DNA of 64,000 bases from Marchantia polymorpha subsp. ruderalis (Eukaryota; Streptophyta; Marchantiopsida; Marchantiales; Marchantiaceae), in assembly GCA_037833965.1 (NCBI GenBank), contig AP031356.1:766501-830500 (forward strand). The letters run 5' to 3'. The position numbers and the translations under genes are program-made. A model generated the notes under the pieces. The model saw only the letters and a list, made by a program, of their open reading frames with translations. It had not been told where the DNA came from and searched no databases. This document shows positions 1 to 64,000 of this stretch, piece after piece. The number at the start of each line of letters is the position of its first letter. Positions within the stretch are counted from its first letter, which is position 1.

Positions 1-1208
1 GAAAAACGTCTTGTTCGTAAAGTAGAGCCAAGTACTTTGCTTCAAATCCGGCTCGTTCGCCAGCAGTCCGAGTATCATGAACGAAGTATTGAGATTGTTT
101 GCCAGTTCCGCTTTTACAATCTGCACAAACCGGTGGCACCACACACATACGCTTCAAATCAGAGATATCCGTGTACACGTCTCATACTCGTCCACGTCCA
201 TGGGGCCCCTCACTCACCTCGTACAAACGAGGTTGAGTTGGGCACCACAGCGACGTCACCCAAATACAAAGGGCACAACGAGAGACAGCTCTCGTCTTCC
301 TTTCGTGGGACATTCTCGAGCGGTGAATAATACATCCCCCGAGCCAGCCTGCGAGCCTCGGTCAATGCGATCAGCTTTCGTTTGTCCCTATGAGCGAATG
401 TAGGGGACCTATTATTACTGACATCACCTGGCCTGGGTAATGATTGAGTAGCGCAGCGGCAGTGGCGATGGAGCACGACAGCGCAACACCCCGTGGCAGT
501 GGAAAGATGATGCGAGGTTGCAACAAGGCATAGATTGTTCTCAGGCTCTGCGGAGGTTCAGCTTGCCCACCCATGCACGAGGCTTGGGTACGGAGCTCGT
601 GAGTCCCATCGCGATCACATCACACTGCCAGGATGAGTCTAACCGCCCGTCGTCAACGTCACTACGAGACAGCATTGGCTGGCTGGCGGTCGGTCGGTCA
701 ATGTTCGTACTTTGACGATAAAATTTCGTAATCTGCCCGGTGCGAATATTTGTCTCCAGCAGGCTGACCATGCTGTACAACCGATAGTTGTTACGAGTAT
801 GAAGGAGGCGCGCTCGCTCACAAGGTAAAGAATCATTATTGTCACAATCCAGTGCAAGCTCCCTCACCATTAGAGCCAACCTGCATGCAGTAATAAGTGC
901 TCCCTCTTCACTGCTCACTTTCTCGTCAGCTGCAGCCTCGGCGAGGGAATGTTCTCGCGAGAAGATAATCGCCCAAACCTGTCAGAGATCAACCCCCGGA
1001 TCGCGATCTTCTGCTTCCATTGAACGGCCCCCGAAGATTCGTTCGTACGGGACGGATGAACGTAGAGAAATAATTCTCGAACGGCTGCTATGAATGACGA
1101 GGAGAAGCCTGCGCTCCGAGGTTCGCTTCTGCTCGGCATGAAGACAAGTTTTCCAGCTTCTCAGTCTGTCCGCTGGTGGCTGCATCTGAGCACGACATGT
1201 TTGCTTAC
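1..1208. other. Unassigned GC-moderate sequence, possibly downstream exons or 3' UTR of the minus-strand gene
   Basis: Base composition here is balanced, unlike the AT-rich DNA that starts near 2.9 kb. The longest minus-strand ORF, at 541-918 (125 codons), has no recognisable domain, and several other short ORFs overlap it in other frames. The neighbouring exons at 1209-1589 are read toward this region, so later exons or a 3' UTR would be expected here, but I could not follow a convincing reading frame past the donor at 1203-1208. No repeat or RNA gene was recognised. Confidence 0.3.
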
Positions 1209-1589
1209 AGAATGAACTGTGGTACGAGTCTCAAGCTCTTCCAATTCGGGAGTCCAGGGTGGCAAATAGCTGCGAGGAAGTGCCACCTCCTTCTGCATGT
1301 AAAGCCAACATCCCATCGGGATCGAGGCAAATATCGCAGTCGGGAGGCGGAGGTTCAGAGTGGAGGAGTGAGAGAGTGAGTGAGAAATTGATGAAAACGC
1401 GAGCGGAAGAAGGCTTACCTCTTGTCGATTGGTGCACTTAAGCTTGAATTCCTGCATCTGGGACTGGAGGGAAATGTTGAAGAGTACCAGGCCCACCCCC
1501 ACGGCTGCTACAACTCCCAAAGCTGTAAAAGCAATCTGCATGGCTAGCACCCTCGCGGGGCTCCAGCTCACATGCTTCCACGAACCCAT
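1209..1589 (-). CDS. Probable small single-pass membrane protein, first two coding exons
   Basis: The function is unknown. The first exon (1589 down to 1419) starts at an ATG and has 57 complete codons. Residues about 17-40 form one hydrophobic, alanine/valine/glycine-rich helix (AFTALGVVAAVGVGLVL), followed by a polar Gln/Lys-rich stretch with one Cys. It ends at a strong donor, GTAAGC. The next likely exon (1292 down to 1209, 28 codons) follows a long pyrimidine tract and a CAG acceptor, is also phase 0, and ends at another GTAAGC donor. It is rich in Pro, Leu and Glu. The shape is that of an N-terminal membrane anchor with a short soluble segment. The same frame stays open upstream of the ATG to 1679, so an earlier start is possible. 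Later exons were not found, and the call rests on ORF and splice signals only. Confidence 0.45.
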
Positions 1590-2900
1590 CCACCTGCAAA
1601 AACTTCGTGTCGCTCGAACGGCGCATTGGCAAACGTGTGCCATAAGTGCCCAACCACAGTTTTCTCCTCCCCGGGGCATTCCTGCTAATGCAATCTGTGT
1701 TGCCTATCGTTCCACGGCCCGAAACGCCGCCTGTGGCTCCATCTCCGCATCTTCTTCGCCCCTAGATCACCCGTGTCAAGCTTCACGCAACCCCGGATTA
1801 CTCCTCACTCACCACAATACTGGCATCACAGCGAATCTTCCATGTCTCCATCTTCTCGAGCTCCAGACATTCTCGTGTCCGCCCGTGCAACTCGTGCAAG
1901 AAATCTCTCGTTGCCCCAGCATCGGTACGCGTCTAATCCTACAAATTTACGTGCACTGCCCATCTTCTTCTTCTGCTCCACCCTCTCTCTCGAGCTGGAG
2001 CACTCCCGGCTCCTGATCCTCCACTACGACGTCACAGTCCCGTTCATCCTGTCCTGGCAGACTCCTCGGCGAATTGCCGGCCCTCTAATCCCAAACTACT
2101 TGCGTCTCTTTCCTCTTCCGCTCTTGCACTCGACCCCGTCACAGATGGAGGTGGAAGAGGAAGAGGAAGAGGGGAACGAGGCGAGCAAACCATCCTGTAC
2201 CCAAGTCCACGGCCTGTGCCTCCCACCCCCACTTACCCAAACCCGAGGAGGTCCCCCCAGGCTGAAGGTCCGGGGCCATGGAATCGAACTCGTACCAAAC
2301 AATTCAATTACAACCCCGACCCCGGGAACTGAAGAGCGAAACCACTCTGGTGGCGGACGGCGGACAGACCTCAGACAATTCAGGAGCTGATATGCACTGC
2401 AAGCAAAATAGACGGACAGACAGACAACAGACAGACCAGACAAAGTGGTGGCGGGGAGAAGAACCGGGGTGGACAGTGGGTGGGGAGAGGAGTTCGCGAG
2501 TTGCAATGGCGAAAGATCCAGTTCTGCGCAAAGCCAATGGCTGCACCCACTGCACCCTCGGCCCCGTCCTCCTGCGAGCCCAACAGAGACCATAAACATC
2601 GCACAAAACTCCGCGCCTCGCCCCTCTCTGCTCTGCCGCTCCACATCTTTCCCCAATTTGGCCCAATGCGCAAAGCGTGCCTCTATTTTACAACTCTGAT
2701 ACTATTTTTGACTGGGTTTATAATCCGACCAATTGTATTCTTTGTGTGTATACCTTCCCCGTACTCCCCACAAGTCAAGTCCTGATCAGACCTGCAACTG
2801 ACTGCAACTACCTCGTGTCATGTTTCGCTCCACATTATCAACTTTGTCATTTCATTTTGGAACCAGGGAAGTGTACATTTATTAGATAGTATTGATTCTA
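1590..2900. other. GC-rich upstream region of the minus-strand gene (leader or promoter candidate)
   Basis: This stretch lies upstream of the minus-strand membrane-protein exons. It is GC-richer than the DNA to its right and has runs of one-sided purine content, for example the GGAGGTGGAAGAGGAAGAGG run near 2145-2165. Long overlapping ORFs exist on both strands (1773-2390 plus, 2096-2656 minus), but their composition is low-complexity and no domain is visible, so they look like by-products of GC richness. A 5' leader, first non-coding exon or promoter is the simplest reading. Confidence 0.35.
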
Positions 2901-5900
2901 AAAGGGGATGGCAATGTGGAGTGTATCTTGATTGCGATGCATATTTAGGGCCCCATATTTATTAGCAATTTTTATTAATTATACGAATTTTAGGAGACTG
3001 TGAGATCCCCCAGGAGAATAGGACATCGTCTTGGAAAGGTGACAAATGTCTTAAAGCCGAATGGAATTCTTCTCTACACATGATCCAGGTCAATGGATTA
3101 AAATTGAGTTTCCCAGTCATACTCTTCACCTCTGATTAATGTTAGTTCTGATTATTACATGTGTCAACACTATAGTACTGAGACGATGGTTGGTTCCACA
3201 TGAGTCGGGTTCCATATAGCTTGATTAGGGCATATTTTATAACCTGTTAGTGTTGAATTCCTCTTTTCTCTTTTTTCGGCCCAGATTTGTAACTGGTAAG
3301 GAAATTTTTCCTGCTCAATATCTAAAGCCTAGTTTTTACATCAAAATTTTTCATTTTGAAGTCAAAATATACAGATTCCAATTATATCTATTTTATTTTA
3401 TTTTCCACTACACTAAAGAAATTATATCAAATTGAGATACACGACTTTTTTAGCCAAAAATAATGATCTTGCGTGTAAGCTTGAGTCAATTCATAAATTT
3501 CCATAGTCACCTGGAGCATTAAAGAGAAAATGAGATTCTTCTAAAAAATTCACAGGCCAACTTAACCTCATTATCTTTGCTCCTTAATGAACTTATTCGA
3601 CGCCTCCCTATATGTACATTTCAGCCTTCGTTAAACCCAAAAGATAAGACCTAGAAACCTTTGACCATCATCCTTTTTAGAGATACACGTTTGGGATACA
3701 AAACTTGTACCGATCAGAATTTTAGTTCAAAGTAATTAGTAATTATCATGCTATGTATTTGAAGAAAATTCAATCGTATATTTACTTTGAAAATGTTCTA
3801 AACAATTCTTACATGATGCTGGCTCACTACACAAGCACCGCCAATTCACAAGCTAGCTCTGTAAGAGCTAAAACCCCTCAACGGAGGGTGGTGCATAAAT
3901 TAAATATAGGAAGGAAGTGGGATAATTCAGTAATGCATTCCTCAACAAATGGTAGATTCCTCTACAGTTACACGACAAGAAGTCGATGTTTTAATAACAC
4001 GTTCTTCTATTTAGCATCATCAAGACAATATTCAATACGGAAATTTTACTCTACAGAATGCCACATGGGTCGAGTATCCCAACACAAGTACTTCGCAAAA
4101 GGGAGTAACTGTATGATGTGTCAACTAAAATGATCCCAGACCTTTGATCATTGAACCTGCATTTGACATGATATCTTAATGATCAAATGCACGATGTAAC
4201 TGCATCTTCAACTCGATCAGTTCATGTAACGAGGAACTCGACGGAGCTAGTCATGAGCCCAAAAATTCATGCTGAAAGTGTGTATGTGTACTTAAATTTT
4301 GACACATTGCCTTCTCTATCCACTTCTTTCTAATCAATTCGAAGAGATAGACAACCTTTTAGATCAAGAGTTTTTTAAAATAAGATTAAATTCAAATATA
4401 TAATAATCTTTCAACTGTCAATAAGTCTCATATGAATTTAAGTAGAAATAACAGATTTCTATTCATGATTATCACATATCAACATTAACTTTAATCTCGA
4501 AATGATTTAATTTGGTAGGATTTGAAAGTAGATATGTAAGTGCTATTCAAGCTTAGAAATAGGCAGTAAGTTAAAACGGATCAATATTATGGTTATTGTA
4601 TCAAAAATGGTTCATAAATTAAATCCGAGAAAAAAAATATTATTTCAAGATGTTTCTTAAAAGCAACATTACAATTTCTGGAATATCTAATCATTTATGA
4701 AAATTTTCATATATTATAAATAAAAATTGTATAAAAAATACAATTAAAAATCCAATGCTTGGTTCAAGAAGAAATGTAAACCACAAGTAATATGAAATAA
4801 GAAAAATAAAAATTGCATTTTGATATGAAAAACATACACGTTCTTTTATTTAAATAATAGTTTTATATTTCAGTTGTAAATCAATTGGAGTTTCATTGCA
4901 TATTGTAGTAGTATTTCAGAAATGAATACATATGACTTCACATTCTGTAACTGAAGTTCTTGCTTAAGCACATATGAAAATTTATAGTTCAATGTTTTAT
5001 TTGTTAATATCATGTAAAAATATCAATAAAATTGTTCATTACAAACATTTAATACAATATTTTTTAATTAAAAATATACAGTCATATCATAGTCTCATTT
5101 CTTGAGGCTTTTTTAGATTGAACCTCAAGATCTTTCTTTTCTATTCAATATATTTAATTATTGTAATTATATCTTAAAATTGAACATGATAATTATATTT
5201 AAGATAAAAATCATTATATTTATGTATGAAACAAATATTGCTCACAAATGCTTTATAGCTAGTATTTATACTAAAACGTATACATTGTGCATTATTTTAC
5301 TGAAAAAATAAGAATGTATGTTCAATTATATATTTTTAAAATTAATTTTAGTATTACCTATAATTTACATTTATATTTCTTTTGATATCAAATAATTATG
5401 ATTTATATGAAAGAATGTAATATTTTCAGTTTCAAAATCATTAAAATCATTTTAATAATCTATCACATTAACAATTTATATCATTTATGTGATAATTATG
5501 TATTTCAAATTTTAATGTTTGTATGAAATATAATTTCATATATTTAATTTAAATATTTATATAAATAAAAAAACAGAATTTCAACAATTATACAATGTTA
5601 AATAATTTAATAATTTATACTTTTTTTTTCTATTTCAAAATTGAATTTTCAGTAAGCTGTATATCGATTGAAAATTACTTGTGAGATTTTGATAGTGACT
5701 GTTGGTTTTCAAAAGTGGAAATAATTTTTTTGGATTGAAATTGTGAATGATAGCAATACTTTGTTTTTAAGCATTTCCAAGTTTTGATATTCATGTCATA
5801 TCATTATAATTAATTATTAACTGGACACCATGCTTGGTATATTAAATAGCCAATTACATTACCAATTGAGAATCCAGCAAACGAATAACAAGTATTTCTA

Positions 5901-7100
5901 AGAACTACTTGGCATTCCATAATTCTCGTCTTCGTTTTGGAAACCATCATAGATCATAACTAGTAGACGAAGCTCACATGTGAATTATGCCTCTAATATC
6001 ATCAGAAAGCCATGTTTGAAGGGCTTATCATGAAAAAATGACGAAGAGGCATATTCTTAAAAGGTGTTACATGATATGATAACTTTTTTGTCGATATATG
6101 GAGATCAAAAGTGTTTGTTTTTTCAATCAATGAGTGATAAAGCGAGATCAAAATGAACTACGAATGAGAATTATGATTTTGGAGTTGAGATTCTGATAAT
6201 CTCAATTAGAAAAAGCTCAACGCAAACCTATCTGGCTCAATACATTTCATCAGTGAAAGCAAGACATATGAAAAGCTAATATCATATAAACCTCTAAGGA
6301 CATAACGATTAATAATATAGGATGATGAATTTGTGAAAGCTTGAGCTCTTTAAGTTCAATTTTCACATTTTAGCAAAAGAGTGCATGTTCTTAACATTCA
6401 TGATCAAGAAGATGAAAACAGCTTGTAAATTAAAACTTACAGTGAAAGTTGAAACCTGATACTTTTGAAAGCTTTGACCGAAACAAAACGACTTACTATC
6501 TTATATTGTTGAACATGACCGATAATATTGGATTTGTTTTGGCTAGAACTTTGTTCTACTAATGTCAATATTTGATAGTAGAGCAAAGTGAGTTGAGCCT
6601 TCAATTCATTTGGATTGCAATGAATTTTATTTTGTTCATGATATCTGTGAACCTGATTTCACAGCATTGCATATTGGAGATTGTTGAAACTGGATGATGT
6701 GCGGAAGAAATTCATGTGTTTATATTAAGATCTTAAAACGAAATACAAGATACGAGTGGAGTTCTTATTTAGTCTATTCAAGACAGCGCTCGAACAGGAA
6801 ATTTAACACTAAGTTATTCGTGATTATCTAAGCAACTTGAACAATACTATGATTTGCGCGTAAGAAATAACTAAATTTTATCAAAAGGGTGTAGAGGCAT
6901 CCATTTAAAAATTCTATACCTTACATATTGCCTAGAGAGTCAAGTAATAGAACGAGGGGAGCGAACTCTATTCCATGAGCTATAAAGAGGATAGAGCGGC
7001 ACTCTAACATTTAATAGTGTTAGGGTTCATATAGAAGTAGAATAATTATATTTTGGTTGGACATTTTTTGGGGAGTACATGCTACTGAATTTTCTTTATT
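2901..7100. other. AT-rich DNA without convincing genes
   Basis: Long A- and T-rich runs fill this block and stop codons are dense on both strands. The only ORF of note is at 3753-4133. I saw no LTRs, terminal inverted repeats, splice-bounded exons or RNA genes. Confidence 0.6.
3753..4133 (+). other. Isolated ORF of 126 codons, doubtful
   Basis: The ORF sits in a locally less AT-rich patch. Its translation is rich in Ser, Tyr, Asn and Arg, with no motif, signal peptide or membrane helix that I recognise. There is no clear promoter or neighbour that gives it context. The frame may be open by chance, or it may be a scrap of an old element. Confidence 0.12.
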
Positions 7101-9300
7101 ATCACCAATAAAGACTTTTGTTGGAAACTTCCTGATCCGAACGGAGAAACGTCCAGCCCATTCCGATGGGCCATCGTGTTCATGCGTGGAGGTCCATCAA
7201 TATAATCTCTTTTTTTAAATAAATGAATTAGTAATAAAAAATTTGGTTATCATTCGCAGAAAAACATAACATTTGAGTTCTGAGCCACTTGAAAATCTAT
7301 TTGTCAGACTTTTACTCAATTACTATATTAAGCAGAGCCTGGAGTTGTGGTATGGGAACGACTTCACGCCATGCAGAAAAATTTGTGATTGACATGTGGT
7401 CGCCTACGATTGGTCAACGATCGACGGTGAGGCCGACCCTCACGGTGTAGGAGTGAGCCGTACGAGCGGCAAGATCCAAGTGCCGAGACCCCATTGCGCA
7501 AAACATGCGATCTCTTGCTGCTCACCTGAGTTGACCCACTGCCCAAGCTGCCCACGTGGTTCCACGGGAGATTCGCGAGCAACCCCATGGATAAAGTTTT
7601 ATTTCAAACTTCCATACCCCCCACACCGGGGCTCTTGCGCAAGCCTGCAAGCGTGATGCGATCGGCCTCCCTTCGCTCTCTTCGAGCGCAACATTAATTG
7701 CCAGGTGTTGGCACTTCGCTTCCACATATTGCCTGTCCGTGGATGCACATACTGTAGTGTTTGCCTCCCGACGATTCTCCCAATAGAATCTGCCGGTTGA
7801 CCCATTGCGTACCCATGCGCGAGGTTACTGCAGTCAGAGCTGGAGGGATCGAACTTTGACGTTTTGCGAAGTGAACGAAGTGGCGACTCCGCTCGGCCGC
7901 TCATTCCAAGCTCTATCAGGAGACCACCCAAAGTCAAATGAATGGGGCACTCTGGGACTGTGCAGAACAGTGCGTCAAGAAGAAGAAGGTGTTGAGGTTT
8001 CAAGCCCTAGTGTTGTCGTTTTAAGTGAAAAGTTAAAGTGCGTGTATATCGACTGACCTTCTCAACTCTCACTCCAGTTTCTATTCCCATCACGGTAGCA
8101 CCAAAATAACTCCCTGTTTTTTGGCAGTTGTCTGCGTTTCTCTGTTGGCGACATTACTGTTTTACGTGTTCGACTTGTGGTAACTTGCACTGAGGACAGG
8201 TGGCAAGTGCTTCTCCCACCTACTATGCCGTCCAAATTTGTACCGGGAGTGCTTGCGGCGAGATGAAATGGGTGTCCTTTCGTCCTATGGGGACGTTCAA
8301 GGGTGACATGTTCATGTTCAGTCGATAAGATTCAGTAGCGTACTACAGAACGACGCTGGTGTTGTACTAGTACGTCGTGAAGACAATCGCCCAAGTTTGG
8401 GGACAACTAGCTCCATGTTCTGTACGGTTCAGGAACTGGTAAGATCTCATTTTGCAACCGGGTGAATTTACTTGATAGGTCAAAGGCTGTAACTTAGCAT
8501 GTACCGAGTTTCATTTTACTAGTCATATCCGACACACTTGCTGACTCCTCTCTGCTATATTACTTGGCCCCCATTCTGCGTTGACTCTACAAATGTCAAG
8601 AAGAAGGCCATGCAACAACATAAGTGTTTTGTTGTGCGGTGTGATACACTACGGTTTCACTCGGTGAAAACTAGTACTCGCGCGTTTCACATCTACGAAC
8701 ACGTCACAGTGTAACCTCTTCCACATGTCTGATTTCACGAGGAATAAGGTGGAACGAAAATGAAGATGACTTCTAGAAGGGTGAAGAAGTAAATTTGACT
8801 TTAGACTCCAAACTGCACTGTATCTTAATTGATGTATTCTTTAATATATCCGGACCGGAAAACAGACTTGGTGGCCCTCAACCTTAAATGCTCAGAGAGT
8901 TTTAGAATAAAACTCGGACGGCATAGTAGTAGCATGCTCGACTTTCAGAGTACTGTGTAGCTCCCCAGAAAATTTAAGACTAACCTTGCTCTTCATCTCG
9001 TTCTATACATTGACCAAATCAGTCAGAGCAATCGGAGTGGGAACTCCTGGACTGCTTCATGCCTGGCATGGAATAAACATCTTTTGTGCCAAAAATCTCA
9101 TTCTTTTCTTTAGCAAGTCCTCCAACACTTCTGAAGCCACATCTATCAATTCTTCACCTTCCCCTTTAGGAGGATGCTCATATTCTTCATGAAATAGGAC
9201 TTGTTGAGTTCTTTGAATGAGACTATACAGGGATACTATACTATACTGCACTGTACTATATAACGAGACCATCCAGCTTCTACTTCCTGAGTGTCGGCGA
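7101..9300. other. GC-richer island, unassigned
   Basis: Composition shifts toward GC between about 7.1 and 8.1 kb and then falls again. ORFs at 7396-7656, 7599-8003 and 7805-8056 overlap on both strands and show no domain. Near 9225-9265 there is a degenerate tract of TACTATAC-like repeats. The minus-strand ORF at 9057-9272 is described separately. This could be an exon/promoter cluster of an unrecognised gene or an old insertion. Confidence 0.25.
9057..9272 (-). other. Short acidic/basic ORF, possible exon fragment
   Basis: The C-terminal two thirds of this 71-codon frame reads like folded protein: an acidic Glu/Gly-rich stretch followed by an amphipathic Leu/Val/Lys helix (DVASEVLEDLLKKRMRF). 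The N-terminal part comes from the TACTATAC-like repeat and is unlikely to be coding. I do not recognise a family. It may be a remnant exon. The minus-strand frames further upstream (9357-9716, 9774-10181) could belong to the same decayed gene, but no splice chain joins them convincingly. Confidence 0.2.
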
Positions 9301-10200
9301 CTCCACCAGAGTAACTACCGCTGAACCATCGCATATAATAATCTCAACCACTCTGTCTACCGTGTGGAGCTCCTTCCTACTGAAATGGAGACAAGGTGGT
9401 ATGTACGTAGGAATGGATTGAAAAAATTTGTCTTGCAATGACTACTACACGTCTTGCTAATGATAGCGAGTGGAAAAACCAAAACCTTAGCTTTGTGAAA
9501 CTTTTTTTTAGTAATGTAGATTATCTGGTAACCCTGGATTATCCCCCATCCGATGAGATAAACCATATACTTGACGACTTTTTTCCTCCTATGCTCGTAC
9601 ATCCAGATTTGTGCATATACGACACAATTGCCTTCATTCCAACAGGGATCATGGGCTTTTCGACTGATTGAGTAGCGCTCCTTACATCTGGTCAAAAACC
9701 TCCACCGCAACTTCACCTGAAGTTTTGTTTGGAATCTTTATCATGAGGCATGTGTCACAGCGATTACTGTACTTCATGCATGAGAGTCCTTCCTACCATC
9801 GATGAGACGCCTCAATCCTCGGAATGATATCATCCATAACACACGAACTCGTCCCTCTCTGGTGATTTTATCGGCTATCAGCTTTCCCAGCGTCGCAGAA
9901 TCCAAACTTGGTGTCGCCTTGCTACCCAAAACTTTGTGATAAGTCTTTGCCACCCCTCCAACTGGCATTTCTTTCATTCCGTGAGAGGTAGCCACCCCAC
10001 TCCAGAATGCATGTAAACGGAAAATGAATAGATGCATAGAAAATAGAAAGAGATAGTATGTCTCGATGGAATGGACACTTAAAATTTCCCACAAATTCAA
10101 GACATACCATAAAAATAGCATCAATGCCATGCTAGTATTGTAGATTATTATTATCTTTATCTGTGCTATCTTTTTGGTCATCTTTACATCTTTTGATCAA
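9301..10200. other. Unassigned sequence with weak minus-strand ORFs
   Basis: Minus-strand ORFs of 119 codons (9357-9716) and 135 codons (9774-10181) lie here. The second has a hydrophobic, Phe/Leu-rich N-terminal half and a basic C-terminal half. Neither contains a motif I can name. Their frames break into AT-rich DNA on both sides. Confidence 0.2.
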
Positions 10201-13200
10201 TTTTAGTAGATATAATATTTGTGCATATTTTTTTTCTAAGAAAAAAAATGAATTGCATTCTTGAAATATATGTGAACTTGCTATGGACTGAATTGATCAT
10301 TTCATCTTTAATCGAATTTTTTCTTGCTTTATATTTCCCTAATATGTATTGCGATGAAACATTAATATTGCAAACTTGACCTTTCAAGTCTACGTTCTTT
10401 ACAATTCTAAAGTTTGCGTCAAAAGATACTATTTGTTTATTAATTTCATTCACATTTGAACTAACAAGAAATGTTTTCTTTTTATTTGATTCATTTATCT
10501 TGATTCTAAAATAACTTTCCAAAAAGAAATAAACGTTCAATAAATTTGAAATTTTGAGTTTTGAATCAACAAAAAATTAATGTTTTTAAAATAGTTTCAA
10601 AATATAAAGCATATTTTAAGTTCTGTATTTCGTAGAAAATGCAATGCTTTAGAGAATAGAGAAATTGCAACATTCTAAACATATTTTAATTATATATATA
10701 GAAAGCTAGAAAACAAACTCTCTCAAGCAAGTTTGATGATAAAAAAATGTAAGATTTGTTTCATCTATAAATAATTTGCTATTGATTCTTTATATGGAGC
10801 AATGAATAGAACAATTTTGCGATTTTATGTTAGATAACGCACTTAATACTTGTAATTTTTTCCCATATTCATGATTAGCTACTTAACAATTAATTGACAT
10901 AAACATAAATAATAATCAAGGCAAAACTCACAAATACAACACTAACAAAACTACTACACAAATGTTGATAGTTGTGATGTGCATACATTTTGCAAAATAG
11001 CACAAGTTGGTATTACATCAAACATCATAACACACATATTGACATATATTAATACAAACATTTTCGAAAAAAAATTCAAAAATTTTGAATTTCGTTTTAA
11101 ATGTTGGGAATTTTTTTGTGAACAACTTAAGAAATAATGTTTGCAACATTGATTCTTGTTGGATAGTTGCATTATCTAGTTAATGATATATCTGTACACA
11201 AACATACATGATTATAAATATTTGATTACAAATTTTTATTTCCAGTACTAGATTTTGAACTGTCAAAGTTTTGCATTTATAATGCTATCAACTCATGACA
11301 TCAAGTAATTTTTATCAATTCACGAAAATACACATCAAATGAACATCATTTGATAAATTCAAAATTTTGTGTTTTCAAATATAGGCTAATTTTTACCAAT
11401 TCTTCAAAATAAGAGACTTTGAGCAAAAATACTTGTTTTGAGATTGGTATCATTCAATCTTGATTTAATTTAAAAAGCTGAATTTATCTTGAAAAGATCC
11501 TGATTTTCATTCTAAAATAGAATAATTACTATAATTACATAAAAAATCAAATTACATCTAAATCAAATTCATCTTGTGCATCAAACATTCCATATTCTTC
11601 CACTAGGTATTTTTGTTATTGTCTGAATCCTCCAAGTTTCAACTTAAAACAATCAAATACTTTTATATTCTAAATTGAATCTCTTGAAGCACTATTTATC
11701 CCAACAATATTATTCTATTATAGCTTATCTATTGCGACTACAGTTATTTGTGCAATCTGCTCTAATTGATTTTGACAGCTTAATAATAAAGCCTACTATA
11801 AAGACTATGACAACTCTTTGATGTTTTTTATATCTAAGGCATCATTTCTATTGTTTTCAATAATCAAGATGTAACAATATATGATACCATTATTAAATAA
11901 GATTGTATTGAAATTTTTTTCCTTGCAATATATAAATAAATAAACTCAAAAAAAATTTGTAAAAATTTTCAACATATTCATTTGAACACTTTATACTATG
12001 AAAAAACACTGTATTAATATTTAAATTTGTTTAAGTACAGCCAGTTATATTTAAAAACAGAAAAAGCCTGTATTATCTAATGGAATCAATATTATTATAT
12101 TCAACATTTATACTCAAGGTATTTATGACCTATGAATTATTTGTGAGGATACCAAAAAATACTAATGTAATTGATGATTTTATTAACTACGATGATTACT
12201 CATATTATGATCATCAACAGAGTGCAGGACTCATCACCTAGAATCACACCCCAAGCGATTAAAGAACCACTATAACAGTAAACAAAGAAGTTAAGTTCAA
12301 AATACACACAATTTCGTATTATTTATAACATTCATATTCTAATAATAGTATTAAATTCATATTTCCAAAAATTTATCCAAAAAACAGAAAGCATGTATAA
12401 ACTTGAAATATGATAATTATGTCTAAACCAATATCTTTTATATAATGAGCGAACACAGCATGAAACACTACAGATTTATATGAAAAACATCCAAATACTA
12501 GAAAAAAGTACTTCTCATCTTGTAGTCTTTTCCATCATATTAAAGTTTGAAATTTATCATCATCTTGCATTTAACAGATATTTTTATAAACATCTATATG
12601 CTAACATATCATATAAAATATTTTTTTATCTCTGATTCACAACAAAGTATAATTCCAGGTTTCAAAAATTTTAAATAAATGTAATTTCATATATTTAATC
12701 ACATTTTAAATACGAGGTTTATATTTTTGCTAAAATCAAAGCATGAAATAAAATGAAATTCTAATATAAAAATTCAAATAAAACTTATATCCATAACAAT
12801 ATAAGTATAAAAGTATTTCATTTCAAAGACTTTAAGTTGAATTCATCACAACACTTTTATGAACATTGCTTTGTTTTATATTACTTGAAGAAATTTTTAA
12901 ATAACCTAAGCGTATGAATCTTGATTAAAATTTTTGGCTTTTTTGTGTAATTATTTTATTCGATAGAATTATATATTATAGTTATGATGTGAAAGTATAA
13001 GATAATAAAACTATCAAAGTATTAAAGTGCATCTAAACTATTTGAAACTATTAAATATCATCTCACAAGAAATGTGACATTCTAAAACTAATTCACAAAC
13101 ATGGTTTTAGAGTGTTCAAAAATTTATTTTAAAGTGCTTTTTATAACAGTTTCTCATGTTCTTTAATGTCTAGATTTGCAGGAATGATATAATGAATTAC

Positions 13201-13700
13201 ATTATACAAGATCAATATACAAATTTTATTGAAGAAATTTATCATTTTTTTCAAATCATTGTTCAATTGCTTCTAGATTGTACGTAGAAATTATATCATG
13301 AATTAATTATTGATCATGAATTAATTCACCTAATTTGGATGTTAATTTTCCAGTTAGTTTGAATTTTATTCACTTCTTTTTCTTAACAGGTTCTGATTTG
13401 ATTTCAAACTCAACATCAAGCTGTCAAACCAATAACTTAGTTTGACCACTCAAGTAATTACAATGATGATTGCATCTTCATTGTGACTACTTACTTGGGA
13501 TTATTATTCAACTTAAAAGATTAAATATAATTAAATTTATTTTTTAAGTTTTCATTTTAACACTTTAGTTCTGATCAATAAAGTAGGAAAAACCTACATT
13601 TCATACAAGCATAGGCGAGATAAGTTCTGGAATGAAATATATTGAAGTATAAACCAATCAACGTTTCCAACAATAAAATCTCAAGTTTGCGTCGGCACTT
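10201..13700. other. AT-rich DNA without genes
   Basis: There are dense stops in all frames, long A/T homopolymer-like runs, and no recognisable coding, RNA or repeat boundary. ORFs at 10184-10540 and 10954-11172 on the minus strand have AT-driven amino-acid content (Asn, Lys, Ile, Phe) and are treated as chance. Confidence 0.6.
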
Positions 13701-13828
13701 CTCATCCATTTTTTGTGCCACATTCGGCTGAGTTAACTTGTGCTTTCACTAACTTCTCTCTTTGTTTCTGTCCTGACAGCGCATTACCTTTTTTGGTGGA
13801 GGAAACCGATCAACCTGCTGACTCTTAA

Positions 13829-14020
13829 TACTCTCCTTGATCATGCTGTCATGTCATGAGTCCTGCTGCTACTGATTTAGTATAATAAATGGGGACCAAG
13901 TAATGTTGCAAAAGGATGATTCATGATGCTCTCCTTGGTCATGCTGTCCTGTCATAGCTCCTGCAGCTTCTGATTTGGTTATTTTTGTGGGGTCTAAGTA
14001 GCGTAGCAAAAGGATAGGAA
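13829..14020. repeat. Imperfect two-copy tandem repeat, about 95 bp per unit
   Basis: The first unit starts at CTCTCCTTGATCATGCTGTC and the second, near 13929, at CTCTCCTTGGTCATGCTGTC. Both continue through a shared CTGATTT(A/G)GT block, a GGGG-(A/T)C(C/T)-AAGTA block and GCAAAAGGAT. Identity is high at the unit starts and lower in the middle. The repeat lies next to a small GC-richer island. Confidence 0.6.
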
Positions 14021-15170
14021 TACACAATCACGGCGTGCAGGAATGAATCAGGCTTCTGCGGGTTTGATTTCCTTGCCGATTTGATTGTGATGTAGTGTTG
14101 GATTTTGTGCAGATTTCTCTGAATGACTGTGACCATTTCTGGTTGGCCTTTTGTCGGAGTACTATGCTCTACCACCAAAACGTCGCTACTTCAGTCTGAA
14201 ATTTTATGCATTGGTGAGGCCTTTCATTTGAGATCTACCGACTGTTTTGTCAGCGCTTCCAAACGAGCTTTACTGTACTGGGGGCTATCAGCTTTCTGTG
14301 ATATTGTGATAAGCGGATTCTCTTCCTTAGTTCCATGATAGTCGCCATGATTGCTTGCTTCTGCCACTTTCCTCGTTGACTTGGTAGTCTTTTTGGTGAC
14401 AGGGCGCAGCCTATTATTCTGATAATAAAATCTCTTACTTCATTTACTTGTGCTCTGGTTGTTCCAATGGGAACAAAATGTTCTTTAGAGATATGATCTG
14501 AATACAAATAATTTTGTAGTATATTCCATGTTTATTTCTTCCACATGCTATTGTATATCGCGGAACGATCGAAATCGACTCCCCACTTGAGCCCTAGATC
14601 TTCAACTTGTCTAAGAGCTAGGTTTCGCAATAGCCAGATGAGCTGAGTTTTTCAAAATGGTGCACTCTTGCGCTTGAATCGATTTGCGGTCGCAAGAAAG
14701 CAAGAGAACTCTTCTTCTCATTCTCGGAAGTAATCAAGCAAGTCCTTATAATTGATATCTCTGTGGGAGGAGAAGCATGCAGAGTGAAGGACACACGCCG
14801 ACCAGCGGAAATAGACATACCATGTGAGCAGCTGGCACTCGAGCCTGTTTTTAAGAGAAGAACATTATGAAAGTACCGCTGTTACGTGGAACTTCGGTAG
14901 ATGCGAAAAGCGGCTGCGAGGATGTTCAGCGGCACCGAGTGATAAAGTTGTGAATGGCCATGTTACCTACAGGCAAATAGGCAAAATGACACTCATTACA
15001 AGGGGATTCGCTCTCTTTTTACTGTACGAGGGCTACCGTACAGTATCCAGCTTGATAGATTCTGTGTGTGTCTGGGCTGCTCTTCGGAATGACGTTCTTG
15101 TGTCATGTGAAAGATTTGATTTGCCAGACAAAGATTTGGTCGAAGCTATAGATCTGGATTAGTGGTAGTA
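14021..15170. other. GC-richer island with two weak ORFs
   Basis: A minus-strand ORF at 14250-14507 (85 codons, basic) and a plus-strand ORF at 14824-15162 (112 codons) are the longest. The plus-strand frame has a Cys/Arg-rich N-terminal half and a hydrophobic Leu/Phe stretch near its middle. I recognise no family in either, and no intron signals tie them together. They could be pieces of an expressed gene or of a decayed element. Confidence 0.2.
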
Positions 15171-18080
15171 CTAAGTGTTAAGTATTCAAACATTATCTCT
15201 TACTTAGTAAACCCTTGTTAACAACGTTCATCATGACTCGACTCGTATTGAAAAGCCAATTTTTGTCAAAAGCATTTATTGATTTCTAGCCCATCGAATC
15301 CTATAGATATGAGTATATCCATTACCTAGATTATCGTGCACATTCTGGACTTTAGTTCCATTTTTTTTCTTGTGACATAACGTAATTGGACTGATAGAAT
15401 TCGGGGGTTGTGGGTAGTTTTTATTCAGTTTATTCACTGGGTAGTTTATAAATGAGGAGCATTCAAGAGAAAGTATTAGAGGATTGTGCGTTCCATTTCA
15501 AAGAAAATTGTAAGTTCAAGCCCGGTGGTTTTGTAAAACAGAATACATTTACGAACAACATGGAATGAAAAAAGGGGTTTTCGGTTTTTGCATTTTGGAT
15601 CTTCGACATTTTGACTTCGGAGTTTCTACCATTTATATTTTTTAGTTTTTTGGCGCTAGCTCTTCAATGTTTTGAAAGTTTGGACACTTTGGCTCCCTGC
15701 TTGTGTCTTCTATCCATCATGATACTACACAACAAACATCCTGTGTATTCTCAAGTATATGTCAAATGTAAACAAGTTTTGTAAGACTTCAGAGTTTATC
15801 AATTGGGTCTGCTTATTCAGCTAATTTATCTCCACATCTCTTATTATCCTAGAGAAATGAATATTTCTCTATCAACCAGGTTACTTTTTTATTTTGAGCT
15901 TTGAAGATTTTGATGTGATTGTGAATATTATATACTTTGAGCTTTACAGCAACCAACTCTCTCTCAAGTATTCTGTGGCTTTATTATGAACATTAATCAC
16001 CACATGTGACTCAAAATACATTACGAATAACCTTTTTAATGTTGTTTGTCGATTGTCTAGATAATTATCAACTACTATTTTATATCATTTTGTTCCAATC
16101 TATGATGTTTATCAAATCTATACTTATTCTTTGAAATTTTCTAGTGCTAGTATTACATGCAATGATTTTTTTCCATTATTCAATGTGTATTGTAATTATT
16201 ATGTTTTTTAACTAATTAAATTTTCAAAAGAACACATTGCATGGAAGAATGTTTTAATTCATAATCATAATGAAACTTTGGCATTTCAATAATTTTGATT
16301 GCATATGCTCAATCATAGACCCATGAATTGTAAAATCAACTCATTGTCCAAATCGTAATAGTTAATCAAATTCATGAAGCTATTTTTCTACTTAAAATAG
16401 CTTTGATTCATATGATCTCGTTCATTCTTCATATTTCCTGTTGATTTCTTAACGATATATTCATAATAAAATATCATTATTTTGAATACTAAAACCAAAA
16501 TAATGTTACTTATAACAATTTTTTTACTTATCATCTTAAATATTTTAGAAAAATCATAGCAACAGGTGTTTTTTCTTGATCAGAAAATTTTTGTGGTTTT
16601 TGATTGTGAATATATTTTTAAAACCACGGTTGTGTGTTTATGCAGATTATCAATTTCAGTAATGCAATATCTCATTCATTGCAAAAGACAATCAATTGTA
16701 ATCAAAGAGAAAAAAAATAAAATTAGTTTCATAAAATTGTGACAACAATATAAATTTCTCTATTAAAAGATTTTATAATGAAATTTGTAGACAAAATCTC
16801 ATTTCATGTTAACCTTGATTGATTTCAAACATAAATAGCTAGATTTAGTCATAATTGAACAAAATTTTATTAGCTAAATCAAGCAGGTACTTTCATTGAA
16901 ATTTTCTTGTTTAAAGTTGAAGTTATATATTTAAAGTATTAGGAAAAACCAGCGAATTCAAAGACAAAAACAAATAAATATTAGTAAATTTTTTGTACGC
17001 AACAACATAACACCTTTTTGATATGAATAGGTGAAATTCAAACTTGAAAAAATTTAATAAGGAGTATGTGAAAATCTATGCCATGTAAATTGTTATGATA
17101 AATTTTCACTGTTTTATAAAAAAATAAATATAAAATCAAAAAAATTTACAAACAAAAGCCAAAAGAAAATTTCAAAATTTTTATAAGAAATAAAAAAATT
17201 CTTGAAAAGTTACAAGTGTGTAACACGTAGATGCTCACATTAAGATAAAATTAAATCTATTCACGACTTTACAAAAAATTTAATATAAGATTGCAAAATA
17301 CAATTGATAATAGAGATAATAAAATTCATATAATACAATGAGGGATTAAAAATTTTGATCAAAATTATTTCATAAATATATATATATATATATATATATA
17401 TCATTTCAACAAAAACATTTTATTAGTAAAATTTTTTAAAATATTAAAATTTGCAAAAAATAATTTGGATTGTTTACATCATACATCAAATTACACAATG
17501 ATAAGATATCAAACTTTAGCACATGAAAAGATAAGATGTTTCTTAAAAGGAATAAAAAAACTTTTGAAATAGCTGAGTTAATCATAAATTGATATTGAAG
17601 AATTTTAAATACATTAACAACTAGATATGAAACTGTAATTAACTAAATTTAAGATTTGTGTTATTGCTAACATTTTTAAAAATTTGCATAAGATGCATTT
17701 GCATGCATCTTAAATATTTAGAATTAACTCACAACTATGTTTAAAAGAAACATTATACAATTTTTTTTTTTGATTTTAAGCATAAATTGAAGGAATACAG
17801 AATTAAAAACTTTTCGAATGAATGAACACAAAACAATATTTGTAAGCAGTTTTATTCAAAAAATTATTTGAATTAAAAAAAATCAAAGCATTTGTAGCTT
17901 TATTTTTCTATCTTGATCAACAACAAAACTGCTTGCTTGTTAAATGCGTAAAAATAACATTTATTATTAAGAAATGTAAAATTATTATTTAAATAATCAA
18001 GTTTCAAATTTAACTTAAATACAATATACTTTTTTAAACTAATGATATAATAATTCCAAGCTTAATAGTTGTTTGCAGTT
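15171..18080. other. AT-rich DNA without genes
   Basis: This is strongly AT-rich with frequent stops on both strands. No coding or element signal was found apart from the AT microsatellite listed separately. Confidence 0.6.
17376..17401. repeat. (AT)n microsatellite
   Basis: About 13 perfect AT dinucleotide units lie inside AT-rich DNA. Confidence 0.9.
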
Positions 18081-18084
18081 TGGG

Positions 18085-18268
18085 TTGAGTCTAATTCTGA
18101 TTAAGGAATAAACTCATGTTTAACTCCTTATAGCTGAGATTGGTTGCTGATGTTGGATACATATACCCAAACTCTGTGTATTACCAGACATTATGCCTAG
18201 TACACTATCATGATGTTATTCCCGCTTGGACGTAGCCCTTGAGGGTGAACTACGTTATATGTGTGGTG
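18085..18268 (+). repeat. Probable 3' end of a copia-type LTR (relic)
   Basis: Near 18228-18253 the sequence TGGACGTAGCCCTTGAGGGT is followed by GAACTACGTT. This matches the arrangement in the copia LTR near 39.41 kb (TGGACGTAGCCTCAGTGTAGG then GAACCACGTT). That pattern is common near the 3' end of plant copia LTRs. No internal copia domains adjoin it, so it is a solo or truncated LTR. The boundaries are approximate. Confidence 0.4.
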
Positions 18269-18269
18269 T

Positions 18270-18832
18270 CTAGTTTTTTGTTTTTTTAAAATTAAACAAA
18301 AACCTAAACATATTTGTCTTAGAATGTAGATATATACGTCTGAAGGGATAGAAGTTGGAAGAATTATGGGAATTTTAGTAAGAATTCAACTTCGGCCGAA
18401 GATCTTCGGATCTTCGGCGCAGTCTTTCCGGAGGATGGAATAGTTGGGTCTTCGGCGAAGACCCGAAAATCAATTTGAAATTTGCAAAGGACCGGACAAC
18501 GTTGGCACGCGCCAAGGACATCAATTTGCGCGCGTGGGAAGAACGCTAGGGCATCGAGGGTGAGGGCGGCACGAGGAGCATTCGCGTCGACATTGCGATA
18601 CCGAGCGAGATAGAGAGAGAGCAAAATCGATCGACATTGCTAGCAGCGAAGACGCGTATTGCAGACATGACGCAGCCCAAGACGACCAAGGTGTGGAAAT
18701 TGGTCCAGCTGAAGGTGCCATACGAAGAAATGCAACCCTATAGGCGCGAGCTTAGCAAATTACACCTCGATTTCCTCCTGTGAAATTGGAATTGCATATT
18801 GGCGAGTATTTGCAAGGAGTTGTGGGGCCTAC
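18270..18832 (+). repeat. Upstream, truncated copy of the coiled-coil element's 5' module
   Basis: This segment runs from a T-rich start (TTTTTTGTTTTTTT), through a GC-rich leader with a GAAGATCTTCGGATCTTCGG block, to the first codons of an ORF starting at 18668 (ATGACGCAGCCC). It then stops abruptly at a GGGGCCTACTTTTTTG junction. The same series of blocks is repeated at 18833-19390 in front of the full ORF of copy A. It is therefore a truncated relative placed head-to-tail before copy A. Its short reading frame is broken by a TGA near 18781. Confidence 0.65.
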
Positions 18833-19237
18833 TTTTTTGTTTTTATTTAAAAATTAACAAAAACATAAACATATGTGTGTAGAAGATAGTTATATAAGTT
18901 GGAAAGAGTAGATTTATAGGAGTTATGACAGGATTAGTTAGAATTTGTCTATGCCCGAAGATCTTCGGATCTTCGCGTCTTCGGCGCAGCCTTTTTAGGA
19001 CGCACGAAGAGCTGCGTCTTCGGCGAAGACATCGGAATCAATTTCAAATCACGCAACGGGCCGGACGAGGTTTGCACGCGTCGGGAGTTCTACGAGGCGC
19101 AGGAGAAAGCAATGTTAGGGCTTCAAGGGTAAAGGCAGTATGAGGAGACTGCGCGCCGACATTGTGATATCGAGCAAGAACGATTGAGAGCGAGAGGAAT
19201 TACAATCGAGCCAACCAGCGAAGTGCAGATTGAAAAC
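18833..19237 (+). repeat. 5' module (leader) directly upstream of element copy A
   Basis: This is the second instance of the T-rich start and the GAAGATCTTCGGATCTTCG leader blocks. It leads without interruption into the ATG at 19238. It probably contains the promoter and 5' UTR of copy A. The leader holds several CTTCGGCGAAG-like palindromes. Confidence 0.55.
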
Positions 19238-21376
19238 ATGGCGCCCAAAAAGAGTGAGAAGATGAGGAAATTGGTTTCCTTGAAGGTGCCGTATGAGGAA
19301 TTGAGACCCTTCAGACACGAGTTGAGGGAGCTGCGGCTAGAATTCCTTCTATGGAATTGGAATTGCGTCTCAGCGAGTATCTGGAAGGAGGTTATGGATA
19401 AGAGTGCGACCGTGGGCGAGGAGCTCCGCGTTAATCCCATGCTGTGGACCGTTGAGCATTGGACGAAAGTCATGGGACCGTGTGCGGGAAGCAACAGATA
19501 CCTTCTGTTTGACAAGAATAGCGTAGGACTTACGCGCGTCAAGGAATTCTCCTACGGGCCTCCCTTCGAAACGGGAAGACAAGTAACGAATGGATGGAAG
19601 ACTGTCGATTATAAGGATCCGAAGAGAAGGGCGATCGCGTTGAAGATTATGCACATCTTACGGCCAGCGCGCACGACTTATGTGACGGCATGGCAGGTGG
19701 GATTCTTCGAACGCATTTTGAAGTAACAGCGCGTACATTGGGCAAGAATCTTTTACGACCTTGTCTGGGTGAATGGGTCTGGTCGATGAATGGGATCGAT
19801 GACCAACCATCTTACCCCCTTTTTGATACATTTCTTTCGAGGAATGGGATTGCTTACGAGGGAGGAGGAAAAGCGATTTCCGAGGGAGCGGGAGAGCTTT
19901 ACAGAGGAATCCAGTGAAGGGACCGAAGACGAGAACCCATCTCCCGCAATTCTGACACACACTACTGCTCAAGGACCAGTGCAGGTGGACGTGGTTCCAA
20001 GGCATGAGCAACCAGAGAGACGAATGGCAAAGAAGAGGAAGGTCGTAAGCGATGATGAGGAGGAATTGGCCCACACAGTAAGAAGGGTGGATATGGAAGT
20101 GAGTGGAGCCAGACAGCACAGAGCTCGCGCAAGACCAAAGAAGAGGGCGAAACGGAGGATGGTGCCAGTTGAGGTGTCAGATAGCAGTGTGGAGAAGACG
20201 GTGGCACCACTTGTGAACACATCTGAAGTCGCAAATAGCGAGGTAATGCTATCTGTGGAGTTAGGGGTACCTTCGGAGGCGTCAATTGAAGACCCGGCAG
20301 ATATACCGGCAGAACCTTTGAATGAGGGAACAAAATTGGTAAGTCCAATTTCTTTGTCTTCGGAGCGGACACAGTCTGCGCAAGGCGAAGGGACACCCCA
20401 GATGAAGATGAACGAGGACCTGGAGAAGGAGTTTACTTTGAGCGAGGAGATTTTGGAACAGGTTGTCGCAAGAGTAGGAGGAACGGTGGTGGAAGCCGAG
20501 GACACTACACTGCCGACGTCTCCTGTGGAAGAGGTGAGACCCGAAGAAGGAAAGAAGACTTCGGGCGAAGATGTGAAGACATTGGAAGTTACATTTCTTG
20601 AATTCTTGCAGGACAGTGTAGAACCATTGTTGAAGTACTTGGACGGGAAGAGAAAGAAGTATGTTGTATCGAAGGAGCCGGGATTCTACGTTCAGATGAT
20701 CAGGAACAGAACGAAGCTCAAGAGAGCAATTGCAATAAAGAGGGAGTGGGATTCCGCGACTGCATTGGCACGGGAGCGAGCTGCAACCTTGTCAGCCGAG
20801 TGCGCAGCAGTGAAGGCGACATTGTGGGAGCGAGAAGCTCAGCTTCGGGAGAAGGAAACTAAGTGTGAAGTGCTGCAGCTGAATCTAGAGAAGGAATCGG
20901 GACGTTGTGCAGAGTTGGAAGAGACCTGCGGAGGACTTCGTACCTCTAATGAGAATGCCCAGAAGGTAACAGTGGATTTGATGTCAAGGGTGGAGAAATC
21001 CAGGGAAGCTTACGATGCAGCAGTCAAAAGGGCGGAGCGATTGATCGCGACAACGGAGAAACAAGAGAAGAAGCATATTGAAGACCTTGCTACATTGGAA
21101 GTCCGAAGAGCCGAAGAAGCTCGCATCGCCGAAGAACTTTGGGGCAAGCTCGCAGGTACGAAGACGACGGAGGAAAATCTTCGTAGGTAAATTTCAGAGT
21201 TTGAGTCAAAGTGTGAAACTGAATTCCGACGTGCGGAGGAGCTATCAGCAAGTCTGTCGGCGGGGAATCTGAAGCATGAAGATGAGTTGAAGGATTGGGC
21301 CAAGAAATTGGCAGATTGCGAGTCGGCCAAGTCTTCAAGGCTTACTCGAAGTAACAAAACTTCACGTTGGCATTAA
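19238..21376 (+). pseudogene. Coiled-coil element ORF, copy A, in one frame with three stops
   Basis: The protein family has no function known to me; it is repeated three times here. The frame has three parts. An N-terminal domain of about 160 residues carries WNWNC, LWTVEHW and a VDYKDPKRR block. A middle region is acidic and then basic, with a nuclear-localisation-like KKRAKRR cluster. The C-terminal part is a long Glu/Ala/Arg/Lys coiled coil. The frame is interrupted by in-frame stops at 19724, 19787 and 21188, yet there is no frameshift over 2.1 kb: sequence between and beyond the stops still aligns with copies B and C. The ATG at 19238 was chosen because copy B has a matching start. The N-terminal domain recalls plant transposon/mobile-domain proteins, but that is only an impression. 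Copy A is probably a recently inactivated mobile element. Confidence 0.6.
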
Positions 21377-21780
21377 GGGGGAAAAATCCCGAAGGAGTAC
21401 AAATAGGAACAAGCACCCGAAGGTGTAAGCCCGAACTGCTCAAGTATCTAACTAGTCACTAGCTCTGAACCTCAACAATCACTCCAAAGGTGAAAGTCCG
21501 AACTGCTCAAGTATCTAACCAGTACACTAGCTCCGAACATTCGGCCAAAGGCCTTCAGCTACAAAATGCGGTAACTTCGTCAAGCTGTAGCTCCTCTTGC
21601 GCGGTGACAGAACTAAGTACACAAACGCGCAGAAATGAGTTCCTGAACTGCACTTCCGAAACTGGAAAAATCCCAAGGCAAGACGCCTTGAACTACTTTA
21701 TACCTTCTAAGTCCTAACTAACACACTACACTACACTACATGTCATCTGCTATGTATCCTGCGCGACGGACTGCCGCGCA
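21377..21780. other. Junction between copies A and B, with a short direct repeat
   Basis: Copies A (plus) and B (minus) meet tail to tail here, so this sequence probably holds the 3' end of one or both. Two copies of a block containing CCGAACTGCTCAAGTATCTA (about 21430-21470 and 21498-21540) stand about 70 bp apart. No gene was recognised. Confidence 0.45.
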
Positions 21781-22819
21781 CTAACTCCCTACCCTGCCAG
21801 TCTTCTGCTCGACTGCGCAGTTCCAACCGCCGCAACACCGCAGAAACCTCTGTCTCGAGGGTGACCATGGTGTCCCGCGACTTCGACAGAAACGAAGCTC
21901 TAACTGGCTCCGACTGTCACTTGACAACAAACCCGCCGCACGAAGCTCTAACTCGCGCAGTGTGAGTTTCTTCTGCGCCGCCACTTCCAAGTGGGCGTAA
22001 CCTCTGAGACAGTGGTTGACTCGCATCGCCAACTCTTCCTTCGTGCGATCTGCCTCCCGCCGGCGATCGTCTTCAACTACAACCAACTGCAATTCGGCCT
22101 CCGCACGCTGCGCTCTCAATTCTTCGCACTCGGCTTGCAGCCTGCGGATTAATTCTTCATCCGCCTGCCGTGCGAGCTGACACTACTCTAACAACCGTGT
22201 CTATCGCACGAGCTCCTCTGACAAAATTTGATTCTGAGCCTGCTCAGAATCCAGCTCCTCTGCGAGCTTCGCCTTTGCCTTAGCGAACTCTCCCAGCTTC
22301 TCGTACTTGTCGAGGGCTTTGTACACCTTCTAAGTGAGATTGAGGTGGCCCCACATGCAATCATACTTCTCCCGCACATCCTTAAGTTCCCGATCCACAC
22401 GGGCCAACAACTTGCTGGTGTGGACTTTAGTGCGGGTTCGCCTACGCACTAATTCGACGTAGGACCCAGGCTAGCGGGGGTCCGCGTACTTCTCCACCTT
22501 GCAATCAAGGTACCTCAACAGAGGTACCACTTGCTCGCAGAGCGCCGCCGTCGGCGTGCCTGCCACTGATTGCTCCTCCTCCTCACTCGATTCTGCTCCT
22601 GACGCTGATTCTGTCGATCCTCCTTCTTCGTCATCCTCCGAATTAAGGATTTCGGTCGCCACTGAATTCGCCGGCGACTGTCGTGAGTGTGGCTTCGAAA
22701 TGTCTGCGTCATCTGCCACCACTGTTGCCGATGCAGCCTCGCTGCTCCTTGCCAGAATGTCCAAGGCGGTGGGAGAATGAGGTTGTGCCAAATTCACATC
22801 GCCCGCCCGTCCGGCTTCT

Positions 22820-23450
22820 ACTAACTCCTCATCGCCGAAGGCGTTCACCGCCGAAGGCGATCGTGCGGAAGGTGTCTGCGCGGATTGCAATTGTGCATCG
22901 CACACACGTATTTCCTCCTGCCGACAGTCAATCCGCTTCTCCATTAGGTCCCGCTCCTTAGATAGGTCCTGCGCCGGAGATGCGTCTTGCCTATGCGTAG
23001 GCGCTATTGTCGACGGTGCTTCCGCCGAAGGCAGTTGAGCCGAAGGCGGCTCGCCTGATGTCCCTTGGCCCGAAGGCCCTTCCGCCGAAGGCGCACCTTT
23101 CGGTGGACTTCCCGCCGAGGGCGCGTTCTCCGCCGGCTCCCTACTTGTAACTCGGTGGCTCGAAGGCCCTTGCGCTGAAGGCGCATTTTCCGGTGGTCTT
23201 ACTGCCGAAGTACCTTGCCCCGAAGGCCCTTGAGCCGAAGGCGGATCTTTCGTTGGCTCCTTTCCTTTCTGGCGCTGCACCGGAGACGAGTCTCGCCTAT
23301 GCGTAGGCGTTCTCCTATCCGCAGGGATTCGCCTATCCGTAGGCGGCACACTCATCCATGCTGCGTGTTGTCGCTCATGACCTGAAGGTCGTCTCACTTC
23401 CGCCGAGGGCGTTCGTGCCTTCGGCGTAGGGAGGTCTGGTGACCCTTCTG
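22820..23450. repeat. GCCGAAGGC palindrome field, part 1 (inside copy B)
   Basis: I count about six exact GCCGAAGGC units, with many near matches such as CCCGAAGGCCC, GCCGAGGGCG and GCGTAGGCG, at irregular spacing. They are within the Pro/Ser/Ala-rich part of the copy B ORF. The 9-mer is an inverted repeat (GCC/GGC) around a GAA loop. Confidence 0.75.
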
Positions 23451-23990
23451 CTGTCCGTGCATTCCTGTCCTCCTCCGAGGATGGGTTTTCCTTCTCTCCG
23501 GCGGCCCGCGCCGTCTCCGAGCTACTTGCAGCCAATACAAGCCGGCGCGCTTTCTGCTTCGGCCGATTGCAAATTTCTTCTAGTGGCCGCTTCCGTTTGA
23601 GAGCCGTCGAGTCTCGATGTGGCTCTTTATCTGGCTCTTATCTCCATCTCCGCTTCCGCGGCACTCGTGCTGCGGATGCGTCTCTCCCCGCATCCTGTTG
23701 AGCTGGTGGCGTTGAGGTCAGAGTGTCCTCCGCGTCAGAGTCGACCTCGTTATCCCGCACATACCTCCCGGGATTATCGAGTGACAACAGCAGATACTGA
23801 ATACGCTCGGTCGCGGTTAAGCAACACATCGACCGATAAAAGTTTATCAAGAAGGGGGAGAGATGATTGATGGTTCCTCCCCTCTCCTCAAACGCATGCT
23901 GCCGCGTTACCCTATGCAAGATACGCGAGAAGTGAACCGGAGCTCCGGCCAATGTGAGCTCCACAAAAGACACTTGCCAAGAAGTGATGT

Positions 23991-24071
23991 ACGTTGTTCG
24001 GTGCGGCAGCAAGAGTTGCAGAAGTGCCATCGCTACGTTTTTGCGGAAGCGATCCTTGTAGTCACGGGTCC
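23991..24071. repeat. Left copy of the 81-87 bp duplication flanking the chromovirus
   Basis: This copy of host sequence (copy B coding DNA) ends exactly where the left LTR begins. It matches 29918-29998, which begins right after the right LTR, with about two mismatches. Six further bases (TGTACC) are shared by host and LTR start, so the true length could be up to 87 bp. Confidence 0.75.
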
Positions 24072-24293
24072 TGTACCATCTTTAGTTAGTTAGAACTAAA
24101 GTAGAGTTTACTCTGAATATTGATGTAGATACTTTAGTGTGCACTAGTCATAGCTGCCACGTCAGCGATCCGCACACTTGGTAGGTACAGAGTGGATGTG
24201 TTAGTTGACAGTGCCACGTCAGCAATCCGTGTGCTTGTAGGTAAGGATTGAGTGTGTTAGTTAGTGTGTTAGTTGGGTGCGCCACGTCAGCGA
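24072..24293 (+). repeat. Left LTR of the chromovirus, truncated
   Basis: This is homologous to the first about 225 bp of the right LTR (29499-29725) and includes three of its four GCCACGTCA blocks. It begins TGTACC where the right LTR begins TGTAACC. Homology stops after GCCACGTCAGCGACC. The TATA-containing half and the primer-binding site are absent. Confidence 0.85.
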
Positions 24294-24442
24294 CCTTGCT
24301 CTTTCCTTGAGTGTGGATTACCCCTCATGGAATAGCAAGTGAGTGATGATGGAGTGTAGTCTTGAGAGTGTATAGAGGCTGGCAGAGGTCATTCATCTGC
24401 ATGTAGAGAGAGGTGGAAGGGGAAAATTGTGTTTTTGCAGAT

Positions 24443-24874
24443 ATGGACGGGATTGATAGGAATCCAGTACCGCACTGGCCAATTCCTAACCTATTCGATA
24501 TTCACCTTCGTTGCATGGAGAAACATCATTTTCGGATGTACCTTGTGGCTTGTTGGGGTACAGATTTTATGACTAGAGTGATGGAGTCAAGAGTGCCACT
24601 GTTCTTCCAATAGTTACTTATGGAGAGACTTGGGATTGTACTATATACATTCTATACTGATTGTTTCATGGATTTGAATCGCGAACCACCTGTCCCGGTT
24701 CGATTCAGCACTTATGTAGAGATTAGAACAGTATATAGACAGAAAAGGATATGGAGAGATTTTCTTGTGAGGAATTATGGAGAGGAGTACTATAGAGCTG
24801 TGATAGAGTCACCTGCACCTTTTGTGACTCCTTTGTTGAGAGGTCACATAGTGATTATACTCACTTTGTATTAG
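24443..24874 (+). pseudogene. Extra ORF between left LTR and gag, with a duplicated motif
   Basis: One frame runs from the ATG at 24443 to a stop at 24872-24874, with a single internal TAG at 24611-24613. Each half carries the same pattern: a Phe/Ile-rich segment, a basic Tyr/Phe cluster (FRMYLVACWG in the first, IWRDFLVRNYG in the second), then VMESRVPLFF or VIESPAPFVT. It therefore looks like a tandem duplication of a domain of about 45 residues. It ends 17 bp before the gag ATG and is in a different frame. I do not know this domain. It could be captured host sequence or an element-specific accessory ORF. Confidence 0.45.
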
Positions 24875-24891
24875 AGGGAGTGTGAGAAAGC

Positions 24892-26054
24892 ATGGGAACA
24901 TCAATTGATATGGGTGAGGTTCTTAATGCAATCATGGCGGAGATGAAGGAGTTGAGAAAAGCGATAGTAGATGGGCATACCAAACAGCAAGCCATGGAAG
25001 ATAAAATCTTCGCATTAGAGAGTGAGAAAGTAGAGAGAGAGAGAGTTGGAGAGATGGAAGTTGAACCTCAAGTTCAAGCTTCCCAAGTTCAGCCAGAACC
25101 AACTCCTATTGATGCAGCAGAGGCAAATAAGAGACGTCTTCAAGAGATTGAAGATCAAGCAAATCTTTTGCTTCGAATGGGAAAATCCTGTAAGGTGGAA
25201 GCTTACAAAGGGAGTAGAGCAATGGGAGTGTTAGAGGGATGGATTATGAGGATGAATATTCATTTATCCCATTTTCATATTTCTGATTATATTGCAGGAA
25301 TGTTCATGAGATCTTATCTTACGGATAAGGCTCTCACATGGTACACAACATGGGAGAGAATGCTTTCAAAACGAGGTGCTACCATTTCGTGGAGTGGAAT
25401 GCAGGAAGGACTTCTGCAAAATTTTCAAGCGGTGGATTCTCTTCAAACTGCAAGAATGAAGTTGTGGGATCTGAAGCAAAAAGGAGGTATTCATGAGTAC
25501 ATTGAAGAATTTCGTGATCTTCAAGTATCTATCATGAATATGAGTGGAGCTGAAGCCTTGGACGTGTTCAAACGAGGCTGAAAGATCGAATTCGAAAGGA
25601 AGTGATGGTAAGCAATCCATCTACTGTGAATGAAGCAATCGCAATTGCTCAACGAATTTCGGGTGCTTTTGGTGTCACACACGGTGAACCAGTGAGCAAT
25701 TTTAGAGATCCATCTGGTTCAACACAGATGGAGTTGGGAAACCTGCGACGTAGAGAAGGTTTTGCACCAACAAGAGTACTACCACCAAGATTTGGAGGTG
25801 AGATTAGGCGACCAGGAGTTCCAAATTTGCAAGAAGGTTATGCAAATAATGGAATGGTTCGAGGAGGAACTAGAGTTCGTGACAATCGTCAATGCTATGC
25901 ATGTGGACGAATGGGTCACATAGCCAAGTTTTGTCGAGTTCGACCGACACAACAAGGAGGACGGCCCATGCAGCGACGACCGTTCAACAATATGGAGGGG
26001 ATAGAGTACGAAGAGGTGGAGGAAGCACTTTCGGGAAACAAAGATCACCAGTAA
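24892..26054 (+). pseudogene. Chromovirus Gag with CCHC zinc knuckle
   Basis: Gag forms the particle that packages the element's RNA. The first frame (24892-25581) has a charged N-terminal helix region, then the capsid-like segment with LTWYTTWERM and MKLWDLKQKGG. A single-base loss near 25578 shifts the frame. The second part (to 26054) continues directly with RIRKEV and ends with a CCHC knuckle, [14 protein letters not shown], near 25892-25935, which binds RNA. The last codons contain the in-phase slippery sequence at 26033. The stop at 26052 lies inside the proposed pseudoknot. The region between zinc knuckle and stop overlaps the open pol frame by about 160 bp. Confidence 0.8.
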
Positions 26055-26102
26055 TCTTGCCTCGCGGCCTTACTGGTTCCACAAAGCAAAGAAAAGGCGA
26101 GG
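26033..26102 (+). promoter_or_regulatory. Probable -1 programmed ribosomal frameshift signal between gag and pol
   Basis: The heptamer GGGAAAC (26033-26039) lies in the exact phase needed in the gag frame (G GGA AAC). After a 7-nt spacer, ACCAGTAA (26047-26054) pairs perfectly with TTACTGGT (26070-26077). CCTCGC (26060-26065) inside that loop pairs with GCGAGG (26097-26102) downstream. This is the layout of an H-type pseudoknot: stem 1 of 8 bp, loop 1 of 5 nt, stem 2 of 6 bp, loop 3 of 19 nt. A -1 slip moves ribosomes from the zinc-knuckle frame into the protease frame. Confidence 0.65.
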
Positions 26103-29100
26103 TTGGAAGAAGGCAATGGTTGGGAGCTCATGGAAGGAGTAAGAAGCAAGCTCAACTCATTGTCACTAATGGTTTCATGGAAGTACACAAGGTGAGAGTT
26201 TTAATTGATCCTGGAGCAACTGAGAATTTTCTATCAATGAGTGTTGCTATGAAGTTAGGTTTGATGTTGATGAAGGACGTGAGTGAAGAAGTTGAATTGC
26301 CAAACGGGCAAACTGAAGTGATAGAAACACTACCACCGAGTGTAGAATTATCCATAGGTAGATACAAGGAGAGCATTGAATGGAGAGTAATTCGTTTAGC
26401 TCGATATGATGTCATCCTTGGAATGCCATGGATGGAACAATATAATCCGAAGGTAGATTGGAGAAGGAAAGTGATTACAAGTAGTGGATGGAAGATCTAT
26501 GGAGATAGAATTAGATCTCAGAATAGGAATTTACCCCTCTTTGTGATGGGTACAACATCCATTTCTAGAGATGATGTATGTTTCCTTGGACTTATAAGAG
26601 ATATTGGGTCCACGGACAAACCTTACATCCCGGAGTCCTTGAATGACATTTTTATGGAGTATAAAGATGTTTTTCCAGATGATCTTCCTGCAGGATTACC
26701 ACCAAAGAGTCGAGTAGATCACAAGATTGAGGTGATACCTGGAAGTACACCAACTTGCAAAGCTCCATATCGTTTGGCTCCAAACGAATTGGAAGAATGC
26801 AAAGCTCAAGTGGAGGAGATGTTGAGCAAGGGATTCATTCAACCAAGTGTTTCACCTTATGGAGCTCCAGTACTCTTTGTGAAAAAGAATGATGGATCCA
26901 TGAGACTATGTATCGATTATCGCGGGTTGAATCAGCAAACGGTGAAAAACAAATATCCATTACCTCGTATGGATGATTTGTTTGATCAACTTCAAGGAGC
27001 GAAGTACTTCACCAAGCTAGATTTGAGAAGCGGCTAGAATCAAATTCGAATTGCAGATGAAGATGTTCACAAGACAGCTTTTCGTACTAGGTATGGACAC
27101 TTTGAGTATCTGGTGATGCCTTTTGGTCTCACTAATGCACCAGCTACATTCATGGGATTGATGAACGATATCTTTCGCCCTTATCTAGATAAATCTGTCA
27201 TTGTTTTTCTAGATGATATATTGGTGTATAGCAAAACTTTGAGTGATCATAGAAGTCATTTACGAGAGGTACTTCGAGTTTTAAGAGACAATCAATTGTA
27301 TGTCAAAGCTTCAAAATGTGAATTTGGCAAGTCAGAAGTAGATTACTTGGGTCATAGAGTTACAGCTACAGGAATCCAAGTGATGAGTGAGAAGATAGAT
27401 GCCATTCAGAAATGGATAGCACCTGAGGATCAAACTCAATTGAAGAGTTTTCTAGGGCTCACTGGATTCTATCGTAGATTTGTGAAAGGTTTTGCTCGAC
27501 TAGCTCAGACCTTGACTTCCATGTTAGGGAAAGGTCAAAAGTGGAGATGGGGAACAACTCAAGAGTTAGCTTTTCAAGCATTGAAAGATGCTTTGTTACA
27601 CACACCTATTCTCAAGTGGTATGATCCTAACCGTTCTATCAAGTTGGCCACTGACGCATCAGGTACAACAGTAGGTGGCATACTTCAACAAAAATGGAAG
27701 GATGGATGGCATCCAGTTGCTTTCTATTCTCGAAAGTTGGTGGCGGCGGAACAAAATTATCACACGACAGAACGGGAGGAGTTAGCCATCGTGTTGGCAA
27801 CCAAACATTGGAAGCATTACTTGGTGATAAGGAGTTTGTGGTGGAGACTGATCATAAACCCTTGGTTTATTTGGAAACTCAGAAGGATCTGTCCAAACGA
27901 CAAATTCGATGGGCAGAGTGACGTCAACGCTTCAACATGAAGATTGTGTACGTGGAGGGAAAAAAACAACTTGCAGATGCTCTCACACGCATGCCTTGTT
28001 TGAATCATGTTGCAGAAGTGAAAATTTAGGCGGATTGGTGGAGCAAGATGTCACAAGCCACAAAGGAGGATGAAGAGATTACTCGGGCACTACAAACTGG
28101 AAAGGCAGAGAAATCTCGAGGTTTGACGTTTTACAATCAGCGTATATGGATTCCACAAGATCACGATTTGCGCACAATGATTTTGGCTGAAAGTCATGAT
28201 ACAGCCATTGCAGGTCATGTGGGAGTGGAGAAAACCGTGGAGAGTATACAACGAGTGTACTATTGGCCCAAAATACGTGAGGATGTGGAGTCTTATGTTC
28301 GAAGTTGTGTTGCTTGTCAACAAAACAAGGCAAGTAATAAAAAACCAGCGGGTTTATTACAGCCTCTTCCTATTCCTGAATAGCGGTGGGAACATGTCAC
28401 CATGGATCTTGTATGTGAGTTACCAAGGACTTCGTTAGGACATGATTCAGTGGTGGTTTTTGTGGACAAGTTGAGCAAGATGATTCATATCAGGCAAACC
28501 ACAAAAACAGTAACAGCTCCACAACTAGCTCAATTGTATCTAGATGCAGTTTTTGTGAATCATGGCTTAAGCAAAGTGTTAATCACGGATAGAGGTACTC
28601 ACTTCACTAGTTTATTTTGGAAAACTTTGTTTCGTTTTTTCAAAACAAAACTAGCAATGTCAACGGCCTATCACCCTCAAACTGATGGACAAACTGAGAG
28701 GGCAAATAGAACCATAGAGGATATGCTACGGGCATTCACATTAGAAGAGCAAGAAGAGTGGGACAACCTTTTTCCACTTGTGGAATTTGCTTATAACAAT
28801 TTTGTTAATGCATCCACAAAAGTGTCTCCATTTTTTCTTATGTATGGAGCTCATCCTATAACTCCTTCAAGTTTGATGAGACTTCCCAAAGGAGAGGAGT
28901 TTTCGACCAAAGTTGCAGCAGTCAACGAATTCGTGGAGCATATTCACCGAGGACTACATCAGGCCAAGGAGAAGTTGGTGATAGCTCAAAATCGGCAAAA
29001 GCAGCATGCCGATGCTCATCGTAGAGAAGTGATTTTTGAGGTTGGAGATCATGTTTGGTTATCTACAACGAATTTGTCTCTTGTAGGAACACCAAAGTTA

Positions 29101-29484
29101 AACCCTAGGTTCATTGGTCCATTTTTGGTTTTGAAGCGTGTTGGTGAAGTGTCATACAAGTTGGAACTTCCGTCACATATGAAAATACATCCAGTATTTC
29201 ATGTGTCACGATTGCGAAAACATGTACCACGACCAAAACAATTCACCAACCAACCAGCACCACCTCCTCTTCCAACCTTGATAGCAGATCATGAGGAGTT
29301 TGAGGTAGAAAAGATACTCAAGAAACGTATTCGAAGTCATAAATATCCCAAAGTAGAGTATTTGATTCAATGGAAAGGCTATCCATCGTATGAATCAACT
29401 TGGGAACCAGCTAAAAATTTAGCAAATGCACCTTTGATAGTTCAGGAGTTTGGACGTATGTGCAACGAGGACGTTGCATCTTAA
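26040..29484 (+). pseudogene. Chromovirus Pol: protease, RT, RNase H, integrase, chromodomain
   Basis: The aspartic protease motif DPGATENF is near 26207. The reverse transcriptase spans about 26660-27250, with [16 protein letters not shown] (first catalytic Asp) and FLDDILVYS (catalytic pair). RNase H follows ([12 protein letters not shown] near 27650, then a TDHKPL block). The integrase zinc domain (GHVGVEKTV, CVACQQNK) ends near 28330. The catalytic core carries Asp in MDLV, Asp in ITDRGTHFTS and Glu in TDGQTERANR. A chromodomain (VEYLIQWKGYPSYESTWEP) ends the frame near 29430. Stops at 27035, 27919, 28027 and 28381 and a frameshift near 27825 inactivate it. All catalytic residues are still readable, so decay is recent on the protein scale. 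The adjoining polypurine tract marks the pol end. Confidence 0.88.
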
Positions 29485-29498
29485 AAGGAGGGAGATTT
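29483..29498 (+). promoter_or_regulatory. Polypurine tract of the chromovirus
   Basis: A purine-rich run, AAAAGGAGGGAGATT, directly precedes the TGTAAC start of the right LTR. Such tracts prime plus-strand DNA synthesis in LTR elements. Confidence 0.8.
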
Positions 29499-29917
29499 GT
29501 AACCATCTTTAGTTAGTTAGAACTAAAGTAGAGGTTACTCTGAATATTGATGTAGATACTTTAGTGTGCACTAGTCATAGCTGCCACGTCAGCGATCCGC
29601 GCACTTGGTAGGTACATAGTGGATGTGTTAGTTGACAGTGCCACGTCAGCAATCCGTGTGCTTGTAGGTAAGGATTGAATGTGTTAGTTAGTGTGTTAGT
29701 TGGGTGCGCCACGTCAGCGATCCCTGTGCTTGTTAGGGTTATCCGCCACGTCATCCATCCACTAGGAGTGAGATGGATGGTGGGGATTAGATCTTATCAC
29801 CTTGTACTTGTTGGTGAGAGCTATATAAGGGAGTGTAGAACCATTGTTGGTATCTTTCATCTTCAGAGTTTACGTTTCTATCTTCGAGTGAACTTCTCTC
29901 TAAACCCTAGTGTTACA
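29499..29917 (+). repeat. Right LTR of the chromovirus (419 bp) with promoter
   Basis: The LTR starts TGTAACC and ends TTACA, fitting the TG...CA rule. It carries a TATA box (CTATATAAGG, 29821-29830). Four GCCACGTCA cores sit upstream at 29583, 29640, 29708 and 29745. CCACGTCA is the reverse of TGACGTGG, a site that plant bZIP factors bind. The first half is shared with the truncated left LTR. Confidence 0.9.
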
Positions 29918-29998
29918 ACGTTGTTCGGTGCGGCTGCAAGAGTTGCAGAAGTGCCATCGCTACGTTTCTGCGGAAGCGATCCTTGTAGTCACGGGTCC
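29918..29998. repeat. Right copy of the 81-87 bp duplication flanking the chromovirus
   Basis: This begins with the base after the LTR end (ACGTTGTTCGGTGCGG) and matches 23991-24071 with about two substitutions. It is coding DNA of element copy B on the minus strand. Confidence 0.75.
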
Positions 29999-30611
29999 TG
30001 TACCCGTTCTTGTTGGACTTCTCTCTCTTGAACAAGTCCACGAAGGAGACGTCTTCCGCCTTCGTCACCTTGACGCTCTCACTATCAAATAAAAGGAACC
30101 CGTCCTCGCCTGCACATCTCCCCAGCGCTTGTCCCCAATCTTGAACAGTCCAACGATCTACGTGCAGTCGGAATCCGCGCGTAGGTTGGTGTCTCTCCCT
30201 TTGCCATTCGCGCACCATGTCCTGGCACACGTAATTCCATCCCCACAGCAGGAAATCGAGTTTTACTACAAACAGTCGGTACTGAAAAGCACGCAACCCA
30301 ATCTGCGGAAGCTTGAGCGGAATCATCCGCAGCTGAGTGGACTTCGACATCGCGTTCTTGAAATTTGATTTCGTGAACCTTCCACCGCTACCTTCAAGCT
30401 TCTTGCTCACAACTTCTATTCTCCTGCAAACTCTAATCTCTCTCGATTCCAACTGTCGCGCACTCAATTCTCCCTCTGTCACCGTGTGAGTCTCTGCAAG
30501 TTGGTGTATGGAATTTCTTTCGGCTAGAAGGTGGACGCGCGCAGCTCGCACAAGAAGTTGAAATCGCAAATTCAAGAATGAAGTGTCCGTTCTCCGCTCG
30601 CAGGATGTCAT
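29918..30611 (-). pseudogene. Coiled-coil element ORF, copy B, N-terminal part
   Basis: Read right to left, an ATG at 30611 opens the frame. A second ATG at 30350 (MSKSTQLRM) aligns with the start of copy A and may be the family start. The domain that follows keeps the copy A landmarks: LDFLLWGWNYVC (copy A has LEFLLWNWNCVS), VDRWTVQDW (copy A LWTVEHW), a DSESVKVTKAEDVSF block and TRDYKDRFRR (copy A VDYKDPKRR). The frame ends where the chromovirus begins, and the rest of the ORF lies at 21781-24071. The N-terminal frame is open, so copy B was probably intact when the chromovirus landed, apart from the stops in its C-terminal part. Confidence 0.55.
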
Positions 30612-30619
30612 GGTCAGCA

Positions 30620-31765
30620 CTTGGTCGTGAGTGTCGACTCACTTGATGGCTGCGCCGGCTTGGAGGTGTAACGGCCCTCCTCTCGCACGCGCGGCTTCAT
30701 GCTCCGCCGTCGCGCGCACTCGCACGCTCGAAATTTCAATTTGAGCTCCGCCATCGTACTTCGCCGTGGCCATGATCGCGCAGCGCCGAAGGCGTGTTTC
30801 TCGCCGACGCGCTACTCGCATTCGCACTCCCACTCGCATCGATCCCGCACCGCCGAAGGCGTTCCTCCGCACGCTCCGCCGAAGACGGATTTCCCGGCGG
30901 ACTTCCCGACGGCTCCGAACTCCATCCGCATGTGCGTAGGCGCTGACCGCCAGCGCCGAAGATGTCCGTCGGCGTAGGTGCATCGCCGTAGGCGATGACC
31001 GCGGTCAAAGGGTTTCGTCCCGTCTGTCAATCTCTCTCGTCTCTTCGCAGTCGCTCTCGTCTCCGGGGTCCCGTCCTGCCGAGGGCACACCTGTCCGTTC
31101 TGCCGTAGGCGTTGAGCCAAAGGCGGACCGTACGGGTTCGCTACCCCGTAGGTACTTACCTAATCTTGATGCGCTGGCGCCGTAGGCGCCGTACGAGCTT
31201 CACCCCGGAGGGCGAACTTCTAGGGCCGAAGGTGAATATTCCGCCGATGGCGAAGTGCCTACACGCAGGCGAATTTCTTTCGCCGAAGGCGGATTTCCGG
31301 CGGACTTCCCGCCGACGACGAACTCCTTCCGCCTATGCGTAGGCGTTCGTCTCCGCATCTTCCGTTAGTCACAACTCCTTGAGTCCTTATCCGTTCCAGG
31401 CGTTCTAGGGCTCGTTAGAACGAGCGCGTCAAGCTCTTTCCAACAAGGCCCTGAGCAAGTCAAGGAGTTGTGAATTGCATAAGCTCTGAGGGATTCCCCT
31501 AGCGCCAAAGGTGTACCACCGAAGGCGGATTATGCGCCTTGCGCCGAAGGAGAACTCCTTCAGAATCGATCGTTCAGGTCGGGCGCCTGTTCCGGACATT
31601 GCGCCCAACTTCTGGATTCTACGAGATCATGCGAGATCCGCGATTATCCATTTTCACTCTATTTAAATGTACCGATCACCATTTACACGGCTGCTGCGGT
31701 ACTGTTTTCCAAAATTGTTTTAAATTCCGCACAAAAGCAAAAAGTGGGTTACCACACACGTCGAC
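30620..31765 (-). repeat. Proximal 5' module of element copy B
   Basis: On the minus strand this runs from GGTAACCCAC (31744-31753 region) to the start of the copy B ORF. It has the same landmark series as the distal module: GTAACCCACTTTT, a TTTGGAAAACAGTACCGC block, an AGGGAT(T/C)-containing block, and GGCCGTTACA near 30669. It is GC-rich and packed with the GCCGAAGGC palindrome and variants. It probably includes the promoter and 5' leader of copy B. Confidence 0.55.
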
Positions 31766-32800
31766 AGTCTGCGCGAATTCTCCGCACTCTGTCCCCAATC
31801 TTCTTGCGCACACTGAGCTGCTGCACACTCTCCTGCAACAGATCTCCAATTCCCTGCTGCAAGGTCTACGCTCGAGCGAAATCAAAATCAAAATTGCAAG
31901 AATGAGACGTTTGCCTTCGGCGATCAAGATTTCACCGTTCGACACTTGGAAGTGGGGGTCGACCCACTTGATTGCAACGCCGGCGTGGAGATGTAACGGC
32001 CTCCTTCGCACGCGTGACTTCACGCTCCGCCGTTGTGCGAACTTCCACGACTGAAAATTGAATTTGATTCTACCGTCATCCGTCAACTTAGCCTTGCTCG
32101 CGCATCGCCAAAGGCGTGGCGGCAAAGGACTTTGTCCCTGGCCGGTTGCCGATTTACTCTAAGTGTATCGCCGAAGTCGTACGGCCGAAGGCGTCTGTCT
32201 TCCGCCGAAGGCATAGCGCCAAATGCATTGACCGAAGTCAATGCGATTTGTCATTTTTGATGTTCTTTCTTGTCTTGCAGAAGGCGCTCTTGCCACAAGT
32301 GCTCCTTTTTGCCAAAGGCGTTGACCTAATATCAATGCGCTGGCGCCAAAGGCGTTCAGGCGAAGGAGTACACCGCCATAGTCGTATCGCCGAAGGAACT
32401 CTTCTGCCGAAGGCACTCCATATCAATAACTTCCGACACTCATAACTCAGTGATCCCTCATTTGTTCTAAGATTTCTTGGTCTTATTGAAACAAGCGTGT
32501 TGAGCTCTTCTTAACAAGACCCTAACCAAGTCAAGGCATTACGAATTGAGAAAGTTATGAGGGATTCACTCTTCCACCAAAGGCGTACTGCCGAAGGCGT
32601 CTACACCCGAAGTCGTATCGCCGAAGGCGAGTGACTGGCGACAAATTCGCTTTCCGTTTACAAAGGTGCAGATGTCCCAGGCTTCGTACGTCCTCACCAA
32701 AAGCTCTTCTGCATGAGCCTCAGCCGAAGGCGCTTTCTCCTGCTTGCGCCGAAGACCCCTTAACAAGAAAGCTTTTGCCGAAGGCGCAAGAGGCGCTCCC
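30780..32800. repeat. GCCGAAGGC palindrome field, part 2 (upstream of copy B)
   Basis: I count about ten exact GCCGAAGGC units and more than twenty one-mismatch variants (GCCGTAGGC, GCCAAAGGC, GCCGAAGTC, GCCGAAGAC) at irregular spacing. Unlike part 1 they are not in a long ORF. Both strands read as potential 3-5 bp hairpins around a three-base loop. Confidence 0.75.
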
Positions 32801-33005
32801 CTTCAGTAGGAACCATCCGTTCGGGCCATGGCGCCTGTCCCCGACATTGCGCCCAACTCAATGATTCTCCCGGATTCTCCGTGACCCGCGATCATCCATT
32901 TTTACTCTATTTTAGTGTACCAATTACTATTTACAGTTGCTGCAGCGGTACTGTTTTCCAAAAATTTTAAATTCCGCGCAAAAACCAAAAGTGGGTTACC
33001 ACAAG
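31766..33005 (-). repeat. Distal 5' module of element copy B, truncated and tandem
   Basis: This second, diverged instance of the module lies directly upstream. Matching landmarks are offset by about 1.25-1.33 kb: GTGGGTTACC at 32991 versus 31744, and TAACGGCC at 31994 versus 30669. It ends in a short leader/N-terminal segment and then gives way to the proximal module. The arrangement mirrors that upstream of copy A (18270-19237). Confidence 0.55.
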
Positions 33006-33026
33006 ATAGTAGGAATTTGGCAATCA

Positions 33027-34606
33027 AGAACTCGAGCTAGGCCAAAGAAGATGGCGAGTCGCGGGTTGGTGGTGACCGAATCTTCAAATAGCAGTGTGGA
33101 GAAGACAATCGTGGCAGCCATTGCGACAGCCAGAAACACTTTTACCTTTGCCTGCCAACACAACAAGTGGCGGCAGGAGGACCTTCGGCGCTATTAGTTG
33201 AAGTTCCAACAGATGTAGCAGTGGAACCTTCGGAGGAGAGAACAGAGACAACTAGTCCGAGTTTTCTGTCTGTGGAGCAGACGCGGTCTATGAGGAGTGA
33301 AGACCTCAGCCGAAGGTTAGTGAAGGAGCTCATGTTGAGTGAGGCAATTTTGGAGCAGATCATTGCAAAGGTTGGTGGGACGATAGAGGACATCCTGGAG
33401 GTTCCAGAGCCACCACCATCTGAGGAGGAAGTAAGATCCGAGGTTGCGATGAAGACTTCGGAGGAAGTGCCGAAGGCGTTGGAGATTGCTTTCCCTGATT
33501 ACTTGTAGGATAGCGTAGTACATTTATTGAAGTATTTAGACACAAAGTGTGAAAAGTATACTATGAGGAGGGAGTCAGGATCTTATGTTGAGCTGATCAG
33601 GAATAGAACGAAGCTCAAGAGAGCTGTGGCAGTGAAGAGAAAGTGGGATTCTGCAACTGCGATGGCGAAGGAGCGAGCTGCAAGCTTGGCAGCCGAGTGC
33701 GCAACGGAGAAGGCAACATTACAGGAACAAGAAAACCGATTTCATGCAAAGGAGATGGAGTGCGAAGTGCTGCGATCGAACTTAGTGAAGGAGTCTGATC
33801 ATTGTGCAGAGTTAGAGCAGGTCTGTAGCAGTCTTCGTACCACTAATGAGAATGCACAGAAGTTGACTGTGGACTTATGCAGAAGATTGGAGAAGTCCAA
33901 GGAAAGCGTACGAGGCGACAGTGAAACGTGCGGAGAGACTGATTACAACCGCAGGAAAACGAAAGTAGATGCATGCCGACGAGTTAGCTAAGGCAGAAGA
34001 ACAAAGAGCCGAAGAAGCAAAGATCGCCGAAGATCTTCGGGTACAGATTGCTGCGGCGAAGAAGAGAGAAGAAGAACTTTGCAGTAAGGTTGCAGAGCTT
34101 GCGAATGATCGTGACAAGGAATTCAAGCGCGCGGAGGAGCTTACGACAAGTCTGGCGAAGGAATTCTGGAAGCACGAAGGAGAATTGACGGATTGGGCCA
34201 AGAACTTGGCGGATTGCGAGTCGGCAAGATCTTCGGAGGTCGAATGTAGATTAAAGGTTGAATTGGAACGGCGACGGTTACATGATCGGTTGGGGAAGGC
34301 CGCCATGAGATTGGAAGAGTCGCAGAGGAGAATGGAACAGACAGAGACGGCATACCGCTAGTTGCGGGACGATACGACCGACGAATTGAGATTGCGATTT
34401 GAGAAGTGCCTGCGGGGGTTCGCTTTGTGGGGATTGCAATCTGTTAAGTGGTTGAAGCTAGATTCGCTGGAGCGGTGTTTGATGAGTGCGAAGACCAGTG
34501 GATCCGTATGGCACAAGCAAATAGTAGAGTTAGTTAATTCTTTTTTCTCAAGGATTGGTAGATGCACGAGAGAATGTAGAGTTAGAGATACTAAACGTTT
34601 TGCGTA
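33027..34606 (+). pseudogene. Coiled-coil element ORF, copy C, 5'-truncated
   Basis: Similarity to copy A begins in its middle region (ARPKKMASRG; copy A has ARPKKRAKRR) and runs to the end of the coiled coil. It includes LSEAILEQIIAKVGGT, LLKYLDTKCEKY and the IRNRTKLKRA block shared almost word for word with copy A. The N-terminal domain is missing, and the break lies next to the distal module of copy B. Damage consists of a frameshift near 33.17 kb, a TAG at 33506-33508, a one-base insertion near 33910 with a nearby stop, and a TAG at 34359-34361. Two of the TAG codons stand where Gln is expected. The C-terminal end (to 34606) supplies the part that copy A lacks. Confidence 0.6.
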
Positions 34607-34930
34607 GGTTAGGAGCAGAAGAGTAAGCTTAGACGACGCTTTAATCGCTACGTCGGATGACACCGCACCTGAAGTAGTTCACCTTAGGCGGTTGAGATTC
34701 CTATGCCACCACTGTGAATAAAGAGGTTTAAGACTCTTTCCTTGGAGGCTTTTCTGTCAATTGGCTTGTTTCGACTGTAACCTGTATTCACTGTGTGTTT
34801 GTGTGCTGGTGTGTGATCCTCCCATTGAGCACAATGTGCTCATGTTTGTCGAAGCTACCGCATCGGGAGTTGTGAGTGTCCGGCCTTAATGTTTTGAGTA
34901 GTCGGGGGCTTTTCGGGATTTAAGCAAATT
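34607..34930 (+). other. Likely 3' trailer of element copy C
   Basis: This moderately GC-rich sequence follows the end of the copy C frame. An AATAAA hexamer at 34717-34722 could serve as a polyadenylation signal. The element's 3' boundary is not evident. Confidence 0.4.
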
Positions 34931-37735
34931 TGGGTTTGGGTATTTGGGTCAGTAGGTCGGGAATATGCAATTCTGGGAAGTTTTCTTCTGAAATTTGAGT
35001 GTGGGGTCAAAGGCGATTCCCACAGGAGTTGATTGGAGAAGTTTCAGGTTGTGAAGTGTGATTATACTCTACTCTTTGGGCCTTCGGCCGTAATCGAGTA
35101 GTGTCTTGTCAAGGAGTGACATGTGTTTAAGAAGTAAAACTTGTCAATAGAATGTTCATACGTGACAAATTGTGACCGCTAGTGTTGCATCTATCTCTGT
35201 GGGAACGAATCTATACGATTATTCTCCATTTTGGTATTTGTTGCTTATCACAATACGCTTGTCTCTCTCATGTTGATTGTTACCTTGAATGTATTATCAC
35301 ATAAGATTCTTTGTTTCTATGTTTACAATTTAACAATAATTCTAATAACAATATTAAGAAATATTAACTCTCTTCTTCTTTGGTTAAATATTTAAAGTCA
35401 AATAATTACTTGAAAAACAAATTTAAAGGTTGAAACTATTTGCATGTCTTTACATGTTTTTTGGTTTTTTTTTAAATTATCAAAATCCAATCGTTCAACT
35501 TAAAATTTTATTTCAAATTTGGAAAGAAAAATTTTTCAAGGCTAAATAAAATAAAAAAATGTATATACAATAAATTATTTTAAAAATATTTTTGAATCAT
35601 TGACAAAAATTTTATACAATAAAAATAAATTTTAAATATATTGGTTCAATAATTTTAAGCATTATCAGATTTATTCTAAAAGATGTATATACAAATATAA
35701 TAAACTGAATAAAGAAAAAAATTAAAAAATATTTAATTTATTATTTCTAAAGCTAAGAAGGTCATATTAATACAGATAAAATTATTCAAAAAAATTTAGT
35801 TCATATTATACAAAAATAACATGATAAAACAAAATTCATGTTATTTTTTAAAATTTTAATTTTAGATTTAACAAAAAATGTCAATTTTTTGATTTTTCTC
35901 AAATATTACACTTATTTATTGCATTTTTTTAATTCATTTTTGTTTCAAATTTAGATCAAATTCTCAATTTTCAGCTTTATTTGATTTCAATATAAATCAA
36001 GCTTAGGTTTTGTAGTTTTGTACTTATAATGATAATATCAAACACAAGTATGTCATTGTAAAGAAGAAAAAGAAAAAGATTCAAAATTTTAATCGTATTT
36101 GATTGATATTTTTTTCCTCTGAGTTTGCAATGATTATTTATTTTTCATTTAAATTCATTCAATTAATTCTATTCATCAACTTTCATCTTTAATCAATTTA
36201 AGCATGCATTTTTCTGCTAATTGCGTTTATTTTCAATATTCATCTCAAAAGCCTTAATTCTATTATTAGTAACTGTTTGTTTAAAACATGTTATCAAATT
36301 GTAACAAGTAATCTCCACAAAAATTTTCTTGTCATCTTCTCAATAAATCTTTTATTATTGACAGATCTCAAAACTTAGCTTTCTTTATATTGAGATGTAT
36401 GTTGCTAATATTTTTAAATTAACAGATTTTTCTGATTTTTTCAACAATTTAAATATTTTTTTATAGAACAAATTCACGTATTCATTATTTTATATTAATT
36501 TTACTTGATGCTGTTGTTAAAAAATATTGAAATTTTTTGAAGATTGAATTAATTTTTTTTATGAATGCTAATTTTCCTAGTTTTGTGAATTTTTTATTCA
36601 CATATTTTTTTGGGATGCAATTAAGTAGTTAATTTTTTGCATTGGATATTTTCATGTTTTAATAATATTCTTGAAAATTCTGTTCAAGAATATTTTGCAA
36701 TTTCATTTGATTTCAATTTAGAATGTTGACTTGAAAAAATTTCGATTATTTTTTAATAAAATGATCTTAGAATTTGGAATCTGATTTGGAAGCAAAATGT
36801 TCTAACAGTTTGATTTGAGATCTAGTGTCAAATCTTTATGATTGTAAACTTGTGATTCTTACAAATTGATTTTTTTTCAAAGATCAATTTAATGTCATGG
36901 TCATACTCAATCTCATAATTTGTAAAAATGAATGAATCAACCCATAATACATACCTTATAATTACTATATCAATTTAATTTGATTTTCTTCAAATAGAAA
37001 ATTGTGATTAATCTTTATTGTCTCGTGTAGTTATTTCTGTCTCATCAATCTAGTACTCAAATTATACTTCTGAATAATTTGCTCCATTTACATCATGGAT
37101 TTTTTTTCTGTGACATCATTAATTTCATAGTTAATCTTTCACTCAACAATCTACATGAATAAACATGTGTACTTGTATGAGTGGAATGTCTAGAAAATCT
37201 TTTTGCTCTTAGATAATTTGAGCTCATTGAGCGAAACATTAATTGACACTAACTTTACAAGCTACTAAATTTCATAGTCTATAATTCTTCATAGTTCTGG
37301 CATATCTAATAACACAACACTTTTTAGATGTAAGATCCAACTTGTTATTATTTCTTTAAGTAAAAAATTATAAAACATACAATCTATACATGTTGAACAA
37401 TTATTATCAAACATCCATTTGTGACTTTATTTTAAAGGTGTCAAAAAATTAATTGCGTAAATTAGAAATACTTGCAAAACACAACAATAATAACAATTTC
37501 TAATCAAAATTTATATGACAAACTAGATTGTTTCAACATACTATTCATCTTCTTCTACATTGTTTAATTTATAAATTAAAAAACAACATTTATTTAATGT
37601 ATAAATCAAGAAATAAATCATTTTTAGTGAATTTAAAGTAATTTTAATTTTTTCATCTTTTTTTTGGCATAATCATAATCTGGCCTTTATAATTTTGGAC
37701 AAGTTAAGACATCTTCAACAAGCTACATAATTTAA
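34931..37735. other. AT-rich DNA without genes
   Basis: After about 35.2 kb the sequence is dominated by A and T runs with stops in all frames. I found no coding or element boundary. Confidence 0.6.
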
Positions 37736-37737
37736 AG

Positions 37738-37960
37738 ATACTTCAACCTTGACTTGCTTGTTTGCTTGAAACTAGCATACTCAAGTTCACTTTTATCAAA
37801 AATATAAATGAGAATACTTCTTCTTTGACTAAAAAACATAAATAGCTGAATGTTAATTCAGTTCATGATGTAGCAAAAACGTGGTGAACTCTCATCAAAC
37901 ACTAATGTCATTTGCTTGTGCTACAAAGCAAATTTTCATCAAAGATGCATATATTGGATA
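37738..37960. repeat. Dispersed repeat, copy 1 (pair at 54640-54830)
   Basis: It shares ACTAGCATACTCAAGTTCAC and flanking blocks with 54.64-54.83 kb in the same orientation. It borders the copia fragment at 37.9 kb, so it may be part of an element related to that fragment. Confidence 0.6.
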
Positions 37961-39006
37961 AACGTGTGAGTAATGAGATCTTTGATTTAGTTATTCTAGT
38001 ACTCTATGTGGTAGACATGCTTATTGCGATTAGACATAGATCTGAAGTGGATAATCTCAAATCTCTTTTGAGTTTGAAGTTTAGACTAAAAGATCTAGGA
38101 ACGGCCAAGAGTATCTTAGGGATGGAGATTCATCGAGACAAAAATGGCAAGCTATGGTTGACTCAAGGCAAGTATGCTCGAAAGGTAATTGCACGATTCA
38201 ACATGGAGAATTGTAAGCCAATAAGTACTCCATTCACTCCCCATTTCAAGTTGTCATAAGCTCAATGTCCAACAGATGTGACAGCAAGAGGGTTGATGTC
38301 CAAGATCCCTTACAATAAGGCGATGGGAAGTCTCATGTACTTGATGATTTCCACAAGACCTTATATTGCCATGACGATGGACAAGGTTAGCAGGTACATG
38401 TCGAATCCAGAGAAGATGGATTGGGAGGCAGTGAAATGTACTCTTAAGTATCTAAAGGATACGATGAATTATGGTCTATTGTTTGATGCGAAGTCACTCA
38501 ATGCCAAATCCTTGATTGACTATGTGGACGCTGACTATGGACAAGATTTGGATGGAAGAAAATCTACAACGGGTTATGGATTTACACTTGGAGATGAGTG
38601 CATAAGTTGGATGTCTACTTTGTTGAAGTGCGTAGCTCAGTCGACTATAGATGGCAAGTATGTGGCAGCAGCGGAAGCAGCGAAGGAAGCAATTTGGTTG
38701 GATATGCTTGTTGCGGAAATGAGATTGTCACATGATATTGTGAATCTCCATTGCAACAGTCAAAGTGCCTTATACCTTGCTGTAAATCAGATAATGAACA
38801 GTCGGGTAAAGCACATTGACATTCGCTATCACTTTATCAAAGAGACGGTTTTTTATAAGAAGATTGAGCTAGTCAAGATTGACAATAAACTCAATCGAGC
38901 CGATGCCTTTTACAAAAGTAATTCCTTTGAAGAGTTTTGGGAAACATTGTTCGACATTACAGATTGTGGATATAGAACAAAAGTAAAGTATCTTGACATC
39001 ACTTAG
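37912..39006 (+). pseudogene. Ty1/copia Pol fragment: end of RT and RNase H
   Basis: The frame begins inside the copia reverse transcriptase (YVVDMLIA, then FRLKDLGTAKSILGMEI). After a TAA at 38257-38259 it continues with MGSLMYLMISTRP, the connection region, and RNase H (VDADYGQDLDGRKSTTGY, CNSQSALYL). The end KHIDIRYHFIKE is typical of copia C-termini. Everything upstream (gag, protease, integrase, first half of RT) is missing. A polypurine tract and LTR follow, so this is the 3' end of a truncated element of the Tnt1-like group. Confidence 0.85.
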
Positions 39007-39162
39007 TTACTCTTTGTAGTTTTACCTCATGCTTTTAGGCTAAGACTTACTTCTAGCTAACTCTAGTTTACAAAGGAGTATCTATGTTAGATCCACCTTC
39101 TAGGACTTCCAAAGAGGTAATTCATATAGATAGCAAAGGTTACCGGCCCCAAGACCAGAGTC

Positions 39163-39495
39163 ATGGGGGAGATTGTTAGGATAACTCTTAGATCACGGCT
39201 AACTCTAGTTAGCTTAACCTTAGTGAGGGAATAGCTTATGATAGAGTTGCTTGCTATATAGGTGAGTCTGTGTGGGCTCACTAATCAACAGAAATAACAC
39301 TCGTTGTGTAGGAGTGCTGCTGTGAAAACGTGAGAGCTTGGAGAGTGGAGACTCGGTACGGCTATGGCTTAGAGTCTTAGTAAAGTTCTCATTCTTCCTG
39401 TGGACGTAGCCTCAGTGTAGGTGAACCACGTTCTCTCTTGACGTCAACTTCTCTAGTGCGTGTATGTCTCACTGTGTATGGCGTCTATGTCAAAC
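39163..39495 (+). repeat. Copia polypurine tract and 3' LTR
   Basis: ATGGGGGAGAT (39163-39173) is a classic copia polypurine tract. The LTR starts with TGTTAGGATAAC at 39174. It has a TATA box (GCTATATAGG) near 39250 and a TGGACGTAGCC...GAACCACGTT block near 39410, and ends near 39491-39495 (TGTCAAACA). No matching 5' LTR is present. Confidence 0.75.
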
Positions 39496-39499
39496 AAAA

Positions 39500-39960
39500 A
39501 TGATCAATTTATTCACTCCATAGTAGATATTTGATAGACAAGTTTAATAGAAATATAGCAAAAAAATGAGTAAAGTGATGAAAAATGTTATGAAATAGTA
39601 AGTATTACAATTTTTGATCTAGTAAAAACTTATATTTGAATTAAACTTAAGTTGTTTAATACTAATTAGGTCTCGGTTTAGATTATACAATAAATAAAGA
39701 TTTCAAAAAATCTTTCCTCAAACATTTGTAAGTTTCAAAAAAATCTTCAACTTTTTGTAAAAGTAGGCAGGCAGCAATGAAATACATAGCTTTGTGTTGA
39801 TAACATGTTTAGATGCGCTGCTTATCTTTTGCATCTACGTTTTATGTGTTTTGTGAATTTACATATGAAGTCACAATCACCTCCCACGAGCTTGAGAAAT
39901 AAATCTTTAGGCTTGATGTGCAATTTAATATTGACAGGTTCTCAATGTAAACTCTATTGA
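39500..39960. repeat. Dispersed repeat, inverted relative to 55735-56360
   Basis: Blocks such as TGATCAATTTATTCA, ACTAATTAGGT and CACAATCACCTCCCACG recur in reverse complement at 55.73-56.36 kb in matching order. On the minus strand this runs on from the copia Gag frame at 40.2-40.4 kb, so the repeat probably belongs to a copia element. Confidence 0.6.
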
Positions 39961-40380
39961 GTACTACAATCTCTCAATCTCACCAAGATTTTGTAATTTC
40001 AACACAAGATCATTGAAAGCATCAATGTTTCAAGATGAAGTATTATCATACTTCATCTTGAAACTCATCAGCTTCAAAGATGTGTAGAGTCGATTGAACA
40101 ACTCCTTTTGATGGTACTTCCGTTGGAGAGCCTCGAACAACGACAAACAATCCCCATACTCTTCAAGCTACCGTATCACATGGGGTTATAGATAGAGCAT
40201 GACTGTATTCACCGCCATCTCTTGCATGTCGTTCCAGTCTTCCGGCTTTGTCTTTAAAAGCTTACTGAAACCGGTAGTTTTCAACATGCCCTTCACTTGT
40301 CGTTTCCACCACAAGAAGTCCGTACGTCCATCATATTTGGCAATTTCAAACTTGCTGCCACCGATCTTCATTGTCCCCAT
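39960..40380 (-). pseudogene. Copia Gag fragment
   Basis: Read right to left from the ATG at 40380, the frame has the copia Gag start signature: KFEIAKYDGRTDFLWWKRQV, followed by a Trp-Asn-Asp block. After a stop near 40186 the same strand still shows Gag-like segments (LYTSLKLMSFKM, LVLKLQNLGE). The rest is degraded into the repeat at 39.5-39.96 kb. It is opposite in orientation to the copia fragment at 37.9-39.5 kb, so it comes from a second element. Confidence 0.7.
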
Positions 40381-41485
40381 GATGCCTCGCCTGGTCTCTT
40401 GGCCTTCCTCCGGTGCTATTTTGATGCCAATATAGTTTTTTGAACTCTCTTCCCCTTGGTATATACATGTAAATGTGGAAAATTACCCTCAAGAATAAAC
40501 CCCTGGAGAAAATTCAGGACCACTTGAACGTAGCCCACAAGATAACCTTTTTGAAACTTCAAACAATTTTCAAAACAACCTCCGAGTGAAAACTTATTTA
40601 TCGTCAAAGTTGGAGGATCAAAACTGCCAAAAATTACTTTTCTCCCTTGTTTTGACCTCCCCGAAGAATCTTGGAACTGGAAATAATTTTCTTCAAGTAC
40701 CTTCGGAGATGGCTAGAACTTACGCGTAGTTAACTACGTCACGAATGTGCACAAAAATTTTTGGCCAAAAGCGGGCAACGTTTGCCCCTCCGAATCCACC
40801 GTCAATGTCCAGAATATGACGTTTTGTTTTGGAATCTTTTTAGAAGATTCTGTGACAGGGGACGTAAGGCGCTGTCGCACAAGGAGACAGACCCTGTCAC
40901 AGGGTCACGACAGGTCCAGGGTCAAAATTTGGGTATATTCCCTTGTAATCTTCGGGAAAAAATTACAATTGAAAGTAAAACGAAGTGGAAGGGAGGAGGG
41001 GGAGGAACCTACTTTTCTCCAAAGAAAAAAGTTAAGTGTTTTAACTTTAAGTTTACACTATAAAACCGCGTTTTCAACCACAAAGACGGAACGTGAACTT
41101 TGAGAATGTTTCCTAATCTGCTTTTCCATCACTACAACAGGCATGTAAGGGATTTCAAGCCCGTCAGAAAAGTACCTCGACTCGCATCTCGATCCCCCGT
41201 TCGCCATAGACCGCAATTTCAGTTGCAAATCGACCGCGCCGGCTCGATGTCTTCGTTGCTCTTTCTTTTGTTCCGCTTTTCCTCACCAAACGAACGCCAC
41301 AATGAAAAATGAGTTTGAAGCCGGCCCTAAATGTCCATAGCCGGCGAAAACTCTAGAAATAGTTTTCAGCTCGTAACTTTCCACCCGCAAGTCGAAACTC
41401 GACTAATCTTGCGCCAATGCGACCAGCTTGCCCTGATCTACATTTTCTTTTGATGGAAGACTCATCAAACCTCATTTCCCATCCT
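40381..41485. other. Unassigned sequence
   Basis: Several overlapping ORFs (40747-41103 and 40761-41063, for example) share no recognisable motif. A GC-richer patch at 40.74-41.33 kb might be the body of the hAT relic that ends at 41.66 kb, but I could not read transposase motifs in it. Confidence 0.3.
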
Positions 41486-41660
41486 TTCTCGAGTCTTTCG
41501 TACTATCTTAGCCATCGTTACTTCTAGTTTTAAATCAGAGTGCAACTTTCAGACGCTAGCAACACCATGACTAAGAAGGGAAATCAGCTCGACCCGTCAA
41601 AACTGGATGACTTAATGATTCTACGATCTATGCTTTTGTCTTGCCGATCTCATCACTAAA
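41486..41660 (+). pseudogene. hAT transposase C-terminal dimerisation domain, relic
   Basis: The frame gives ILAIVTSSFKSE and, after a one-base shift, ASNTMTKKGNQLDPSKLDDL. This matches the C-terminal hAT dimerisation region (a SS...SER...F...N block, then N-L-P-K-L-DL). It ends at a TAA after RSHH. The rest of the transposase is not readable. It points the opposite way to the hAT element at 42402-44791 and lies outside that element's ends, so it is a separate relic. Confidence 0.6.
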
Positions 41661-42393
41661 CCTCAATAAATCTTAGAGGATTTTTGAGTTCCGTCACAGA
41701 AGAAACAAGTTCGGATAGGGAACATGACACTTCGGGCACGGGCAAGTACGGTTCAAGATTGCACTTTCAGATGGGTAACGACAGGTATAGGGTATTGTTT
41801 TTAAAAAAATGTTATTCTCTGCCTTGTGTCCAACACGTTCAGTCAAACCATCCGCATGAGATGATTTTGAGATGTGGTTCAATGATCAATTAGCACCTTG
41901 TCACACAAGACGAAACTCAGGACATTGATTGTTCTCAACTGGTGCATCAAAGTGACTAAACATCCGACCAAAGAAAATATACGCTGCTACTCACTCGCCT
42001 TGTTACATAATGACACAAACTCAAACCACTTGTAGAAATGCACCATCATCATCAACACATACCGATGATGTTGTATAGTGAAAGTTAATGTTACAACAAA
42101 GTCCAAATAATTTAACTTCATGATATGCAAAAGTGAAATAATTTTAAGACTTGATTCACTTCCGGCTGTACACCAAGTCCCTAAACCTAATCAACTCCAA
42201 AACCTAGCTCCATGAAAAATTGAAGAGCACATCTATTATGTCAATCAACAACCCTCAAATTATCACCATTCTACTCACAATCCAAGGATGCTTCATAGTT
42301 CTGGAACTATCCTTACTAATAACTAGCACTCAATTCATCCGAATCTCCGAGCTATAAATTGTGCAACGTTTTCACACCATACACGCGCAATTT
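41661..42393. other. Unassigned sequence
   Basis: Short ORFs only. I see no domain, RNA gene or terminal repeat. The right end abuts the hAT target duplication. Confidence 0.4.
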
Positions 42394-42401
42394 GCAAAAA
42401 C
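42394..42401. repeat. Left 8-bp target-site duplication of the hAT element
   Basis: GCAAAAAC here is repeated exactly at 44792-44799. Eight base pairs is the hAT target-duplication length. Confidence 0.85.
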
Positions 42402-44791
42402 TTGGAATGGGCACGACTCGACTCGACTCAATTCGACATTGAGCTGCTAGTCAACTTAGTCAAAGTCGAGTCGATTAGTCGACAACTAAGTTGACTCAAG
42501 TCGATTATATTGGGCGTTTCAAGCCGTATGAAGCATGGTGTTGTATTTTACAATGAGCATTGAAGTTAAGAACGTTTCGCCATGTCGTCAAAAAGACGAT
42601 TCCATGAACGGAGTTTCATCATCATGTCCAGATTTTTGTCAACAAGACTACACTGGTCTGCGCGCGCAAAATGACCGCTATCGGAGAAAGACGACTCAGA
42701 AGGAATTGATGAGACCTTGCACATTAGTGTGTCGCGCGCTAGCAACGCGATATGTGGGAAGCACTTGGGGCCAATTGCGCGCCACTATTCGATGGGATCC
42801 GCATACGAATCATCCGCTTTTTGAGTAATGTCAATCACGTAGATCACAACTTGCATCGACGTTGGATCGGGAGCGCCGCCATCAGCAACACACAACGTGC
42901 GCTTGCGCCTAGCCTTCTCTAGGAGGGTCAAAGGTCTCGGTGCATCCTACTCAGCACTTGGATCGGGAAAGTTGCCATAGCCGTGATTAGTGGCAAGCTT
43001 GCTTCGCACAAGATCCTTCAAAGATATGAGATCATCAGGATGGTTGCGGTGGCGGAATCCAATACCACAGCCAGTTTTGCAAGTTGGCTGTTCAGACTCT
43101 CTTCGTACTTGTTCAACTTGTTAAGCATCGCCTCGGCCGCTGTCTTCGCCAGAGGAGTGGTAAAAACGGCTGATAAATATCAAGTCATAGTGTCCTTGTA
43201 GTGGCTCTCCAAAGATTCAAAGATTAAAGGAAGCATTCTAATAGTGGCATACTTCAATTCACTCGCGGTGGTGGTCAGCTCATAGGCCAGTTGTAAAAAG
43301 TCTTTTGACAGACTTGACTTGACGCCACTCTAGTGCAGTGAGACAGTCGAGTTTGTCTGAAAATTCAACACTGTTCGACATTGATTCAAAAACTTCTTGT
43401 AAATCGAAGCACCCATCAATCATCTGAAACAGAATGTTCCAACGATTATCCACATCCAAGCCTGGGACATTCTTTGTGGTAGGTTTGCCCAGCCGAATCT
43501 ACAACTCCTTGAATGCCTCTAGCATCTTCTGCGTGTTGCGTATCATCTTTAACATCTCGCGCATCTTCGTCACCACGAGCTAGACCAACGTCTCACAATC
43601 GATAATGGCATGATTAATGATATGGCATACTCGCCATATATGCCAGTCACAGTCCAAGAACATATTCTACTTTTCGTTGAGAGATTCCATCACAATTTTC
43701 ATGGTTGGTGGCATTTCAAAACCGCTATCGGATGTGATCGCTTGAATTTTTGTCATCAACTTGAAGTCGTCCAAGATTTTCAAGATCGATGTACTTGTCA
43801 TGTGCACGATGTGCGGGTACGGAAAAAATTTGAATTCAAGAACAGACGATCGCTGGGTTCACAAATTATCGATCTAGTGCAAGGTCATAACGAAGTATCC
43901 GAGCATGACCCATGACGACCAGCCACAGAGGTCAACACCACACGACCAGGTATATCGGCGACAGTATTGCAGAAGTTACGCAAAGCAACCTCGTATGGAT
44001 CCTCTAGCCCTCAAACTACTATGCGTCTCGAAGTAAGACGGTGTAAGTTGTTGAGACGGCTGACAAACTTTTGAAACTTGGAGTTTTCTACAATGCGAAA
44101 CGCTTGCTTGTTATCTACTATCCAGTCCACAAGAGCGTCAAAGACGACAGCTTTTACATCGTAGGGCATTACATCAGGCAGAAAGATGTTTCCAGATTCT
44201 TGATGGAAGATCATGTGTTTGGGATCAAATTGGCGCTTTCCTTTAGGAGAGCTCTTGTGCTGTTCCTTCAGGTGTCCTGCCAAAATCGTGGTTGATGTCC
44301 CTCGCGCAAATTGTGGTTGCACATCTTTGCGTTGGAGAGACTAACAGGAACGGTGCACACCCAGTGTGATTTCGGGTTCTTTGCGTCCTGTGCGACGAAG
44401 TGTTCAAAGACCCACTACGACTTCTTCCACTTCTTTGTCTTTCCACCGTCAACTGTGCTTAGTGCAAAGCAGCACGAAGTGGTCTCATTATCTCTATCAG
44501 AACAGGACTACTATGTTATCTTCCATTAGGATCTTCAGTAGCATATTATAACACTAGAATGTGTTGTGATCGTCCATGCGAATCCTCAGCAGCAGATTAT
44601 AACAGTAAAATGATAGTGCCGATGAGATCTAAGTCCGACCAGCTGCGCCACAGTCCGCCAAGGCGCAAGCGGCAAGCCCCGAGTAACGGACACACACTGG
44701 ACTGTCCAGTACGGATTAGCATTTGCATACCCCTTGGCTGACCCTTGACAGTCGACTAGTCGACAGTGAGTCGACTAAGTGCCCATCCCTA
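42402..44791 (-). mobile_element. hAT DNA transposon, ends intact, transposase decayed
   Basis: The left end TTGGAATGGGCAC and the reverse complement of the right end, TAGGGATGGGCAC, match at 11 of 13 positions, and an identical 8-bp duplication flanks them. Next to both ends are dense GACTCGA / AGTCGACT blocks (42414-42500 and 44745-44778) of the kind that serve as subterminal transposase-binding sites. The length is 2390 bp. Transposase remnants on the minus strand show it was once autonomous or derived from such an element. The inside is too damaged to make protein. Confidence 0.85.
42985..44460 (-). pseudogene. hAT transposase remnant
   Basis: Read right to left, there is a broken BED-type zinc-finger region near 44.27-44.45 kb (WVFEHFVA, then a CxxH-like end, LAGHLKEQHK). 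The next segment has AFRIVENSKFQKFVSRLN and is followed by degraded catalytic-domain segments. LDVDNRWNILFQMIDGCFDL near 43.44-43.48 kb matches the hAT LDV-x-TRWNS-x-xxML landmark. A LTALEWRQV segment and a LNKYEESL segment come next. Several frameshifts and stops separate the pieces. Confidence 0.7.
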
Positions 44792-44799
44792 GCAAAAAC
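44792..44799. repeat. Right 8-bp target-site duplication of the hAT element
   Basis: This is an exact copy of GCAAAAAC at 42394-42401. Confidence 0.85.
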
Positions 44800-45260
44800 C
44801 GTCACGAGCAACTTCGAGATAACTCACAGACCACTGGATGAACTCGCATTCCGTCTCGATGCGATTGTAGATCAGCTCCTCAACTACGCTCAAGCCAAAT
44901 CTCATCCGCTTCCTCGACCTAAATCTTGACCAAATTACAAAAATGCTATCGGCTGAAAAACCGTCGAACACGAACCAAAATCTTAATTTCTGAGGTTTCT
45001 CTCAAACCTCTCGACGAAAACAACTTCAGTCTGCGCTCGATCGTAGATCAGGTCCTTATCTACATTCTCACCGACTTTCGACAACTCAGGCACTTGAAAT
45101 CTTGACTAATTTGCAATTTTCCTCCTCTGGAAAAAACCGTCGAAGAAAAACTTCAAACACACAAACCAGAATCTCAATTTCTAATTCTTTTCTCAAAACC
45201 CTCGACGAAAACACTTTCTGTTTGCGATCGCAGATCAGGTACCTATCTACCTTTTCACCA
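44800..45260. repeat. Degenerate tandem repeat, period about 183 bp
   Basis: GAT(T/C)G(T/C)AGATCAG blocks recur near 44864, 45048 and 45231, each followed by CTCCTCAACTAC, TCCTTATCTAC or TACCTATCTAC. AAACCGTCG and CCTCGACGAAAAC blocks recur with the same period. About two and a half units are visible. The hAT element sits at the left edge, and its target duplication is part of the repeated AAAAACCGTC block. Confidence 0.55.
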
Positions 45261-45560
45261 AGTTATATGAATCAACGTCAATAAAGGTCATGAAAACTGA
45301 AGAGTCAAAGCTCATACTTAATTGGTATATGAACACAAACTAGTGCAGTTTTTTTTTCAACCGAGGAAGAACACTACAGCACGAGACATTTCAAATGTGC
45401 AATATCTTGTGTTGATTAAAACTTTCTATGGAACATTGATGATGGTTATCACAGATTTGGCTGTACAATTGTGAAAAGAATTATAACCTGTTTGTGAAGA
45501 TATGGATTTCATAGTAAGAAAATAAACTTGTTTTAGAAGGGGATCGAAAGATAATTATTC

Positions 45561-45610
45561 AAACAATCAGCAAGCTTCCAATCAATAGATTGGAAGTTTG
45601 CTGATTGTTT
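45561..45610. repeat. Perfect-looking hairpin inserted in the upstream NSF copy
   Basis: Two 23-base arms (45561-45583 and 45588-45610) are reverse complements with one mismatch, around a four-base AATA loop. The arm core is CAGCAAGCTTCCAATC. The matching place in the downstream copy (about 57650) lacks the insert. Confidence 0.85.
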
Positions 45611-45759
45611 AAAGTTCCGGCTGATAGAGGACTATAATGGTTACCATGTACCGCGCATAACAACCCAGCCTGCCTATTGTGGTAATAGGAGCCTGCACGC
45701 CAATTCTGGTCTAAACTGAGGCAATAATTTGACCATGCCATCTGCTGCAGGCGCACTAA

Positions 45760-46230
45760 CCAAATTCCAAGACCAATCGAATGCTTCTAGTAGCTCAGCT
45801 AAACGCGTCATATTATCGACACGCTGAAGTAGCATAGGTTGAGGGACTTGTCGGAACGAGAAGTCTAAGTCCACGCATCCTTTATGCATACTTTTTGCAC
45901 CAATGCTTCGTCGTGAAGGGAAAACTCAAGACTTGCTCGGGACGATTACTCGGAGAAGGGATATTAAGGAAGAACAGGTTGTGACTTTCCTGGGGGGGGC
46001 GACGTCGACGCCAAATTCCAAGACCAATCGAATGCTTCTAGTAGCTCAGCTAAACGCGTCATATTAGCGACACGCTGAAGTATCATAGGTTGAAGGACTT
46101 GTCGGAACGAGAAGTCTAAGTCAAGGCACTCTTTATGCATACTTCATGCACCAATGCTTCGTCCTGAAGGGAAAACTGAAGACTGTTAAGGAAGAACTGG
46201 TTGTGACTTTCCTGGGGGGCGACGTCGACG
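45760..46230. repeat. Local tandem duplication, 251 bp and 220 bp units
   Basis: Unit 1 (45760-46010) and unit 2 (46011-46230) both start CCAAATTCCAAGACCAATCG and end at GACGTCGACG. Unit 2 lacks about 31 bp before its end. The downstream NSF copy has a single unit at about 57810-58060. Confidence 0.85.
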
Positions 46231-46837
46231 GCACCTGTGTTGGTTTTTAATTTGATCAAGAGCTACTGTGACAACCAGATCCAACGAAGAGAAGAACACA
46301 TGAAGGAGCAACTTAGCGCATCTTTCATCTGTTGAAGCTCCCCGCGGAGCTGCAGGCTGTTTATCGCATCGTCCTCTTGGTTCCCTCCCCTGCTCACTCT
46401 GTCTCCGGCACAATTGAGGGGGATATTTTCTGGAGAATCGGAGCTAAATATCGCGGCAGGGGAGCAGCAAGGGAGCCATTTGTTAAGAGAGAATTTTACA
46501 GTCCAGATCTCGGATCTCGAAGGGAGGTAAGTAAAGACGAGATTGTGCCGAATTCGGAGGGAGGAGGGAGATGGTTCATTTTGAGGTAACAAATTTGGTA
46601 TTGATTTATCTTAAAGGAAATAACTTATCTTTCGGGCTGATTCCATCGTTGGAGTGACAGTGCAGCTCTCCTGGGAACAGATAATGCTATAGTCTAGAAT
46701 TGTACTAAATTCTAGACTATTCTAGAATTGCATTTGATGCCAAAATCGAGACTCTCGGACTCCGTTTGTCATCGATATTGCTTTTTGGATTGTTGTGTCA
46801 GCCCGTGGAGAGGCCAGGATACAGCAATCAGGACAAG

Positions 46838-48959
46838 ATGAGTTCGTCCTCTCAGGGAACCACCATGAAAGTGATGAAAAGTCCGGGGACGGACTGTGCA
46901 CTCACTAACTGTGCCTATGTTTCGCCCTCTGATCTTCCGAGGTTTGTTCTTCGACAAGGGTTGAGTTCCGGTCTGGGGTTGGTCGGGAACAGCATGGTGC
47001 TGACCATCTTATATCCTTTTCACTGCGCCAGAGGACTTTAGATCTGAACTACTCCAGCAATCAGAAAATGTCGAATATCAGTTCATTTGAAATATTTGTT
47101 AAGTGTAAGAGAATGATGGGCACTTGAATTCAGGATATGTCACTCCTTCAGTGATTTGCATTTCCAGCGATATATATATTTCTACATATATTGTACGAAG
47201 TGGTCCATTTCTGGTGAATTTTTTTTCCGTGGTTACTTTTTTCTGCGGCCAAAGTACTTTCGTGTTTTGTATATATAGAGTTTATGGAGTATTGCATCAA
47301 GTTATAGAGGTGGTCTTGTATTAACGTTTGCATTAGCAAGGAGATGTCCTTGACAAGTACCAACAGCGAGTGAAGTCATCCAACCTGGTGCAATCGGCCT
47401 CAATGCTATTCATCGCCGAAATGTCAAGGTCTCCGCAAATGACAGTGTGACTGTGGTCAGGTAGATCTTTTTTCATTTAAGTTTCAAGAAAATGAGACCA
47501 TTGGGTAGTCAAGTGTATAGGGGTCCATTTTTTTCGCCACTTTTTGAAAGTGGACCTTGTGTAGACAGTAGGGTATGATAACTTCCACTTGGGCAAAGTA
47601 TTTCATGCGTTCTGTTAATGCTCATCCTGCTTCTTCAGGCATCATATGTAGGTCATATAGAATGATATCTATTTGGTTAAAAGCATGGAATACATTGCTG
47701 AATGTCGAAAGTTTGCTGCAGATTCGTTCCTCCAGAAAGAGGTTTCAACTTGGTGCTTCTAACTGTGGAGTTAGAATTTGTGAAGTTTCGTGGGAAGCCA
47801 GAACAGGTAATGAGCGATGGTCCCTGCTCTTTTCTTTGACTTCATTCACTCTGAGGAGTCCATGCTTCTATTTCCATGAAAATGTTCCCAGCTTCACCGT
47901 GTTCTTGCGAATGGTGGAATTGGAGTTGTGAAGTTGCATGGACAGGCCAATGTATCTCTTTCGTCTGATGCAGATGTAACATCCACGTACAAGATAACTC
48001 TTTGTTTTGGCTAAATGTTTGTGTTTTTATTTGGCAGCTGGACGCACAAATTCTTGCAAAAGAGCTTCAAAAACGTTTTGCCGGACAGGTAGAGGATGAA
48101 TACAAGACTGCGCTTTGAAATAATTGCCAAGTTTTCTTTTATTCATCTGAACTTACCTGTTTACATCGCTGGGATAGAAAGACTAAGTGACAGTCGTTTT
48201 TGAGGGTGGTGATCTCTTTTCTTCTTCATCCCAAAACTTCCAAGAATTCTAATGAAGTCCGCTCTTGGGTTCAAGGCTGGCGATTCCAACGTTTCAAGTC
48301 GACCTGCATATAATCTTCCGTATTGCTTGATGATATGGTCGTATATGTCGTAGGTGTTGACTGTGGGCCAGAAAGTTACTTTCGAGTACGTCGGAACAAA
48401 TTACACTTTCTGCGTAAACCAGACGCTTCTAGAAGGGAATTCTGGAAACGATGACTCAACTCGTGGCATTTTGACGTCAGAGACACACTTTATGTTTGAA
48501 ACTCCTGGCAACTCTGGAATCAAGGTAAGTTCTAGATCGCTTTCTCACACTTACATATGCCAACTTCCTGGTCACTTTTCACTCTGTTGAGTGTAGATTA
48601 TAGCAACTTTTTGCACTCTGGACATATTTTCATGATTTGGATTCGTTCCTAATTTTCCTCATGCCTTGTCTAATATGGGGTAGTATCAAATTTAATCATT
48701 TGGGTTCATAGGGTGCATGCTTCCACATGAAGTAAATTAGATACAAGAACGATTTCTAAATGTTTTTCTTTTCAACGGTGCTGAATCCTAAATTGCATGT
48801 GAGTACAAGCTCATCAAGAACCTGGAATTTGTGTTATGCCTGATGTAAAGTGATTGGAGCCCCGGCTAAACTTCGTTCGTGCAGATGCTGAATCAACATG
48901 GTGGCTCTTCAACGAATTTGTTTAAATCAAAAGACTTCAATTTCAAAAAAGTGAAATAG
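46838..48959 (+). CDS. Truncated NSF paralogue encoding the N domain only
   Basis: NSF is the AAA+ ATPase that, with SNAP adaptors, unwinds SNARE complexes. This copy has exons at 46838-47010, 47365-47460, 47722-47806, 48038-48088, 48354-48524 and 48885-48959, joined in frame to give 216 residues. All splice sites match those of the full copy, including the AT-AC first intron. The frame leaves the NSF sequence after FNF and stops four codons later (TAG, 48957-48959), where the duplication ends. The product would hold the N domain, which contacts SNAP and SNAREs, and no ATPase domain. Two residues differ from the full gene: Lys for Asn at residue 14, and His for Ser near residue 197. An upstream exon proposed for the full gene is deleted here, so expression is uncertain. 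It could be a functional inhibitor-like protein, or a pseudogene on its way out. Confidence 0.7.
47011..47364 (+). other. U12-type AT-AC intron, upstream NSF copy
   Basis: The 5' end is ATATCCTTTT, the U12 AT-AC consensus. TCCTTGAC (branch A at 47353) lies 11 nt before the 3' end, and the intron ends in AC. The sequence is the same as in the downstream copy. Confidence 0.8.
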
Positions 48960-49750
48960 ATACTCTGTTTCGCTGCCCGGTCTCTTAAAAGCTTGTAGAA
49001 TCTACGAGTTTTAAACATAATAATCTAATAAATTGCATGGGCCCTGTTATTGCCTTTGCAGATTATTATTGTTCTTCTACTTATTGACAGGTAGCAATTT
49101 GCTATCGAATGTGCAGCTAGAAAGCTGATCAGATAAACCTGCACGCACTACACGAAGCTCTTCCACTCCGGAGCCCCAACACCAGTCAGCCAGCAATCCA
49201 GACAGGCAGGCAAGACGGGCCACTTCGGTCAGGCAGGCATCGATCCACAGCCTGGGCAGAAAAGAAATAGCACTCTGTCGTAATTGGAGTTGCATCAAGA
49301 AGTAGAAAATAGAGGGCAGGCGTCTTGGTCGACGGATGGCTGGTTGGGGTCGCGTTTTTGGGGCAGCAGCAGAAGCAGCAGCACCGGGGACAACACTCCA
49401 AGTGCCGTGCAGAATTTGACGACAGAGCTTATCGAGGGGACAACTGTTGAGCGGAGCAATTACGCTTCTTTGCTCTGGGAGCCTTGGGGCACTAAGTCTT
49501 TCTTATTTGCGCTCGCGGTGTGAGGTTTACTTCTACTTGGACAGGATTAGTGTAGGCCGTAGTGAGAAAGCATATTTCACTTGTGGAGGAGATCTCGCTG
49601 CTTCTTGTGGAAGATTGTAGTGCGGAAAACGCAATCCATCTAGCGAAGACAATCCTCCTTAAGGAACGCAATCCTCCTTTTCTTTCACATGCTTTAGGAT
49701 AAAATGAAACTTCAGGTCAATATGCTTACTTCTTTCATGGACAGTATTCT
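48960..49750. other. Unassigned sequence after the duplication breakpoint
   Basis: Moderate GC content. ORFs at 49077-49298 and 49186-49401 (minus) and 49284-49523 (plus) overlap and carry no known motif. It may be the right flank of the duplicated block or the left flank of the copia element. Confidence 0.35.
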
Positions 49751-49761
49751 TTGCCAATTCA

Positions 49762-52700
49762 CTAGTCTACCCACTTTCCAAGTATATTTGTGTGGTCTTC
49801 TCTTGAGCAAACTTTAGCTCCTTCAACAATATTCTCAACCAAATCACATGACACACACAATCTCATGCTGCCACATACTTTACTTCGCACGTTTACAGTG
49901 TTAAAGCGAGTTTTTTCTTTGACACCCAAATGAATGCCGTGTTTCCCCCAAAAAAATACATATCTTGATGTACTCTTTCGATTATCTATATCACCACACC
50001 AATCTCTATCGAAGTATACCACAAGCTTGAAATCTTCGACTTTGGAGTAGAATAACCCAAGGGATTCAGTTCCTCGAATATACCCCAAAATTTTCTTTAC
50101 TGCTTTCTAATGCGTGTAGACCAGCTCCTCCATGAACCAACTTACAACTCCAACACTATAAGAAATATCCGGCCTTGTGCATGTGAGATAACAAAGATTT
50201 CCGACTAGACTTTGGTATTTGGTCGCATCTATTCGTTCTCCATCATCAAACTTTGTAAGTTTTGCCCCATTGATGTTACAACCGGATTCCAATCCTCCAT
50301 TTTGTTCCTTTTTAGAATTTCTTTTGCATATGTTTCTTGTGACACAAAGATCCTGGTATTTTCTTGTCTAACCTCCAGACGAAGAAATACTTCATCAAAC
50401 CCAAGTATGTCATTTTGAACTCCTAAGTCATAGCCTCTTTAAAACCTTTTATCATCTCTTCTTTATTCCTCATAAATATAAGATCATCAACATAAAGAGC
50501 TACAAATAACAAATTACACTTTTCTTCCTTCCGTACAATGCATGTTTGTATGGGCATTGAGTAAATTCATTCTTCTTGAAATAAGTGTCGATGAAGATAT
50601 TCCAAGCTCGAAGTGTTTGCTTTAGTCCATAAACTACCTTTTTCAATTTCAACACCTTCTTTTCTTCCCCAATTTTCATGTATTCTAGTGGTAGCTCTAG
50701 ATACCACTCTTCTTCTAGCACACCATCCAAAAATGATGAATTGACATCCATTTGAAAAATTATCATTTGAATTGAGCTATTTGAGCAATGAAAATACGAA
50801 TCTTTTTAATTCTTGTAATCGAAGCAAAGACTTCATCATAGTTTATTCTCGTCTTTTTTTTATACCTCTTTGCAACTAGCCTTGCCATGTATCACTCTAT
50901 CTCGACTTGAGCATTCATCTTCTTTTTGTATGTCCATTTTACTATTATGTGCTGTTTTATTTTTGGCAATTCAATTAGCTTCCAAGTTTGGCTTCACTCA
51001 ATTGCTTTTATTTCTCATTCTGTATTGTTTTTTCAAATATAATTAGTTTGGCATCCACCAAAAGAAAAATTTAATGTACCTCACTTGTTGAATCATACAA
51101 ATCTTGCATGCTTTGCATCCTTGGTTGTCTTGGCTCATCTTCATCATCAATTGTTGGTGAATTTGCCGATGTGTTTTGTCATAACCGATAAAAACATACC
51201 TTTCGCTTTTGTCATCAAGTTTGGTACTTCTTTGATATGATACATACGCATAGGTCACACTACCAAACATCTTTAAGTAAGACACAAACAGTTTTTGTTC
51301 GCTTCATGATTTTTGTGGTGGGCATCGATTTTAAACATACATGGCGCATTGCACCATTTCTGCCCAAAATTTTTTTAATCATGTCTTTGCTCTTCAACAT
51401 TGATCGTATCATGTCAAAAATAGTTCAAGTTTTACTCTCGACCACACTTTTTTGTTGAGGTGAATAGGGTGCGGTCCAAAGCCTATTAATTCCTTGTTCT
51501 TCGCAATAATTTGTTAATGCAACTGACATTGAATCTCCGCCTCTATTTTACCTTAAAGCCTTGATATGATGCCAGGTTTTTTTTTCCCTATTTTCATCTT
51601 GAATCTCTTGAACACATTGAATGACTTAAAGTTTTCTTCCAAGAAATAAATTCAAGTTTTCCTTGTGTAATCATCAATACAAAAGATAAAATATCTCTTC
51701 TCATTGAATAATTTTGGTGTGATAGGATTGCATATGTTGATGTGTATAAATTAAAGAGACTTCCTTGCACAATATTATGTCTTTTTTTGAAAAATATTCC
51801 TTGCCTGTTTTCCAATTACACATTCCTCACAAAATTTCTTGATGTACCATATACTTCTTTTCTAACTCTTTTTATCCATCGTAATCGTAAATGCCACAAC
51901 AAGGTGTTATATTCCATGTTGATTGTAAACATCTTTGTTGCATATTTCTCAAGTTAAGTTTGAACATTTGATTCTTGCTCATTTCCACACATGCAAGCAA
52001 TTGTCTTTTTTTGTCCTTCAAGTGCAACATTAGGTCTTTCATAAAACTTAATATTCCTATTTCAATAATTGCTCCATGCTAAGGATATTACTCTTCAAGT
52101 CGATCACATAATAAATAGTCTCAATTGACAATTCTTTATAATCTTTTTAAGAAAAACATATTTTAATTTCAGTCCTTTATTTCAACCTTTGACACGTGTC
52201 CATCCTCTATCTCTTGCATCTTCACAAAAAGGTGTTTGTGCCTGCAGATATGATTACTAGCACATGAATCAAGATACCACACCGTGTCGCTGTCAGAAAC
52301 AATATTTTTAGAGTCCATCATAAGAATATCATCTTCTTTTGTTTTGTTTCTTGCAACTAGATTTGCATTTTTTTCTATCTTTTTCTTGAAATAACACTCC
52401 TTTGCATAGTGTTCATGCTTGCCGTAACTATAACACTCCAAGTTTGATTTGCGTTTTTTTGCGTAGTGTTCATGCTTGTCACAATTGTAGCACTCACATT
52501 TGAATGATTTGATTGGCCGTCTCTCCCACAATCACGTCCTCTACCTTGGCAATTTTGTTGGTTTAACTGCCCTTTCTTCTCATAGTATCCGCTTTGACAG
52601 CGACCTCTATCACCGCGATCATTGATACATAGCGCATACAACATTCTTGAAATTATCAATTAGTGATCGCAAAATTTTCTTCGCAACTATCGAGTACATT

Positions 52701-53110
52701 TTGCCCTTGCAGTTGAGCTGATTTACCACAATTTGCACACGCATGATGTATTCGGATACATCTTTTGACTCCTTCATTTTCATACCCTTCAACTTGCTCC
52801 GTAGAATTTAAAATACTACTTGCTTTACTCAATTGACTCAAACATCTTTTGTATAGTGTTCCACACTTTGTTTGAAGTTGATGAACCGGCAATTTTCTTG
52901 AAATTGGACTCATGCACTGCTTGGAATAAGAAATAGAAAGCAGTTTTGCATTTCATATGCGTTTATTTCAAAGTTTTCAAGTGATTCGCCGTCTGATTGC
53001 TTGTTGGCTCTTCATAGCCAGCTTCGAATACTTTCCATGGGTTTTGTGCATCAAGCAATGCATGTATTTGAATACTACAATTGTCATAATAAAACTTGAT
53101 GAGTAGTGGC
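49762..53110 (-). pseudogene. Copia Gag-Pol remnant
   Basis: Read right to left. Gag has NPWKVFEAGYEEP and VHESNFKKIAGSS segments (53.1-52.8 kb). Two CCHC-like knuckles lie at 52.50-52.38 kb (CYNCDKHEHYAKK, CYSYGKHEHYAKEC; the second has Tyr in place of one Cys). The protease motif WYLDSCASNHIC (52.27 kb) has Cys where Gly is usual. Integrase core and C-terminal pieces are at 51.8-51.04 kb (LKMFGSVTYAYV, DDKSERYVFIGYD). Reverse transcriptase (QMDVNSSFLDGVLEEEWYLE, VYGLKQ) is at 50.77-50.50 kb. The RT end and RNase H (SLVGNLCYLTCTRPDISY, DNRKSTSRYVFFWG) are at 50.29-49.76 kb. Many stops and frameshifts separate these blocks. Confidence 0.8.
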
Positions 53111-53293
53111 AATGACATACCACCTACTTACATTTTTCCAAAATTTTTTATCGACTGTAATACCAATTTGATAAGTAGGATATATATTTTGATGGAGGGA
53201 AAAGACAAAACTCTTTCATTATTCAAACTATCTTTTTCATTATTCTCTTTTGGCTTTTTACAACATAATGCAATACTATTTATAGATTGCTAA
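49762..53293 (-). mobile_element. Ty1/copia element, minus strand, decayed, 3' end missing
   Basis: The right edge has a candidate 5' LTR (53293 down to about 53172) beginning TGTTAGCAATC with a TATA-like CTATAAATAG. It is followed by a degraded tRNA-Met primer site (TGGTATTACAG, where the consensus is TGGTATCAGAG). Gag, zinc knuckles, protease, integrase, RT and RNase H then follow in copia order. No 3' LTR or polypurine tract was found near 49.7 kb. It sits in the spacer between the two NSF copies. Confidence 0.7.
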
Positions 53294-54639
53294 CACACTT
53301 GAAATTTGTAAACAACATAAATGTAAAAATAGAATTCTAAACAACAGCAAATAATTCTGAACATTGAGCATTAAAACTATCATAGCCTTTTATAGAAAAC
53401 TCCAAAGGACTTGAGACTTGAATCATTAGAAACTAGACTCCTCAATTGCTCAAAAATGATCTAAAATTGCACTTTCAAAATCATCATTTAAAACAGCCTT
53501 AAATATGTCCACTGTGCAATCACTAACTTAATGACAACTTAATTATGATGTCGATGAGTGTACTTCTCCACAAAGCAACTTGTCTTCTTCCAAGAAGAGA
53601 TTTCTCTCCCCATCATCGACACAACTCTCGACTTGGTGTGTTTGCTCGTTGACATGGAAGATTCATTGTCGTTGAAGTTTCACGTCTACTTTGCCTGAAT
53701 GCTTCATTACCATGACTAAGTCTGGAAGTCCATGAAAATGATGACAGTGTGTATGAGTATGTATACTAAGACAAGCGGGGTGAAAATCGTCTCATTTTCC
53801 TTCTAATGGCAATATCTTCTTAATCTTTGTCCCTTCATAAACTAATCCCAAAACTATGAGCAACTACAGTTCTTCTTCCAAGACGACGCCGTTATTTTGC
53901 GCAAAAGAGAAGATAAAATAAAACAGATCACGAGCATCATTCTCTACTCAAACTTGCTTTTTGCAAATTTCATGTTTATTGTCTTATATTGTTTGATCTT
54001 AACCTGACTATACTCTACATCTCTGTGAAGAAATTGGAGTCCTTAAACTTTCGATCACAATTGAAAATTTGAAAAAATTGATGCTTTACTTTTTTTTTAA
54101 AACCCAAACAAGTTTAAGAAATCTGTACTTCTTTCACTCGTAAAAAATGTATGTTTATGCATTACCAAGATTCTCAATTTTTGAACAACCGTCTCTGTCC
54201 TTCTCCTATCACGTGCATCAATATTTCTAACCCTTTGCACATCTGTCATGATAAAATCCGTAGTTGTACTCGTTGCAAACCCTAACAAATATGCAAGGAA
54301 TTGAGTTTCTTGAGTGAAATGCTTTGTGCGAAACCCATTGGCTTCAAATGCAAACTTCACATAAAGTTGACCCAAGCCCATTTCACAACTTGAAGAATTC
54401 ATGCCGATGCTAAAGGTACGTCATAGTTGATACACTGACAACTATGCTCCATACAACAGGCTCAACTCAAAGAACTAAAACTTCTTGAAGTTGTTGCTCG
54501 CATATACTCTTCAATGGGAGTGAGTATTAACCTATGCTCTACATAGGGTTAATTCAACTAGAGTTAATCCTAATCCGATGCTAATTATAAACAACACGTA
54601 TGAACATGAAAGCTATTGCTATATAATTTATAGATACTT

Positions 54640-54830
54640 CAACCTTGATTTGCTTGTTTGCTCGGAACTAGCATACTCAAGTTCACTTTCATCAAAAATA
54701 GACATGAGAATACTTATTCTTTGACTCAAAAACATAAGAAATTCTATGTAAAACTCAATTTACGATGTCGCAAAAACATGGTGACCTCTCATTGTACATC
54801 AAGATGCACATATTCAAAGAAATTACTTTG
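54640..54830. repeat. Dispersed repeat, copy 2 (pair at 37738-37960)
   Basis: It shares ACTAGCATACTCAAGTTCAC, GAGAATACTT and GATGT(A/C)GCAAAAAC blocks in the same order and orientation as 37.74-37.96 kb. Confidence 0.6.
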
Positions 54831-55734
54831 ACTTTTATTTCCTTACATCAAATCAATACAACATCTTGTAGCTCCAAAGATCTTTGTGGAAGACATATCA
54901 CTAATAATTGGATTTTTCATCAATTTTTGCTTTGATAGCATACTAAAACTTACTCTTGCACAAGCGCTTCATAAATTTGAAACTTCTTAATGCCAAAATG
55001 CATAGTTTGGCAATAAGTAATGAACATTATGGTTTCATGGACTATGCATCATATAAATCAAGCTATGATGACACTATAAGATTAATGTTTGTAGTCACAA
55101 ATTTAGAAAAATACATAAAGCAATCTCAATTTGAACTAATGAGTCATGTCTATATGTTGGTATGATAGCACATTTTTTATTGCTTTCATATCGTCAAAAA
55201 TCTTTGATCATCATTGATTATGATACGCACTTAGAACTAATAAACTATAAGAATTTCACTATAGAACGCATTAATTGTTCATCATTTTAGTAAGAGTAGC
55301 AGCATGTAATTGTATTTGAGACTATAATTCACAAAAAATGAACAAAGATGAAAGTGATAATCAAGAGTGCAAGTTTTGTTATTCCATGAAAGTTGATTCA
55401 TGTTCAAAGAAGAAACAAATCAACTCTAATATCTCTATATATACTCTCAAGATCTAAATTTAATCATCATTTTTTTCTATTCCATAAAAGGTGATCCTGT
55501 TCAAAGAAGAAACAACTTAACTTTAATATCTTTATAACATTAGAGAATTCAAAGAGTAAGTCTCCTAAAAATGAAATACAATTGTGAAAATGAGAGATGC
55601 ATAGGATATTTCTTTATTCTTTATATCATTTTTTTCACAAAATTATCTATTCATTGCACAAAATCACATGCATTTTTGTCTAGAAGTCCAAGAAATTATA
55701 GTCGGCCATAGAATTTGCGTTCAGAGCATGTCAA

Positions 55735-56360
55735 CATTAAATTGAACATCAAGCCTGAGATTCATTTATTAAGTCCGTGGGAGGTCATTGTGACTTCCCA
55801 GCTTCGATAAAATCTGTCTCTTACTTTGATAACTAGCTAGATCAGATCCAACTAATATCAATAACATCGCTTCTCATTGCTTTCATGCGCTCTTGTAAAA
55901 ACATAATATTTGAGACGTGCGAGCTCTAATGCACGTCTAAACTTCAACGATGCGCGACCTTGAAGTCTTTCGCTCAAATATCAATCGTTTAAACAAAAAC
56001 TGAAAAATTCACAAAACACAGATGCAAAAGATAAGCAACACATCTAAACACTTTGCCAACACAAGGCTACGTATTTTATCGCTGCCGGTCTACGTTCACA
56101 GAAAAATGAAGATTTTTTTGAAACTTAAAAATGTTTGAGAAAAGATTATGAAATCTTTATTTCATAGTATAATTTGAACCGAAACCTAATTAGTAGTAAA
56201 CAACTTCTGTTTAATTCAAACATAAGTTAATACTAGATAAAAAATTGTAATATTTACTATTTCATAACATTTTCCATCGCTTCACTCATTTTTTTGTTAT
56301 AATTCTATTAAAATTTTCTAATTAAATATCTATTATGAAGTGAATAAATTGATCATTATA
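55735..56360. repeat. Dispersed repeat, inverted copy of 39500-39960
   Basis: The reverse complement carries the CACAATGACCTCCCACG, GATAAGCAAC/CATCTAAAC and AATTTATTCACTTCATAA blocks in the order seen at 39.5-39.96 kb. An extra segment near 55.81-56.0 kb is not in the other copy. Confidence 0.6.
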
Positions 56361-58530
56361 CAGTATCTCAAATCCATGCTACTTATTTGTGATTGTAGAC
56401 ATAATTATTCTTGATATGTGCAAATCAAGTTGATAAAAATATCTTACATATATATAGCAATTAAATTTCAAAAATCTATATTTATTTTGTAATTTGATAA
56501 ATAAATTTCTTATCTCTTTGCATTTCAATTAAAATACACATATAATACATTTACATTTAAAATGTAATACTAGAAGTTAAAAAATATTTGAAAGCATAAA
56601 ATTCTCATATTTGTACAGCCAATTAAGTGGATGAGGCCATTGCTTTCAACATTTTTATACATTTTTATCATTAGTACATTTTTTTATCTGTAAATATTTA
56701 AAATCAACATATTTAGGAGAATTTTTATTATATGCAACATACAATTTTCACTCGTATAACATGTGTTATGTTGATAGATCTTGTATGTACATTGCTTCAT
56801 ACAATCTACTGAATAATGAATATCACATATTAATTGTACATGTGACTCAATGGTGTTTTAATTTTTGACCTGAATTTTTTTCCAAATTTTACTTAACAAC
56901 ATTAAAGCATTTTTTCATGCCTGAACTCTGGCAATTTTACTTCAAAATTTAGAAAAGTCCGTTTTCAATCTTGAAAAAAATAGAAGAATTTAGTTTAGTA
57001 GCATATTTTATAGAAAATGAGATAAAAGACAAGGCTATTATTTAATTAATAAATATTTGATTTATGTTCAAATCAACTGTTTTCTTGATAGCATTCACTG
57101 CAAAGCTATCGATCGGTGCGATGTAAGAAACTTTGAAAAACGAATTATATATCAATCATTGAACTTATTATATCTATCAAAATTAGTAGTTGATATATGT
57201 CTCTTAGTAATAAACCTTTTTGAAATTAGGCCGTATATTAATAAATATGACAAGAAAAGACTTATAACACATCATTGATGCTGAAAAAGTACTTAGAAGG
57301 AATCTGCAATCTTCATGAATAGTATCGTTGGATTTAGATATTGAATATTTTCTAACAAATCTATAAATCAACGTCAATAAAGGCCATGAAAACTGAAGAG
57401 TCAAATCTCATACTTGTTTTGTATATGAACACAAACTACTGCAGTTTTTTTTCAACCGAGGAAGAACACTACAGCATTGGACATTTCAAATGTGCAATAT
57501 CTTGTGTTTATTAAAACTTTTTATGGACCATTGATGATGGTTCTCACAGATTTGGCTATACAATTGTGAAAAGAATTATAACCTGTTTGTGAAGATATGG
57601 ATTTCATAGTAAGAAAATAAACTTGTTTTAGAAGAGGATCGAAAGATAATCATAGTTACTTAAATTCCGCCTGAAAGAGGACTATAATGGTTACCATGTA
57701 CCGCGCATAAAAACCCAGCCTGCCTATTGTGGTAATAGGAGCCTGCACGCCAATTCTATTCTAAACTGAGGCAATAATTTGACCATTCGACCTGCTGCAG
57801 GCGCACTAACCAAATTCCAAGACCAATCGAATGCTTCTAGTAGCTCAGCTTAACGCGTCATATTAGCGACACGCTGAAGTATCATAGGTTGAAGGACTTG
57901 TCGGAACGAGAAGTCTAAGTCAAGGCATCCTTTATGCATACTTCATGCACCAATGCTTCGTCGTGAAGGGAAAACTCAAGACTTCCTCGGGACGATTACT
58001 CGGAGGAAGGATGTTAAGGAAGAACTGGTTGTGACGTTCCTGGGGGCCGACGTCGACGGCACTTGTGTTGGTTTCAAATTTGATCAAGAGCTACTGTGAC
58101 AACCAGATCCAACGAAGAACGAACACATGAAGGAACGACTTAGCGCATCTTTCATCTGTTGAAGCTCCCCGCGGAGCTGCAGGCTGTTTATCACATCGTC
58201 GTCTTGGTTCCCTCCCCCGCTCGCTCTGTCTCCGGCACAATTGAGGGGGATATTTTCTGGAGAATCGGAGCTAAATATCGCGGCAGGGGAGCAGCAAGGG
58301 AGCCATTTGTTAAGAGAGAATTTTATAGTCCAGATCTCGGATCTCGAAGGGAGGAAACTTAAGACGAGATTGTGCCGAATTCGGAGGGAGGAGGGAGAGG
58401 GTTCATTTTGAATTTACAAAGTTGGTATAGATTTATCTGAAAGGATATAACTTTACGAGAGTGTGAGGGAAGATCGCGATTTCTGTTCGGATCGAGGGAG
58501 TGTGAACAGAGCGAAAGCCGATCCGGTACC

Positions 58531-58584
58531 ATGAGCAACAGCCGGTACAGACCCGTTCCGCACTCAGATGGACAACTGGGAAGG
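58531..58584 (+). other. Candidate upstream coding exon of NSF
   Basis: An ATG opens 18 codons (MSNSRYRPVPHSDGQLGR) ending at a strong donor, AGG|GTAAGC. Splicing to the CAG acceptor at 58971 adds 12 more codons (58973-59008) and runs in frame into the ATG at 59009. The GC-rich context fits a first exon. If used, NSF would have 30 extra N-terminal residues. The ATG at 59009 alone already gives an N-terminus of usual length, so this is unproven. Confidence 0.45.
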
Positions 58585-59008
58585 GTAAGCAGCATTATCG
58601 GAATGGATCGGTTGATGGACTGATAGATTTAATGTTTATGTGAAACTTGAACCCGAAATATTTTATTGATTTTGGTTCTACCGGTAAGGTAAGGGGACTC
58701 CAGAGTGCAGTAGCACCATGTGTGAACTCCAGCTTTAGGGAAAGGCAGGCAAGAATGGATTTGGATTCTCCGAATTTTGAGTTCTGAGTTTGGACGCAGA
58801 AATACGAGAGCAGGATTGAGATGTTCGGGCTGATTCCATCGTTGGAGTGACAGTGCAGCTCTCCTGGGAACAGAGAATGCTATAGTCTAGAATTGTACTT
58901 TGCATTTGATGCCATAATCGAGACTCTCGGACTCCGTTTGTCATCGATATTGCTTTTGGATTGTTGTGGCAGCCCGTGGAGAGGCCAGGATACAGCAATC
59001 AGGACAAG

Positions 59009-62000
59009 ATGAGTTCGTCCTCTCAGGGAACCACCATGAAAGTGATGAATAGTCCGGGGACGGACTGTGCACTCACCAACTGTGCATATGTTTCGCCCTC
59101 TGATCTTCCGAGATTTGTTCTTCGACAAGGGTTGAGTTCCGGTCTGGGGTTGGTCGGGAACAGCATGGTGCTGACCATCTTATATCCTTTTCACTGCGCC
59201 AGAGGACTTTAGATCTGAACTACTCCAGCAATCAGAAAATGTCGAATATCAGTTCATTTGAAATATTTGTTAAGTGTAAGAGAATGATGGGCACTTGAAT
59301 TCAGGATATGTCACTCCTTCAGTGATTTGCATTTCCAGCGATATATATATTTCTACATATATTGTACGAAGTGGTCCATTTCTGGTGAATTTTTTTTCCG
59401 TGGTTACTTTTTTCTGCGGCCAAAGTACTTTCGTGTTTTGTATATATAGAGTTTATGGAGTATTGCATCAAGTTATAGAGGTGGTCTTGTATTAACGTTT
59501 GCATTAGCAAGGAGATGTCCTTGACAAGTACCAACAGCGAGTGAAGTCATCCAACCTGGTGCAATCGGTCTCAATGCTATTCATCGCCGAAATGTCAAGG
59601 TCTCCGCAAATGACAGTGTGACTGTGGTCAGGTAGATCTTTTTTCATTTAAGTTTCAAGAAAATGAGACCATTGGGTAGTCAAGTGTATAGGGGTCCATT
59701 TTTTTCGCCACTTTTTGAAAGTGGACCTTGTGTAGACAGTAGGGTATGATAACTTCCACTTGGGCAAAGTATTTCATGCGTTCTGTTAATGCTCATCCTG
59801 CTTCTTCAGGCATCATATGTAGGTCATATAGAATGATATCTATTTGGTTAAAAGCATGGAATACATTGCTGAATGTCGAAAGTTTGCTGCAGATTCGTTC
59901 CTCCAGAAAGAGGTTTCAACTTGGTGCTTCTAACTGTGGAGTTAGAATTTGTGAAGTTTCGTGGGAAGCCAGAACAGGTAATGAGCGATGGTCCCTGCTC
60001 TTTTCTTTGACTTCATTCACTCTGAGGAGTCCATGCTTCTATTTCCATGAAAATGTTCCCAGCTTCACCGTGTTCTTGCGAATGGTGGAATTGGAGTTGT
60101 GAAGTTGCATGGACAGGCCAATGTATCTCTTTCGTCTGATGCAGATGTAACATCCACGTACAAGATAACTCTTTGTTTTGGCTAAATGTTTGTGTTTTTA
60201 TTTGGCAGCTGGACGCACAAATTCTTGCAAAAGAGCTTCAAAAACGTTTTGCCGGACAGGTAGAGGATGAATACAAGACTGCGCTTTGAAATAATTGCCA
60301 AGTTTTCTTTTATTCATCTGAACTTACCTGTTTACATCGCTGGGATAGAAAGACTAAGTGACAGTCGTTTTTGAGGGTGGTGATCTCTTTTCTTCTTCAT
60401 CCCAAAACTTCCAAGAATTCTAATGAAGTCCGCTCTTGGGTTCAAGGCTGGCGATTCCAACGTTTCAAGTCGACCTGCATATAATCTTCCGTATTGCTTG
60501 ATGATATGGTCGTATATGTCGTAGGTGTTGACTGTGGGCCAGAAAGTTACTTTCGAGTACGTCGGAACAAATTACACTTTCTGCGTAAACCAGACGCTTC
60601 TAGAAGGGAATTCTGGAAACGATGACTCAACTCGTGGCATTTTGACGTCAGAGACACACTTTATGTTTGAAACTCCTGGCAACTCTGGAATCAAGGTAAG
60701 TTCTAGATCGCTTTCTCACACTTACATATGCCAACTCTCCTGGTCACTTTTCTCTCTGTTGTGTGTAGATTATAGCAACGTTTTGCACTCTGTACATATT
60801 TTGATGATTTGGATTCGTTCCTAATTTTTCACATGCTTTATCTATTATGGGGTAGTATCACATCTTGTCATTTGGGTTCATAGGGTGCATGCTTCCACAT
60901 GAAGTAAATTAGATACAAGAATGATTTTTACATGTTTTTCCTCTCAACGTTGCTGAATCCTATATTGCATGTGAGTACAAGTTCATCAAGAACCTGGAAT
61001 TTGTGTTATGCCTGATGTAAAGTGATTGGAGCCCCGGCTAAACTTCGTTCGTGCAGATGCTGAATCAATCTGGTGGCTCTTCAACGAATTTGTTCAAATC
61101 AAAAGACTTCAATTTCCAAAAGTTGGGCATTGGTGGTCTCGACAATGAGTTTCAGGATATTTTCCGAAGAGCTTTTGCTTCACGAGTCTTCCCACCTCAT
61201 GTGATAAGCAAGTAAGAGTTTGAATCCAGTGGATGCACTCGCTTTTATAAAGGTCAGGAGTTGTGGGTTTTTGTGATAGCGGATGGTCCTGAACAAGAGT
61301 TTGAAGCTGCAGCTGGGAAGCGGAAGAACTTTGCTTATTTTTACTGTTGCAAATTGACTTGATCTCTTTGTTGTCGCAGGCTTGGTATTCCCCATGTTAA
61401 GGGTATGCTTCTTTGGGGTCCTCCGGGTACAGGAAAGACCCTGATTGCCCGTCAGATTGGAAAGATGCTCAATGGCCGAGAACCAAAGGTGAATTCAGTT
61501 TATTAATGAGTAAATGAATGCCATCTTGGAGCACTATGTTCTACGTGATGGAGACCTTTCAAGCCCGCGAGCTCGTGTGAGTGTCTTCACATAAGTATTG
61601 TTGAGACTGATATTAAGTGTATGTTGCAGATTGTAAACGGACCAGAAATTTTGAGCAAGTTTGTAGGAGAGACCGAAAAGAATGTTCGAGATTTGTTCGC
61701 AGACGCTGAAAAGGACCAAAGAGAGCACGGTGAGCACCGTATCCAAATGTAAAAAACCATCTGCATAGAGGTTTATCTTGCCTTTTAATAGGGACCTCCT
61801 GCAAGTCTCCATGTTGTTGGGCTCAGTACATAACCCAAGAGAAGGGTAGCTTATTTTTTCTTTTTGTTTAACCTGCTGCTGTTTGGTGCAATGTTGAGTA
61901 GTTGATCTAATCGGCCTTTTTTCTTAATGCCATGGATAAAGAACCATAATCTCACTTGATGCTTGATGCTTGCTACGTTTCAGGTGATGGTAGTGAGCTA

Positions 62001-64000
62001 CATATTATCATCTTTGATGAAATTGACGCGATTTGCAAGGTAGGGACTACTCGATGTCACGCTTGCTAGACCATGCGCAGAGCCACCTTTTTTAATTCAG
62101 ATTGTTGGATAGATCAATCTAGTCATAGAACCATTTCTGGCACTTTACTCAATGATGGCAACTTCATAAGTTGTCAGGCTGATGACGTCTTCTTTTAAAG
62201 CATAGAACCAGTGTGAATTTAGATGAACGAAACAAGTGTGTGCTTTCAAGTGTTTGAAGTGATCAGTTTCAGGACATTCCACAGTTTTCTTTTCTCACCT
62301 TGTGTGCAGGCTCGAGGTAGCACAAGGGACGGGACTGGAGTCCATGACAGCATCGTTAATCAGCTTCTTACCAAGGTAAATGATTGTTTATTTACATCAC
62401 CAACCTTCGCTTAGAAGGCTTAAATGAAGCCACATCTCAGTCTGGCAGGGAGCTTGCGAAGGACGTAGGTACGAAGGCTTTTTTCGTCTAAAAGTAAGAG
62501 AATACTTGACTTGGTGGAATCGTTTCTTTCACTGAGTTTGCAGTATGGTGCTGAATGTGCTCTGCTGTTTGGTCTCAATAGATCGATGGTGTGGAGTCTC
62601 TCAACAACATTCTACTGATTGGTATGACCAACAGGAAGGATATGCTTGATGAAGCCTTACTTCGGTGAGTTTCGACACGAAAAGAAGGATTGATCCCGCG
62701 CTTAAAGACTGTTAAAGGATAACACCTGAATGTTTACATCTTTTCGGCCTATTTGTTTGCGAACTCGTGATGCTCTGTGGATCCCATTTTGTTACTTGAA
62801 ATTAGATCCCATCGTACTTACCATTGAGATATCTAACTAAAGTATGCCATGTTAAATATTCCTCAGGCCAGGTCGTCTGGAAGTGCAGATTGAGATTGGA
62901 CTACCGGACGAAAAAGGACGAGTTCAAATCCTGAACATCCACTCCAACAAGATGAAGCAGAACTCGTTCCTTTCAGAGAACGTGAATCTCGAAGAGCTTG
63001 GTAAGTAAATTCGTGTGCTTCGTCTACTAACTTGTGTATGTAGGATGATAGCATAAATGTTTCAGTTTCAATCTCATTGCTTCCATATCTACTGTCGTTC
63101 GGACTCTGGGTACATTTGAGGCTGAAGCTTTGATATCCCGGTTGTTACATCTTCAGCCGCACGAACCAAGAACTTTAGTGGAGCAGAGCTGGAAGGATTG
63201 GTGAAGAGTGCCGTTTCTTTTGCTTTGAACAGACAGGTCAACTTTGATGATCTTAATCAATCACTAGATGAGGACAACATCAAAGTGACCATGGATGACT
63301 TTCTGCACGCTCTTCAGGAGGTGAAGCCTGCTTTCGGGGCAGCCATCAGCTCTTTGGAGATGTGCAGGTGAGGTACTTAGGTGATTAAATTAGTTTCGTT
63401 AAGTGTTTTCGTTAGTTCTGAATTGTAATCACATACTCACGGCAGCCCATCTTCTTATGTTCAACTATGAGGCTGCAGTGCTTTGTCAAGGCTCAATATC
63501 AATTGCCTCTTTAGGTATAGCTACTAAGAAGCCATGGCATTGATGGTCATAGTTGTTTCTTTTCGCTGTTGCGAGTATGTCTAGGTTTTAGATTTTTTAT
63601 CTTAGTGTTCACGCTGGCTGGACTGAATGGTTATGCAGGTTGAATGGAATGCTCGATTGTGGTCCAAGGCATAAACGTATACAAGAAACAGGGATGGCAC
63701 TCACGGAGCAAGTGAAGACGAGCGAGCGAACTCCTCTTCTCAGCTGCCTCATTGAAGGCCCCAGCGGAAGGTATGGTTGTACATTGTGTTGCAAGGTAGA
63801 GAAATACATGCGTGGTAGAATGATCACAACTGGCCTGTATGGTGTTATCAGCATCTGGCAATCTCTTTGATGAGTTCATTTTTCTCCTCAAGTCATTATC
63901 AAGTGCAGATTAATCTAACGTGGAGCGTCTTGCAGTGGTAAAACTGCCCTCGCAGCGACAATTGCTATTGATAGTGACTTTCCCTTCATAAAGATTGTAA
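59009..64000 (+). CDS. NSF: Vesicle-fusing ATPase (NSF), 15 coding exons in view, 3' end outside window
   Basis: This AAA+ hexamer recycles SNAREs after membrane fusion in the cytosol, with alpha-SNAP. Exons: 59009-59181, 59536-59631, 59893-59977, 60209-60259, 60525-60695, 61057-61211, 61380-61488, 61630-61729, 61984-62039, 62310-62375, 62582-62664, 62867-63000, 63157-63367, 63639-63770 and 63936-64000+. All phases agree, giving 562 residues of about 740 expected. The N domain is residues 1 to about 205. D1 has Walker A GPPGTGKT (257-264), Walker B IIIFDEID (321-328), sensor MTNRKD (369-374) and an arginine-finger segment LRPGR (381-385). D2 Walker A, GPSGSGKT, is at 537-544 across the last intron. 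All introns are GT-AG except the first, which is AT-AC. The start was chosen from the usual N-terminal length, and an upstream exon is possible (58531). No damage is visible. Confidence 0.95.
59182..59535 (+). other. U12-type AT-AC intron of NSF
   Basis: Exon 1 ends ...ACC ATC TT and the intron begins ATATCCTTTT. TCCTTGAC (59518-59525) matches the U12 branch site, with its A 11 nt before the intron's terminal AC. Splicing there restores a Leu codon and the frame [19 protein letters not shown], which aligns with other plant NSF proteins. No GT-AG choice preserves that alignment. Confidence 0.85.

Follow-up and report, generated by a model that had tools for sequence, protein, structure and literature searches.

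Gag and pol overlap in a Ty3/gypsy chromovirus of Marchantia polymorpha subsp. ruderalis, and the overlap probably carries a real −1 ribosomal frameshift signal, in which slippage on the heptamer G_GGA_AAC is likely aided by a downstream pseudoknot. Judged from sequence, we put the probability of this reading at roughly 0.78. The gag stop codon follows the heptamer and pol lies in the −1 frame, so production of the enzymes likely needs a one-base backward slip. As proposed, the tRNAs on GGA and AAC would re-pair to GGG and AAA in tandem while the ribosome is held by a structure 7 nt downstream of the heptamer; a fraction of ribosomes would thereby shift back one base to yield a Gag–Pol fusion at a set ratio to Gag, and the ribosomes that do not shift would terminate at the gag TAA. 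We infer the slippage, its efficiency, and the identity of the stimulator as a pseudoknot rather than an extended stem-loop. The signal is most likely of a known −1 type, one that is unusual for a plant chromovirus.

Based on Pfam domain order and LTRs, the element spans approximately positions 24072-29917 of the window, the 64,000-nucleotide stretch of DNA that was analysed. Its domains run in the order gag, RVP_2, RVT_1, RT_RNaseH, Integrase_H2C2, rve, SH3_Tf2-1 and Chromo, where the chromodomain has an E-value of 5e-16, the rve match is below its cut-off and a Ty3_capsid match falls slightly under its own. The window copy thus has the gag, the PR–RT–RH–INT order and the C-terminal chromodomain of a chromovirus; LTRs, a target duplication and a primer site were present in all four of the sibling copies examined. 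The parts of the window copy are as follows.

24072-24293, + strand: 5′ LTR remnant, its 3′ part absent (97.8% match to 29498-29720)
24892-25581, + strand: N-terminal part of gag (Retrotrans_gag), the frame broken thereafter (ORF and Pfam)
25602-26054, + strand: C-terminal part of gag with a CCHC zinc knuckle, ending in TAA at 26052-26054 (ORF and Pfam)
25892-27037, + strand: first part of pol (protease, start of RT) in the −1 frame, with a premature stop at 27035-27037 (ORF and Pfam)
27113-27940, + strand: RT and RNase H part of pol (ORF and Pfam)
28048-29484, + strand: integrase (H2C2; rve) and chromodomain part of pol, in a frame that differs from that of RT, with a stop at 28381-28383
29498-29917, + strand: 3′ LTR (TG...CA), its end placed from the 420-bp LTRs of siblings

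This copy is dead: gag is split between two frames, RT and the integrase part each contain a stop, the RNase H frame is broken, and the 5′ LTR is truncated. In three translated siblings, gag is a single frame of 387 aa from the ATG. On either side of the window copy, 87 bp of flanking DNA is duplicated (23991-24077 and 29918-30004, 97.7% identity). This is far longer than the target duplication in the four siblings examined, 5 bp in each, and perhaps reflects a later rearrangement.

An earlier note on this DNA had described GGGAAAC in exact gag phase near the gag end, followed by a 7-nt spacer, an 8-bp stem and a second stem of 6 bp. Each of these parts was recovered where it had been described, with the heptamer in the 0-frame of the gag C-terminal frame. 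They are listed here with the 5′ limit of the pol frame and a further heptamer inside gag.

25736-25742, + strand: second in-phase GGGAAAC, inside gag (sibling equivalent L014:1096)
26009-26011, + strand: CGA in the window copy; TGA, a stop of the pol frame, in 36 of 37 sibling loci
26033-26039, + strand: slippery heptamer G_GGA_AAC in gag phase (34 of 38 loci, window copy included)
26040-26046, + strand: spacer, 7 nt
26047-26054, + strand: 5′ arm of stem 1, ACCAGTAA, which holds the gag stop codon
26060-26065, + strand: 5′ arm of stem 2, CCTCGC
26070-26077, + strand: 3′ arm of stem 1, TTACTGGT
26078-26096, + strand: A-rich loop, which would cross stem 1
26097-26102, + strand: 3′ arm of stem 2, GCGAGG

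Stem 1 consists of eight Watson–Crick pairs (26047-26054 with 26070-26077) and stem 2 of six pairs, or seven if the G–U pair 26059/26103 is counted, with four unpaired nucleotides between the two stems. The rule on which the earlier note had relied, an X_XXY_YYZ heptamer with a structure typically 5–9 nt downstream, is indeed described for eukaryotic viruses in PMC3542737.

The pol frame was placed by the same note at −1 relative to gag, with an overlap of about 160 bp. Its position in the −1 frame, overlapping gag, was borne out for the window copy and the family; the length was not: of the 38 loci read, the window copy and L034 alone overlap by about 160 bp. A pol-frame stop (the TGA equivalent to 26009-26011) lies 24 nt upstream of the heptamer in 36 of 37 sibling loci and fixes the 5′ limit of the overlap, so that in the family it measures 43 nt, running from 21 nt upstream of the heptamer to the gag TAA, which is itself part of the 5′ arm of stem 1. 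Among the loci that bear the heptamer, the pol frame opens 21 nt before it in 32 of 34. The overlap contains an in-phase X_XXY_YYZ heptamer in 34 of 38 loci and in 48 of 48 copies with an intact pol, and in each of the three translated siblings it holds one canonical heptamer only.

To compare copies, the genome (241 Mb, nine contigs) was searched by DNA, protease family and gag. Of 644 candidates from the DNA search, the best 40 were scored, and all 40 (the window's own copy included) were free of any net indel over the 401 bases of 25800-26200, at 97–100%. For the protease family, the best 150 of 475 candidates were scored, and an open pol frame of 1157 codons, the maximum in this set, was present in 63 of the 150. 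For gag, where the best 124 of 913 candidates were scored with a tool that reads through stops inside a match, 94 of the 124 hits had a frame of 389 codons (nine of the 94 with an inner stop) and the longest was 444. No fused gag–pol frame, expected at about 1540 codons, was seen among the best 124 of 913 gag hits or the best 150 of 475 pol hits, and none of these scored hits had gag and pol in the one frame of a single-ORF chromovirus. A fused ancestor was accordingly rejected as a candidate over these two sets and the best 40 of 644 DNA candidates.

Thirty-eight loci (L001-L038, of which L001 is the window copy), decayed copies included, were then read across the junction. The heptamer was found in 34, stem 1 in 29, stem 2 in 32 and all three in 26, leaving a heptamer or stem lesion in 12 of 38. 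In addition, 40 of the 63 intact-pol copies were fetched, selected by their 1157-codon pol frame; in these, the heptamer and stem 2 were present in all 40, stem 1 in 39, and the gag stop lay in the same place in all 40. Because the copies were selected on that frame, the pol-frame stop 24 nt before the heptamer is present in 40 of 40 by construction; the heptamer, the stems and the gag stop are not implied by the selection. Eight more intact-pol copies fall within the 38-locus set (heptamer 8, stem 1 7, stem 2 8). Pooled, 48 of the 63 intact-pol copies were read, with the heptamer in 48/48, stem 1 in 46/48 (lesions in L100 and L033) and stem 2 in 48/48. The −1 offset, heptamer and stems are therefore kept in siblings, as the earlier note had anticipated for a true signal. 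It had named two marks of a simple mutation, sibling copies in which gag and pol share a frame and siblings lacking the heptamer and stems; neither turned up in the copies scored. With no fused sibling among those scored, and with the signal kept in the intact-pol copies, the alternative that it had left standing, a chance frameshift mutation of the window copy, is dismissed; sibling copies with the same −1 arrangement rule out such an accident in a single copy.

These copies are young. Thirty-two of the 40 fetched intact-pol copies are identical over 160 nt, and in all four intact-pol copies examined for their ends the LTRs are identical over approximately 420 bp, 5-bp target duplications are present, TGGTATCAGAGC follows the LTR (which we take to be a Met-type primer site) and a purine-rich stretch precedes the 3′ LTR. 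The identical LTRs indicate that the split-frame arrangement transposed recently, and it is the split-frame form that recently multiplied. Since the copies are very young, their sameness reflects recency and not purifying selection, and since siblings are near-identical and star-like, covariation within the family is not informative.

For an estimate of chance, in-phase canonical heptamers were counted at 4 of 385 positions in gag, 0 of 655 in the pol part and 0 of 1042 in a piece of the fused family described below. At the gag rate, an in-phase heptamer would occur in the overlap (12 slots) by chance in about 12% of cases. In sibling L014, the −1 frame closes 15 nt after the second GGGAAAC and no pseudoknot lies downstream, so this heptamer serves as an internal control; of the four heptamers in L014 gag, the one at the junction alone has both a −1 frame open for more than 75 nt and a pseudoknot. 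The permissive scan used for this control ranks by summed stem length and was applied only for the negative at the other three heptamers; at the real site it returns another pairing (stem 1 of 5, stem 2 of 6, spacer of 9) in place of the 8 + 6 arrangement. A pseudoknot with stem 1 of at least 8, stem 2 of at least 6 and a spacer of 5–9 nt arose in 2 of 20,000 dinucleotide shuffles, and stem 1 alone in 64 of 20,000. In native sequence, the geometry was found at 23 of 14,000 positions (window 20000-34000), of which the signal accounts for five, and the remaining 18 belong to three other places. The pseudoknot is unlikely to have arisen by chance, whereas for the heptamer alone the chance is not small.

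Beyond the family, contig searches for the DNA of relatives found none (viral contigs with P0001, P0002, P0005 and alignment A2; genome contigs with P0005). At the protein level, relatives of the gag were found in M. polymorpha subsp. ruderalis, Riccia sorocarpa and Calypogeia fissa, and the nearest named pol proteins include several from Riccia. P0005 is a separate gag of 322 aa, approximately 46% identical, that ends ...EENEENL. The gag of the Marchantia family ends ...SGNEDHQ, and the Riccia gag in P0133 reads ...RENEDHQ before the model jumps, its true stop lying outside the model. The Asn five codons from the end of the family gag has a counterpart at that distance in P0005, and in Riccia it precedes the same four residues as in the family; Asn-Glu near the gag end is kept in all three. 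The preceding residue, which would occupy the P-site, is Gly only in the family's own gag; it is Glu in Riccia (REN-EDHQ) and P0005 (EEN-EENL), so the canonical G_GGA_AAC is not kept there. G_GAA_AAC would fit the residues of both, and a non-canonical GGA at the XXX position is tolerated elsewhere, according to PMC3542737.

The three listed R. sorocarpa models with gag and pol domains (P0131, P0132 and P0133) all jump the junction. P0131 leaves gag inside the zinc knuckle and P0132 before it, both entering the pol linker at PRNF[TA]G, and P0133 passes from NEDHQ into mid-pol. These jumps look like gene-finder introns laid over a frame change, and models that skip the same junction suggest an old gag/pol split. 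A gag domain was present in 5 of 120 listed related proteins (P0131-P0133, P0166 and P0188). The others lack one, which may mean that the wider group often has pol in a frame of its own, although some of these proteins are fragments or come from incomplete models. In a comparison of the family linker with that of Riccia, made post hoc after the alignment had been seen, 10 of 13 element codons matched, compared with 20 of 49 other codons (p = 0.02), an excess that is only suggestive. The Riccia residues could encode both stems under some codon choice, which is compatible with the signal and no evidence for it.

As for the structure that would stimulate slippage, the fold proposed by the earlier note fared unevenly. 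The arms of a pseudoknot are present, 7 nt from the heptamer and so within the 5–9 nt range, and the pseudoknot is likely the folded structure; the minimum free energy (MFE) fold of the single strand, on the other hand, is a competing nested stem-loop (z = −0.22 against shuffles in the window copy). Summed stacks come to about −13.3 for stem 1 and −13.5 for stem 2; being stacks only, before loop costs, they cannot be ranked against the nested fold. It could be that slippage is real and is stimulated by an extended nested stem-loop approximately 8 nt downstream of the heptamer, the MFE fold of that RNA in L014 (−17.6 kcal/mol). This we regard as unlikely, given that the nested fold is no more stable than those of shuffled sequences (z = −0.50) and that the pseudoknot geometry is rare among shuffles.

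Routes to Pol without slippage appear much less probable. Splicing of minority transcripts, with an intron bridging the −1 offset as described for Ogre elements, would fuse Pol to Gag; 123 GT..AG pairs of 60–400 nt would join the frames in L014, and the Riccia gene models span the junction with apparent predicted introns. Spliced RNA could be copied back, yet no fused copy was found among the best 124 gag and best 150 pol hits, and each of the three Riccia models exits gag at a point of its own, which can happen when a gene finder bridges a frameshift. Splicing, which also leaves the heptamer and a rare pseudoknot at the right spacing unexplained, is therefore considered very unlikely. Hardly more credit, and if anything less, is given to separate translation of Pol, with ribosomes either re-initiating past the gag stop or entering internally, in which case heptamer and stems would be coincidental. 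Some retroelements do express pol without fusion, and here the gag stop and the start of pol are close together. Nevertheless, pol has no AUG in its frame until 144 nt beyond the start of the heptamer and 122 nt past the gag stop codon, behind three out-of-frame AUGs and only ten residues ahead of the Asp of the protease motif, and a pseudoknot of such size is expected by chance at only the 2 in 20,000 given above. Least probable of all is that the −1 offset began as a mutation and became fixed in a master copy, recently amplified, that spreads with Pol borrowed from another element. Near-identical copies and open frames may indeed reflect youth alone, but no fused family member was found among scored copies, P0005 ends gag at the matching place despite its divergence, and the Riccia models skip the junction, from which the split looks older than the recent burst.

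GGGAAAC is also the heptamer of the −1 sites in SRV-1 and beet western yellows virus. With retroviral, coronaviral and poleroviral −1 signals in general, the liverwort junction shares an in-phase X_XXY_YYZ, a spacer of 5–9 nt, a putative downstream stem-loop or pseudoknot, and a predicted −1 extension of the upstream product; it differs in that the element is an integrated Ty3 retrotransposon, four unpaired nucleotides separate the stems, and slippage is predicted. In a 2016 review (PMC5009743), G_GGA_AAC is ranked with the heptamers at which mammalian ribosomes shift most, and a 2003 survey is cited in which pol was at −1 in 28 of 51 animal elements, many with classical heptamers. The gag/pol offset is thus shared with animal and fungal LTR elements that have pol at −1, whereas the host here is a plant. 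With the plant chromoviruses (Tekay, Reina, CRM and Galadriel) the element shares the PR–RT–RH–INT–chromodomain order, TG..CA LTRs, the 5-bp target duplication and a primer site presumably of Met type. Its split frames set it apart from the beet chromoviruses (PMC3605345) and four Selaginella Ty3 elements (PMC3350952), each described with one gag–pol ORF, and most plant groups are given as having one ORF and some two in PMC6317226. According to PMC5009743, which names no −1 case among plants, only two plant types with split frames were known in 2003, both with pol at +1. In Sireviruses, which are also plant LTR elements, gag and pol likewise differ in frame and a stem is conserved, but pol is at +1 (PMC5009743) and the elements belong to Copia and not gypsy (PMC3414828). 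Among the titles and opening lines of abstracts that the literature searches listed, none described a plant −1 site.

Two other Ty3-like families were read in the same genome. The second family is represented by the following element.

L117:293-4999 (G000:C6:10773400-10778400): L117 element, with further junctions in L118-L137

It has a 945-codon ORF with gag, CCHC and protease (the last below its cut-off), then an in-frame TAG after this gag–PR ORF, followed by an RT and RNase H frame. L117 and all 20 of the other junctions read carry TAG-CAA-CTA, matching the UAG-CAR-YYA readthrough context given in PMC3542737, and the family is likely to express gag–pol by stop readthrough in a tobamovirus-type context. 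The third family (L048-L068) carries gag–pol as one 1590-codon ORF in most of the copies listed; it shows weak gag and clear RT similarity to the −1 family, from which it differs in having one ORF and in a best RT stretch that is only about 30% identical. We suggest, tentatively and at somewhat under even odds, that the element holds the first −1 gag–pol switch of any plant chromovirus, that this switch is conserved across liverworts, and that fused, −1 slip and UAG-CAA-CUA readthrough families of Ty3-like elements occur together in its genome.

Retroelements need far more Gag than Pol, and plant gypsy elements are mostly described as single-ORF, which raises the question of how they keep this ratio. 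If true, a liverwort family with many copies, recent activity and a −1 site would offer a plant system in which the Gag/Pol ratio is set at translation, and the fused-ORF and UAG-type families in the same genome allow direct comparison. Caution is also due in annotation, as the Riccia models of such elements bypass the junction with seemingly artificial introns.

Two further observations concern the retroelements of this genome. In the leader of L109, 614 nt separate the LTR end from the gag ATG and contain 15 AUGs before that of gag, with small upstream ORFs of up to 84 codons; ribosomes may have to reach gag by leaky scanning, shunting or internal entry. Retroelement copies were also found at regular spacings of approximately 5.5, 5.6, 5.8 and 10.7 kb, a pattern suggestive of tandem arrays, at the following loci.

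G000:C6:8217608/8223060
G000:C3:30250534-30267783
G000:C8:10764065-10775709
G000:C6:10774136-10806418
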